Source: Eublepharis macularius | Lineage: Eukaryota > Chordata > Lepidosauria > Squamata > Eublepharidae | Direction: 5' to 3' | Length of the DNA stretch: 64,000 nt | Assembly (NCBI RefSeq): GCF_028583425.1 | Contig: NC_072796.1 | Coordinates: 143,105,464-143,169,463 of the forward strand | In this document: positions 1 to 64,000 of the stretch, piece after piece | Layout of the letters: each line of letters begins with the position of its first letter | Numbering within the stretch: the stretch's first letter is position 1 | Program-made: the position numbers and the translations under genes | Notes under the pieces: model-generated | Told to the model about the DNA's origin: nothing | Database searches by the model: none | The model's input: the letters and a program-made list of their open reading frames with translations, nothing else

Positions 1-297
1 GTCTTATCTCCTCTTCTGCAGCCACAGCAATAAGATTAAGTGTAACGGGGCTAAGGCAGTTAATAAGCATCTGCAATGGATGCAAAGGGAGAAGCGTAAT
101 CCTGTTTGCTCATTAGACCAGGAGGAAAGACCAGCTGGAGGTGGCCAGACAGACTGGTGAGAGGGAAAGGGGGGCACAGGGGCAGCCACCCTTCCCTGGC
201 AGAGGCAGGCCCCGGGGTGTCGATGAGCGGGCAGAGAACCCTGGGCATGCAAACGCTGCGGCGAGATTTCTGGGTTCTCCTGTTTTTATGGACATAA
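1..297. other. Unannotated flank
   Basis: No gene, repeat family or regulatory motif recognised. Confidence 0.5.
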
Positions 298-420
298 TGT
301 GCTCTCAATTCACAGCCGTCTTTTGGCAGCCCCAGCAAGGCAAGGGAGAAGCAGAGGTGGTTTGCCATGGCCTTCCTCTGCGGAGTCTTCCTTGGGGGTC
401 GCCCATCCAAGTCCCCACCC
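298..420 (-). mobile_element. 5S rRNA-derived SINE, 3' part
   Basis: The reverse complement matches the body of the copy at 42,425-42,605 (GACTTGGATGGGCGACC, then CCAAGGAAGACTC, then GGCAAACCACCTCTGCTTC). The 'ACTTGGATGGG' segment resembles the 3' portion of 5S rRNA. Confidence 0.7.
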
Positions 421-740
421 TGCGAAAATGGGGCTATGCCCTGCTGCCTTCCCTCCCTTTCATGCTTTTAGGCCAGGCTTTATCTGAGACAGGCCTCCTC
501 TCCTGTTTTTCAGACCACGGCTTAAAACAGGCGAAGCCATCAATGGAGAGAGGGCTGCAGGCTGTGGGGTAAGAACCCAGGAAACCTGGGATCAAATCCT
601 TGCACAGGTATGAAGCCCTGGGCCCATCCCTCTTTGTTGTTGGCAGGAGGGGAGGAGAAAAGCTGAGAGCTCCTTGGAGGAAAAGGAAGTCATGTCTGGC
701 TGGCCACAGTCCCCGTCTCAGCACTGAACACTTGTCCAAT
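421..740. other. Unannotated stretch
   Basis: No recognisable feature. Confidence 0.5.
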
Positions 741-748
741 GGTCTCAG

Positions 749-983
749 CAGGGCTTTTTTCTGGGAAAAGAGGTGGTGGAACTCCCTGGGTTGCCCTCGG
801 AGAAAATGGTCACATGGCTGGTGGCCCCGCCCCCTGATCTCCAGGCAGAGGGGAGTGCAGCGCGGAGGGCCATCTCAACTCCCTTCTGTCTGGAGATCAG
901 GGGGCGGGGCCACCAGCCATGTGACCATTTTCAAGACATTCCGGAACTCCGTTCCACCACGTTCCAGCTGGAAAAAAGCCCTG
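749..983. mobile_element. hAT-like palindromic MITE
   Basis: The terminal inverted repeats begin CAGGGCTTTTTTCTGG and end with its complement (CCAGCTGGAAAAAAGCCCTG). The interior is a long palindrome: a segment with ggtggccccgccccctgat and its inverted copy meet near 855-875. The flanks 741-748 (ggtctcag) and 984-991 (ggtcttgg) match at 6 of 8 positions, as expected of an aged 8-bp hAT target duplication. There is no coding capacity. Confidence 0.8.
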
Positions 984-991
984 GGTCTTGG

Positions 992-3490
992 AGTATTTGA
1001 AGCATTGCATGTGATATTTCAGTACTCCTTGCAAGGTAGGGCAGTGTTGTTCTCTCCATATCACAAATGGGAGAACTGAGGCAGAACGTGTCGTGCCTAG
1101 TGAGGCAAGAGGAGACCCGGGCTTGGGTCTTACGGCATCTTTTGTCTGCCCCTAGCACTTCTGCATGGGAAAGACCCAATGCTTTTCAAGGAGCCCTCGT
1201 GCACCCAGTAGTGCTGGCGGCAGAGGAAGCGAGTGCCAGGCTGGAGGGCAGCTGCCGCAGCGGCTGGAGAGAAGCTCAAGGGGAATGATGTCATAGGGCT
1301 GTGCTAGGCCCAGGGTCTGCCTGGGCCCCCCACCTAGCATGGGCCTCACATCTGTGGGCAACCACAACCAGTAATGCATCTAGGCCGGCAAGCAATTTCA
1401 CGCAATGGTCAACCAGGTAATCCCCAGAGGCCTACAAGGAAGGCTGAAGTCTCCTGGCCCGGCTGTTCAGAGGGTTACTGCTTCTGAGCAGGGAGGTTCC
1501 ATTGGGTCTTGCGGCTCGTGGCCATCGGTGGACGTGTGCTTCCTCATTCTGCCCCGTCCCCTTTTAAAACCAACAGAAGGAGCAGCCGTTGCCGCCACCT
1601 GGGACTGCATCACTACCCGAGCAAGCGCCACTGTTCCTTTACCCTAAAAGAGAGCCCCTGCCAGGACCCCCCCTCCCCCCCATCCTCTCCCCATGCAGAG
1701 GCAAGGTGCTTCACTGAGCAGTGCGGGGCAAGTGCTGCCTAAATGCGCTGTGCTCTGATTGGCTCCTCCAGCCCAGTGGTGTGTGCTCTGGTTGGCAGCT
1801 GCTTTCCCTGCCTGGCTGCTGCATGGGAGGCAGGAGCTCCGCCCCTCCTCTGATTTTGGAAAAGCGAAATGCTCCAGCTGGGGCGCATGAGCTTCCTAAA
1901 GGACACTTCGACTGCAGAGGCAAATGCCCACTGCACTAGGGCGCCCACGCTCCCATGCACACAGATGCAGCAAGGTTTCAGAAGGCTCAGGTTGGCAGAG
2001 GGGGAGGTAAAGCCCCTCTTTGGAGGTCACTAGCCAATTTGCCCTGTAGAGAGGTTTCTTCTGTGCCAAGATGTGGAGACGGGACAGACCCAAACCACTC
2101 AGCAGCCCGTCCCTGGCTTGAGCCTCTCCAGGGTGCTCCAGAGAGGAGGGGAGGACCCCGTCCTGGCCTCAAGAGGGTGGGAGGGCATGCATCCTTCCAA
2201 GACAGGGGAAAAGTCTTCAGGGCCCAAAGAAGGGACAGAGGTGGGTTGTCCTGAACAGCCTGGCTGGGGAGGAAGCTGCCAAGCTCAGTGGCAGGGACAG
2301 CCCCTGAAGAGGTGAGGACGGAGGTGACACCCCAAGGTCCTGAGGCCTCGTGGCTTTAGCTTTAGAGCGCTCTCGTGACTAAGCCAGGAACTCGGCAGGG
2401 GGGGGTCAGGGGGCCTCACAACAGTGCCCGGGCAGCATGCAGAGGGCATGAGTGCATCTGCTCTCTTGGCCTGCCAGGTGGGCCCTGTCCAATGCTGCTT
2501 GTGCTGTCAGGAGGTGGAGAAGCTCTGTGGGGCTTGCGGGTTCATAAGGGTCCCTCCGTGAGGAACTGTACTGAACCAGACGGCAAAGACGGGGCAGGGA
2601 TTCCCAGGCTCATGGGGCTGGCCCCTGCTGGTCCGGGGAGCAGCTTGGTCCTGCAGCTTGGAGCGTCAAAGGGGAGCAAGAGAAGGCCAGGACTCTGTCA
2701 GGGCGCAGGGATCAGATGTGGGGGACACTTCAGTGGCCACCGAATGCTGGTGTGCCCCCTTTCAACGGTGGACTCCCGGGAACTCTTTCTCTTCCGGTCC
2801 ACATGACACGGGGCTGGTTGGTTTGAGGAACAAGTGACAACCTCCTCCGAATGGGTCCCCCATTGTATCCACAAGCGTTCAGGCCACAGTGGACGGTTGA
2901 TCCCAGTGACAACGGCTAGAGAACACCACAAGACCCAGGCCAAGCGGCTGCAGCCAGAAAATGTAAAGTCTGGACTATGTTGGCAACTCGAAGGTCTACT
3001 CTGGATTCCCTGGCAAATCAGAGTCCCAGAAGAGATTCCAAGATGGGTTGCCAGCGTTCAAAGGGGCCGGTGTTCTTGCGCAGCTTGAGCAGGTGATAAC
3101 GCTCCCCTCTTTTCACTCAAAAGACCACACTTTGTGATTTCTGCCTATCAAGAGCCGATGTGGCGTACTCAGAGTACTGGAGACCCAGGCCCAATGCACT
3201 CGGCCATCGAGGCGCCCTGGCTGACCTGTACGACTCCCTCCCTCTCAGCCTAACCTGCAGGGATAAAATGGAGGAGGGGGGAACAATGTGGTCAGCCACA
3301 CGGGGTCCAAATAGAAAAATCCAAGCAGAATAAATGAATATCTAGCCACTGTTAATGTCAGAGGGACGGAGCTGGCCATTTTTCCTGGTTTATTGGCAAC
3401 TTTATTCCAAGAGCACACCTAAAACCTCATTGTTTCCACCTGTGTGGGGATATTTCCCCTCACAGGGACAGCAGGATTGAGTCTGGTGGT
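992..3490. other. Unannotated intergenic stretch
   Basis: About 2.5 kb of moderately GC-rich, apparently unique sequence. The open frames are short, lack domains and lie on both strands; no RNA gene or repeat family was recognised. Confidence 0.5.
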
Positions 3491-3494
3491 CCCT

Positions 3495-3690
3495 TACAGA
3501 TCAACAAGATTTTCAGGGTAAGCTTTTGCGAGTCAAAGCTCCCTTCTTCAGACACGAGGAGTCTGCTCTTGTGTCTGACAAAGGGAGTTCTGAATCTCGA
3601 AAGCTTGCACTCTTTAAAGCTAGGTCTCTAAGGTACCACTGGACTCAAATCCGGCTGTTCTACTGCAGACCAACACGGCCAGCCATCTAA
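3495..3690 (+). mobile_element. PLE-derived inverted-arm element, hammerhead family C
   Basis: A left arm in reverse orientation (about 3,513-3,557) and a right arm (3,558-3,690) each contain a hammerhead-like motif. The right arm continues with a tail (ggtctctaaggtaccactgg) that parallels the family A tail (cttaaaggtgctactgg) and ends near accaacacggc. The arrangement is the same as in the family A and B elements; the sequence is older and more diverged. Confidence 0.65.
3571..3610 (+). ncRNA. Hammerhead ribozyme-like motif, family C, core mutated
   Basis: Stem I is GUGU/GCAC. The core is CUGACAA (G8 changed to A), then one extra A, hairpin II GGGAG...CUC, GAAA, and the loopless stem III AG/CU. 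Total length is 40 nt, as in family A. The G8 change probably inactivates it. Confidence 0.6.
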
Positions 3691-4269
3691 ACTATCGTCA
3701 CAGGAAGTGTCTTGGGAGCGGGTGGGTTCCTTACATGGTCACAGATGACCTCCAACCTCTGCTTAGAGCAGGAACTTGCTGTCACAACTCTTGCATTCTT
3801 TCGTTCGTTGGTGGGGTTTAAAACAGGTGGAGAACATTGCCTCGATTTCTAGTTTCTCAGATTCATGACTTTTCAGGTGTCTGAGTTATTATTAGTCATA
3901 ATAATATTGCCTCATTATTTTACCAACAAACATTTATGTGCATTAGTGCAACAAACCACCACTTTGGCAAGAAGTCCCAACTGAGGAAGGCCCTGGTTTC
4001 TTTGCTGGGCTGCCTTGGAAGGATAGCTCTGGTGGGAAAGGCACAGCCCACCTTTTCCGTGGGACTGTTTTCGATCACAAGTGCTTCAGGGTGAACTTGG
4101 GGGACTTCTGGATGTTACCCCGCCCTATATACACCATTTTGGGCTTCTTGTAGAAAGAATGGATATATAAATGGAATTACTGAATATGACCTGTGTACAT
4201 GTTCCGTCACGGCAGCTTCACTTATCTGGGCATGGCCTTCTGCAGATACTGCCTTGCAGCTGAGCAAAA

Positions 4270-4772
4270 ACAATAGCTGCCTGCACAGGGGCTTTCTCTG
4301 TGGTGGCCCCCACCTTATGGAATGGCCTGCTGATGAGACCGGGACAAGTCCCTCTCTCCCGGCTTTCCACCAACTATGCAAAACGGAATGATTCAGGAGG
4401 GCTTTCTGCCCAGATTATAGGCCTGTGTCATCAGAAGTAGCTCAGAAAGATGCCTTGGTAGGGGTGGGGACTGTATGCTATGCTGTTGGGTACTGTCTGC
4501 TGATGTGCACATGTGCCTTCTAGGGAGTTTCCAGGGTGCTAAACTTGCCGTGTAGTGATGCTTTGTTTCAGAAGGATTTCTTCTCTGTGTTTGGCTTTAT
4601 GCTTGTTTTCAAATTTTCTGCTCCCATCCCCTCTTGCATCTCTTTCTCCGACTGCTCAGTATGGCACCTTGCTTAGTGAATGTCCTGGCTGCTGATCAGA
4701 CTGTATTTTCACTTGCCCTGGTGAAATCCGCCTTGGTTCTCCGTGAGAAAGGCGGACTGTAGATAGTAATAA
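4270..4772 (+). mobile_element. L2-like LINE 3' remnant
   Basis: The sequence encoding a degraded 'VVAPTLWNGL' type C-terminus (4,270-4,400) is followed by a 3' UTR ending in gaaatccgccttggttctccgtgagaaaggcgg-type sequence and an AAT-rich tail. The same tail recurs in antisense at 28,160 and 55,480. Frames are broken. Confidence 0.6.
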
Positions 4773-4919
4773 TAATCGCCCAAGGACAGGGCTGGGCCAA
4801 AGAGGGTCCCTTTAGTCCGGCAGTCGATTTCCCACAAGGGCTATTCAGACACTTCCGGGCGCTCCCAACCAGACACCAAACCAGCAGCCACCCTCCCCCA
4901 TTTCCCCCGCAGCAACCAG

Positions 4920-5130
4920 TGCTTCAAGATACACTGCCTCTGAACGTGGAGGTTCCAGTTCGCCACCATGGCTGCGATAGACCTCTCCCTCCTCCGCTGA
5001 CTTGACCGATCCCTTTAAAAGACGTCTCAGTCTGCCGCGGGCATTTCAGCACATCCCGAGGCGGCGCATTTCATGATGGCAGTTATGTGGTGCAGTTACG
5101 TGGCGAACTTTTCTTTCGTCTGCCCTGAAG
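4920..5130. repeat. Old interspersed repeat of unassigned class
   Basis: The segment around gaggttcc...gccaccatggctgcgatagacctc matches in outline the repeat at 33,545-33,950 (catggctagtagccactg, then a ccttttaaa run). It is diverged and CpG-rich. Confidence 0.4.
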
Positions 5131-5149
5131 GTGCTGCCCGGCAGTCTCA

Positions 5150-7450
5150 CTAGGGGACCCCCAGAGCTGCTCCCTCTCGACTACCACGTCGCCCGTGGCT
5201 GATCGTCAGGATCTTAGCAGCGGGAGGAACCGGCTCCCTTCTCCAGACCTGCCACAGAACCGGGACCTTCTTCAGCCAGGCTCGCGCTCTGCGGAAAGCG
5301 GGTTCTGTGGCTCTGACGAAGGAAACGCAACCGGCCCCGAGTCCTTCGCTTGTCCTCTGCAGCACAGCAGCTCGGGCGCTGCGTTTGGCACGGAGATGCA
5401 ACGGAGCGGCCCCGCCGCGAGAGCGCGTCACCTCCCGCAGCTCCTTGCCCCAGAGCATCGGCTCAGCGCAAACTGCGTTCTTTAATTGCACTGCAGAGAG
5501 GGCGCCCCCCCCCCCGCCCCGTCTCTGGGGCTCAGGCGCCCTCTGCAGGCTCTCCTCCGCTGACCCACCACCCGGCTCTGTGGGCAAGAGGAGGGCGCCT
5601 CCTCTGTTGCTCAGCCACGGGCAGGCCGGGCTGCGGAAAGGAGGCGAGGCGCCGGGGCTTCCAGGCCGGGACCCTCGGGGTGGGGTGGGGGCTGCTCGGC
5701 CGCCTGCCCCGGGCCCTTCCCGTGTAAGCTGCCCCCGCCGCGGCCGGGCTGGAGCGGAGCGGAGCGGAGGGGCGGAGAGAAGCGGCTGCAGCCGGGCGCA
5801 GCGGCGGGGGCGGGGGCGCGCGGCTGCGGAGAACAGCCTGTGCTGAGCTCGCCTCGCTCTCCCTCCAGGGCTGGTTAGATCGATTGCAGGAGAAAGTGCT
5901 GAAAGAGCGCGCCAGCCCCCCCCCCCCACCGCCCGCGCTCCAATGCAGGAGGCAGAGCGGCGGACGTGTCTCACCCCCGCCGAGTGCGCGCTCGCGGGCC
6001 AGGGCCGGCTGCGGGGGCGCGCTCGGCGCCAGGGTTCTCCGGCGGCGCCGGGCGCGAGGAAGCTTCGGGGCGCGTGCAGAGCGCCGCGGGACAAAGCCCA
6101 GCCCCGCGGGGCAGAGACCGTCCGTCCCTCGGCAGGATGTGGATTTTGCAAGACAGGACCGGACCCTGCGCCCCGGGGGCGGGGCCTGCCCAGGCGGAGC
6201 CCTGGGGGCTGCCTCCCACCGCCGCTGTCCCGGACACGGTTCGGAGCCCGTTCGGCCCGGCTGGCTGCGCAGGGTCGCCCCGGGGCAGGTCCTGGGGCAA
6301 GGGCGCGAAAGGGCGTGCTTCCCCTGCGCGAAGCCCGACGGCGGGAGGGCCCGATCCGGCCCACTGCAGAACGTGGGTCGGTTGCGAGCCGGCGGGGCTC
6401 GACGGCCCACGAGGCATTCTGGGACTTGTAGTCCCCGGAGCCCCAGCAGGCCTGGCCCGGCTCCTGGGCCCGCTCCGGGCTGCCCCGCGTGCTCGCGCCC
6501 TTCCCCGCGCTCTGGCGTCGCCTCCCGCTGCGGGACGGCCGCTGCAGCCAGGGGGGGGGGAGCGGGAGGCTGCCCCTGCTGCCAGGCCTGGCCTGGCGCC
6601 CGCCGCCCGTGCCGCCTCGCCCCTCCCTGCGCGCTGCTCCCCGTGCTGCGCCCCAAGGACAGCGGCCCTGCAGTGGTGGCAGCATTCCAGGGGGGCCCTG
6701 CTCGCTGATTGGCCGCGGTGCCCCCCTCCGTCCGCCTCGTCCCTCCCCGCAGCCTGCAGTAAGCTGCCCCCTCCTGCCCCCTTGAGCGTGAGTCAGCAGA
6801 GCCCCCCAGCGCCGAGGGGCTCCAGGGCGCCCCCCAAGCACGCAACCCTGGCGCAGGCTTCCGCAGGATCAAGGACGAGGCTTTGACTTTGACTAGTTAG
6901 GCAGGTTTGCGCCTTCGCTTGGGAAGCCGGAGCCGGTGTGTGCCCCCCCCCCCCCGGCACGTCAAAGCGGCGCTCATCATCATCATCATCACCAGCAGCA
7001 GCAGCCCGGGAGGGAATGTGCCGACTCGGCTGGCCTCGGCTGCGGAGATGCAGGAGGCGAAGCCGCTTCGCTGCCACTGCAGCCGGATTGCAGCCAGCCA
7101 GAGCCAGGCGCAGCGATTGGGCGGGCGGGGAGGGGAGGGGAGGGGGGAGAGACAAAGGCCCAGCAGCGGGCCGCGGCAGAGGCCCGGGGGAAGGGGGCCG
7201 AGGGCGCCGCTCAGGCTCCGTCCTGCACGGGGAAGCCCGAGGCGGCGGGGGAGCGGCCGGGCCCGGGGAAGTCCTGGCGGAGCTCGCCGGCGTTGCTGCT
7301 GGCCCACCTTGGCATCTGTTGCTGAGGCGAAAATAAAGCGCCCGGCCCTGCCCTCCGGGGCTCGGCTCTCCTAGCGGGATGTGGTGGCTTGTGCCAGACG
7401 GGATGGCACGCCCAGGGGGCAGACTCGGCACTGGGGAGGGCCCACGTTTA
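5150..7450. promoter_or_regulatory. Orphan CpG island with ZNF143-type motif
   Basis: About 2.3 kb of dense CpG sequence has long stop-poor frames on both strands, but none encodes a recognisable domain; all are proline/arginine/glycine-rich, as expected of GC-rich noncoding DNA. A ZNF143/SBS-type promoter motif occurs at 6,413-6,434 and an inverted CCAAT (attggcc) near 6,708. This looks like a promoter of an unplaced gene or noncoding RNA; direction and first exon cannot be told from the sequence. Confidence 0.65.
6413..6434 (-). promoter_or_regulatory. ZNF143/THAP11-type ACTACAA..TCCCAGAATGC motif
   Basis: The minus strand reads GGACTACAAGTCCCAG followed by AATGCC, matching the ACTACAnnTCCCAGAATGC motif common in vertebrate CpG-island promoters close to start sites. 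It is the strongest single reason to treat the surrounding island as an active promoter. Confidence 0.75.
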
Positions 7451-7499
7451 AACTGGAGCCAGGGGGGTGGGGTGGGGGGCAGCACAAAGATAAGCACAG

Positions 7500-7930
7500 C
7501 AGAAGAGCCCTGCCGGCTCAGACCTGCGGCTCATCCAGTCCAGCCTCCTGTTTCCCGCAGATCCAGAGGATGCTCCCTGGCCCCAAGGAGGCCGGCCTAG
7601 CCTCGACTACAGCCAGGGCCTTTTCGGTTGTGGCTCCCACCTGGTGGAACGCTCTGTCTGCTGAGATCAGGGCCCGGCAGGACCTACTATCGCTGGGCCT
7701 GCCAGACAGAGTTGTTCCGCCAGGCATATGGCTGAGGCTGGGCCTCCTCCGCCAGCTTGGAAAAAAGGGGCGTATAAAACCCTCCCTGTGAAGGCTGTCC
7801 ACCATCTTGTTTTAAATATGTTGTTTTAATGAACATGCATGTTATTGTACTTTAATTGTATTTTTAATATGTTGGTATCCGCCCTGAGCCCGCTTGCGGG
7901 GAGGGCGGAATACAAATTTGAAATAAATTT
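7500..7930 (+). mobile_element. L2-like LINE 3' end (ORF C-terminus plus 3' UTR)
   Basis: A broken frame encodes the STTARAFSVVAPTWWNALSAE segment shared with the copies at 32,005 (minus), 49,480 and 57,055. It is followed by the common 3' UTR (gtgaaggctgtccaccatc) and ends in ccgccctgagcccgcttgcg plus an AAAT tail. Confidence 0.75.
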
Positions 7931-8066
7931 ATTTATATTTATATTTCAATTTATATACCGCCCATCCCCAGGGGCTCTGGGCGGTGAACAGTTAAAATTG
8001 ATAAAAACAAGAACTAAAATCAATATACAAACAATAATACAAATTAACAAATAAATAAATAAAAAA
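7931..8066 (-). mobile_element. LINE 3' tail fragment
   Basis: Antisense copy of the tail seen at 31,800-31,975 and 46,040-46,250 (ccgcccatccccaggggctc), with an AT-rich simple end. Confidence 0.6.
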
Positions 8067-8184
8067 TAAGCCGTGTTAGTCTGTAGTTATAAAACAGTAA
8101 AGAGTCCAGTAGCACCTTTAAGACTAACCAACTTTACTGTAGCATAAGCTTTCGAGGACCACAGCTCTCTTCGTCAGATGCATC
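8067..8184 (-). mobile_element. PLE-derived family A fragment, single arm
   Basis: In minus orientation it reads hammerhead, then aaagttggttagtcttaaag, ggtgctactggactc and agactaacacggctta. No inverted partner arm is present. Flanking DNA is LINE tail on the left and unique on the right. Confidence 0.8.
8142..8181 (-). ncRNA. Hammerhead ribozyme motif, family A, core intact
   Basis: Forty nt with stem I GCAU/AUGC, core CUGACGA, one extra A, hairpin II (GAGAGC, loop UGUG, GUCCUC with one A-C mismatch), GAAA, and loopless stem III AG/CU followed by the predicted cleavage nucleotide U. All invariant hammerhead core positions are present. Confidence 0.75.
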
Positions 8185-11100
8185 TCAAATCTTGTTGTTT
8201 TCCTCCGTGGCCAAAAGGTTGCCCTGGGCTCAGCGGCAGAGGCCTTCCCCTGATAGTGCCTCCCAGCACTGGGCTTCAGAGGTTCGCTACAGCCCCAAGA
8301 TCTCTTTCCGTTTTGGAATCAGCTGATTCAGACTCCATCAGAGTATCTTTAAAGGTAAAGTTTTGGTCCCAGTACACGTACCAAGGCAGAACGTCATTTG
8401 CTCCCTGTGCCCCCGGTGGCCCCCTCTCCCAATTCAGAGAGCACCTCCTGGAGCATCCCAATGCGCCTTGGTTTTCATCATGCTGGGATATTTGGCATCG
8501 GCTGGACACTCGGCCACTGCACTGCCCCTTCCCTCTCTCCCCCCCTCCTCTCCCTCCCTCTGACATTCAACTCCATTTCTTTCTTTCTCTGGACCGGCAC
8601 CAGTTCCCCTTCCCCCAGCAGCCAAGGAGCCCAAGATAGCCCCTCTGGCTCAATAGTGCAATGGGGCAGGTTTCTCTGTCAAAATCCTTAACCCAGATGA
8701 CCCCACACCCCTCCCATTAGCTTCTGGCTTCTTTCCACATTGTTTGGTCTTGCGTCTGCACATTGCGCCCTTGCAAAGGAATGTGCAAATTTGCTTGGTG
8801 TCTCCATAGAGTTCAGATTAATAGTAACCCAGTTTCCACTACATTTTTGGCAGTCCCCAGCCCCCCGCCCAGTTCTACTTGCTTGCAGTTTTGCTGGTGG
8901 TTTGCAGTAATGGGTCTCTTCCCTCTCAGCCCCAGCTCCTTGCGCTCCCCCCACAAACAATGCTGTGTATCAAAATAGATTTGCGGATCCATGTAGGGTC
9001 TCCACGGGCTCGGTTTCTGAAAGGAGCAGTCCTGGAGCTCAGCCAGCCTAAAGATTGCCCCCCCCGCCCCACTTTCTCTTCTCCCCAGTCCCTGATAATT
9101 GAGAAGTGAAGGAGGCAGGTCACAAATCCTTGCAGTGAGGGAACTGCAATCTGTGCATGCTCAGAAGCACTCCCTTCTTTGCAGCCTCCCAGGTTCTGAG
9201 CCCTGCCACTGAAAACAGGCTCTTGGACTGAACCTTGATTCAGACTAAATTTGGGAACAAACCCTTGCTTCGCAGCAAACGCATCCGCAATTGCTTGCGC
9301 TGGGCCTGATCTCGGGAGCGTTCAGTTGAGTGTTGAGTGGGCGGAGGGGCTTCCTTCCCAGGCACTGCCTGTCACTCTGTGCTCAGCTTCCACTGCAGAC
9401 CAGCACGACCTTTGGCATCCTCCGTGGACATGAATGCCACGGCACACGGGACCAGACCCAAGGAGCTGCTACTCTCCCCCTACAGGCGTCAGACCCCCCA
9501 AACCTCCCCGCCGAAGGTCCCGTTGGGCCCTTATTTCCCGGGGGGGGGGAACCTGCTGGGTGGGTGCCTGTTCCCCACCCAGAGCTCTTTGGCAGGCATC
9601 AGAAGAGTTAGGGAGAAAATGGCACATGCCCAGGAAATGCTCTCTCTCTCCCCCCCCCCACGCCCCGCAGTCAGCTTCAGTTTCCTACCATGAATCATGT
9701 AACAAAGTATAAGAGGATCAAATGTATTCTGGTGCTGGATCACGAAAAAGATCTGGGATGCATCAAAAGGACACGCAGGAGCCTGCAGCGCCTAAAAGAC
9801 CGACCGTCCCGTCCTGTGGCAGCACTCCGGGAACATGGGTCCAGGCCGTGGCCTTGGCGCCAGGGGGTGCAGGGGTGCCTGTGGGCGAGCCACACTTGTT
9901 GCTAACCCTGGGCAGACTGAATGCAAGCCGAGAGCCGGCACCGCAGGGGCCCCTTGATTCCTCTTGCTCCTGGCCACCTGTGGCGGCCCTCCAAGTAGTA
10001 GCCCACCAGGACCTTTTCCGGTCAGTGAAAGGGCTGCTCTGGTCGAGCCGCTGTTGCTCCCCTCTCTGCACTCCTTGCAAGGAAGGGAGGAGGCATGGGA
10101 CCAGCGGCCCATCCATCTTCATCATGTTGGAAATAGCAATGTCTGGTGTTCTGCAGCAGCAAGAAGGAAGAAGAGCCTACCGTGCAGGGGGGCAGCAAGG
10201 GTCACTCAGTCAGGACAGTGAGGGCAGCACCTCTCTTGTTTCCTGGGGGTCATTTCCTTGTCTTGTCTCCTATTGGGCTAAACAGGGCAATATCCTGCTT
10301 CTTCTCTCTCCTGCCACACTTCTTCTCTCTCTCTGCAAGATGTAGTCAGATAGCGAGGATCTATCTCTCCCCCTCTTTCCTATCAAGTATGTAACTTCCT
10401 CAAATAAAACTTTTTGCCTCTCTAATCAGCACAGCGTAATTCCGCTGCGTTATTTACACTCACTCTATCACATCAGAACCAGTGCTGGACTGGAAGGCCT
10501 GGCGGGAATTTCCAAGCTGCCTTTCGGCATCCTAACTCCCAAGAGGGTCCACTCTCTTCTGCAGTTTTGGGCACCTGCTTCACACTGGAAATGGGAAGGC
10601 ACTCCTTCCCCTTCCATGTCTCTGGGTTGTCTCATGAATCCCAGACAAACTTTGCTGTCAAGCCGGTTGCATCACTGCAGACCATTACCCGCTTCGACAT
10701 AAATTTTAAACCCAGCAAACTGAAGCTGGTCAAGCCATCAGCGTGTTCCCTTGCTGGCCTTTGGCCTGGTGTTTTCTTCAACCAGGAAGAAAGGAACTGA
10801 GCCCAAACACTGGGCAATGGGGTTGCCTGTTTGGCTAGTGTAGTTTGGGGGTAGCACTGAGATGTGGCCCTACTCCAGAGGTGCTTTGGCTGCAGTGCCC
10901 CAGTTCAGTCCGTTCTATTGGCTTTCTCTTTTGTCTGTCTAAGGCTGGACTTCAAACAAGGCCAAATATTGGATGCATCGGAGGGAGAAGCCCGTGTGGT
11001 CTTTCTCACGGTGTAACTGAGCCTACTCTAGGCACTTCTAGAACAGCCAAATGCAGGGAAGGCTGGCGAGAGGGGGTGTGACTTCCCCTTGATCCACAGC

Positions 11101-11350
11101 CGTAGCACAGTCTGGAAACCTCCACAAATGGAAGGACACCCACTAACTTTTTTTGAGTTCCGGAGAGGGAGTTTCGTTATCCTGCTGTCAAAATACTGTG
11201 CTCTACAAAGCCACATCACACACCTGAGTCTTTGGAAAGTGGGCCTTCCAGTCTTCCGTTGTCTTAACTCTCCCTCGCTCTCCTCTGTGCCTCCTCTGCT
11301 GTTGGTTGATTTGGGCATAAATCTCTCTGTCAACAAAGTGTAACAGTTCA
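8185..11350. other. Unannotated intergenic stretch
   Basis: About 3.2 kb of mixed-composition, apparently unique DNA. C-rich runs occur at 9,059-9,070 and 9,650-9,660 and a G run at 9,540-9,549. Open frames are short and without domains. No gene is supported. Confidence 0.5.
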
Positions 11351-11351
11351 T

Positions 11352-11400
11352 GCATCTGATGAAGTGGGCTCTAGCTTATGCTGCAAGAAATTATTCAGTC
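11352..11400 (+). repeat. Family A hammerhead relic
   Basis: Reads gcatctgatgaag, then gggctctagcttatgctgc. The CUGAUGA core and the terminal AGCUUAUGC survive, but the GAAA box and half of hairpin II are gone. Confidence 0.5.
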
Positions 11401-11436
11401 TTCAGAGATGTTTATTGATTTGAACTATTTTATTTT

Positions 11437-11615
11437 ATGGACCAACCCTGACCTGGATGGCCCAGGCAAGCCCGATCTCATTAGATCTCAGAAGCTAAGC
11501 AGGGTCAACCTTGGTTAGTAATTGGATGGGCTCTGTTTGTCTCATGCCTTGAAAACTCCACTGTGGGTCGCCATAAGTCAGCTATGACTTGATAGCACTC
11601 TCCACCACCACCAAT
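11437..11615 (+). mobile_element. 5S rRNA-derived SINE
   Basis: Contains gatctcagaagctaagcagg and a ttggatggg segment characteristic of the 5S rRNA 3' half, then the SINE body ending gtcgccataagtcagctatg. Diverged. Confidence 0.75.
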
Positions 11616-11886
11616 TTATGGACCTCTTTTCCAATGACTCTGTAAGCCACTGAGGGGAGAAGAACACTCCATTTAGCCCAGGCCTCCAAAGGCCCCCAGT
11701 GCTCTGGGAAATACACTTATGTGAGCCCACTGAACTGTATGCACAGCCCTTCTTCATTTCAGCAGGGCTTGCTCAGGAGAGCTTTGGGGTGGATTTTGCC
11801 ACCCCCAACAGCTTTTTTCTTCCTACAGAAGATGGCCTGGGGGTGGGTGTTGCTGACACATAGAATGGCCCTCCAGAGACTTTCAT

Positions 11887-12014
11887 AGATCCAGAGGAGT
11901 TAGCTGTGTTAGTCTGTAGTTGCAAAATAGTCAAGAGTCCAGTAGCACCTTTAAGACTAACCAACTTTATCGTAGCATAAGATTTTGAGAACCACAGCTC
12001 TCTTCGTCAGATAC
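11887..12014 (-). mobile_element. PLE-derived family A fragment, single arm
   Basis: The complete tail end (gatccagaggagttagc) is on the left, with the hammerhead at 11,975-12,014 in minus orientation. In that motif GAAA has become AAAA, which should inactivate it; the CUGACGA core is otherwise kept. Confidence 0.8.
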
Positions 12015-12620
12015 ATCTTTACTATTTTAGAGACTGTTATGGCACTGATGCCTAGCAGAAGGAGAGATGTGTGCATTTTTGGAAGCGAATGCCACATGAG
12101 GCAAGGTGGGAAGGTGCTCAAAGGTTTCCATTAAGGGAGGCGGGTCTGTGCTGTGCTGGGGACACGATTCAGCAGACCCTTCTGTGCCCAGCCCAAGACT
12201 ACAGAAGAGCAGGGTCCCTTCGGTGTAGGGAGGGTTGCTCGGAAGGACACCTGTTAGTGGAAGGGGGCACCAGCTCGCCCTCCCACTTCTAGTGCCGTGC
12301 CCTTACTGCACAGGCCCCACTGGCACAAGTCCACACCAGCCGTGTGCAGGGCAGGCACACATGTTCAATGCAACAGGCACTGCACAGTCAGAGTGAACTG
12401 TGGGAGAAGGCCACCAACCAGAGCAGACTCTTCTTGAACACCATGGAAAGGAGGGGTAGGTTTTGAAAAATAATAATAACCTGGCACGCGGAGGCATCCC
12501 AGCCAGAATTCATTGGCCTTTTTTAAAAAAAGCAATAGGCCTATATTATAGTAGAAGGCTTCAGCATCTGACTTCAATAGAGGGGTGGGCTGAGGGTTGC
12601 TAAGATTTGAACTTGCTCTC
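12015..12620. other. Unannotated stretch
   Basis: No recognisable feature. Confidence 0.45.
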
Positions 12621-12625
12621 ACTCA

Positions 12626-12845
12626 TAGAATCCTAGGGTTGGAAGGGATCCTAGGAATCCAGGGTCATCTAGTCCAACCCCGTGCAAATGCAGGCAATTC
12701 ACAACTACCTTCCCCACACACACTCCTTCAGAGATCCCTGCTCCATGCCCAGAAGATGGCAAAACACCATTAGGACCCCTAGCCAAACTGGCCTGGGGAA
12801 AACTGCCACCTGACCCCAAGGTGGCGATCGGCCTTCCCCTGGGCA
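12626..12845 (-). mobile_element. CR1-like LINE 3' fragment
   Basis: Begins with the CR1-type 3' end in antisense (tcatagaatcctagggttgg, then tctagtccaacccc). The same internal sequence recurs at 30,988-31,215 and 33,938-34,095 (ccctgctccatgcccagaag). Confidence 0.65.
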
Positions 12846-12939
12846 GGTAAGAAGTGGCCAGGAGAACTAAGCGCTGATGTAACCAACTCCTGTCTGTCGA
12901 GTGCAGAAAGTTCCTTTTCGAGCTCCAGCCAGAACTAGA

Positions 12940-13660
12940 AGGTGGGGGAGCCCCAAACTACCCCTGTAAGGAATCAGTCATCGCCCGCCCCAACCAGCCG
13001 TCCCCAGCTGCCCCCGCGCGAAGGTCCCTGGCCGCGCCATTCCTCTCCTTCGCCTCCCAGCGGCTGCTCAGGCCGACCGGCTCCAAAGCGGCAGCGGGGC
13101 TCGAAGGGACCGACCTGCCGGCGGCTTCAGCTCGCCGCCCTCCCCCCTTCTTCCCTCCCTCCACTCACCCACCCAGCTCCCCTCCCCTCCCCTCCCCTCC
13201 CTCCTTGGTCTTGTGGGAAATTGCTTTTCTGCTCCGGGTTAACTAGGATGAAAGGCGAAGGGGCTTCCTTTTGTACCTCCTCCGATGCCTTTAATCAGAG
13301 GAGGGGGAGGGGAGAGCCTCGACGTGAGCGGAATGCAAGCCGGGCAGAGGGAGGGGGAGGCCGCGCGCCTCCCTCTCCGCCTCTGCTGCCCTTTCGCGGC
13401 TTTGCACTCTTGCAAACAAACAGGAGACACCCCCAGAGCGCCAGCTTCACACACACACGCACGCACACCCTCCGAGAAATGATCAACAGGCGAGGACCCC
13501 CACCCCCACCTCCCACCCCCTCCTCCTGGACGAGCTGCCCTGGCAGGGATCGTTAGCACGCGAGGCTGCCAACCCTGCCAGGGCGCCCGTCGCCATCCTC
13601 TGAGCGCGTGCAGAGCGCTCCCCGGGCCACGGCGCGTCCTGAGAGGCGAGAAAGACAGGC
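12940..13660. promoter_or_regulatory. CpG-rich block downstream of SCRT1
   Basis: GC-rich sequence with (CCCTC)n-like runs at 13,177-13,201 and a C-rich tract near 13,497-13,523. No protein domain is recognised in any frame. It may be a second promoter or an extension of the SCRT1 CpG domain. Confidence 0.45.
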
Positions 13661-13689
13661 GAGGCCGAGGGCTATTGCAAGGTCGTCTT

Positions 13690-16131
13690 TTCTTTTTTAT
13701 TGTGAAGTGCGCGAGGACACCTTGTGCTCATTTGTGCTTTACTGGTACATCGTTCAAAGACTGGCTCAAAGGATTCGCCGCCCTCTCCCTGCGAATCCCG
13801 ACGTCTTTCCTCCCCGGGAAAAGTTCTCCACAAAACAGGCTTAGAATTCTTTACAGCTTGTAAAAACGCGTGTAAATCCCCCAACGGTGTTTGCAGGTTT
13901 CTCGCAATAGACAGCAGTCCGTTTCCCTTTTTAAAAAATCAGTATTAGCTGCGGGAGTATTCGTAGCAGTATTAGTATTAGAAGTCACCGTTCTAGTAGC
14001 ATCATTCATTATCTTAAGTACAAAACAGGAGGTCCTAGCTAGTACAAGTTCCTTCTACCTGAATTCTATTAAGGTTTTTTTTATTCTTTTGTGCTGTTTA
14101 TTTTTCTTAAGTTATTCATAAAATGGAAAGACCTAAAAGAGGAGGAAGTGCCTTATAGGTAAAGAGGAGGACCGTCCACGTGGCCTTCGGAGGGAGGCTT
14201 TGCCTCCTGGAGAGCGCAGCCGCCTCGCCTCCCCCCTCCCCAGAGTTTCAGCGGTGAGGAGGGGGTGGAAGCACGGCCGCCCCGCCCCGCCCCGCCAGGT
14301 AGCTTTTGGCAGTCCGGCAGGTGTGCCTCAACACACACACACACACACCCCAGGATGCTGGGGAGCGCGCTTCAGGGGTTACCCAGCCCCACCCCGTCGG
14401 TCCGCAGTTCTCCCGCGGGCCGACTCGGACCGGCTCTCTCGAGGGAGCCCTTTCTTGCCTGCTCGCGGAGCACCTTTCCGAGAGATGCCGGGCCGAACCT
14501 GGACGCCCCCGCCCGCAAAGAGGGGGCGCTGCTGGGCACCCGAGGCACTCTTGTGGGGCTGCCCCGGGGGAGGGGGCGGGGGCGGGGGAGGCATAAGCGA
14601 CCCGCCCCCGCCCGCCGGAGCGCCTCCAGCCGCACTCCTCCCCCACCCGGGCTCCGCCTGGGGCTGGGGGCTGGCGGGGCTCTCTCTCTCTCGCTCGCTC
14701 GCTCGCTCTCTCTCTCTCTCTCTGCGGGAAAGGAAGAGGGCGTCTGTGGGAGCCGGAGTGGACGGTCTTGCAAGCTTCTCTAGAAAACAAGGGAAAGGGA
14801 TTGCTCGTAGTTCTCCTGGCCAGGCAAGCGCTACAAGCCTAGAGAGTTGACTAAGCTACTCGGAAGTAAGTCGAAGAAGGCAGGCAGTGTGCATTCATTA
14901 GAAGAGAAGAGAAAAGAAGGAAGAATCGCCGTATTACTCTAGCTTACTACATTGGCAAAGTCCCTGATATCCGTTGCTATTAAGAATATTGGATTAAAAT
15001 GTACCTGATTTCTCAGTAATACTATTGTCTTAAAAATAACATGCATTACGTTAATTATTGCTTCTATTAGTTCAGTAGGAGAATATTGCCCTCAAATAGA
15101 CTATTATCTAAAAGTTTGGCAAATAAAACAAGTGACGTAAAATTGTTTTACAAATGAAAATCAATAATAATAATAATAATAATAATTTAAAAAAGCATCA
15201 TCAAATTGGCATAGATTTTAAATACGTTTTGTTCTTGCATGCAAAAAATCCAGAGTGTTAGAAAGGATGGCAACAGCAACCCCTCCCCCCACCCGAAAAA
15301 GAAAGGGGAAAAAAGGTCCGTCCTTCTTCCTCGCGGTTGTTTCCTCGTTCCCCCCCCCTCAAAAAGTGACGTAGACTTTGGCATAGTAAAGCAGGTCTTG
15401 GCAACAATCGTTCAGATTGGAAGTCAACAGTGGTGCAAAAGAGTTGGCTCTTTTCTTTAAAAAATTGCAACGTAAACTTATTAAGGAAGGGGGCGCTCCC
15501 CCTCGAATAAATAAACAAATAAATAGAGAACCCAGCGCATTCACAAATAAATAAGAAAGCCTCCACTTTAAATATATACCTCTAATTTCCCTTTGTTTAA
15601 AAAAACCGTGAAATAAATATATAATCAACCAAATACTTAAGAAAATAGAAATCAGACGCGTTAAAAAAACAAACCGCCTCGGAAACTCAACCAACTAAAA
15701 AAGAGACTCGTTCGCCTGGCGTAATTCCTGGTGAAAAATGCAGCCTCGGGGGTCCCGTGAGCTTCCTCTCCTTCCGACCCTTCGAGGCGGGAGCAAGGGC
15801 GGGCACCGGCCCTGCGCCGGTTTACCTGTCAAGGTGAACACTTGGTGGCTCTGGGCTGAGGAGTTTGCAAATCTCTCTTCGCCTTTTGGAAACAGTCGAC
15901 CCTTTCGAAGGCCCGGAGGAGGCGGGCAGGGGGCGGGCAGGGGGTGGGCAGGGGGCGCCCTCGGGCCTCCGCGCCAAGGCCGCAGCGGGCCCCCTGCCCC
16001 GCTCCCCGCCGCCCCCGCCGGGGCCGGGGCCGGGGCCGGGGCCGGGGCCGGGGCCGGGGCCGGGGCCGGGGCCGGGGCCGGGGCCGGGGCCGGGGCCGGG
16101 GCCGGGGCCGGGGCCGTGCTGGGCGGGCGGG
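13690..16131 (-). other. Probable SCRT1 3' UTR and downstream flank
   Basis: No coding exon was recognised between the SCRT1 stop and 13.7 kb. The stretch 14,870-15,700 is AT-rich and not visibly repetitive, as expected of a 3' UTR. The nearest AATAAA-type signals in SCRT1 orientation are at 14,102-14,097, 14,085-14,080 and 13,701-13,696, which would give a UTR of about 2.0-2.4 kb. A CpG-rich block at 14,160-14,800 with (CT)n at 14,682-14,722 sits inside this interval. The extent is inference; no transcript evidence is visible. Confidence 0.45.
16021..16116. repeat. (GGGGCC)16 hexanucleotide repeat in the proximal SCRT1 3' UTR
   Basis: Sixteen uninterrupted copies of the 6-nt unit (gggccg as phased from 16,021) span 96 bases, beginning 15 bases downstream of the SCRT1 stop codon. 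SCRT1 mRNA would carry the C-rich strand; an antisense transcript would carry the G-quadruplex-forming G-rich strand. All six frames through the repeat are stop-free and read as Gly-Pro, Gly-Arg, Gly-Ala or Pro-Ala-type dipeptides. The unit is identical to the human C9orf72 repeat, but the locus is unrelated. Confidence 0.95.
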
Positions 16132-16907
16132 TCAGGCCTGGAGGGGGCTGAGCGGCGGCGGCGCGGCGCCCTTGAAGCAGGCCGACTCGTGGTGCTTGTT
16201 CAGGTAGGACTTGAGGGCGAAGGTCTTGCTGCAGCGCTTGCACTTGAAGTGCTTGAAGGCCGAGTGCGTCTGCATGTGGGCGCGCAGGTTGGAGCGGTCG
16301 GCGAAGGCCTTGCCGCAGTGCGCGCAGCCGAAGGGCTTCTCGCCCGTGTGCGAGCGCATGTGGCCCTGCAGCAGCCAGGGCCGGCTGAAGGCCTTGCCGC
16401 ACACGTCGCACTTGTGCTTGAGGTCGTGCGTGAGCAGGTGCATGGCCATGGCCGGCATGGAGACGTACACCTTCCCGCACGTCGGGCACTTCTTGGCCAT
16501 CTTGCTGTCGAGGCTGCGGTGCGTCTGCTTGTGGCGGCTCAGGTTGGACGAGGTGGCGTAGGTCTTGCCGCACTCGCTGCACGTGTGCCGCTGCTGCTGC
16601 GGGCCCAGGCGGGCCCCCGCGCCGCCGCCGCCGCCGCCGCCGCCGCCCGCCGCCGCCTTGCGGCGCGAACGGCCGTCGGTGATGAAGAAGGCGTCGACGG
16701 CGTAGCCCTCGCTCACCGCCGCGTCGCCGTTGATGTAGCCGCCGGCCAACTCCGAGTGCGGGCTGTCGGGCTGGTCCGAGTCCGGCGCGCCGTAGTCGCC
16801 GTGCGCCCCGGGGTAGATGGCGCCCGACGGCGAGGGCACCTTGAGGCCGCTGTCGCTCTCGCCCTCATACACCGACGACGGCGTGATGTACTCGCTGATG
16901 TATCCTC
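16132..16907 (-). CDS. SCRT1: SCRT1 coding exon 2 (linker, polyglycine and five C2H2 fingers)
   Basis: The exon starts after a pyrimidine-rich tract at a tandem acceptor, CAG|GAG| (16,910-16,908 and 16,907-16,905), and runs to a TGA stop at 16,134-16,132. All five fingers lie in this exon without interruption, which is the usual SCRT arrangement. Linkers such as HTGEKPF between fingers 3 and 4 are canonical. The region is extremely GC-rich, so the same DNA shows long spurious open frames on both strands. Confidence 0.96.
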
Positions 16908-18599
16908 CTGGGGGCGGGAAAGGGGGGAGGGGGCCAGAGGAGGGGGAGGGCCGGGACAAAGGGCGGGGAGGAATGGGGTGCAAGGGGGAAAGATGGGGGG
17001 GGAGCGGGTGGCCGGCGGGAAGGCGATCCAGAGGGATATGGGGGGGATAAGTGGAGCGAGTGGGGGGCAATGGGGAAAGATGGGGGTCGAGGAACGGCCC
17101 GATGGGCGGGAGGGAGGGAAGGGAAGGGACGGGGGGGGGGCAGAAAGGAACGCAGGGAGCGGGGAATGGGGGCGGCGAGGCAGGCCGGAGCAGGCAAGGG
17201 AGGCCGGGGAAGGAGAGAGAGCGCCGGAGCGCCTGTTTAGAGAGCCTTGGTAGGCCGGCCGGGAGGCCGCGAAGGAGCCTCTGATTAGTCAATAATTGAT
17301 GGGCTTCGGGAGCTCAGCTCGAGAGCTCTCCAGTTAATAGATGCAACAAGCTGGAGCCGCGAGGAGCCCCCCCTCGCCCCGCTCCCCCTCCCCGCCAGGC
17401 GGCTCCTCTGTCATGCTAATCTCCGCGGCGCTTGATGAACCTGCCTCCCCCCCGCCCCCCACCGGCAGCTCCATCATTCCGAGCGATTTCCCGGCCTTTC
17501 ACCTGCGGCTCGTTTGGCCAGCTCAGCTCAGTGGCTGGCAAGGCTGAGGAGGGGGCAGGGGGAGGGCGGCTGCTGGCCCCCGGGCACAGAGGGAGGCACC
17601 CCCGTTCTCTACCCCCACCCCAAGATCCCTCCCTTCAAGGTCAGCTCTCTGCAGGAGACCCAAGAGAAAGGTGGGGGGGGGCGTAGCCTGCCCGGGCGCT
17701 TCTCTCCCTCTCCCCTCACTCCGGCTTTCCAACCACTTCAGCAGAATTCCGGCGATTATGCAACACGCCGCAGACGTATTGCCCGGAACAAAGGGGGGGG
17801 GGTTCACCAGAAGCCCGGGCCGAAGGGTGGGAAACACCCCTCGGATTTCAGGGGGAGCTCTCGGAACCGTGCACTGGAGGGGCCCGCGTGGATGGTCCCT
17901 CCCGGGGGAACAGAGGGGGTGGGGATCTCCGTTTGCCCTTGAACTTGACGCTCTCAAGACAAAAGGGCCCCGGGCTCCCGAGGACTGCCTGAGATGCCCC
18001 CACCGGGAGAGGGGTCTCCAGCCCCTCGCGGCCGCCTCTCTGCAGACCTGTGGCTCCCGCCTCTGCCCCACCGCGGCCGGCGCCATCCCCACCGCTGCGC
18101 TCAGCCCCGGTTCTCAGGGGCCGGGTGAGCAACGGAAATGTGCCGCGTCAACACAGCAGCGAGCGAGCGAGCGAGCGAGCGAGGCGCGGGCGCCACTCAA
18201 TATGGCTCGCTCCTCCTGCTGCCGCGGCCGCTGCAGGCATTCCAGGAAAGGAGAGCCGCATACCGGGACTCGCTGGCGCTCGGCCCCCCTCGGTGCAGCG
18301 CCGGCACTGGCAACGGGGGCCGGAGACGGGCGAGGGCTGCTCGGAAGGGCCCGGTTCGAGCCCGACCCCCTCCCGGGCCCTGCCTCCCTTTCTCTGCAGC
18401 CTCTCCTTCCCTCCCTCTGGCTTTCCCGCTCCATTGCTGGGGTAGGGCCCCTCTCCCCCCTCCGCCCGCCCGCAGTGCCTTTACCCTTGTCATGGATCCG
18501 GGAGTTGAAGTCCGTCCGCGACCTGCTGTAGGAGTTTTCTAGATCCGCCGAAGAGAAATCGTCAAGTTTGACCTTTTTAACCAGGAAAGATCTTGGCAT
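16132..18599 (-). CDS. SCRT1: SCRT1, Scratch family zinc-finger transcriptional repressor, spliced from two coding exons
   Basis: Joining 18,599-18,485 to 16,907 (or 16,904)-16,132 on the minus strand gives a 296- or 295-residue protein. Residues 1-9 (MPRSFLVKK) are the SNAG repressor motif, which in the Snail/Scratch family recruits LSD1-CoREST. A conserved segment at about 95-121 ([27 protein letters not shown]) separates SCRT1 from SCRT2. Nine glycines lie at 125-133. Five C2H2 zinc fingers follow at about 147-167, 178-198, 204-224, 232-252 and 260-281, the last ending in Cys instead of the final His, and the tail is LSPLQA. The family binds E-box-like CAGGTG sites and represses transcription in neuronal nuclei. 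Human SCRT1 is longer (about 348 residues); the difference is in the low-complexity linker before finger 1, not in the fingers. The start is fixed by the SNAG motif. Identity is secure; the exact mRNA ends are not visible. Confidence 0.97.
16621..16650 (-). repeat. GCC/GGC triplet run encoding SCRT1 polyglycine
   Basis: A run of gcc triplets on the plus strand encodes the nine-glycine tract and flanking small residues (residues 125-136 of SCRT1). It is coding and in frame, and is likely to vary in length between individuals. Confidence 0.85.
16908..18484 (-). other. SCRT1 intron 1
   Basis: The boundaries are GTAAAG at the 5' end and a C/T-rich tract with CAG or CAGGAG at the 3' end. The content is purine-rich on the plus strand near the acceptor (G-rich tracts from 16,915 to about 17,230) and CpG-rich towards exon 1, including (GAGC)n at about 18,162-18,182. 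No RNA gene or second coding segment was recognised. Confidence 0.85.
18485..18599 (-). CDS. SCRT1: SCRT1 coding exon 1 (SNAG exon)
   Basis: 115 coding bases read [20 protein letters not shown] and continue to HDKG at residue 39. The exon ends with a phase-1 splice donor, AAGG|GTAAAG, at 18,485/18,484. The human protein has the same N-terminal segment and the same HDKG junction. The intron to exon 2 is about 1.58 kb, is CpG-rich and shows no other gene. Confidence 0.95.
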
Positions 18600-19062
18600 G
18601 GTTTCTGGACGGGCCCGAAATGTGAAGGCGCCCCCGCAGCTCCAGCCGAGGAGTTCCAAGGAGAGGCGGTGCGGCGGGAGGGGGCGAAGGGGGCCGCCGA
18701 ACTGCAGCGCCAGAAACAGAAAAGCCCCCCGGAGAGCAGCGTGGAAAAGTCACATACAAAAGAGCCGAGGGGCGCAGGCGAAGCAGCCTCGGGGGCGGCG
18801 CCGGCCGGGCGCTATGGCTATGGCTTGCTGGTGCTCCGGGCGGGCCCCTTCCCCGCGCCTGGCTCGAGCGCTGCCCGCCGCGGAGGGCTCCGGCCCGGGC
18901 CCCGCTTCCTCCCGGGCGGCGGCGGCGGCGGCGGCTTTTGTGCGCGCGCGGGCTGCGCCTCGGCAGGCCTCCGGCTCGCCCTCCAGCGCGGCTCAGAAGC
19001 CCACCATGAGTTCCAGAGGCGGCGAGCGGCGCCGGGCTGGTTCATAAGCGGCGGCCGGCGAG

Positions 19063-19082
19063 TTCAGCACCCGGACAGCTCC
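19063..19082 (+). promoter_or_regulatory. RE1 (REST/NRSF)-like site with 1-nt spacer, proximal
   Basis: TTCAGCACC, then a single C, then GGACAGCTCC. The left half is exact and the right half differs from consensus at one base. The spacer is one base shorter than canonical. The site is about 460 bases upstream of the start codon and 330 bases from the distal copy, with the same GCTCC right-half variant. Confidence 0.65.
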
Positions 19083-19392
19083 CGGCGAGCGCGGCGCGCC
19101 GCTTGGGCGGTGGGGCCTCCGGCGGGCGATCCGCGGCCGGGCGGGCTCTGCCGCCGCCCCCCCCCCCGCCACACACACACTCACGCACGCACACACACAC
19201 AGGCGCTGGGTCGGTGCTGGGCTGGCGGCTGCCCCGGCCCCGCTGGTCCTGCCGAGCGCTGCGGCTGCTGCCGGCCGGCGTGCCCGCCTGTGTGCGCGCC
19301 TGTGTGTGTGTGCGTGCGTGCGTGTGTGTGCTGCAATTCGTATTGTTGTTCCGCTTCGGCGGGGGGGGGGGTCGCGCCTGCCGGGCGGCTCG

Positions 19393-19411
19393 TTCAGCAC
19401 TGGACAGCTCC
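19393..19411 (+). promoter_or_regulatory. RE1 (REST/NRSF)-like site with zero spacer, distal
   Basis: TTCAGCACT is followed directly by GGACAGCTCC. The canonical RE1 has half-sites TTCAGCACC and GGACAGCGCC separated by 2 nt. Both halves are near-perfect here but the spacer is absent. The site lies about 790 bases upstream of the SCRT1 start codon, and SCRT1 is a neuronal gene of the kind REST silences. Confidence 0.6.
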
Positions 19412-19484
19412 GCGCCTCCTCGCTTGCCGCAGCCTCCGCGGCGAGGTCCTGGATTTCTGGAGATTCGCGGATCAGCTGTTCGGA

Positions 19485-19490
19485 TTTATA
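19485..19490 (-). promoter_or_regulatory. Possible TATA box for SCRT1
   Basis: On the minus strand the sequence reads CATTATAAATCC, the only TATA-like element in an otherwise GC-rich region upstream of SCRT1. If used, transcription would start near 19,455-19,460, placing the distal RE1-like site in the early 5' UTR. This is positional inference only. Confidence 0.35.
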
Positions 19491-19709
19491 ATGCAGCGAT
19501 CAGGTGGTGGACGGAAATGGAAGCGCTTAATTTAATCCATCAAAAAAAACCTCTCCCGGGAACAGCGCGGAGACAGGATGATTTAGTGGCGCTGTTGTGA
19601 GTCGCCTCCTGCCCTGCCTTTCGAGCCCCCTCCCCCTCCGCACGTTAGAGGCGAACGGGGGGAGCCGGGAGAGGCAGAGGCCGGGCCGGGAGGCGGCGTG
19701 TGAGGTTGG

Positions 19710-20780
19710 CCACCTCCGTGCGGAAATGCTCCCGGATTCTCCGGCCGTTTGCAACTTGCCAGAGTAGCAACTTCGCCTGCTCTCGCGGCACAACCCTCCG
19801 GCTCCTGTAGACCTGAGGAGGAGGAGGAGGAGGAGGAGGGGAAGGAGGGTGGCGTGGGGGGGGGGGCGATCCCGCCTTTCTCTCTCGCCCTGTGATTTAT
19901 TGGAGGGAGCGCCAGGAGGACCTGTGGTCTCTGTGATGCAATAAAGGAAGCGACATGTTCTCTTTTTAATGAGGAAAGGGGGACGCGGCCCGGGCCTTTG
20001 TTCTCTCTTTAAAAGGAGGCCGGGAAGCCAGAGAACGGGTCTCTAGGGCCCTGTCCCCCTTCCCAGGCCCTAGTCAAGAGGCGAGCTGTCCTGTCTGGCC
20101 AGGTGGACCGTGAACCAGGATCCACCGACCACTGGGAAGGGAGCATTGCCTGTAGGCAGGAGCCAGGAATCTTAGATGATCCGCCCTCGCAAGCGGTAGA
20201 AGGTCTGGGGATCGGTTTGATCTTCATCTCCACTAACTTCCCCCCTTTCCTTAATCTCAGAGATGCGGTAGCTGGTGGAGAAGGAAAGTCTTCGCACAAG
20301 CCTTTTTGCATGGCCCTGGTTCTGAAAACAGAGCCAAGGCCCAGTGTCCCCTAGCTCCAGGGATCCCTGAGCCTGCCCATATCTTCTGGGTCTGGTGGAT
20401 TAGAGCAGGAGCTGGGGAACGGGAACTCTAGGTGGCCCAGTCCTTTCCCCGGGGCAGCAATGGACAAGTGGCTTGTAAACCCTGGGAAACCTTCTGAGAA
20501 GCAGGAAGAGAAGGCCGCTGTGCACTCTCTGGGCAGTAGTAAGCAGTCCATGACAGAAAGAAGACGGGTACCAGCACTGGAGGGAAGGCCAATTGGTCTC
20601 TGAGGTGTGCCCTCACTGGTGGCTGCCTGCGAGTTTTGTGCTCTTGCCCAGAAAGCGGAATTTAACGGAAAGATGCGGGGGGGGGGCTTAGAGAACCAGC
20701 AAGCTTCCTTTCTAGGATTCTGCAGCTGCACAAAGTGTAACCTAGTGTGAGGAGAAGTGGGGGAGGCCTGGGTGGATGTG
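19710..20780. other. SCRT1 upstream flank
   Basis: The interval contains a (GAG)n run at about 19,814-19,840 and a G run at 19,856-19,866. No gene or transposon was recognised. Confidence 0.5.
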
Positions 20781-20789
20781 AAAATACAG

Positions 20790-20870
20790 AGGCTGCCTCA
20801 GCCTGAGTCAGGCCACGGGCCCGTCTAGCCTGCTGCTCTTTCCTTTCTCTGGCAGCAGCAGGTGTCTGTC
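20790..20870. mobile_element. Short tRNA-SINE-type fragment
   Basis: The phrase gagtcaggccacgggcccg, then tctagcctgctgctc, resembles the 3' half of squamate SINEs. Short and uncertain. Confidence 0.4.
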
Positions 20871-21299
20871 GGCTTGGGCAGACAGAGGTCTTCCCTAAAT
20901 AAGCTACCTAACAGCTCCTTTTTCACTGTACTGGAGAGACAGACAGACAGAAACAGAGAGAGAGAAAGATGTCATTGTGTGGCCCTCTAGAACGAGAGAT
21001 ACAAAATGGGTAAGACAAATTGCACGTGTGAAAGAGTGCGCAAGCTTCAGGGCTCCACAGAACCTTTCAAACAGCTCAGCCATGTGTGTTTGAAGTGACA
21101 CAGCAGGCATGCGAGCAGATGTCGAAGTGTCTCCAGCCACTCAGAGGGCTGCCAGAGGTCAACATCCTTGTGTATGCCGTCTACTGCCGCCTTCTCCTGA
21201 GCAATCCTACTGGAAGTGATAAGGAAGTACTTGGGACTCCCCAGGACAGCACAGTTTCTGTGGGGCTTCACAGGTGGAGGGGTGCATGAGCTATGAGCC

Positions 21300-21435
21300 T
21301 CGTGTATTTTTATTTATTTCTTCCATTTGCACCCTACTCTTCTCCAAGGTCACCCAGCCAACTTCCAGGGCAGAGCAGGGATCCGAACCTGGCTTTCCCA
21401 GAGCCTAGCCCAAACCACTACACTGTGCAAATGCC
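21300..21435 (-). mobile_element. tRNA-derived SINE fragment
   Basis: Antisense of the SINE body: ccaaggtcacccagccaactt, and the tRNA-like head in reverse (gatccgaacctggctttccc, then aaccactacac). Confidence 0.6.
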
Positions 21436-22169
21436 TTTGCTACTTTGGTGTGTCCTGTTAAGGTCATCAGCACCTGCAAGTCAGAATTTCCTCCACTAAG
21501 CTCTCTCCCCTGTCCCCCCCTCTAGTATATTATAGTACTTAAAAGAATGAATTGTGACCAGGGAAGTCCTTAGTTCAAACCTCACCTCTGCAATAAGCAG
21601 GCAAGCCTCCCCTTGTAATATAATAATAATACTGGCCTACCATACAGGACTGTTGTGACAAGTAGGCTTCTTTGATCAGTGAAAGTCCGGCATGAAGTGC
21701 TGCTAATATTATTTTCTGCATTGACCACCTCCCTTTCTTCTTTCATGGGATTCACTTCGGTGTTAATGAGGCTGTCAAGAGGTCTGCCCATGAGACCACG
21801 GACCAGCCTCAGGCCCGCTTTCTTTCCGCTACACCACAAACTCTTCTTTCCTGATAAGCTTTTGCTATCAAATGGGCTGCCAGACACACTCCTGTGCATA
21901 AGACTTGCTGTGGGAAAGTTTGCTTTGTGCAAAAAAAGGGAGGGGGGAGGAATCAAACCTCCAGGCCGGACCTTGACCTGAAATGCACCTGCCTGGAAAG
22001 AACTCCGGACTCGCAGAGCTCTGGATCGGAACTGAGAAGCCCCTTCTGGAGCCTCTTTCCCCCATCCCCAGCACGCACCTTCTGCCCTGCTCTCCAATAT
22101 CCAGACACGCCACTGGGTTGCATTTGTTTCTCCTCAGTTCCCCCGTGGCCCTGCCTTTGATTCATGCTG

Positions 22170-22600
22170 CTCTCCTTCCCTGCATCCTAATTAACAAGAC
22201 TGCTGCGAACCTCAGGGCCTTCGCAGGAGCCGGCGGGCAGGAGAGCTCTCTCAGCACGCGCCCCGGCTTGGTTCTGATTTTCTGCCCTCCCTCCTTACTC
22301 CAGCAGACTGATGGAATTGCAAACCAAGCTAACAATCTACAGTCACCCAAAGTTTACAAGTCACCCTCTGACATCACAGCCCCCAAGCCAATAGTGTTCG
22401 CTTCATGCTAATGAAGGAGGCTGGAGAGCAGAAGGTTCCCCTTTTGCACAATGATTCCTTTAGGAGACATATGTCCCTAATTAACAAATATCTAGGAACA
22501 AGCCTGTCCTCTATTGTCTCTGCCTGTGTCGATCTGTTTACTTCTGCAGGAAAGAAGCGGAGCGGAGCCGAGAGCCCAGGTGAGAAGGCCGCAGTGTGAT
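22170..22600. promoter_or_regulatory. Candidate conserved noncoding element
   Basis: Unique, balanced-composition DNA with several homeodomain-type cores (cctaattaac at 22,187 and ccctaattaac at 22,474) and no repeat similarity. It lies about 3.6 kb upstream of SCRT1. Conservation is inferred from appearance only. Confidence 0.35.
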
Positions 22601-23717
22601 GGCTCTTCCGGTGCCCCCTCAAAGGTTTCTGCCTGTTTCTCTCTAGAAGGACCTGCTGGGTTTTGAAGCTTGTCTGGCCCAAGTGTCCAGGACGGGAAAT
22701 GCACAGGTCTCTTCCCCGCCTCCCACTAACTAGCACAACCTGCCAAGAACGTGCAAACCTGGCAAAGGAGCTCTATGACACTCCCATTCATTTCCATGGT
22801 GCTGTCAGGGAATCTCCTGTTGGGTTGTGACCCGGGCGCCAGATCTCTCAGCTTCCCCCTTCTGCCCCCCCCTTGACAGCAGCAAGAATGTGACTCACAG
22901 AATCACAGAACCACAGAGTCCGAAGGGGCCACACAGACCTTCTAGTCCAACCCCCTGCCCAATGCAGGATCAGACTAAAGCATTCCTGACAAATATTCAT
23001 CCAGCCCCTTCTTGAAAACTGCCAGTGAAGGGGAGCTCACCTCCTCCCTAGGCAGCTGATTCCACCTCTGAACTACTCTGACAGTGAGGAAATTCTTCCT
23101 AAGATCCAGCCGGTACCTTTGTGCATGTAGTTTTAGCCCACTGCTTTGGGTCCTACCCTCTGCTGCCAACTGGAACAGCTCCTTGCCCTCCTCCAAATGA
23201 CAGCCTTTCAAATATTTAAAGAGAGCAATCATGTCCCCCCTCAACCTCCTCTTCTCCAAACTAAACATTCCCAAGGCCCTCAGCCTTTCCTCATAGGGCT
23301 CAGTCTCCAGACCCCTGATCATCCTCGTCGCTCTCCTCTGCACCCTCTCAATTTTGTCCACATCCTTTTTGAAGTGAGGTCTCCAGAACTGCACACAGTA
23401 CTCCAGATGCGGCCTGACCAAGGGAGTATAGAGAGGGGACTATGACCTCCTGCGATTTTGATGCAATGGCCCTTTTGATATAACCCAAGACTGAGTTTGC
23501 CTTTTTTGCCACCGCATCACACTGACTGCTCATATTTAGTTTACAGTCCACTCTTACCCCAAGATCCCTTTCACATATACTACTGCCCAGAAGTGTATCC
23601 CCCATCCAGTTTTTGTGCTTCTCATTTTTGTGGCCCAGATGTAATACTGTGCACTTGTCTTTGTAGAATTGCATCCTATTCACAGCTGTCCACTTCTCCA
23701 GAGTATTCAGGTCTTGT

Positions 23718-23949
23718 ATTGTCGAAGGCTTTCACGGCCGGAGAACGATGGTTGTGGGTTTTCCGGGCTGTATTGCCGTGGTCTTGGCATTGTAGTTCCT
23801 GACGTTTCGCCAGCAGCTGTGGCTGGCATCTTCAGAGGTGAAGATGATGATGCCACCTCTGAAGATGCCAGCCACAGCTGCTGGCAAAACGTCAGGAACG
23901 ACAATGCCAAGACCACAGCAATACAGCCTGGAAAACCCACAACAACCAT
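23718..23949 (-). mobile_element. PLE-derived inverted-arm element, family B, in CR1
   Basis: Two inverted arms flank a loop of about 17 nt. The left arm is complete to the terminal tattgtcgaaggctttcacg; the right arm stops about 35 nt short, at acaaccat. A perfect 14-bp duplication (tattcaggtcttgt) lies at 23,704-23,717 and 23,950-23,963. Each arm holds a family B hammerhead. Confidence 0.88.
23798..23838 (-). ncRNA. Hammerhead ribozyme motif, family B, core intact
   Basis: Forty-one nt: stem I CCU/AGG, core CUGAAGA, one extra U, hairpin II GCCAGC/GCUGGC, GAAA, loopless stem III AC/GU, predicted cleavage after C. The partner in the other arm (23,856-23,896, plus) has GAAA changed to AAAA. 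Confidence 0.72.
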
Positions 23950-24820
23950 TATTCAGGTCTTGTTGAATTTTAATTCTATCTTCTTGGGTGTTTGCTACTC
24001 CTCCCAATTTGGTATCATCAGCAAATTTAATGAGCAGCCCTTCCACTCCTTCATCCAGATCATTGATAAAAATATTGAAAAGTACTGGGCCCAAAACTGA
24101 GCCCTGCGGCACCCCACTGGACACCTCCCTCCAATCTGATGAAACACCATTGACCACCACTCTTTGGGTGCGGTCCTCTAACCAGTTCCCTATCCACCAA
24201 ACTGTCCTATAGTCCAGTCCACAGTCTTCCAGTTTGCCCATCAGAATGTCATGGGGGACCTTATCAAAAGCTTTACTGAAATCCAGATAAATCACGTCAA
24301 CAGAGTTCCCCGGATGCAGTAAGCTGGTCACTCGATCAAAGAAGGAAACCAGGTTGGTCTGGCAAGATCTGTTAGGAACAAAACCATGTTGACTTTCCCG
24401 GATCACTGAGCGGTCCTTCAGATGCTTACAGATTGATCCCTTTAAAATCTGTTCTAATATCTTCCCAGCAACAGAAGTCAGACTGACCGGCCTGTAGTTT
24501 CCTGGGTCATCCTTCCTCCCTTTCTTAAAGATTGGGATAACATTCGCTCTTCTCCAATCTTGTGGCACATCCCCAGTCCTCCAGGAGGCCTTGAAGATGA
24601 TGGACAGAGGCTCTGCAAGTTCTCTAGAAAGTTCTTTCAGCACTCTTGGGTGCACCTCATCCAGCCCAGGGGATTTGTATTTATCCAGTGCAGCCAGGTG
24701 TCTCTCTCCACAACCTCTCTGTCAATGTCAACTAGCCCCCCCAGATGTCCTGTTGTGTCTACTATCATCTCTAGATAGGCTCAAGTTCTTCAGGGAGAGG
24801 CAAAAACATCATTAAGCCTG

Positions 24821-25118
24821 ATGGTTGTTGTGGGTTTTCCGGGCTGTATTGCCGTGGTCTTGGCATTGTAGTTCCTGATGTTTCGCCAGCAGCTGTGGCT
24901 GGCATCTTCAGAGGTGTAGCACCAAAAGACAGAGATCTCTCAGTGTCACTCTCACCTGAGTGACACTGAGAGATCTCTGTCTTTTGGTGCTACACCTCTG
25001 AAGATGCCAGCCACAGCTGCTGGCGAAACGTCAGGAACTACAATGCCAAGACCACGGCAATACAGCCCGGAAAACCCACAACAACCATCGTTCTCCGGCC
25101 GTGAAAGCCTTCGACAAT
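24821..25118 (+). mobile_element. PLE-derived inverted-arm element, family B, in CR1
   Basis: The right arm is complete to gccttcgacaat and the left arm begins at atggttgttgtggg. The inner arms extend farther than in the 23,718 copy, pairing through gtagcaccaaaagacagag to a 6-nt loop near 24,951. A perfect 15-bp duplication (acatcattaagcctg) lies at 24,806-24,820 and 25,119-25,133. The same element is therefore present with two different hairpin depths. Confidence 0.88.
24995..25035 (+). ncRNA. Hammerhead ribozyme motif, family B, core intact
   Basis: Every core position is present (CUGAAGA, GAAA) with stem I CCU/AGG, hairpin II GCCAGC/GCUGGC and stem III AC/GU. The inverted partner at 24,874-24,914 (minus) has one change in stem III (GAAACAUC). 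Confidence 0.75.
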
Positions 25119-26344
25119 ACATCATTAAGCCTGTCTGCTTTTTCTCTGTCCTGCATCAGAGTTTCTCCATCTACTCCCAACAGTGGTCCAATTGCCTCTT
25201 TTACCTTTAGTTTGCTTCTCACATATCTGTAGAAGTTTTTCTTGTTGTAGCGAGCCCTCCTGGCCAGACCCAGCTCGTACTGAGCTTTGGCCTCTCTGAT
25301 GGCTGATCTGCAGTACCTAGTAACCCTCATATACTCCTCTTTAGAGGTCTGTCCCTGTCTCCATTTCCTGAACATTTCCTTTTTCTCCCTTAGCTTATTG
25401 TGGAGCTCTCTGTGCATCCACATCGGTTTCTTGGAGGCCTGACCATGTTTCCGTCTTGCTGGGATAGTGAGGGCTTGAGCTTGCAGAAGCTCGTGTTTGA
25501 GAATGGCCCACCCTTCACTCGCTCCTTTCCCTTCCAGCACACTCCCCCACGGAACGACTCTCATCAAGCCTCTGAGTTTATTGAAGTCGGCCCTACGAAA
25601 ATCTAACCTACGAGCCTGGCTATGAACTTCCTTGGCCCCCACAGTCACTTCCCCCTAAGGTCCCCACCACCTTCATCTCATCTACCAATTCTTCCCTGTT
25701 GGTTAATATCAAGTCTAGTATGGCCGAGCCCCTTGTAGCTTCCTCCACCTTTTGAAAAAGGAAGTTATCAGCCAGGCAGGTCAGGCAATGGCGTGATTCA
25801 TGACGCTTTGCTGAGCCTGTTTCCCAGCACACATTGGGGAAGTTGATGTCACCCATAATTACAAGTTTCTGATGTCTGGATACTCTGCCAAGCTGTTCAA
25901 GGAGGGCAGCATCCATTTCCTCTCCCTGGTCAGGCAGTCTGTAGCAGACCGCAACAACAACTCCTTTTGTCCTTCCTCCCCTTATTTCCACCCATATACT
26001 TTCCACTGGGCTGTTAACCACATTCTCCAGAACTTGCTGACAATCAAGCCCTCTCCTCACACACAATGCCACTACGCCTCCTCTACCCTTCCAGTTTTTC
26101 TTGAACAACTCGTACCCATCCACTACCACATTCCAGTCATGGGAATCATCCCACCAAGTCTCAGTAATTCCTACTATGTCATAGCCCTCTGTTTGTAAGA
26201 GAAGTTCAAGCTCATCCTTCTTATTACCCATACTTTGGGCATTGGTATACAGGCACTTGTAGCCTTGTATCTTTGTTTGATCTGTCCTTCTCAGGTGGGC
26301 CCCCGCTGTTATCACTCAAAGTGGAAGAGCCACCCTCCAAGATG

Positions 26345-27445
26345 GCCGTGCCTAGGACGCTTGTCTTGCTGTCTGTTGGGCACATGTAGGCAAGTGGATT
26401 TTAATATTGTGTGTGTGTTGATGTACACATAAACACTTGTGCGCAAAAGTGCCCTTAGCACATGAATAAAAGAACCTAGAGGAACATAAAATGCAAGCAG
26501 GAATGAAATATGCACCTCTGTGTGTGAATTATGTCAGCAAAAACAAACCCTTACAGAATGGCAGTCTTTTCAATAAAGATGCCAAGTCTGGAATCCTGGA
26601 GCCCAAAGAGATCTACCGACCCAGCAAGGCCGCCCTCTGGGCATAAGCTGACCAGTCATAGGCTAAAGCCCTGTCCCTGGCAGATGCCCATCCAGCTTGT
26701 CTTCGAACATCTCCATGCATTACAACTCTGCTCAGGCCACAGCACATTTGGACACCTGGACACAGGAAGCCGCCCAAACCACTGGCCCATCCTGTCCACA
26801 CAAACTGGCAGCCGCTCTCCAGAGTCTTCCACAGCACACAACACCTGATTCTTTCAACTGGAGACGCTGCCAGGGATCGAGCCCAGACCTTCTGCAGGCC
26901 AAGCAGACACCCCCTCCCCCCCTCTTGGTCCTGGCACTTTGTTCTTCGAGCCCGGAAGGCCAAACAGCCCCTGAAGACAGGCCCAGAATAGCCAAAACGG
27001 CACACTGAGTTATGAAATCAGGCAGCCTTTGAGACTTTGGGGGAAGCCTGGAATCCATCGTAAGGCTGCTTCCCTGAAGCACTTCCGTTCTCCCACCTGT
27101 GGCCAGTGCTGGCGAGAATCCTGGTGCTCTCCATTGCTTCCCTTGCCCTTCTCTGTGTATATCATGTTTAAAACTATCTTCCACGCAGCGGCTCGGACTT
27201 GCGGAGCTGCCTCTGTGGAAGGGCAGGTAAGTCCCGAGAGGGCTTGCCTTGCACGTTCAGGCACTGTGGCCCCCTTGCTCTTTCTAAGGGTTTGGAGTGC
27301 TGGTGAATGATTCACTCGATTTGGGGGGGCTGCGACCGGGTGGGGCCTCTGCGCCTTTGGACGCAACTTTGATGCCTGCCTGTCACTCTGCCTCATCCTA
27401 AGGATTTTGCCAGCACTTCCAGTCATTAATCATGACACAATCTGA
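26345..27445. other. Unannotated stretch
   Basis: About 1.1 kb without a recognised gene or repeat. Frames on both strands are short and unfamiliar. Confidence 0.45.
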
Positions 27446-27449
27446 CGAT

Positions 27450-27489
27450 GCATCTGATGAAGAGAGCTGTGGTTCTCGAAAGCTTATGC
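27450..27489 (+). ncRNA. Hammerhead ribozyme motif, family A, array unit 1, intact
   Basis: GCAU/AUGC stem I, CUGAUGA core, extra A, hairpin II GAGAGC-UGUG-GUUCUC, GAAA, AG/CU stem III, U at the predicted cleavage position. Confidence 0.78.
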
Positions 27490-27501
27490 TACAATAAAGT
27501 T

Positions 27502-27541
27502 GCATCTGATGAAGAGAGCTGTGGTTCTCGAAAGCTTATAC
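27502..27541 (+). ncRNA. Hammerhead ribozyme motif, family A, array unit 2, core intact
   Basis: Same core as unit 1; stem I has one mismatch (GCAU with AUAC). Confidence 0.7.
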
Positions 27542-28006
27542 TACAATAAAGTTGCATCTGACTAAGAGAGCTGTGGTTCTCGAAAGCTTACACTACAATA
27601 AAGTTGCATCAGACGAAGAGAGCTGTGGTTCTCAAAAGCTTACGCTCCAATAAAGTTGATTCTTCTTAAAGGTGCTGCAGAGAAAAGTGGAGGTGATTGG
27701 TCTGATCCAGCCCTCCTAGAGGGGAAGATTTAAGGAGCCCCCAAAATGGGATTTCCAAATGGCACCAACAGGCCCCCATTGTTGCTATGCTGAACGATCA
27801 ACTGGCTGGCCTCTGTGTGGATTCTGAAAGCCATTAAACTAGGCCTCCCTTAGCAAAGGTCTCTGGCTATGTGCCGGGCTCATGAAGGATGCAGGAAAAT
27901 ATGACTTTGCAAACTAAGCAAACCAAAACTCCATCTCCACCACAAAGGACCCAGCGAGGAGGGATGGTGCTTGTTGCTCAACATGTCTGAAGGAGGGCCT
28001 GCACTC

Positions 28007-28159
<153 letters not shown>

Positions 28160-28390
28160 GTCTGCCTTTCTCACTGAGACGCAAGACGGATTACACAGTG
28201 TGAGATTAGTACAGTCAATTTCAAGTACATTTCCATAAGCAATGCCATAGGGTAAATAAACACAATTTATAAGACATAGCATTAGCAGGAATCCAATACA
28301 GAGTTGAAGAAATGCTGACACAGGACATAAGCAATTCTATGGCTGACATTAGACCACATGAAGCACCCAACCACAGCAGTCACCTCCCAA
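28160..28390 (-). mobile_element. LINE (L2-like) 3' UTR fragment
   Basis: Antisense of the tail at 4,700-4,772: gcctttctcactgagacgc, then ggattacacagtgtgag, and AT-rich sequence. Confidence 0.6.
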
Positions 28391-28419
28391 GGCCCTGCTT
28401 TGAGTGCCCTCATCTTCTG

Positions 28420-28770
28420 ATATCAGGCAGTTGGTAACGCAGGACAGGACCTTCATGGTTATGGCACCAAAACTCTAGAACTCTCTCCCTGGGGAGATTT
28501 GCCTGACCCCTTTTGTGGCCATCTGCCTCCAGCAGGTGAAGACTTTTTGTGTGGTATGGAATTCCCTCCGTGATCCCTCCTTCCTACCCTATGTTTTAAT
28601 TGCTTTCATGTACATGCATTTTATTGTATGTGCATTATAGCTTGGTTTTAATTGTTTTAATGATGAGTTTTTGTTTGGTTTTAATGGCTTTTAAGATCTG
28701 TTTTTATGATATATGTTTTTAATCAGTTAGCCAGCTTGGTGGTAGCCTGATGGGGCAGAAAGGTAAATGA
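28420..28770 (+). mobile_element. L2-like LINE C-terminus and 3' UTR
   Basis: The degraded coding end (atggcaccaaaactctagaa, then ctctccctgggg) is followed by a T-rich 3' UTR with repeated tttaattgttttaatg. Confidence 0.55.
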
Positions 28771-29210
28771 TGTAAATCTAAATGCTGAAAGAAGTTAAGG
28801 AGAGGGGTACAAACAGAGGGAGGGGGATTCAATCTGCTAATCACTCCCCAAAACATACAGCATCCTCGAGAGAGAGAGAGAGGGGGAGATGTATGTGCAC
28901 TGGGGTTTTCAAATTATGTCTTCCTCCCAGCACAATTTCTTGCAGACTCTCAGCTTCTTCCCTTTAATCTCATACTTCATAAAGGCAGATAAAAGGACTT
29001 AGTCGCAGACAAGGTCAAGGTTTCTGCATGAAGGTGGAGTCTCCAAGTATACAGAAGAATATTAGAGTGTGATTTTCTTAAAAACCATTCAATATGGGCT
29101 GATGAGGACCAAACACCGTCATTGTCCTCAAAATATTGCAAACGGTTTAAGATCAGTTAAAGGGCAGTGGAACCAGAAATCGGGAACCTGGAGACTATAG
29201 TACCACGAGT

Positions 29211-29445
29211 CATAGATTCAGAGGAGTTAGCCGTGTTAGTCTGTAGTTGCACCATCAGCTTTTGAGAACCACAGCTCTCTTTGTCAGATGCATCATCAGC
29301 TTTCGAAAGCTGACGATGCATCTGTCGAAGACACCTGTGGTTCTCAAAAGCTGATGATGCATCTAACAAAGAGAGCTGTGGTTCTCGAAAGCTTATGCTA
29401 CAATAAAGTTGGTTAGCCTTAAAGGTGCCCCTGGACTCCTTACTA
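29211..29445 (+). mobile_element. PLE-derived family A element, rearranged
   Basis: The left arm end is complete (gattcagaggagttagcc) and three degenerate hammerheads follow: one inverted (29,258-29,293) and two direct (29,318-29,357 and 29,359-29,398). The right arm is truncated at ggactccttac. Flanks tagtaccacgag and tagtatcatgag match at 10 of 12. Direct cores are CUGUCGA and CUAACAA, both inactive. Confidence 0.75.
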
Positions 29446-29897
29446 GTATCATGAGGTAAGAGATTTGGGTTGGGTGGGGGGTTTTCAGTGATTTCCTCTC
29501 CCCCTGTCATCTTTGTAGATCTCTGGCTTCTAAAAGATTACACAGAGAAAACCTTTAAGCAGGGCAGCCTCCAAGGTCTTTTGCAGGTCTGGGGCAACCA
29601 AAATCTTTTGCAGAGTCACAGCAGCTACTGGGATGCAACACTGAGAGGCTCACCCACTGCTCAAGCGTTATGGGCTGGGATCATCTGCAATGTCCCTTAC
29701 TCTGTAAGGGGCCCCTTAAACCATGCGGCACCCCAAGAACATCGCTGATCCCTCGAGAGGCTCGCTTGGCAGAGGTGTGCGACTGGCGTTCCAGGTGCTG
29801 GAACAGCCACATGCCTTTATGTCCCCTGTCCAGACCCAGACCTTATTGCAGCCATGAGGGAGTGTCTTTCCTTTGGAGAAACGGACTGGGCACTCCC

Positions 29898-30147
29898 CTA
29901 GCCAGTTTGGTGCAGTGGTTAAGAGCATGGGACTCTAATCTGGAGAGCCAGGTTTGATTCCCCACTCCTCCACGAAGCCAGCTGGGTGACCTTGGGCTAG
30001 TCACGGCTCTCTGGAGCTCTCTCAGCCCCACCCGCCTCACAGGGTGATTGTTGTGGGGTAATAATAACACTTTGTAAACCGCTCTGAGTGGCCATTAAGT
30101 TGTCCTGAAGGGCGGTATATAAATCAAATGTTAATGTTATTATTAGT
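29898..30147 (+). mobile_element. tRNA-derived SINE
   Basis: Pol III head (cagtttggtgcagtggttaag, and B-box-like ggtttgattcc), conserved body (ggtgaccttgggctagtcac, gagctctctcagccccaccc), end gggcggtatataaat and a TTA-rich tail. Confidence 0.88.
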
Positions 30148-30274
30148 CCTAGATCCTACTCCAGGGACTGCATCACACTTGTCAGGGGCATGGGTAATGA
30201 CTGGCAGCCTGGCAGACCTGATTGCAGTAGCCATTTCAGGCTATTCTTGAGACCTGTTCCAAGGATGCCCGCGT

Positions 30275-30276
<2 letters not shown>

Positions 30277-30345
<69 letters not shown>
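30277..30345. repeat. (CT)n dinucleotide repeat, about 34 copies
   Basis: An uninterrupted CT run of 69 bases; frames through it are artefacts. Confidence 0.97.
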
Positions 30346-30347
<2 letters not shown>

Positions 30348-30349
30348 CC

Positions 30350-30985
30350 AGGACTGTGCCACTGCTGGGAGAGGTGGTGGGGCCCAGAGTTGCAGGGGTG
30401 CTTTTTATTTATGCATTCCAATATTTGTAGGTTACCTATTCCTTCCCAGTTTGCCGTGTGATGTGTGACTACCTACACCCCAGGATGTAGGAGTTGACTG
30501 AGGTTACTTTGCAGGAGAGGAGAAATCCTGACCCTGCTCATGTGCAGAGGGCCCGTAAGGTACAGTGACTAATCCAGTGGCAGAAACCCCTGGCATGCAT
30601 TCCAACCCAATCCGTTGCTTGACACCTGCGCCAGGTCAGATTTTCAGCCAGTGGGCCAAAAATGGTTCCTTGTCCCTGGCTAGAACCAGGGAGACCTCTG
30701 CTCAGATCTCCATGCATCCATGAAACATACTGAGTGGTCCTGTGAGCCAGGCATTCTCTCTCTCCACCTAGCCCACCTCACAGGGTTGTTGTGACAATAG
30801 ACTGGAGGAGAGGAGAACCATGTAAGCAGCCTGAGACCCTTGGAGGACAGGCAGGGTAAAAAAAGGGGGGTTGAGAGGCAGAGCTGAGCACCAGCACTCA
30901 GATCAGAGCTCGATGATCGAGCAGAGCTTTGCTTGGGGCCACCAGTTGGGAATTCCTTATGCGCCCAAGTGTGCAGGAGACCAGT
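30350..30985. other. Unannotated stretch
   Basis: Contains short SINE-like words near 30,770-30,850 (cccacctcacagggttgttg) but no clear element boundary. Confidence 0.4.
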
Positions 30986-30987
30986 AA

Positions 30988-31215
30988 GAATCATAGAACC
31001 CCTGAAGCACAGAGCTGGGGCCAACCACCTTCTCGCGTAGGAAATTCACAGCTACTCTCCCACTCCCCAAACACCCTCTGCCCAATGCCCAGAGGAAGGC
31101 AAAACCCCTCCAGGATCCCCGACCAATCTGGCCGGGAGGAAGATTCCTCCCTGACCCCAAGTGGTGATCGGCATGACCCCGGGCACATCAGAAAGTGTTA
31201 CGAGAGCCAAGCACC
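30988..31215 (-). mobile_element. CR1-like LINE 3' fragment
   Basis: Same family as 12,626-12,845: catagaacccctgaagcaca, then caatgcccagaggaaggc, then cctgaccccaagtggtgatc. Confidence 0.6.
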
Positions 31216-31644
31216 GGCTCATCCCATCCTGTTCTGCTTCAGGAAGTTAATTCTAGAAGCAGCCCTTCCTCGTTTCAACCATCCCTCTTATAGCAGCCGC
31301 TGCCTGCAGACTGCAGCGCAGGATCCTGGTTCATTGTTGCCTCTAGCAAGGCCCAGGCTGCCCCTGGCTGGATCCAACCCAAGCCCCTGCGCCATTGCTG
31401 CAGCGGCTTGCCTTGGATCCAGCCAGCAACAGCGTGGGGCCCAGGAAGGAATGCCAGCCCCCTCTCGCACTACTGGTGCCTGTTCTGGACATGGGCGCCT
31501 TGCTCATTGTGCGGGCCCAAGCAGAGGATCCCTCCTGGTTGCTTGCCTCAGCGCATACGCACATGCGCCTGCTCCTGCCGCTGAGATTCCCCGAGCTCTT
31601 AGCACACAGTTCTGCTCTCTTTGCTGTCTTTGCTTGGTTTATTT

Positions 31645-31795
31645 ATTTATTATTTAATCACATTTCTAGACCGCCCTCCCCGTCAGACGGGCTCAGGGCG
31701 GTTTAACAACAATTTAAAACAGTAAAAACATTATAAAAACATTAAAACATTATATCAAATCAATTAAAATTGGTGGGTATAAAATATTAAAAGGC
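31645..31795 (-). mobile_element. LINE 3' UTR fragment
   Basis: tctagaccgccctccccg, then gggctcagggcggtttaac, then a long A-rich stretch. Confidence 0.55.
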
Positions 31796-31975
31796 CTCCC
31801 ACCTTTGGGGTGGGGAAGGTTCTCCCCACCACTGCACCTTGTTAATTTGTTTTATTATTTGTATATTGATTTTAGTTTTGGTTTTTATAGATTTTAACTG
31901 TTCACCACCCAGAGCCCCTGGGGATGGGCGGTATATAAATTGAAAAAATAAATAAATAAATAAATAAAAATACAC
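31796..31975 (+). mobile_element. LINE 3' tail fragment
   Basis: caccacccagagcccctgg, then gatgggcggtatataaattg and an (AAAT)n end. Confidence 0.6.
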
Positions 31976-32004
31976 CATTTTCCTGCATAGGTGGTGGAAG
32001 GTCT

Positions 32005-32410
32005 TCAGTGGTATGGCCGGCGAGAGGACAGCCTAGCCTCCACCAAATGCCTGGGGGAACATCTCCGTCTTGCAGGCCTGGCGGAAAGATAACAAATCCT
32101 GCCGGGCCCTAGTTTCCTCAGACAGAGAGTTCCACCAAGTCGGAGCCAGAACCAAAAAGGCCCTGGCTCTAGTAGAGGCCAGGCAGAGCTCCCTGGGGCC
32201 AGAGACCATCAGCAAGTGTTTCGTGGCTGATCGAAGCGACCTCCGGGGAACATATGGGGAGAGGCGGTCCCGAAGGTAAGCTGGGCCCAGTCCGCATAGG
32301 GCTTTATAGGCCAACACCAAGACCTTGAACCGGACCCGGTACTCAACCGGTAACCAGTTTAAATGCATTTCAAAGATTTCTGCCCCTCCTTGGTGTGGTA
32401 GCGGAGGGGT
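32005..32410 (-). pseudogene. L2-like LINE ORF C-terminus
   Basis: An open minus-strand frame reads LNWLPVEYRVRFKVLVLAYK, ALCGLGPAYLRDRLSPYVPR, then STRARAFLVLAPTWWNSLSE and ARQDLLSFRQACKTEMF. These are C-terminal LINE motifs shared with 7,590, 49,480 and 57,055. The frame is only a fragment. Confidence 0.8.
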
Positions 32411-33544
32411 GCTGCTGGTCCTTCCACCTTGACCCCAGAAGAGCAGCCTGCTAGAGGAAGCAACTGATCCAGAAGTGCACTTTTGGTAGTCCCCAGAAGT
32501 TCCTCCTGTGTGGATGTTTCCCATTTGTGACTTCTGCTTGTCGGGCTGAAATGGTTCTCCCCTGGCAGATATGTCAGCGCTATGGCCTAACCCCCCCCCC
32601 TCCAAGCAGAGATGAGCAATTTAGACGTTCCCATAACTCCCTTGGTGAAATCCTGCGTGCATTTCAGCCGCAGGTTAGCTGTCATCACTGAAACTTCTGC
32701 TCCAGAGAGAGCTTGTTAATCTTTTAGGGACTCCTGTTTATTTTGAGTTCAACTGGCGAACATGATGACATGTTTGGAGCACCCAGAGAAGGAAGGGCTG
32801 GGGTTGTTCTCGGGTGGCTCCTTTCGTCTGTCAACTGGGCCTTTGCTGCCCTTTCAAAAGAGCGGTGGGGGGGGGGCTCTTCGTGTGCGCCTGTGTGACT
32901 GCTTGGGACTAAGGCAGTTTTGCTTCTGCCTGGGAAGAGATGAATCACACTTCACTCTGGGACTGTAAATCTTCTGTGAAAGCAGCCCAAACTCTAGCTT
33001 TAGCTAAAAGCAGTTCGTCTAGCTGGCATCTGCTGCCTTGTCTTTTCTATGCTGGATTCTGAGCCTTCGTTTCTGTTTGTTTAATAAAATATATAATTTG
33101 CTTCAAGTCCTTGTAATGTCTTGCCTGTGGCTTTAAAATATCACTGATATGCTGAGACCCCAGGGAAGCCGCCAGAGGGAAGGGGAGTTCCTTGCAGCTT
33201 CCTCCTCTAGCTGGATCAGTCTGGTCTCCGTGCAAAGAAGAGGGCCGTGCTTGCTGTGGGAGGCTGCTCTGGTGCCAGCTCTTGTCTATTGCTCTCTCCT
33301 TTGCTCTAACCTTTTTCAAGGGATCAGAATTGGCAGGGTGGGGGGCAGGTTGAGTCCATCAGTCAGAAGTTCCTGAAGCCAAGGGCATAAGAAGAGGAGA
33401 CGATTCCTTCTGGTCCTCTAGACCAGCAGCATGCCGACTCACACCGTGGCCAACCAGTTCCTCTGGAGGGCCAAGAGCAGGGCATAAGGCCAGGGCTTCC
33501 CTTGACTCTGGGTTTCAGAGCGTGACTGCCTCTTGACTGTGGAG

Positions 33545-33950
33545 GGTCCCTTGAGTCCCCATGGCTAGTAGCCACTGAGGGACCCCTCCTCCATGGCTCC
33601 ATTTAATCCCCTTTTAAAACTGTGTGTGTCTGTGGCCATCGTAGTCAAGAGTCCAGTAGCACCTCTAAGACTAACCAACTTTACTGTAGCATAAGCTTTC
33701 GAGAACCACAGCTCTCTTCATCATGTGCAAGATGCTTCATCAGATGCATCTGACAAAGAGAGCTGTGGTTCTCGAAAGCTTATGCTACAGTAAAGTTGGT
33801 TAGTCTTAAAGGTGCTACTGGACTCTTTACTATTTTGCTACTACAGACTAACACGGCTAACTCCTCTGGATCTGTGGCCATCGTGACATCCTCTAGCAGT
33901 GAATTCCACATATTAATCCCTCGTGTAAAGAAGTATTTCATAGAATCCCG
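33545..33950. repeat. Old interspersed repeat split by a PLE insertion
   Basis: catggctagtagccactg on the left continues, after the PLE insertion, as ctctagcagtgaattccac and gtgtaaagaagtatttc on the right. It is the same family as 4,920-5,130. Confidence 0.6.
33643..33870 (+). mobile_element. PLE-derived inverted-arm element, family A
   Basis: The left arm is truncated (begins agtcaagagtccag) and the right arm is complete to ctcctctgga. The perfect 14-bp duplication tctgtggccatcgt is at 33,629-33,642 and 33,871-33,884. Both hammerheads carry core changes: 33,689-33,728 (minus) and 33,746-33,785 (plus, CUGACAA). Both arms share the private variant acagtaaag. Confidence 0.9.
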
Positions 33951-34095
33951 GGTCCTCTAGTCCAAATTCACAACTACCTCCCCCCCACACACCCCCAGTG
34001 ACCCCTGCTCCATGCCCAGAAGATGACAAAACACCGTCAGGATCCCTAGCTGAACTGGCCTGTGGAAAATCGCTTCCTGACCCCAAAGTGAGTGG
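33938..34095 (-). mobile_element. CR1-like LINE 3' fragment
   Basis: catagaatcccgggtcctct, then cccctgctccatgcccagaag, as at 12,626. Confidence 0.6.
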
Positions 34096-34893
34096 GGTGT
34101 GTGTGTGTGGGAAGGGACATACCAAGTTTCCTTTGGTATTTTCTGAATCCACCAGCTTGTTTGGGTGCCCTTGCGCTCTGGCATTGTGGGAGAGGGAGAA
34201 AATGTTCTCTCTGTCCACTCGCTCTACCCTCCGCATATTTCATAAACCTCTGCTATGTGGCCCTTGTATCATATTTGAAAAGTCCCTGACTCTTCAGCCT
34301 TGTCTCATAGGAAAGCTGCTCCAGCCCCCAAGCACCTTGGCTGCCCTCTGGAATGCGAACTGGGCATGTGCTCTGTGGGGTGTGGTGAGGATGAGCTGGG
34401 AAAGCAGGGAGGGGGCAGGCAGGCAGGACTCAGGAGCTGGAGACCCAAATAAAGAGCTGAACCAATGGAGAAACAAAATATAAGCAATTATACATGATCT
34501 ATTAAGCAATGTAGAAACCAGCCAGTAGGAGCATTCTTGCAGCAGCAGATAGTATACAGTAGTAGAGTCTACAGTCCCTATTCCTTTACCAGAGCATCTT
34601 TCTGAACCATTTCCTTATAGCACAGCCCAATTACCTGTGTCAAAAAGCCCTCCTAAATAATGCAGCTTTGTCTGATTTATACAAAGTCAAGAGAGGAGAA
34701 GCCTTTCTGACTTCTTCAAGTCGGCCGTTCCATTGGGTGGGGGCTATCACAGAGAAGGCACGTTATTGATTTTGCCCATTTGTAGGGTGGTATCTGCAGA
34801 AGACCCTGTTCAGATGACTGCAGTTGCCATGTCAAAGCATGTAGTCGTGATCCAACCATTATAGATTATTCTCTAAACACATACACACCCCTA

Positions 34894-35157
34894 GAGAGCC
34901 AGTTTGGTATAGTGGTTAAGAGCGTGAGAGTCTAATCTGGAAAACCGGGTTTGATTCCCCACTCTTCCACTTGAAGCCAGCTGGGTGACCTTGGGTCAGT
35001 ATCAGCTCCCTCCGAGCTCTCTCAGCCCCACCCACCTCACAGGGTGATTGTTGTTGTGGGGATAATAATGACATACTTTGTAAACTGCTCTGAGTGGGTG
35101 TTAAGTCATCCTGTATATAAATCTAATATTGTTGTTCTTGTTGTTTGTTGTTATTAG
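34894..35157 (+). mobile_element. tRNA-derived SINE
   Basis: gagccagtttggtatagtgg, B-box ggtttgattcc, body ggtgaccttgggtcag and a TTG-rich tail. Confidence 0.88.
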
Positions 35158-35189
35158 AGTCCGTCTTAGATTTAGAGGAAAGCAGCTAG

Positions 35190-35685
35190 CATTCTAAGTG
35201 TGCAATTGTGCGTTCATCAATTTTCTCCATGAATATTCATTATCCTAATTAGACAAGCTGTACACTTCAACATGAACACAATGACCAGGTGAACTTACCT
35301 TGCTCGATTCTCTCCATTATGTATGAGACAAGTTCCTGACTCCATTGTTGCAGTGGGGTTGTTGTCAAAGTTTATCCTGCTCAGCGGCACTGGGGCTCCA
35401 CTTTCTACAAGCATTTCCTCAGACCAAGAGCTAAATTTCCTGAATCAATGACTGAGGTGTGTTTCTCCCCTGAGTCACGGTGGGGCCATTAAAGGAACCA
35501 ACTTGGACTGTAAATCAGGGGATCAATTGCAGTTCAGACCCTCTTTGCTCCGGCCTCGTGGGCTGCATCCTTTCAATGATTGATACTGGATAGATTACAT
35601 TACCTGGGTTTTTTTGCCTGTGCAGTTGAGTCGGGGCGTCTGTTTGAGAAGCAGCCACAAGCCATGATTTGCCAGGTTCATGGGC
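35190..35685. promoter_or_regulatory. Candidate conserved noncoding element
   Basis: Unique DNA with a run of homeodomain-type words (atgaatattcattatcctaat) and no repeat similarity, between a SINE and a PLE body. Enhancer function is inference. Confidence 0.35.
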
Positions 35686-35689
35686 AGAC

Positions 35690-36590
35690 TAGCGAAACAA
35701 TCTGTGTAACCGCACCCTACTAACTATGCTACAACAATAAAGTGCTATTCATAAGCTTTAATCAATAATTCTCATAAATCAAATTGTGCCTTAAATGAAT
35801 ACAAGTGTGTATATAATACAATGTCACAACGCCTGAGGGTTATCATCCATCACAAAAGTTCTTCATAACATGGATAGGTACATACAAATGTTACCATGCT
35901 ACAAAATACAATGAAAGCAACTGCTGACGTGTCGCCAGCAGTTACTTCCAGCAGTTACTTCTGTAAAAATATATACAAAATTGATTTTTAGAATTAATAC
36001 AAAATGCACAATAAATTACATACAGCTACACCACTATATACTCACAAACAGTTTTGATGGATGGAATCTCAATAAATACTGTAAGAAAAAAGCCACATAA
36101 ATATAATATAAAAACATTCTAAATTCATATCAATATACATGATTAAGAACAATTTTATAAATACTTACAGACAGTAGCTTAACACATTTCTCAGTTTTCA
36201 AAGTGCATAGTGGCAGTACGCTCCGTGGCGTCAGCAATCCAACCACTCACACTCAGCCGTTACGTATTACATTCAATTAACAAGTGACTCAAATTCAGAC
36301 GTAGCGTTTAAAGTGCTAGTGCTCCTAGGACACGTCCTCATAAGAAAGCAGCCAGATCCAATGAGTTGTTTAATCCTCTAGGTTCCATGGATTGCAATTT
36401 AAAAATCCACCAAGCCTCTTGACGCAAAAGGTCCCGTTGGGAAATCGTGGGCTCCTTGCTGTGGCTTACATACAATACGGTATATACAAAATCATTATCA
36501 CCATGTCCCATATTCTTGAAGTGTGCTACTAAAGGTGCTTCCTCGACATTCCTCCGTATCCTCGACCAATGTTCTTGGATCCTTGTTCAT
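35690..36590 (-). mobile_element. PLE 3' region including the endonuclease C-terminus
   Basis: In minus orientation, the GIY-YIG endonuclease end (36,586-36,338) is followed by about 650 nt of AT-rich 3' sequence down to about 35,690. A possible degenerate hammerhead lies at 35,924-35,965 (gctggcgacacgtcagcag in minus, where family B has ggcgaaacgtcagg). Confidence 0.7.
36338..36586 (-). pseudogene. PLE GIY-YIG endonuclease C-terminal fragment
   Basis: The frame reads IQEHWSRIRRNVEEAPLVAH, FKNMGHGDNDFVYTVLYVSH, then DLLRQEAWWIFKLQSMEPRG and LNNSLDLAAFL with a TGA at 36,340-36,338. The R-Q/R-E-A-x-W-I-F-K-L and P-x-GLN motifs are those of the C-terminal half of the PLE GIY-YIG endonuclease, which nicks DNA for element insertion. 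An in-frame stop at 36,587-36,589 cuts off the upstream part. It is a partial, dead copy, but shows that coding PLEs have existed in this genome. Confidence 0.8.
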
Positions 36591-37188
36591 GGGCAAAGGC
36601 TGAAAGCACACCGAGACCGGAAGTTTCAATTCAAAAATCTCTAAGTGTTTTTCCTTTTAACTGTGTGCCTTTTAAAAAGTATTGTAATGGTGAGAATAAT
36701 TTATTTAAAATATTTATCTTTTCAACCATATTGCTGGAGACGATGTGGCATGATAGGAGATTTCTTTCAGTGCTGGCGGAGTTGCCCTAAAATCTTATCA
36801 TTTTGGAAATCAATTATTTTGCACATTAAATCTATAGCTGGTTATACCATACCCTTGCAACCAGAAATAAGTTTGTTAGGACTATGGGAAGACCCCACGG
36901 TTCCTACCATAAGGAAAGGTCTCATTTCAACAATGCTTTCTGCTGCAAAATCTCTGATAGCTTCCTCCTGGAAGAAGGATCATCTACCACCCTTGTCAAA
37001 TTTGATCAAGAAACTATGGGACTTCTTCAACATGGACAAAATTTCCAACTACCTTATCAGTTTGGAAAACTCACAACACCAACAAACACACCTAGATCAA
37101 AGATGCAGATGAGTTAGCTGTGTTAGTCTGTAGTAGCAAAATCAAAAAGAGTCCAGTAGCACCTTTAAGACTAACCAACTTTATTGTA

Positions 37189-37228
37189 GCATAAGCTTTC
37201 GAGAATCACAGTTCTCTTCATCAGATGC
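37189..37228 (-). ncRNA. Hammerhead ribozyme motif, family A, core intact, head-to-head pair (minus)
   Basis: CUGAUGA core, GAAA, GCAU/AUGC stem I. Hairpin II has an A-U pair in place of the usual G-U and a C-A mismatch in place of C-G. Confidence 0.75.
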
Positions 37229-37266
37229 ATCTGACGAAGAGAACTGTGATTCTCGAAAGCTTATGC
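37227..37266 (+). ncRNA. Hammerhead ribozyme motif, family A, core intact, head-to-head pair (plus)
   Basis: CUGACGA core, otherwise identical to its minus-strand partner, with which it overlaps by 2 nt. A transcript of either strand carries one ribozyme-sense copy next to its complement. Confidence 0.75.
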
Positions 37267-37639
37267 TACAATAAAATTGGTTAGTCTTAAAGGTGCTACT
37301 GGACTCTTTTTGACCTAGAACAAAATCTACCATTTTTTTACTACCTGTACGATAACAACCAAAAGAGTGCCCCTGACTCTTCCGCTCACAACGTGGTAAT
37401 GCTAAGGTGACTACTTTCTCGATCAGCTTGTAAGCTCAATATTCTTGGAAATAGTTATTTAGTTGGTTAACCATTCATGTATGTTTTTGTTTATATTAGA
37501 AAAATTCATAAATAAAACATTTTTTAAAAATAAAATATTTATACCCCACTTTTCTCTCACACAACAGGTCTCAAAGCAACAAATTTAAAAACAAATGCTA
37601 TTTTAGAGAAATACAGATAAACCGAGCAAGCCACAACCT

Positions 37640-38130
37640 TCACTCGGGGGCTACTGAGGGTGTGGCGAAAGTGGCAGAAAAGTTATGCCTTTCACAGCTT
37701 CTGCAAGGGGGGCAGGTGCAGGCCTTCCTGGCCCCCTGGGGAAGCCGGTTCCACGGCACCAGGGCAGCTGCAGGGACAGCATGATCCCCAGCAGACACGG
37801 TTCTTACTGCACAACCAATAAGCTCTGTGTTTCCAGATGGGCAGAGGGGCTTTTGCAGATATTGGGGTCCAAGACCTTGAAAGGCTTTCAAGTTTAGCAC
37901 CAGCCTGGAAGGGAATTGGCCACTAGTGTAACAACATTAAATGAACTTGCATGACCTGTTCAAAACACTGAACCCTTTCAAGGGCCTAGGTGCTGCTTTC
38001 AGCACTAATTGTAGCTTCCGTGTTGTCTTCAAAGGGAGCACCACGCACAGAGTGTTACAATAGTCATGAAAGAGAAAGCAGAGTAACCAGGCAAATGTAT
38101 GCATCTGGATTCATTTGGACACTTCTGAAC
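37640..38130 (-). mobile_element. L2-like LINE fragment
   Basis: Minus-strand frame fragments (LKAFQGLGPQYLQ, then AALVPWNRLPQGARKAC) recall the C-terminal ALxGLGPxYL and WN(x)LP motifs of the LINE copies elsewhere in the window. Degraded. Confidence 0.5.
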
Positions 38131-38139
38131 AATTCATTG

Positions 38140-39240
38140 AACTATCGACTCCCTGCTTGGGATGTGAGCTGCACTGGCAGGAGCTCTCCTAATCCTACAT
38201 CTGTTATTAATGGGAAATAGCCCCCTGCTACCCTCCCCTGCCCTCCAAGGGCTTCTCCTACTCCTTTTCTGCCAGCCCAGGACCAGCCTGCTGCTAGGGT
38301 CACCACCAAAGTATTTCTTCCTTGCCCCTCAGCATGGCTGGATTTAGGCAGCCTGGTAACGGCTGGTGCATACTTCAGAGACCACGAGCTGACCTGCAGA
38401 GCTTCTGGTCCTCAGACTGCCTTTTGCCTTCCCTGACTGCCAGGGCAATGGAGCTGCTTCTTCCAGGCTGCCCAGCTGACTTCTGCCATTGCCCAGCTGG
38501 TGCTGACACACAGCCGAGGTCACAACAAGGTGACTTTTCTGTCTGTGCTTCCAGCTACTATCAAAATACTGCCACGGCATGGCTTCAGTGCCAATATATT
38601 TATCTGACTCCTAGCCCTGCTACATCTCTTGTGTGGATTGATATGGAGAAAGGCCTCGTGTACAGCTTTCAAAGTCTGTAGGATACAGTGTTGATCGTTT
38701 TCCCTGGTCCACCTGAAATTCAACATGTTATCATTCAGGCGGCTGCAAATTACTCACAAGGATGTAAGAATCAGCCACTGAAGGGCTAGAATGTGACTGG
38801 AGCTCCATATAGGCCAAAGGGTGCAATTATGAAATGGAAATTGCTCTGGAGCGAGGCAGAAGGCATGCCCCAGGGTTTGGGAGATGCATAGTGAGAAGGC
38901 CTGTGTAAGTCACTGCTATGGATGCCTTTCCTTCTAGTGCACGGAGAGGAGGGGGGAACACCCCACATGTGCTTGGAGGTGCATTGTCCAGTCTACATAC
39001 TGTCAAAAGTGGGTAGGCAAGTGCTTCTTCCTATTGTGACTCAAGAGGTGGCCAGCAGCAAATCCCAGGCACCCCTTGTCCCTGGCTGCCAAGAATTCAG
39101 AGCGCACTTATGTAGAGAAAGTATGTGCTACCTCTCCAGACACCTGCTCATGTTCAAGCATCTGTGCTGCCTCCATTTTCTGTTGTGTATTTTCAGGAAC
39201 AGAAGTTCCTTTTTAATGCTGTAAGACTGAAATGCTTTGG
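38140..39240. other. Unannotated stretch
   Basis: No gene or repeat family recognised in about 1.1 kb. Confidence 0.45.
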
Positions 39241-39250
39241 AGTCTTCAGA

Positions 39251-39463
39251 GATCCAGAGGAGTAACTGTGTTAGTCTGTAGTTGCAAAATAGTAGAGTCC
39301 AGTAGCACCTTTAAGATTAGTCAATTTTACTGTGGCATTCGCTTTCAAGAACCACAGCACTCTTCGTCAAATGCATGACAAAGAGAGCTGTGGTTCTTGA
39401 AAGCTTATGCCATGATAAGGTTGGTTAGTTTTAGAGGTGCTACTGGACTCTTTATTATTTTGG
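39251..39463 (+). mobile_element. PLE-derived inverted-arm element, family A, old copy
   Basis: The left arm is complete (gatccagaggagtaactg) and the right arm is truncated at ggactctttattattttgg. The hammerhead cores are damaged. Flanks cttcagag and cttcaaag are a possible short duplication. Confidence 0.8.
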
Positions 39464-39864
39464 ACCCTTCAAAGAGTCCTGACATGGTCTGTTTTCCATC
39501 TTTGAAGTCAAGTGAAAGTGGCCTCAGGGCTGGGTCAGGGTATTCTGTCGCCAGCTCCTGAGCCTGCACTGCCAGTCGTCTCCCCAGGACAGAGCAGAGC
39601 CCCTGCAGTGGATTGGTGCCCTCCTCACTGTGCCCTCTCAAGCTGTCCCTTGGGTGGTCTGGCAACAGAATCAGCCAGAGTCAGGCCAAGGTTTTCTGCT
39701 GCTCCAGGCATCAATCACCACTGGCTCTCCCCTCACTGCAGTGAGGCATGATAGGAAGCCACTGTCGGTGCCTGCCCTCTTTGCCCCCACAGCAGAGAGG
39801 CCTGTTGCACTGCGAGGAAGCCACAGCCTGACCTCCTGACTCACCCTCCCCGGACCTGCCATGT

Positions 39865-40000
39865 GTTGCCAACCTCCAGACTATTGATACTAGTTCCCCC
39901 AAAGAAAACGGCTGCTTTGCTCACTGGCATTATACCCCACTGAGGTTCCTCCCAGACTCCACCCCAAACCTCCAGAAGTTCTCAACCTGGTGGATGGGCT
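39865..40000. mobile_element. Fragment of a GGTTGCCAAC-ended DNA transposon
   Basis: Starts gttgccaacctccag, contains ggcattataccccactgag, as in the copies at 48,199, 62,893 and 63,125. Confidence 0.5.
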
Positions 40001-40489
40001 GACCTTGGAACCAACCCTGGGACCAGGCCGAGTGGCCTTGTGGCGACCTCCACGCCACGCAGCCCACGCCTGCACATGACGACCCGGATGCTGGTTAGGC
40101 GTTAATTCCTATTCAGAAAGAACATCAGTGCAGGGATTTTGTAGCAGTAAATTGGCTCTGAGCATCCTCTGGAAGCAAGCACAGACCTTTTCAGCAGGGC
40201 AGCTGTTCCAGTGCTCAGAATGGGGCGGGGGGGTGCTCTTTTAGCAGCTCAGCGAGATGTTTGGGGTGGGGCTTTGAAAATATTTATGTAATTGTGTGTT
40301 ATCTTTGCAGCTGGTGGGGCCAGAGCCTTCAGGGTGGGGTGGCAAAGCCAAAGGCACCGACCCAGTAGGACCAGGACACCTTTGAGTGTCCCAAATGAGC
40401 CAGCCCCTAAATCGGACATCCCCCCCCCGCCTCCATCATCGAGCCCCTCCCTGCACTATATTGTTGCTGGAAAGGGCCTTGCCTGGAGG

Positions 40490-40730
40490 TGGCCAATGGC
40501 AAAGCGCCCTTCCTCGGTTGCGCAATGATCATTAAGCAGGTAAGTGCAGTAATTGAGCTTTGAATGTTGCCAAGAAGAGCTGATTTCAGCTAAATGGGGG
40601 AGAAAGATACAGGCCCTGCTCATTTGCATAATAATAGTCTGGAAGGCAAAGCAACACGAGAGCGTCTTGTCTGCTGTTAAATCAAAGAGCTTCATTAGCA
40701 TTTAATTTTCACTCTCACAGTTGATATAGT
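40490..40730. promoter_or_regulatory. Candidate conserved noncoding element with octamer site
   Basis: Unique, AT-balanced sequence with an octamer-type POU site (catttgcataat at about 40,620) and several TAAT/ATTA cores (cattaagcagg, taattgagc, cattagcattta). No repeat similarity. Confidence 0.4.
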
Positions 40731-40770
40731 GGAAGCCAAGAAGCCAAGGGCTGCTGCAGCCCCAGAGAAA

Positions 40771-40801
40771 CCCCCCCACCCCCACCCCCACCCCCACCCC
40801 A
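40771..40801. repeat. (CCCCCA)n short tandem repeat
   Basis: About five copies of a C5A unit. Confidence 0.9.
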
Positions 40802-40892
40802 CAGTCAACAAGAGCACACAAGGGGCTGGGGGTGGGGGAGCGATCGGATGCACCAGCCAGCCAGAGAGTTTCAGGTGGGTGGCCACGTTGGC

Positions 40893-41050
40893 CTGCAGTA
40901 GAAAAGTAAGGTTCCGGTCCAGCGGACCCACAGAGAGAAACGCCTGGCTGGTTGGAGTCCAGCAGCACCTTAAAGACCAGCTAGATTTCAAGCTCAGACT
41001 CTCCAAAGCTCCTACCCTGGAAATCTAGTTGCTCTCTAAGGTACTGAAGG
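40893..41050. mobile_element. PLE-type fragment, diverged
   Basis: gagtccagcagcaccttaaag, then accagctagatttc, inverted partly at gaaatctagttgctctctaag. It resembles the PLE tail and arm structure but lacks a clear hammerhead. Confidence 0.4.
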
Positions 41051-41054
41051 TCTG

Positions 41055-42420
41055 CTGTACTCGGTGCCTTTGGAGTCCAAGTGGCTAATGGTGGCCCAGG
41101 ATTTCCAGAGTTGGAGACCCTCTCTGTCCCCTGGCATTGCAGCCAGTTGAAGGGGCTTCCCCCCAGCCTGCCTCACTCTGAAATCACTTAATCCCACTAG
41201 ATTCCCTTCCATTCCACCCGCCCCCACCAAACCTTTTGGTGTCCAGCCAAAACTGTAAAATCCAAATCCAAGCCCTCCCTCCACCAGCAAGCCCCACAGC
41301 AACAGAGCTCCACATTCTTGCTCAGCCCGGAGGCTTGTGCAGAGAAACTGCCCCTCGGTCCAGCTGCCCTCTCCGGAGGCAGATCTTTGGCCTCTCACAG
41401 GCCGTCTCATCTCTGCTGGATGCCAGCAGTTTCTCCAGGCGCTCTCCAATAAAGAGGGTCTTTCGCCTGGCCGGCCACCGGATCGTTCTTTAGCTGGAGG
41501 TCCTGGAGGTTGAACCTGGAACCTTTCTCGGGCAAGGCAGATATTTTGCCAGCGAGCCACAGCTCCACCCCTGCTGCTGGTGTGTTGTGCCCCACAGCTT
41601 GGATCCGGCAGTCTCTCCTCGAAGGGCACTGCCAAGCCACTGGCTGAGAGAGATGCCCCCTTGCCTCAGGAGATGGCCAGCATCTTCTAACAGCAGAAGT
41701 CCTTCCTTGGGAAGGTGGGGTGAGGGACTGCTACAGCAGGGCACAGCCACTGGGCTTGTGGGCCGGCCCCCTTCCCTGCTCCCTGCTGCTAATGCCAGGC
41801 CAACTCAGCGACTGGCCGCAGCCATAGTATGACCTCCTGAGCACTGCTGTGCTACCCACTTTGGGGCACTGGGTTGTGAGCACCAGGGACAAGAGCCCTG
41901 TGCCGAAACATGTACTTAGCCAGCAGAAGGGCGTTCACGGAGTCCCAGCAGCCGCAGGGCCAGGACCGCAGAGAAGCCCTTGGGCTCGGAGGAAGCGGCA
42001 CCCTGCAGGCCCAGGAGGGGTTGCCAGCTGCCTCCTCGAGAGCAAGCCCGGCCCCTGCCCTGCAGTGCACCGGCACCCTCCTCGTTGTGCCACCTCACGC
42101 AGTCACTCAGGTGGTCTGGCTGGAGAACTGACCCCGGGAGTTTCAGACCCTGAGCAATGGAGAGGGCTTCGTTTTGCGAATGAGGAGGGAGGAGGCAGCT
42201 GACCACAATGAGAACCTGTGGCCGGATGTGTCGGACCCAGGCGGCTCCATCCGGTTCAATATTCTGTTTCCAGGAGTGGCCAACCAGCCGCCACCGGGAA
42301 GATCCTGAGCAGCCCCTGAAGGCGAGGGGGGCGCCCTGTGACTTCTGCCCCCCCCCTCTGCCCCACTTGGAAGGCTCCACTTGGTTTTCAGGACAAATAC
42401 TCATAGACAGGGGAGGCAAG
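41055..42420. other. Unannotated stretch
   Basis: About 1.4 kb, GC-rich, without a recognised gene or repeat. Confidence 0.45.
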
Positions 42421-42424
42421 GCGG

Positions 42425-42605
42425 CGTGATGTAGACCGACCTCACCAGATCTTGGCAGCTAAGCAGGGCCAGTACTTGGATGGGCGACCCCCAAGGAAGA
42501 CTCTGCAGAGGAACGCAACGGCACCCCACCTCTGCTTCTCCCTTGCCTTGGCCGCCCTTTGCTGGAGTCACCGTAAGCTGGCTGCAACTGGACGGCATGC
42601 ACACT
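42425..42605 (+). mobile_element. 5S rRNA-derived SINE
   Basis: agatcttggcagctaagcag, then agtacttggatgggcgacc (5S rRNA-like), then the body accccacctctgcttctccc and the end taagctggctgcaactgg. Confidence 0.8.
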
Positions 42606-42609
42606 CCTC

Positions 42610-44040
42610 CGTAGACAGGCTTATCCCATGTGGATTTGCCTGTGCTTAAACAAAGCTACTAGCCCTAAGTTCATCTTATGGCAGTGCAATGCTTCATTCA
42701 TGATGTGGCTATGTGGCAAAGCGTTGCCTTTGGCCTGCCTTGGAACTCCAGCCGATGCGTTTAAAAAAGAGGCGGGAGTGCTGAACTAAGGACGATGCAA
42801 GCTGGGGCAGGACCCAAAGGCCCCTTCGGGGCACCACCCAGGTGAGCCCCAAAGAGCCACCCCCAACATTTCTGAACTGTGATTTTCTGCAAAGCAATGG
42901 TTTGAAAGTCAGGCGTCATCATTACCGCGTGGGGGGCGTGCGTGTGCGCATGCTGTGTGCTTGCTTCCGCCCTTGCCCAGGGGTCCACCAATCAGGAGCT
43001 GTCTGCGGCCCCCCATCTCCTTCCCCGAGGGGGGCCTCCGTTGACTCCCTTTCTCCTTCGCTCACTTGATTTTTGCCTCCTCATGCTTGGAGAGAGCCCT
43101 TGTGCCTGAATAGCTTATTAACTTTATTGTCAGGTTGTGCAACTGAGGTTGATCTGCATTAACATCCATGGCCCCCGGGCTTTTGTGAGAAGGTGCAGCT
43201 GGGACCAATTCAGCAATTCCCCCCCCTCCCACCCGCCCCCGCCCCCCAAGCCCAGCAGCATTTCCACACTCAGCTGCTCCCGGAAGCGGCCCTGCAGAGG
43301 GTCCTCGCCTTGGAGCCCCCCCCCCAGAGCTCTGGGCCTTTGCCGCAGGTGCCAGAGGGCCACCTAGAGCCTGGGTACTGGAGGCTCTCAATGCTGACCC
43401 TGGAGAGGAGGGCCAGAGCCCACAAAGCCAAGTCCCACCATGACAGTCCCCAGGGAGCTCACTGGTCCACGGGGTGGCGCCACAGGTAGTGTGCTTGGCC
43501 CACCACGCACTGGCTGCCCTCGGTTTGCATAAGGGATGGGCTGTGAGCAGCTTTTGTGCTTGGCATTAACAAACATTTGCCCAACATTTGCCCCCCAAGA
43601 CTGGACAGGAGAAAGAGAGAAAGGAGAGCGCGCAAATGTGGAACGTCAGAGGAGGCTGCAAAATCGACCGGCTGTCTCACACCAGAAAGAAGGAAAGAAA
43701 GGAATGGAAACCCGCCAAAAGAGTTCTCTGTCAGGAAACCCAGAAACTGCACAAAGGATGTCAGAGTTCAAAAACTTATTAAAAATCCTGAGGGGTGGCA
43801 GCTGGGGTGGGAAGTGCTTGTCCCCCAACCTTTGCCCGTGCTGAGGGCATCAGCCCTTTGATCATACTGGCAAAAGTGGGCACGAGGCTGTCTCTCAGCT
43901 TTGGCCCCTGGTCTCCTCAGCAACACTGCTGGTGCTATTATTATCCCCACAATGCAGCTGGGGAGTTGGAATCCCTGCAGTAGCGGGATTCCAACCAGCA
44001 GAGTGCTGATTGGCAGCCCAACCACTTAACCACTATGCTA
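42610..44040. other. Unannotated stretch
   Basis: No supported gene; C-rich runs near 43,217-43,250 and 43,317-43,325. Confidence 0.45.
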
Positions 44041-44297
44041 CAGAGCCAGTTTGGTGTAGTGATTAAGAGCGTGGAACTCTAATCTGGAGACCCGGGTTTG
44101 ATTCCCCACTCCTCCGCTTGAAGCCAGCTGGGTGAACTTGGCTCAGTCACAGCTCTCTTAGAGCTCTCTCAGCCCCACCCACCTCACAGGATGTTTTGTT
44201 GTGAGGATAATAATGACATACTTTGTAAACTGCTCTCTGAGTGGGCTTTAAGTTGTCCTGAAGGGCAGTATACAAATCAAATGTTGTTGTTATACAG
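44041..44297 (+). mobile_element. tRNA-derived SINE
   Basis: gagccagtttggtgtagtg head, B-box ggtttgattcc, body gagctctctcagccccaccc, end gggcagtatacaaatc and a GTT tail. Confidence 0.88.
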
Positions 44298-44299
44298 CC

Positions 44300-46035
44300 G
44301 CAGTGACAAAGGGTAACCCTAGGAATCACAATCCCTATGTTTTTTCCCAAATAGTTTTACCACAGAATTTCCAGGGATAGCTAGAGCTACCCTTTGTCAC
44401 TTCCAGTAAGAACTTCTGGTAAATACACAAGGACACTTTAAAAAAAAACCTCCTGCGATGCTGCCTCTCCCCGCCCCCCACAACCCTCCAGCAGGTTGTC
44501 AGACAACCAGCAGGAACTTTGGAACAGGGACATGGTGGTGCCAGCCTCACATGTGCTGTGCTGTTACTTCTGGGAAGAAAATGGAATTCATGTCACACCA
44601 GTCTAGGAATCACCAATAACTCTATGGTAAAACCACAGAGTTTCCAGTGATTCCTGGAGTGACACGATATCACTTCCAGGTTTCCCTGACGTCATACTGC
44701 ATGAGATGCCAGTGTGTTTTCAATTTTTCCTTCTGCCACTGCTTGGAGTAGCAGTGGGCAAGGAAGCTTGCCAGCAAGAGGTATCCCACCACAGCAAGGA
44801 GCCTAGCGACCTTATGAAGCATAGGCCTCACCTTTTGTTTGCTGGCACACCAACAACAGGTAGATGTCGGTGGGGAACTTGAGACAAAAATGTTGCCTAC
44901 CTGTTTCCGGAACTCACATGCAATTGCACAACCTCTGGCGCAATAAATGGGAGCCAGACATGTGCGTGGCCTCAGGTGGCCAACAATGTGAAGAAAAAAC
45001 GCCCTTCCCCTTTGGCAGAGGCTCAGTGGGGTCTTACTTACCCAACAGTGTGATTTTCCTCTGGGCCATGAACAGCTTCTGCTTCCCGTTTCCCCACAAG
45101 AAGCCTCTGCAGAAGGGGCAAGACCTTTCTTTCCTCCAGGCCGCTGGGTCTCCTAGCACGGTCCTGCCAATGGGGCCCACGCGGGAAGACGTCCTCGGGG
45201 GGGGGGGGGTTGCGGTTCTGGGTGGAAAGTTTCCGCACTTAAAGGTGGAGATGTAGGCGCTTTGGGATAAATATTATAATCATTATAAAAGTTTAATTGG
45301 ATATGTAAGTCCTCTGGACCTGAAGATGATACCTCTGGGATTTTTTGAACTGCAGATAGGAAAAAAACCCTTGGCATGTAGAAGGAAATGTATTCATCAT
45401 GTGTATACTAGCTCAAAAATATTGGAAATCAGCATCTAAGAACAGAAAAATGGACAAGGAGAACACCCGGTCTAAACTGTCCGGAGAAGATGTGCCTCTT
45501 TTGGAACTGCAGCTTCGCCTCCTTTCCTGCGGGAAAAGAGCGCAGCCCCAAGTGCGCAGCAGGACGCTTGGGCGCTCCTTTCGGTGTCCTTGCAGGAGAG
45601 GGGCCCTTGCTTTGTTTGCTTTTCTCTTTCTTAATAGGACTCCTTCTCTAAATACAAGTGCTTGACCCAAAGCACTCTCCCGCCGCCCTTCAGAGGAGCA
45701 GGCAAGGAGAGGCTGCGCTGCACAGTTCCAAGATCTCTGCCGATAGGGACACTTCAGAGGGAGAGCCCCTCGAGGGGCATCCAAGAGACCCCCGTGGAGA
45801 GGCAGCGGACAGGTGGGAGGGGAGCAGCCTGTGCGGGCACCTCGTGCGGAAGCAGGCGAGTGACGGAGTGCGCCTCCAGCTGTCGAACATGCTCCAGATT
45901 ACAATGGGGCTGGATGGGGGTCATATATCCCATGGGTCTCCAGGCTCCTGCCTTCTTCGGGACACTGTAGGCCCTCTCCTCTTCTCTGAATTCTCAGCCC
46001 TTTCTTGCATTGGAAAAGAAAATGAAATCTCTAGC
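44300..46035. other. Unannotated stretch
   Basis: About 1.7 kb. An AT-rich portion at 45,250-45,480 may be a LINE relic, but no diagnostic motif is legible. A G run of 11 lies at 45,197-45,208. Confidence 0.4.
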
Positions 46036-46039
46036 TCTT

Positions 46040-46250
46040 CTTCTTCCAGAGGTATACTACCTTTGGGGGGTGGGGGTGGAGTTCTTCCCACCATTGCACG
46101 TGGTTAATTTATTTCATTATTGTTTTGTATGTTGATTTTAGTATTGTTGTTTTTATTGATTTTATTGATTTAAACTTGTTCACCGCCCAGAGCCCCTGAC
46201 GATGGGCAGTATATAAATTGAAATATAAATAAATAAATAAAAAATAAAAA
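46040..46250 (+). mobile_element. LINE 3' tail fragment
   Basis: caccgcccagagcccctgac, gatgggcagtatataaattg and an (AAAT)n end. Confidence 0.6.
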
Positions 46251-46251
46251 C

Positions 46252-46516
46252 ACCAGTTTGGTGGAGTGGTTAAGAGCGCGGGACTCTAATCTGGAGAACC
46301 AGGTTTGATTCCCCACTCCTCCGCTTGAAGCCAGCTGGGTGAGATTGGGGCAGTCACAGCTTCTAGGAGCTCTCTCAGCCTCACCCACCTCACAAGATGT
46401 TTGTTGTTGCGGGGATAATAATAGCATACTTTGTAAATTGCTCTGAGTGGGTGTTAAGTCGTCCTGGAGGGCAGTATATAAATTGAATGTTGTTGTTGTT
46501 GTTGTTGTTGTTGTTA
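46252..46516 (+). mobile_element. tRNA-derived SINE
   Basis: Inserted at the A-rich end of the LINE tail: accagtttggtggagtgg, B-box ggtttgattcc, and a (GTT)n end of about 9 units. Confidence 0.88.
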
Positions 46517-46539
46517 TAAGCTTGTGCTGGTCACCTGAG

Positions 46540-46770
46540 AACTGGTGTAGTGGTTAGAATATTGGACTGGGATCTGGGATATCCAGGTTCAAGACCCCAC
46601 AGTGCCCTGGAAGTGTTCTGGGTGGCCTTGGGCCAGTCACACACACTCAGCCTAACCTTCCTCACCGGGTTGTTGTGAGGGTGGAGTGGAGACCAAAATG
46701 ATGTGAGCTGTTTTGGGGCCTCACTGCGGAGAAAGGCAAGGCATAAATGAAGTAAGTGAAGTAAGTAAAC
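46540..46770 (+). mobile_element. tRNA-derived SINE, second subfamily
   Basis: actggtgtagtggttagaat, B-box ggttcaagacc, body gtggccttgggccagtcac, then ggaggcaag-type end and an AAGTAAG tail. Confidence 0.75.
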
Positions 46771-47569
46771 AACAAGGACTTCTGGCGCTTCAGGCCCAGC
46801 AGTCTGAAGACAAGCTGGTGGCATTTAGGGATGGGGCGAAGCCCTCAAGCAGCCTGCCAGATGCCATTCAGGGCCAGTTGTTTGGGCGGAAGAGTCAGGC
46901 TCGGAAGGATTAAAAGTTCTCTGTGTCTAGGCAGGGCCCACCTGGGTCTGTGGCACCTGCTGGGCTGGGAGCCGCGCACCACTTTCTGACCCTCTGTCCT
47001 GGTGGCCCTGCCGAGCACCAGGAGGGCCGTTCTCTGCTCGGTCAAACTGTGAAGGGGCAACAGTAAGTAAAGGATGAGTGCCCCTGCTGCCGCCAGAGCC
47101 AGTGGTGGGAGACCCCAGCCCCTCGGGCGGCACTTGGCCGGAGGAACAGGGATGCTTACTGAGCACCTATTTGTATCATTCTGGCCACGTTATTTTAGAA
47201 AGCCACACTTGAGTTTTTTGCCGTTTCATATTGCAGGGCTTCCCTGTCCATGTTCCTTTCCTTCTCCAAATTTTGGGCTGTGACTACGAGGGGCCTGCCC
47301 ATATTGGGCTAGGCTGGGCAATGAATGGTGGCTGGCATTGCCACCCCCCTTGCCAAATATGCAAAGGTCACACAGAAAGTGACATCGCCGCAAGTCCCAG
47401 GGCTACACTTTGCCTCCTCCAAGCGAACAACCAACCATTCCCTATCTGAGCACGTTTCGGCTCCCAAGCCGGCAGGAGCTCCCTCCCTGCAAGAGGAATC
47501 CCACCCCCCACCCCCACCCCGCATTCCTTGGCTCCACTGAGAGGTGGGCCTGAGGTTTCCCTCTTCTCT

Positions 47570-47830
47570 CCTCTCCTCTCCTCTCTAAGATTTCTACCCC
47601 ACCTTCCTATTTAAAAAGCACTGAGAAGCTTTCAAAAATAACAGGAACGAATAAATAAAAACAACAATTTAGCTACACTAAAAATAAGATAAAAATAGCA
47701 ACAGCTAAACAGCCTCCTGCAGGCCAAATCTGGCTTTAAAATTTGGAATCGTTTAAAACTGCCCGCGGCGAAAGCCACTGCCTTGGTAAAGCCCCAAGCA
47801 TAGCTTGTCAAAGAACGGTCAGCCGCGATG
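47570..47830 (-). mobile_element. LINE 3' region fragment
   Basis: ttctaccccaccttcctatt, then an A-rich stretch; similar to 62,590-62,880. Confidence 0.45.
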
Positions 47831-48198
47831 ACATGGCTCTCGCATTCTCGAAGGCCTTCTGGACATGACCGGTCTGAACCAATTGCCAGGAGGCCTTCTG
47901 CGCAGGAGCTGCTGGAGATCTTGCAGGCAGCCACGGAGGAGACTCCACCGGTCTTCTCGCCTCTGGCCCTGTGGGCTCACAGAGAAGGCGGGCTCCAAGA
48001 GCACCCGAGGCCAGGATGCCAGGATGGGCAGAGCGGTCCTCATCACTTCACACCCATTTCTACAGGCAGCTTCCCTAGCAGACTCCATATCTGCAGTGAA
48101 TGGATTCAGACCAAACGGGTGGTGGGGCTCAGTCTTTCCAGGGATCCTTCTCTGTTCCTCATGGATGATCTTCCATTTAATCCCAACTGGCAAGGTAG

Positions 48199-48414
48199 GG
48201 TTGGCAACGTCCAGGTGATCCCTGGACATCTTCGAGCGTTACAACAGATCTCCAGATGGCAGAGATCAGATCCCTTGGAGAAAATGGCTGCTTTGGAGGG
48301 AGGGCTCTACGGCATTATACCCCGCGGAGGCCCTTCCCCTCCCCAAACCCTGACTTCCCTAGGCTCATCCCCAGATCTCCAGGAATTTCACACCCCAGAG
48401 CTGGCAACCCTCAC
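48199..48414. mobile_element. GGTTGCCAAC-ended DNA transposon (nonautonomous)
   Basis: Starts gttggcaacgtccaggtg and ends ccagagctggcaaccctcac. Interior includes aaaatggctgctttggaggg and ggcattataccccgcggagg, as in three other copies. Confidence 0.65.
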
Positions 48415-48429
48415 TCCCCTTTAGGCAAC

Positions 48430-49470
48430 TGCCTAGGTTCGCCCCCTGGGTTGGTCCAGTTTGGTCTGGGAGAAGCCTCTTTTCAATGCACTCCCAAAAT
48501 ACCTCTCTATGCTCCTCCTTTCCACTCTTTGCTTAGTTTCATCTGAGCTCCCTCCCGCCCTTCCCTGAGGGCCAAATATTGATACTCCATTGCTGAACAA
48601 TTAAGCCCAGGAGCTGAGATTTCCCAGAGTTGGCTACAGCATCAAGAAGAGAGGCCTAAGCAGGGAGAAAAATTAAGCAAAAGAAGCAGCTCTGGGGATG
48701 CAGCAGGGCCGGGGTGGGTGGGCGGAATCTCCCAACAGCACAAGACAACTGGAGACGGGCTGCTCCTCCTCTGCACACGCTGCGGGGGCCCTTGGGCAGC
48801 AATGAAGACCCCCCCATCACAAGCACTCGCCCTCAGGGTCTCTCTGACCGCTTCTAGTGCTGTTCTGTCCCCTAATGAGAAATATTTTGGAATGTGAAGT
48901 GGGCAGGGAGAAAGGCCTGCAAAGATAGCAAGCTTGTGGACTGAACTGAAAGCTTTTGAACAACCTCTCCTGAATAACTCAAGGTGATCCCCAGGCAGAG
49001 GAGGAGCAGCAGCACCGGGTGCCCCCAGGTGGGGGGCGGTGAGCCTCGTTCTGCCTGCAACGTCTTAATCACGGCGCTCCATTTGAGACCTCTTTTCTCT
49101 CCTACAGCCGTCCAGGGAAGGAGGCTGCCTTCAGCTCCTTGGGATGCGAACCAGGCTCCCACCGTTCCGGAGAAGGCCTGGCTGATGCAGAGCACGGTAT
49201 TGGTATGGCTGGCATCAAGGCACAGGTTCCAAAGCAGAACTGGGGCCGCCCACCCCATGCTGACACGCCCTCTGTGCCCTTAGGATGCCCCGCCTGTTGC
49301 TCAGCACCTATGAGACCCCAAGATCCAGGCTAGAATAATTCATTCTGGGGGACCAAAGGAAGGCAAAGATCTTTCCTTGAGGGGAGGAAGTCCCGTCCAG
49401 GGAAACCACAGAATGGTCCTAAATAACTGTCACTTCTCCATTGTCTCTTTGTCCTTCTCTTCTTGACAAC
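48430..49470. other. Unannotated stretch
   Basis: About 1 kb, no recognised gene; 48,880-48,980 is AT-balanced unique sequence. Confidence 0.4.
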
Positions 49471-49479
49471 TCTGCAAAG

Positions 49480-50104
<625 letters not shown>

Positions 50105-50119
50105 GGTGAGAGGGAAACT

Positions 50120-51200
50120 CACAGCTGTGGTGGCCTAATGCCACTTGAGGAGCGTGGGGGACGCAGCAGCTCAAAAAGTGATGTCAGGCCCAGCGGGGGA
50201 GTAAAGACTACAAACTGGGAACGGCCCCCTGTATCCTGCTTCTGTCTCTGGTGACTCAGAAATGTCCGTGGCGGGGCTCCCACAACTGCAGCCGGCTCAA
50301 GACAAGTCCAACCCTCTAGGAAACTCCCTGGTGAATTTCTGTGGGGATGGGGCAGGACGCCTCTAGAAGTCCAGGCAGGACCCATAAGATTGCAGCCTTG
50401 ATGTCCCACAGGGAAAGCAGGTTTGGAAGCTGGGCAGAAGCCTCTGCAAAGCCCAAGTGGAGCTCAGGGGCGCCTCCTGCGTCCCTCCACCAAGTAGGGG
50501 GTGGAGCCATCCCTGGCCGTCCTCTTTTTTGTGGGGAAGCCTCCCATATTTCCAGGGGGTCTCTAAAGAATGGAGTGAAAAGCAGGGCTCTCCTCATTAC
50601 CCACAGACACCTCTGTATTTGTTCACATCTACCTTCTCTTCATGACGACCACTTTCCTGAAATCACTGAATAAGCCCCCCCTGGGGTTCCCTTCTTGAAG
50701 CCCTTGCCAGGCTCACCGTCTTGGGAGATCCTTTTCCAAGATGACTTAGTAACAACAAGGGTTGTTATTCAAGGCCGTGAATGCAGAGGCATCGCACTGG
50801 AGATGGAGCACATGAGAACTGGAATTTTTTGTGCACTTCCTTCTGTCTTGCCCCAATTTTTCCTTTTCACACAAGCTTTGCAGTGACTCTGCGTCGGCAC
50901 TGGAGAACATAGCTGCTAGGATGACTCACCAACTTCAAATGGCTTACATTATTCTCCTCTTCTTCATTTTATCCTCACAACAACCCTGGGAGGTAGGTTA
51001 CACTGACAGTGTAAGTGGCACACACCTCCGTGGCAGACCTCCATGGCAGAGTGGGGATTTGAACCTGAGTCTCCCAGATTCTAGTTTGCCCCTCTAATCA
51101 CTTTACAGCACTGGCATTTTTTTGTTCTTTTCTTCATGCTGGCATTACAGTGCTATAATGGTCTATTAAGATTTCAAATAGATAAGTGGCTATAGATCAT
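50120..51200. other. Unannotated stretch with a SINE fragment
   Basis: Mostly unrecognised. 50,975-51,120 contains antisense SINE words (atcctcacaacaaccctggg, gatttgaacctgagtctccc). Confidence 0.45.
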
Positions 51201-51204
51201 TATA

Positions 51205-51458
51205 ATAACAACAATAATATTCGATTTATATACCGCCCTTCAGGACAACTTAATGCCCACTCAGAGTGGTTTACAAAGTATGTCATTATTATCCCCACAA
51301 CAAACTCCCTATGAGGTGGGTGGGGCTGAGAGAGCTCCGAGAGAGCTGTGACTGACCCAAGATCACCCAGCTGGCTTCAAGCAGAGGAGGAGTGGGGAAT
51401 CAAACCTGGTTCTCCAGATTAGAATCCTACGCTCTTAACCACTACACCAAACGGGCTT
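51205..51458 (-). mobile_element. tRNA-derived SINE
   Basis: Full antisense copy: tatataccgcccttcagg at the 3' end side and ttaaccactacaccaaacgg at the Pol III head. Confidence 0.88.
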
Positions 51459-51464
51459 TTCAAA

Positions 51465-52735
51465 CTATAGCATTATAGTGCTATAGCAATTGCTGTTTGT
51501 TTTTTTTTAAAAATGCCTTCAAAGAGCCCTCCAATGGCACAGAAGGAAAAAAATGCTGGGAAAATGGCAGCTACAAGAGGCTGATGGAGGGGAAATGTGG
51601 ATAATATTTAATACACTCTGCAAAATTTCCATAGATAACCCAATCCCCCACAACCGGGAAGAGCAGAAACCCCCATGGAGATAAACAAACCAGTTTGCAC
51701 ATTCCTTTTCAGAACCAATGTATCCTGTACTCAGAGCAATTTGTTATCAAACCACATTAAAACATTTTCTCTAAAACTATTTGCTTTAGTTATATTCTGT
51801 GCTTATTATTATTATTTTTACGTTATTGTAGATCATGTTGATTGCTCACAGGTAGAAAGGCAGTTAGTGTGTTTTCTTAATAAATCAAAAATAATAACAA
51901 ACCTATGCACTTGCAAAGGTGAAGCTTCTGAGAACAGTTGCCTGAAATGGTATGATACCATTGAGGCTGTTTCCACACGGAAGGATTTACTGCGCTGTTT
52001 CTCTTGCCGCAGCCAATACAGAGGCATGAACGCTGCAACGGAGCCTCCACACCTGAGAATTTTCTGTTTTCTCTGTCTTTTTTTTTTAACTCTTCCTTTC
52101 TGCATTCACTCTGTAGGGACTCTGCGCTGGTGCTCCAAGTGTGGCCACTAGGGCTGCTGTGAGACTCGCCCCCCTTCTCTTGCGGGTACTTTTCTTTACA
52201 CGCATGCCACAGTGCTATAGCAGCTCTATTATAATATGAAAAAGATAAGGGGCAGCAGATCACCGTAGCAGTTATGTTTGTTTGTTTGTTTTTAGAGCCC
52301 TCCAAAAGGCCCTCTGGTGGTGCAGCAGGAAAAGAGGCTGGGGGGGGGGAGATGGCACCTGCCAGGAGCTGGCGGCAGGGAAATGGTTCTGAGGTGGGTG
52401 TGGCCGTTTCAGGGGAGGAAAAGGGGAAGGCTCTTTCCAGGCGGCAAGCCAATACAGAGGTACGGCCTTCTTTGCAAAAAAGATCCAAGCAAACCAGTTT
52501 GGGGAAAGAGCATGTGGAGAAGGGGGCCAACATGGAAGCAGGACGATTACAGCATGAAGTCATATGGAAGCGTCCCCCCCCCCCCACACTGCAAAAAGCA
52601 CTGGAAACATTTTTCACGCTGGATTTTAATTAATACCTTTAATGTTTTGCTTTTATTATTTTTATTTTGTAAGCTGCCTTACAAAATAAAAGGCATAAAT
52701 GTGTTCTTAGTAAGTAAGGTGGCGAGAACCTGGGG
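51465..52735. repeat. Possible diverged internal duplication
   Basis: Two segments about 750 nt apart share an order of words: 'tagtgctatagca' then a T-rich run, 'gagccctccaa', 'aaaatggcag/agatggcacc' and 'ggggaaat' (51,478-51,600 and 52,205-52,385). They may be two copies of one old transposon. Confidence 0.35.
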
Positions 52736-52736
52736 A

Positions 52737-52925
52737 GGGGCCCTGGCTCAGCGGAAGAGCCTCGGCTTTGCATGCCGAAGGCCCCAGGTTCACTCCTCCA
52801 CATCTCCAGGTAAAAGGATTAAGAGTTGGGTTGTGTGAAAAACCCTGAAGATCCACTGCCCGTCGAATAGACAGGACTGACCTTGAGGGGCCAAGGACTC
52901 GTTCTGCATAAGGCAGCTTCATGTA
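52737..52925 (+). mobile_element. Sauria-type tRNA SINE
   Basis: A-box region ggctcagcggaagagc, B-box caggttcactcct, body catctccaggtaaaagg, then gggccaaggactcg and the conserved end ataaggcagcttcatgtatg. This family marks squamate reptiles. Confidence 0.88.
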
Positions 52926-53739
52926 TGTTGCCTTCTCCATGCAAAAGCGCCAGAGAGAACCTTGCCTAGGCAGAGCTGAACATGCCAGGCAGTAGAGTGG
53001 AGAGGCCGCCTTTCCAAGAAGGTATTTTCCTGTTATGAAAACAAGTTCCTAATCTTTAAGCATCAAACGTTAAACAGCCTAATTCTGAAAAATAGAATTG
53101 GAGGTGGGGCAAATCAGTGTTCCAGCGCACCCTATCCGGGTGATGGCTTTAGGAAACTGTGAGATCAAAGCTCTCCTTTGCCAGCGCTGTGACCTAGACC
53201 AGTGCACGAGCCATGGCCTGCTAAGGTACCATCCTTCCAAGCTGTGGACTGTGGGTTTCAAATCTCACTTATGTCAAGCGCTCATTAAGCCGCTAATGCA
53301 TGCTTTACAACCAAGACACAAGGCAGGCTGAACAGAGGGTTTTGCCAATCCCCACGCGTGCATTTTTTTTCTGCACAGAAAAAAAAATTAAGGTGAATAC
53401 TTACAATAAATGGAATAGCCCTCTGTGTTTGGACATGACTTACAAGCTAGTACCATTTGAACCACGCAGTGTGAGCCTCAAGTGACACACAAGGACATGT
53501 AGCAGAAAGACACAGAAGAAATGCACAAGTAACACTTTGGTGCAGAAGCACCTGTGCAAAAACACACTTGCGTGTACACTTTTGCACTGATATCCAAGCG
53601 AATGCACACATGTGCATGTGTGTGCACTCACTCGCAACACACATACACACACATTATGCCTCACTGGTTCTTAGGCCGGTGGGTGCAACAACCTGAGTGT
53701 CTGGTGCACAACCCTTTGTGCAACCCGGACAAGGTGGCA

Positions 53740-53925
53740 GGAGCGACATTAATCTTATTTGTCATAACCGCTCCCTGGAGGGGGCAGAGGAGAGGAGGGC
53801 CGGGCAGCTGAGCCATCTCATTGGCCAGGAGGGACTGGTCCCCTTTATCTCCCTTCTGCAGTGTGGGAAAGTTGGTCCGGGAGCGCCTCCATTATGCAAA
53901 TCGAATGTCTGATCCTTGTCAGTCC
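53740..53925. promoter_or_regulatory. Candidate conserved noncoding element
   Basis: Unique sequence with inverted CCAAT (cattggccagg), GATA-type (tttatctccc) and octamer-like (attatgcaaatcg) words close together, in otherwise repeat-poor DNA. Confidence 0.35.
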
Positions 53926-54268
53926 TCCCCGCGGGCAGCCCTTTCTTCCAAGTGAGGGAACAAAGCTGTCCCCCCCCCCTCCTGCACAAATGCACACCCC
54001 ACCCCTCAGTTCTTGGTGACTACTACACAGTACGTCTTCATGCTTGCAGGGACCAAGACATCCTTGTTGCCCCCTCCCCTGCTCCCCTTCTGCCCCCAGG
54101 TGCCCTTCTGCTGACAGTCTGGTCCACTCCTGTACTGCATAGATCCAGAGGAGTCGGCCGTGTGTTAGTCTGCAGTTGCAAAATAGTAAAGAGACCAGTA
54201 GCTCCTTTAAGACTTACCAACTTTATTGTAGCATAAACTTTTGAGAACCACAGCTCTCTTCATCAGAT

Positions 54269-54308
54269 GCATCTGATGAAGAGAGCTGCGGTTCTCGAAA
54301 GCTTATGC
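54269..54308 (+). ncRNA. Hammerhead ribozyme motif, family A, array unit 1, intact
   Basis: GCAU/AUGC, CUGAUGA, extra A, GAGAGC-UGCG-GUUCUC, GAAA, AG/CU, U. Confidence 0.76.
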
Positions 54309-54681
54309 TAAAGAAAGTTGCATCCGACAAAGAGAGCTGTGGTTCTCGAAAGCTTATGCTACAAGAAAGTTGCATCCGACAAAGAGCTGTGGTTCTCGAA
54401 AGCTTATGCTACAAGAAAGTTGCATCCGACAAAGAGAGCTGCGGTTCTCGAAAGCTTATGCTACAAGAAAGTTGCATCCGACAAAGAGAGCTGTGGTTCT
54501 CGAAAGCTTATGCTACAAGAAAGTTGCATCTGACAAAGAGAGCTGTGGTTCTCGAAAGCTTATGCTACAAGAAAGTTGCATCCGACAAAGAGAGATGTGG
54601 TTCTCGAAAGCTTATGCTACAAGAAAGTTGCATCCGACAAAGAGAGCTGTGGTTCTCGAAAGCTTATGCTACAGTAAAGTT

Positions 54682-54721
54682 GCTTCTGACGAAGAGAGCT
54701 GTGGTTTTCGAAAGCTTATGC
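54682..54721 (+). ncRNA. Hammerhead ribozyme motif, family A, array unit 9, core intact
   Basis: CUGACGA and GAAA are intact; stem I has one mismatch (GCUU with AUGC) and hairpin II has two G-U pairs. Confidence 0.68.
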
Positions 54722-54784
54722 TACAATAAAGTGGGTTAGTCTTAAAGGTGCTACTGGACTCTTTATTATCCTGTACTGCAGAAT

Positions 54785-55440
54785 CTGAAGACTGAAAACC
54801 ACTTGGACCCTCCTCTCTCCCCGATCAAAGGCTGGGCCCCACTCTCAAGACTGGCCCAACACTGAACCCCGCCCCAGGTTATGATAAGGAAAAATCCCCG
54901 CTGAGTCCTAACACGCTGCCAGGTCTGCAATCCACAGCCCTGCCAGGTTGCTTTCTCACGACTGTCATGCTGCACTTTTCCTGTGTTATTTTGCATGCAG
55001 GTTCACAGGAACAGACGTGGTTCCCAAGACAGCCGTATCTCAAGAGAGACTCGCAGAGACCTTGGAGTCGTAACTTCAGGATTTCTTGCTGCAAGGGGAT
55101 TTGGGAGATGAAATCAAAGTAACTTGAACTCCATAGACTGACACACGCCACCTCCAGAGCAGTTTCCCGGTCTGGCCAGATGCACTCATGGATCCGGGCA
55201 GTGGGGCGGACCTTCCTCCCGTAGGCTGTGCATCCCCTCTTTCTCTCCACTCACAGCCTGGTTGCAAGACCCTCAGAGGAGCCCTGCCGGACCAGAGCAG
55301 CGGCCCATCGAGTCCGGCATCCCATCTCCCAGAGCAGGCAACTGGTTGCCCTGGAGAATAAGCAAACATGGAGGAAAGGGGCGGAGGCCTTTCTCTGCCC
55401 AGCACTGGGATGCAGAAGACTGCTGCATCTGAATATGGAG
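54785..55440. other. Unannotated stretch
   Basis: No recognised gene. 55,282-55,335 resembles a SINE 3' phrase (ccagagcagcggcccatcg). Confidence 0.4.
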
Positions 55441-55449
55441 GGTCTATTT

Positions 55450-55625
55450 GCTTACTTACTTTTATTGATTTATGCTATTTATGGTCCGCCTTTCTCACGG
55501 AGACTCAAGGCAGATTACACAGCGTCAGTCAACGTGGTCAGCGGCTGGTCTGCCATGAAGCTGTCTAACGTCCTTTTGAAGCCATCTACAATAACTACAA
55601 TACAACTACAATTCTCCACGATAAA
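55450..55625 (-). mobile_element. LINE 3' UTR fragment
   Basis: ggtccgcctttctcacggag, then ggcagattacacagcgtcag, as at 28,160. Confidence 0.55.
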
Positions 55626-55629
55626 AAGG

Positions 55630-55875
55630 GATTATTTATTTATTTACCTCATTTATACCCCACTTTTCTCCCCAGTGGAGACCCAAAGTGGCTCACAGCG
55701 TTCTCCTCCCCTCCCGTTGATCCTCGCCATGAACCGGTGAGTTAGATGAGGCTGAGAGTGCGTGACTGGCCAAGGGGCACCCACCAAGGTTCCATGGCAG
55801 TGTGGGGATTCGAACCTGGGTCTCCCAGATACTAGTCAAGTGCTCTAACCACTGCCCCATGCTACCTCTCAGAAA
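55630..55875 (-). mobile_element. tRNA-derived SINE
   Basis: Antisense: ccccacttttctccccagtg, gattcgaacctgggtctccc (B-box complement) and ctctaaccactgccccatg. Confidence 0.75.
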
Positions 55876-56043
55876 AGTAGCTGTCTGAGAAGTATACCAC
55901 ATAGCCCCTTGGGATGCCATATAGGAAGTTGGGGCTCACTTCTTGGACTGTGCTGCTTTTCCAGAGGGTTTCAGGAGACCCAGAGGGAGCCAAGGCTGAG
56001 CCCCAGGACTACCTTCTAGTGCCAGGAGGTCTGAACTGAAGCT

Positions 56044-56272
56044 AAATTGTAAAGAGTCCAGGAGCACCTTTAAGACTAACCAGCTGTATTGTAGCATAAG
56101 CTTTTGAGAGTCACAGCTCTCTTCGTCAGTTACATCTGATGATGCATCTGACGAAGAGAGCTGTGGTTCTCGAAAGCTTATGCTACAATAAAGTTGGTTA
56201 GTCTTAAAGGTGCTCCTGGACTCTTTACTGTTTTGCAACTACAGACTAACACAGCTAACTCCTCTGGATCTA
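56044..56272 (+). mobile_element. PLE-derived inverted-arm element, family A
   Basis: A perfect 12-bp duplication (tgaactgaagct) is at 56,032-56,043 and 56,273-56,284. The left arm is truncated at gtaaagagtcc and the right arm is complete. Both arms share the private variant ctcctgg where other copies have ctactgg. Confidence 0.92.
56144..56183 (+). ncRNA. Hammerhead ribozyme motif, family A, intact
   Basis: GCAU/AUGC, CUGACGA, extra A, GAGAGC-UGUG-GUUCUC, GAAA, AG/CU, U. The partner at 56,094-56,133 (minus) has GAAA to AAAA. Confidence 0.78.
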
Positions 56273-56470
56273 TGAACTGAAGCTGAAATCACGTTTTGCA
56301 AGCAATCTGTAAGAAAGCCCAAAGTCGAGAAAACATCCAATTTTGCCATCCAAGTGTTGGATTTTAATATTATGTTATGAATGTGAAGTTTGTCTTGAAT
56401 CTGAAATGTGCTTCCCCGTGTAAGCCTGTCCTGGAGTGATCCAGGCTGTTCTGCGATGCAGCAAAGCTCC

Positions 56471-56546
56471 AAGTTCTGCCGGTGCAGTGAAGTTCTGCTG
56501 GTGCAGTGAAGTTCCGCTGGTGCAGTGAAGTTCCACCGGTGCAGTA
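56471..56546. repeat. 19-nt tandem repeat, four copies
   Basis: The unit is aagttctgctggtgcagtg with minor changes. All four copies have the same length. Confidence 0.9.
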
Positions 56547-57054
56547 GTGATGTTACAGGGGAGGGCCAGCGGAAGTGCAGCACCTGCATGGGGGGCGGGG
56601 GCGGGTGGAGCTAGAGGCAGAGGTGAGCAACCCATCCTATCCCCACCCCACCCACTCCCTTCTGGCACACCATTACACCTACAACTAGCAGCCCTCATTT
56701 GGGATGAAATTCTGACCCAGCAACCAGGCCCAGCAAAGCCCCAGGTGCGCATCAGCCCCTGCAAGGACCTCCAGCAGATCAGGGTGAGCGGCAGCGCTCA
56801 GTTCCCTGTCTCTAGAAGGGGGCAGGGGAGTCGCAGAAGCACAGACAGGGATCTGGCAATGTTAGGGAAGTGGCTCTTGGGGCAAGGGGGGCACTTTGCT
56901 CCCAAACAAGTGCCCAACAGCCAATGGGGGCAGCCAGGGGCACAGCTCTTGTGTTCTCAGCCACAGCTGGTCCTCGGCCTCAGGAGAACTCCAGAGCCAA
57001 GCGCCCGTCAGGACTTCCGCCCCTGGGGGTGCAAGGATCAGGCACCCCACACAA

Positions 57055-57545
57055 GTATTGACCTGTAAGGCCCTGTGCGGACTGGGACCAGCGTATCTAC
57101 GGGACCGTCTCTCCCCGTATATTCCCCAGAGGACACTCCGATCAGGGGACAAACAGCTGTCGGTGGTCCCTGGCCCCAAGGAGGCCTGCCTGGCCTCGAC
57201 TAGAGCCAGGGCCTTTTCAGTCCTGGCTCCCACCTGGTGGAACGCTCTGTCTGCTGAGATCAGGGCCCGGCAGGACCTGCTATCCTTCCGCCGGGCCTGC
57301 AAGACAGAGTTGTTCGGCCAGGCGTATGGCTGAGATCTGGGCCTCCGCCTGCCTGAAAAAACAGGGTGTATAAAATCTTAACCCTCTCCGTGAAGGCTGT
57401 CCACCATCCTGTTTTAAATGTATATTAATACACTGCTGTTTTAATGTTTTAATGTAGATGGATTTTTTATTGAATTTTAATATGTTTTTATCCACCCTGA
57501 GTCAGCTCGCGAGCAGGGTGCAATAGAAATTTTAAATAAATAAGT
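57055..57545 (+). pseudogene. L2-like LINE ORF C-terminus and 3' UTR
   Basis: An open frame reads CKALCGLGPAYLRDRLSPYI, PQRTLRSGDKQLSVVPGPK, then STRARAFSVLAPTWWNALSA and DLLSFRRACKTELFGQAYG with a stop. It is followed by a 3' UTR ending ccaccctgagtcagctcgcg and an AAAT tail. It is the least degraded of the four copies. Confidence 0.85.
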
Positions 57546-57846
57546 AAGTAAGCAAGCAAGCAAGCAAAGGAAGGAGAGCCCATACCCCAGAAAGGATCCT
57601 TGAACAACTTCTATCCCACCTGCCCTCCAATTGCAGGTGTGCAGCGCACTCAAGTGTGAAGGTGTCATGTTGGGGGGAGGGAGATTGACCCCTGTTTTGT
57701 CTGCTGTGCCCCCTCTGTGAGAGCAGCAAGCGTGGCAAGCCCCCTCCAGAGCCCCCTCCACAATGGCTCATACTCAATAGAACTCACACCTGCTTCAGCT
57801 GTGTGCCTGTTGGCAAGAAGCTCAGCAGAGAGACCTACAGAATGGG

Positions 57847-58096
57847 CATAGATCCAGAGGAGTTAGCCGTGTTAGTCTATAGTCACAAAATAGTAGTAAG
57901 TCCAGTAGCACCTTTAAGACTAACCCACTTTATTGTAGTATGAGCTTTCGAGAACCACAGCTATCTTCGTCAGATGAAGAGAGCTGCGATGCTTGAAAGC
58001 TGACAATGCATCTGACGAAGAGAGCTGTGGTTCTCAAAAGCTTATGCTACAATAAAGTGGGTTAGTCTTAAAGGTGCTACTGGACTCTTCACTGTT
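57847..58096 (+). mobile_element. PLE-derived inverted-arm element, family A
   Basis: A perfect 12-bp duplication (ctacagaatggg) is at 57,835-57,846 and 58,097-58,108. The left arm is complete (atagatccagaggagttag) and the right arm is truncated at ggactcttcac. The arms share the private variant cccac/gtggg where others have ccaac/gttgg. The plus hammerhead (58,008-58,047) has only GAAA to AAAA as a core change. Confidence 0.92.
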
Positions 58097-58590
58097 CTAC
58101 AGAATGGGGCAGTCCAACGGGGGGAGTGGAGAGTTCCTCCCCCTCTCCAAGGGCAGCCCCTGGAGCACCAGTGAGCGTGTGGCAGCAGGTGCCACCATTT
58201 CTGCCTCACCTGGCTCCGCCTGATTCCTGCACGTGGGCTGCATTGAACAGGAAATTCGGCTGTCATGCCCACACCCAGCATTAGATACAGGCTGTGGGGA
58301 GGAGGCAGCCATAGAGGTCCACACGGCCCCATCCAAGGAAGAACAGGTTGGGGGCAGGAAGGAACACCCTGGCTCAGTAGTTTAGCTCCCCCCCCCCAGT
58401 ATGCATCCAGAGCCCCTAGAAACAGCAAGAAGAGCCCCCCAACACTTCCAAGGTCACCGTCTCTGAGCCCCACTTGTCAGAGACATCACAGGAGGACTCT
58501 CCAGGGTGTCTTGAGTGGTGCAGAAAAGCACCAACTCGGAGCCCCTAAGAGGCACTCCTTGCCTTGCTGGATCTGCTTGAACCAGTATCT

Positions 58591-58796
58591 GAGAGCCAAG
58601 CTACAAGTGATGCCTGACACAGGTTGGACACGTGTCAGCTTCCCTCAAGTTTTGATGGGAAATGTAGGCATCTTGGTTTTACAGGTTGGCTCTCCATTAC
58701 AGCTGCAAGACCAGGATGCCTACATTTCCCATCAAGACTTGAGGGAAGCTGACAAGTGTCCAACCTGTGTCAGGCGTCACTTGTAGCTTGGATCTC
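58591..58796. mobile_element. Palindromic MITE / foldback element
   Basis: Two arms of about 90 nt are inverted copies: gagagccaagctacaagtga at the left matches tcacttgtagcttggatctc at the right. No target duplication is clear and no hammerhead core is present. Confidence 0.75.
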
Positions 58797-58799
58797 AGT

Positions 58800-61325
58800 C
58801 TGGTTGCAGTTGTCGGATCCCCCAGACGTTGGCCCTGGAGCTGACCAAGGTCCTGGAGCATTGCCTCCTGCCAAGCCTGGAGCTGGCTCTGCTCCGCAGG
58901 GCCTGTTTGGGTGTGAATGTGGGGTAACAACCACGGTAACAGCCAGTGGTTCCTGATGCAAGGCTGAAAGGACATGGAGGGAGGCATATTTCAGTGGGGA
59001 GGGAGGCGGAGTAACATGGAGTTTTGTCCTCACAGCAACTGCTCTAGGCCTGCCCTTCCCTTTCTCTCGAGAGTGCCTTTGGCCTTTTGACTGGGAGACC
59101 AGTGAGGGACTGCAGGCCCTGGGGAGACTACAGAGGCTGCAGCATGCCGTCCCCCTGTCTGGGGACCTGTGGTTCAGGGCTGGCTCCCTGGAGCAGGAAG
59201 ACAGAGCTCAAGCGGGGCTCAGGCTTAAGGGCTTTGCTCATATTGCAAAGGAGCCTGGAGTGCACACTTCACAGCATGCCTCGCAGCCCCTTTCGAGCTG
59301 CCTTCAACCCCCTGAGCACGAGCACTTTCCCTTTGCAGAGAGAAGAGGCTTCGTCACTTTCAGCACTGCTGACACCCAGAGGGTCTCCCTTGGTATCTGC
59401 ACCCTCAGCAGAAGGCTCGTGGGGGGGGGGCGTGCTCAGGCGAGCACCTCTTTTGCTTACTCAGTCCCTGGAAGCACCTGCAGTGAAAGGGTCCAGGGAG
59501 CAGGTGATGGGAAAGACCTCTGCCTGGAGACAAGCCTGGCCTGCAGGGGCCAAGGCGTGGCCTGACGCTGGAGAGGGCAACTTCAGGGTTTCGCATGTGT
59601 GCCAGAGAGGGCTACAGCCCCTGCCATGCCAGCAGGCCCCACAGGCTCATCTGCCACAGACGGGCTCTCCAGGGTCCCCGCTGGGAAAGGCCTCCCTGCC
59701 TGACCCAGAGGAGCTGGAGCAACCAAGGGCTCGTCTCAGATATGGGTCCAGCAGGGCTGCCCCAGGGGCACAGTCCCGGCAGCGCAGAGGGTTTGGCTAC
59801 GCAAGGGAGGGGGAGGCGGCGGCGGCGATGTGCTGATAGCACGGTTGGGGGATCCTGCCACATTAGCATTTTGATGAGAGCCTCTGGGGCCCCCTGGGGC
59901 TTGTTCCAGGAGGCTGCGCAGAGAGGGGGCACCATCTGGCCCTGGACGGTATCATTACAGACACTGGGAGAGCTGGAAGCAGGAGCCCCTGGGCTCCCAG
60001 GATTCCCTCTTCAGGCAAGCCTTCTTGGGGCTGGCAAGTTACCCAGAGCTGATTTTCCGAGGCAAAGGACACGTCTGAAACACAGAAAACAAGAACAGAG
60101 CACCTCTGAACATAAGCAGAGTGCCTCCCACCTCTCACTTTACAGAGCAACAGGGCTGGCCAAAGAGATTTTACCTCCCTGGGTGGCTGCAGCTCATTAG
60201 CCATGAGGGGTGGAGCACAACTGGGGCTGAACGATGCCCTTAAGAACATAACCGCACGGGAACTCGTGGTTCGTATGTGCAGAAGATGGCCCATTCACCA
60301 CCCCCACCCCAATGCCACATGCAGAAAGGAGGCTGGCGGCAGGAAGGAGCACGTGAAAGGTCCCGCCTCCCACGTCGCACTCTGTGGGGACAGGCGGTTC
60401 TCCCTCCAGACCCTTCAACCTCTTGTAGTCACTGGGGCTTGTGTGAGGGGGGATTATATGGCAATCAGGGATGCCGTAAATCTTCCCAAAGGGAAGCTGA
60501 GGGAGAGGGAAATTCATATCAAGAAGACGACCCACTTGATTTTTATATAGAAATGGAAGCTGAAAATCTCGGGCAGCCAATTCCCTGGTGAGGCAGAAGT
60601 TTGTCCTGGGTGTCGCATTGCCCACACGAATGCAGCCAGTTGCCTCTGCCGGGCACACCATGGCACAGCTTGGCAATGCATGGCACACACCCTGCCAATG
60701 GCTGCCTGGGACTGTGGCACAAGGGGACAGATGCTGGCACACCTCCTTTGTGTTGGCAAGGCCTGCCTGGAGGTGAGCGCACGGAGGCACGGAGAGGCGC
60801 AAGGTCCTGAAGATACGTTAAGAGTTCTGTTTGGCTGCAAGCTGGCGGAAGGCAGAAAGAAGCTGGCATCTTTACAAGGGCATGGGGAGCACCTGGCACA
60901 GGACGGATTGGCACAGTCTCCCACATCATTGGATGGTGACATTTTGGGACTGATTTTGCAGGACAGAAGACAACATACACGAATTGCGGCTTCCATGCGT
61001 GAGTGCATGCACGTGTGTCTGCCTATCTCAGAAATGTAGTTTGCCAGATTAGAACTAAATGCTAATAGAACATATAACTTCTGAAGTGTTAAATCCCAGA
61101 AGCAAGACTGGTGGAGTCTTTGCCCAAGAAGGCAGGCATTGCATCCTTGTCAAGACTAGCCAGTGCGGGATAAGTTCTGCAAGGGGCCGCACAGAAGTGC
61201 GAGAACGCATCTTATTAACCTGCTGCATGTTCATTCCACCCTTCACTTATCCCTACACTCTTGTGATCGTGGGCAATATGCATATACATACGACTACATA
61301 TTAATGATGCACTTGTGTTGGTTGT
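58800..61325. other. Unannotated intergenic stretch
   Basis: About 2.5 kb. Open frames up to about 250 codons exist on both strands but are low-complexity or unfamiliar and overlap each other; no gene is supported. Confidence 0.45.
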
Positions 61326-61329
61326 AATG

Positions 61330-61413
61330 GCTTTTAAGGTGAGAATTTAATTTGTATGTTTTGATTTGTTATCAGCCTTGGTGGCCCTGTGAGGGCAGAA
61401 AGGCAAGGTAAAA

Positions 61414-61445
<32 letters not shown>
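61330..61445 (+). mobile_element. LINE 3' tail with (CA)n
   Basis: cagccttggtggccctgtgag, then a gcagaaaggcaaggtaaaaat end and a CA run at 61,415-61,443. Confidence 0.5.
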
Positions 61446-61842
61446 CTTACTCATTCTGTTCACACATATTCTTTCAACACAGTATTCACACATACAGCTG
61501 GTCAACAGTTCAATTGTGTCACCTATTTCCGATGAACCCGTTTCCAGCAATATGCTCACCATCTGCATTTAGACCTTTTTAAATGTTTTGTTAAATTTCT
61601 AAGAAGCTGGAGTGCTTATGAACATTCCATAACACATTAGTACCTAAGTTGGAGGCCAAGGAAGTCCCGTTTCAGTCATTTGAAGCCTGAACTCTTACCT
61701 CCGCTAGCTCTGGATATTTCAAAGCCTAAAGCCTGTTTACGTTAGCTTTATTTCTTCTTTTATCAAGTTTATCTAATTTGGGAGATAAGCTGGAAAAACT
61801 GCTATTTTTTCTGGAAATGAACATGATCTGTGCTTTAGTAGC

Positions 61843-62053
61843 TGTTGTAGCACAGTGGTTAAGTGGTTCGGCTGCGAATCAGCACTTTACTGGTTCGAAT
61901 CCCACTCCTGCCATGAGCTCAATAGGTGGCCTTGGGTCAGCCACTCCTCTCAGCCCCAGCTCCCGAGCTGTATTGTGGGGATAATAACAACACTAACACT
62001 TGTTCACTGTTCTGGGAGAGGCACTAATCTGTCTAGAAGTGGTATATAAGCGC

Positions 62054-62137
<84 letters not shown>
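61843..62137 (+). mobile_element. tRNA-derived SINE with (GTT)28 tail
   Basis: A-box tagcacagtggttaagtgg and an exact B-box GGTTCGAATCC are both preserved. The body ggtggccttgggtcagccac is shorter than in the other SINEs. The tail at 62,054-62,137 is 28 uninterrupted TGT units. Confidence 0.88.
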
Positions 62138-62589
62138 AAAACCACATTTGTCTCTTTAAAACAATGGTAAATACATTAACAATCACACAAGAACTTGTGC
62201 ATGGCTGTGAAGTTTTCAGGTTGCCAGTGTCAAGTTATACCCTATTCTACAGGGATGCAGAAAAAGCGAAAGAGCCCTGTGCCTATGAAGAGCCCTCCTT
62301 TGCCTATGAAGAGCCCTGCTTAAACACCCAAGCCCCCTGGGATTTGGGTCAGGATGACCTCAGAAGGGGGGCCAAGGCAGGGCCCAGCTGGCTCTCTCCT
62401 GTAGTGGCCAAGCCCTGCCTTCCTCTGGTACTTTCTAGGCACGGGGATGCTGGCAGCATGTCAAGGGGGCACAGGGGGCATTGAGCAGATAGCCTTGAAA
62501 TACACCCAGGCAGGGCCCGGGGGAATGGGGTTAGCCTAGGGAACCCTGCCGGGGCATCCCGGCTGCCTCTTCACCAAGGCAGGGGGGGA

Positions 62590-62880
62590 GCTCTGTATAT
62601 TCATTTGTTTAGACCATATTTATGCCACCTTTCCATGCAACAAGGTCCCTAAGGCAGCGAAAAACCAAAGCAATTAATACAAGCTTTTAAAAATACATGT
62701 TATAAAACCAATTAAAAACAACAATTAATCAAACACACATAAAGAATAAAAGCACGAATACACCGAAGAGGGTCAGTGAGGGTAAGCCAAACAAAAGAGG
62801 CAGGTCTTCACAGGCTGATGGAAGTCAGTGATCAAGGGGGACAGATGAATCTCCCTGGGGAGGGAATCCCATATTTGGGG
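62590..62880 (-). mobile_element. LINE 3' region fragment
   Basis: gaccatatttatgccacctt, then A-rich sequence and gaggcaggtcttcacaggc; similar to 47,570-47,830. Confidence 0.45.
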
Positions 62881-62892
62881 GATCATGACTGA

Positions 62893-63115
62893 GATGTGGG
62901 GTTGCCATCCTCCAGGTGGAGCCAGGAGATCTCCTGGCACTCCAACTGATCTCCAGGCTACAGAGATCAGCTCCCCTGGAGAAAAGGGCTGCTTTGGAGG
63001 GTGGGCTCTGTGGCATTACACCCTGCTGAGATCCCTCCCCTCCCTGTACTCCACTTTCTCCAGGCACCACCTCCAAATCTCCTAGGATTTCCCAACTGGG
63101 AAGGGGCAACCCTAC
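62893..63115. mobile_element. GGTTGCCAAC-ended DNA transposon (nonautonomous)
   Basis: ggggttgccatcctccagg to ggaaggggcaaccctac, with aaaagggctgctttggaggg inside. Confidence 0.65.
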
Positions 63116-63124
63116 TGAAAATGC

Positions 63125-63392
63125 CTATCTCAGGTTAGAGTTGCCATCTCTGGGTTGGCCCGTGAGCTGGAGGGTTGCCGTCTCTGGGTCGGAAAATTCC
63201 TGGAGATTTTGGGGATGGAGCCTGGAGAGGGTGGGATTTGGGGAGGGGAGGGACCTCAGAGGGATATAATGCCGTAGAGTCCACCTTCCAAGGCAGCCAT
63301 TTTCTCCAGGGGAACTGACCTCTGTCACCTGGCAATTCATTGTAATTCCAGATCTCCAGCCACCTCCTGGAGGTTGGCAACCCAATGTGAGG
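63125..63392. mobile_element. GGTTGCCAAC-ended DNA transposon, opposite orientation
   Basis: gagttgccatctctgggttg to tcctggaggttggcaaccca. It is in inverse orientation to the copy at 62,893, only 10 bases away. Confidence 0.65.
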
Positions 63393-63394
63393 AA

Positions 63395-64000
63395 TTCCTA
63401 AGAGCAGCAGGAGGAGTTCATTGCTTGGCTTGTGTGCTGAGCTGACCTCCATCCGCCAAGGAAGTTTCTGGAGCAGGAAATCCGGGACGGTGCATGCCGG
63501 CAGACAAAGTGGATTGCTTCAATTCTTGTCACTCAAGGGTCCTGTTGTATATGAGATGATTTTCTTCCATGGATATTATTTGTATGCAAAAATATTATTT
63601 GCATGCACACATACATACTCTGAATGGTGTGACAAAGGCACCTGTTTTACCAGGTGTGTAAAATATCTTTCGAGGGAACTCTTTTTGAGTTAACACAACG
63701 CTTAATCTCACCAGTGTACATTTTTTAGATGTTCGTGTTTTGTTCATAAACTTTATTCCGCTATATCTCTTGTCTAGATACAGGAAACTACGAGTCAAAA
63801 ATTACAGAATGGGAAACCCTAAAACTTCAAATTGAAAACATGCCACTAAAATATTGCTGTAGCTCTCTCACAGCAAATTAAACCTGGATCTTTTTCAGAA
63901 CAAAATCTCTGGATGACAGAAATTGCTGACTTTGGGACTGGGAGGGTTGCCCAGGTGGGGAGAAATCCAGAGCCCAGAGGAAACTACCCAGGTGTGAAAA
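63395..64000. other. Unannotated end of window
   Basis: AT-rich sequence, no recognised feature. Confidence 0.45.

Follow-up and report, generated by a model that had tools for sequence, protein, structure and literature searches.

The nine-unit tandem array in the window (the whole 64-kb stretch of DNA that was analysed) is probably the product of a Penelope-like insertion made of two arms, followed by minisatellite expansion of one mutated hammerhead unit near a chromosome end, with no selected function needed. On its sequence, the array is a TE-derived minisatellite, with tandem units drawn from part of a dispersed element. Minisatellites grown from a piece of a retroelement are a known kind of repeat; what is unusual in this one is that the piece is a hammerhead unit. 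The window array seems to be an ordinary repeat expansion, of which this genome has many near its chromosome ends.

Tandem repeats in the 64-kb window were called with TRF, which reported 54,268-54,732 with a period of 52, 9.0 copies and 94% matches. The unit-by-unit split of 54,269-54,733 gave nine mini-hammerhead units in tandem, 50-52 bp each (51, 52, 50, 52, 52, 52, 52, 52 and 52 from unit 1 to unit 9). The two methods agree, and the nine-unit array with intact outer cores claimed in a preliminary description of this DNA was confirmed, as were its counts of core changes in the inner units (Table 1). Letters of the core CUGANGA...GAAA were present in units 1 and 9 and absent from units 2-8; the core read CCGACAA in units 2-5, 7 and 8 and CTGACAA in unit 6. 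Unit 9 kept the core letters; its stem I has a mismatch (GCTT vs GCAT), and its stem II, with GTTTTC, is weaker. The spacer was AAGAAAG (vs AATAAAG) in units 1-7 and AGTAAAG in unit 8. The spacer change described earlier as common to the inner units therefore exists, but sits in units 1-7 and not in units 2-8. Because the spacer change occupies units 1-7 and the core changes units 2-8, the amplified piece runs from one spacer into the next core.

Table 1. Features of the insertion and its array (window coordinates)
Feature	Position	Strand	Evidence or state
Left target-site duplication TCCTGTACTGCA	54128..54139	.	Perfect 12-mer match to 54,769-54,780
Inverted left arm: one hammerhead unit, body and tail, reading outwards	54140..54270	-	nhmmer arm model
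Palindromic head-to-head centre at ATGCAT	54252..54287	.	Junction list; hairpin matches centred there
Unit 1	54269..54319	+	Core CTGATGA intact, mutated-type spacer
Units 2-8	54320..54681	+	G8 to A 7/7, U4 to C 6/7
Unit 9	54682..54733	+	Core CTGACGA intact, stem I mismatch, weaker stem II
Right-arm body, tailless end	54734..54768	+	Sequence; tail motif absent
Right target-site duplication	54769..54780	.	12-mer match to left copy

Across the window, a 21-base unit pattern (at most 3 mismatches) was found at 27 places, against a shuffle mean of 0.02. A second 52-bp array lies at 27,449-27,658 and comprises 4 units with cores CTGATGA, CTGATGA, CTGACTA and CAGACGA. Another array, at 29,306-29,397, has a 41-nt period; units 41 nt apart occur at 29247-29410 and at L019:5569-5792, with a GAAAGCTGACGATGC-like join that is unlike the 52-nt join. 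Two reading frames, 54,245-54,739 and 54,280-54,729, span the nine-unit array and were rejected as genes, being the repeat itself read in frame. Elsewhere in the window, a minus-strand reading frame with C2H2 zinc fingers (16132-17313; Pfam PF00096) lies in a GC-rich stretch and presumably resembles a Scratch (SCRT) gene. The reverse transcriptase fragment at 23732-24721 on the minus strand (RVT_1) is probably from a LINE and is separate from the array finding.

The insertion was delimited by its target-site duplication, TCCTGTACTGCA, a perfect 12 bp. When the left copy was paired with the right flanks of other insertions as a control (22 pairings), the longest match was 7. The preliminary description had placed perfect 12-bp duplications around the array; the perfect pair stood, but what it brackets is 54,140-54,768 (629 bp; C7:143,159,603-143,160,231), which takes in an inverted arm and reaches beyond the array. 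This inverted copy of unit and body lies head-to-head with unit 1. The arm model of nhmmer aligned over positions 1-130 to 54,270-54,141 (129.3 bits), and the unit in this left arm has the core CTGATGA, but its G12 is changed to A, and it has AAGTTT in place of AAGCTT. The junction between 54,270 on the minus strand and 54,269 on the plus strand, CTCTTCATCAGATGCATCTGATGAAGAG, is palindromic with a gap of -1. The tail motif is present on the left arm and absent from the right.

Other insertions were examined in the same way. Exactly one tailed arm was found in 22 of the 23 insertions with both arms recognised, in the window plus 16 other loci (counted from 26 rows, of which those at L040 and L043 were cut down manually to the outermost pair); the exception was the insertion at 33,621-33,874. 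Of 22 usable insertions, 10 had target duplications, 9-14 bp long, and every one of these exceeded the matches in all 22 controls. The pairing of one tailed with one tailless arm is a strikingly regular asymmetry and bears on how both target strands are primed. Penelope-like insertions are described, in the part of the source available, with inverted pseudo-LTRs, head-to-head junction palindromes, a tail on one of them and short duplications (PMC3846280). For the anole element, two start sites of reverse transcription explain the tail, and both target strands are cut and extended (PMC11167929). From these pseudo-LTR, palindrome, tail and duplication features, the insertion can be read as a head-to-head joint between two arms that were each primed. 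Judged by the layout of its parts (head-to-head arms, palindromic centre, one tail, target duplication), its anatomy is that of a Penelope-like insertion. The autonomous element of such a family would encode a reverse transcriptase fused with a GIY-YIG endonuclease.

Changes within the unit were surveyed by position in 220 units scoring at least 40 bits, which are not independent because arrays hold clonal copies. C7 was changed most often (in 36%, always to T), followed by G12 (31%; 64/68 changes to A) and G8 (29%; 53/64 changes to A), and the remaining positions were mostly changed at 7% or less. C7-G8 and C11-G12 are the sole CpGs in the unit consensus. G8 and G12 are what we take to be the catalytic guanosines of the hammerhead unit. 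The substitution G8C abolishes cleavage (PMC11167929). Since G8 and G12 lie within the two CpGs of the unit and are among its three most changed sites, the G8 to A change in the inner units fits a simple cause, decay of a methylated CpG. Exposure of the catalytic residues to CpG decay would simply account for the large number of dead hammerheads of this type in the genome.

A 35-place pattern of the 52-nt tandem junction gave 1,872 matches in the 2.24-Gb genome, and its control gave 0. The 20 junction places retrieved yielded 19 arrays of 3 to 28 units, the longest at L035 (28 units). Units were also found in 9/20 spaced 10-kb stretches (E up to 1). One array, L027 (C1:238,653,950-238,655,150), mixes 38- and 52-nt spacing, and in L041 the unit spacing repeats as a higher-order pattern. 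The genome-wide junction matches were 1,230 forward vs 642 reverse, and 89/100 of the matches listed were on C1-C3; from this skew and this placement, long one-direction arrays probably lie on contigs beyond those in the listed matches. The exact junction of the dead unit occurred 4 times genome-wide, all inside the window array. Together with the Penelope-like anatomy, this result upholds the earlier proposal that an already mutated unit was amplified inside such an insertion.

Distances to chromosome ends were compared on C1 and on C2 from 0 to 197 Mb for tandem loci and single copies of the same element. Tandem loci were drawn from 100 listed junctions of the 1,872, all on C1-C4, and single copies were 100 listed of 685, on C1 and the first 197 Mb of C2. 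Single copies were probed with an exact 60-mer that includes part of the tail, so the probe favours young, tailed copies. Seven tandem loci beyond 197 Mb on C2, one of them within 5 Mb of the end, were excluded because the single-copy list ends at 197 Mb. Among the matches listed, 15/20 tandem loci vs 10/100 single copies lay within 5 Mb of an end (Fisher p 6.7e-9), and 19/20 vs 27/100 within 20 Mb (Fisher p 1.1e-8). On C3, for tandem loci alone, 9/16 were within 5 Mb and 16/16 within 30 Mb of an end. The window array lies some 1.53 Mb inside the end of C7. Tandem expansion is, over the stretches that were compared, more concentrated towards chromosome ends than single copies are. Expansion confined to end-proximal copies has been described in frogs, where, in the available part of the source, subtelomeric copies of SINE/tRNA-V are the only ones with an expanded 52-bp part, and the expansion was attributed to recombination (PMC10794172).

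The sequence of events that we consider probable would run as follows. A Penelope-like element would insert as two head-to-head arms, each comprising a hammerhead unit and downstream body, one with the family tail and one without, and 12-bp target duplications would flank the pair. Later, on one arm, the 52-bp unit would expand by slippage or unequal exchange about 1.5 Mb from the chromosome end. The spreading copy would already carry G8 to A (from CpG decay) and U4 to C, and both end units would keep the family core because they were left out of the amplification. That recombination was the mechanism, that the events came in this order and that the array lacks a function are what we infer. 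Divergence was counted on both sides of the proposed order: the arms differ from the family consensus at 13/213 aligned bases, and units 3-8 differ from unit 2 at 5/310. These values fit expansion after insertion, and gene conversion between units would look alike.

Tandem units could instead have been laid down in a single insertion event, through repeated backward jumps of the telomerase-like Penelope reverse transcriptase along its template, and this we regard as unlikely. Joins of several distinct kinds (38, 41 and 52 nt spacing) speak for it, head-to-head palindromic junctions show that template or cDNA joining takes place at insertion, and multi-unit stretches are found on both arms at L019 and L040. 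The 38-nt and 41-nt joins suggest that some tandem copies may arise by another route, perhaps at insertion. Against an origin of the window array at insertion, tandem loci are far more concentrated near ends than single copies among the matches listed, and its variants are private to one locus, as later local expansion predicts.

The 52-bp tandem might also have been inherited from a source element with at least 2 hammerhead units, copied as multi-unit RNA with little later change. Axolotl PLEs, in which the available part of the source reports minimal hammerhead copies in tandem (PMC7229834), are a precedent, and many loci in this genome have the 52-nt join in common. The spacer variant was found at 16 places in 5 loci genome-wide, and at the C2:4.84 Mb locus it occurs together with the U4 to C core; through that combination, the dead unit of the window array and the C2:4.84 Mb copy may descend from a shared multi-unit source. 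Inheritance of the whole array is nevertheless decidedly improbable, since variants of the inner units are private to the window locus, which makes at least the present nine-unit block local. A starting dimer could still have come from the source element.

The preliminary description had further proposed that a multi-unit RNA could be released from a long transcript, with the active outer ribozymes cutting at either end of the array. For unit 1, the cut was predicted between 54,304 and 54,305, a position that we assume from the hammerhead rule. Units 1 and 9 keep CUGANGA and GAAA, and unit 1 folded alone was predicted to form stems I and II with pair probabilities of at least 0.92. One intact unit in a dimeric hammerhead could cut at the site of its neighbour, which would also count in favour of release. 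Once 10 nt of native upstream sequence were added to unit 1, its predicted stem I dropped to 0.0. Folded together, unit 1 and the left arm were predicted to form a long hairpin of -80.7 kcal/mol; in this prediction the inverted arm locks unit 1. Unit 9 failed alone (predicted stem I at most 0.01, stem II 0.03) and is not hammerhead-like in these models, and units 3 and 7 alone also folded poorly. Across the whole insertion, predicted stems I and II did not exceed 0.16 in any unit and were near zero in the two edge units, 1 and 9, so that fold prediction, by programs that ignore tertiary contacts, dimeric hammerheads and protein help, does not separate the edges from the inner units. For the anole element, insertion in vitro did not require an active ribozyme, and none of the RNA reads started or ended at the cut site (PMC11167929). 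The folds lend no support to a two-end cut, and we consider it highly improbable.

Rfam searches were run for hammerhead families. None reached its gathering score in the window, and at E up to 10 the region 54,100-54,800 gave 21 matches, none to a hammerhead family. Sub-threshold miRNA matches were rejected, as they track the inverted-repeat hairpin. The genome search with RF00008 gave 0 matches, and its controls likewise gave 0.

Intactness of cores was compared in 20 other arrays, chosen by a junction pattern that admits intact and dead cores although not every mutant. Among these, 25/40 outer and 71/133 inner units were intact (permutation p 0.40; the first unit of L038, which was counted, is a truncated projection). 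First units were intact in 10/20 arrays and last units in 15/20, and when GAAAGC was also required the counts were 15/40 outer and 47/133 inner. 'Dead inside, intact outside' was on these counts rejected as a rule. Among the 21 arrays of at least three units, the window array was the only one, of those with at least four units, with both edges intact and all inner units dead. Outer units were not significantly more often intact in the 20 other arrays, so the claimed satellite with active ribozymes kept at its edges did not hold up, and the broken-inner, intact-outer pattern looks accidental rather than functional. Selection to keep inner units dead, on the grounds that arrays of active ribozymes would cut up the very RNA from which they are copied, would suit the window array and L044 (11/12 units with changed cores, the last alone intact) and is scarcely credible against the 71/133 intact inner cores, L026 (10/10 cores intact) and L040 (six of seven, all seven without GAAAGC).

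This single array matters little, and the useful result is that of the wider family. The Penelope-like hammerhead unit seeds many arrays, and their positions, set against those of single copies, point to expansion near ends. Arrays and single copies of the same element offer a clean natural test of minisatellite birth. Any transcription of arrays whose cores are intact would make these arrays a natural source of very short ribozyme RNAs. It is conceivable, and in our view quite unlikely, that Penelope-like insertions have seeded a large ribozyme minisatellite family, expanded near chromosome ends, in which methyl-CpG decay acts as a clock that switches off catalysis first and arrays rich in intact cores (L026) might release 52-nt RNAs or circles. 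Among the papers listed from an open-licence library, none reported the array or CpG decay in hammerheads, a silence that says little about whether such reports exist.

Lunse, Weinberg and Breaker described small hammerhead variants in Penelope-like elements, which reportedly cleave as dimers. These variants likewise have a very short stem III (the AAGCTT palindrome), the CUGANGA core and tandem occurrence. Unlike them, the arrays here reach up to 28 units (L035) and have many dead cores.

Newt satellite 2, the hammerhead satellites of Schistosoma and animal retrozymes are likewise tandem repeats with type I hammerheads, and, in the parts of the sources available, carry one hammerhead per 150-450 bp (PMC6155905, PMC7229834). 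Unlike in those satellites and retrozymes, the unit here is little more than the hammerhead itself. The Penelope of Adineta vaga and Poseidon PAc of the green anole likewise have head-to-head inverted arms with a junction palindrome, an optional tail of ~31-40 bp on one arm and short duplications (PMC3846280, PMC11167929). In Poseidon PAc, the hammerhead lies near the start of the transcribed body, as here (PMC11167929). Unlike both, the copies here are short and without a recognised reading frame, and the hammerhead unit is tandemly expanded. A close precedent is the frog SINE/tRNA-V minisatellite, likewise a retroelement piece of ~52 bp that, in the part of the account available, is tandem in copies near chromosome ends (PMC10794172); unlike there, the source here is a Penelope-like ribozyme unit, and the end bias here comes from part of the places.
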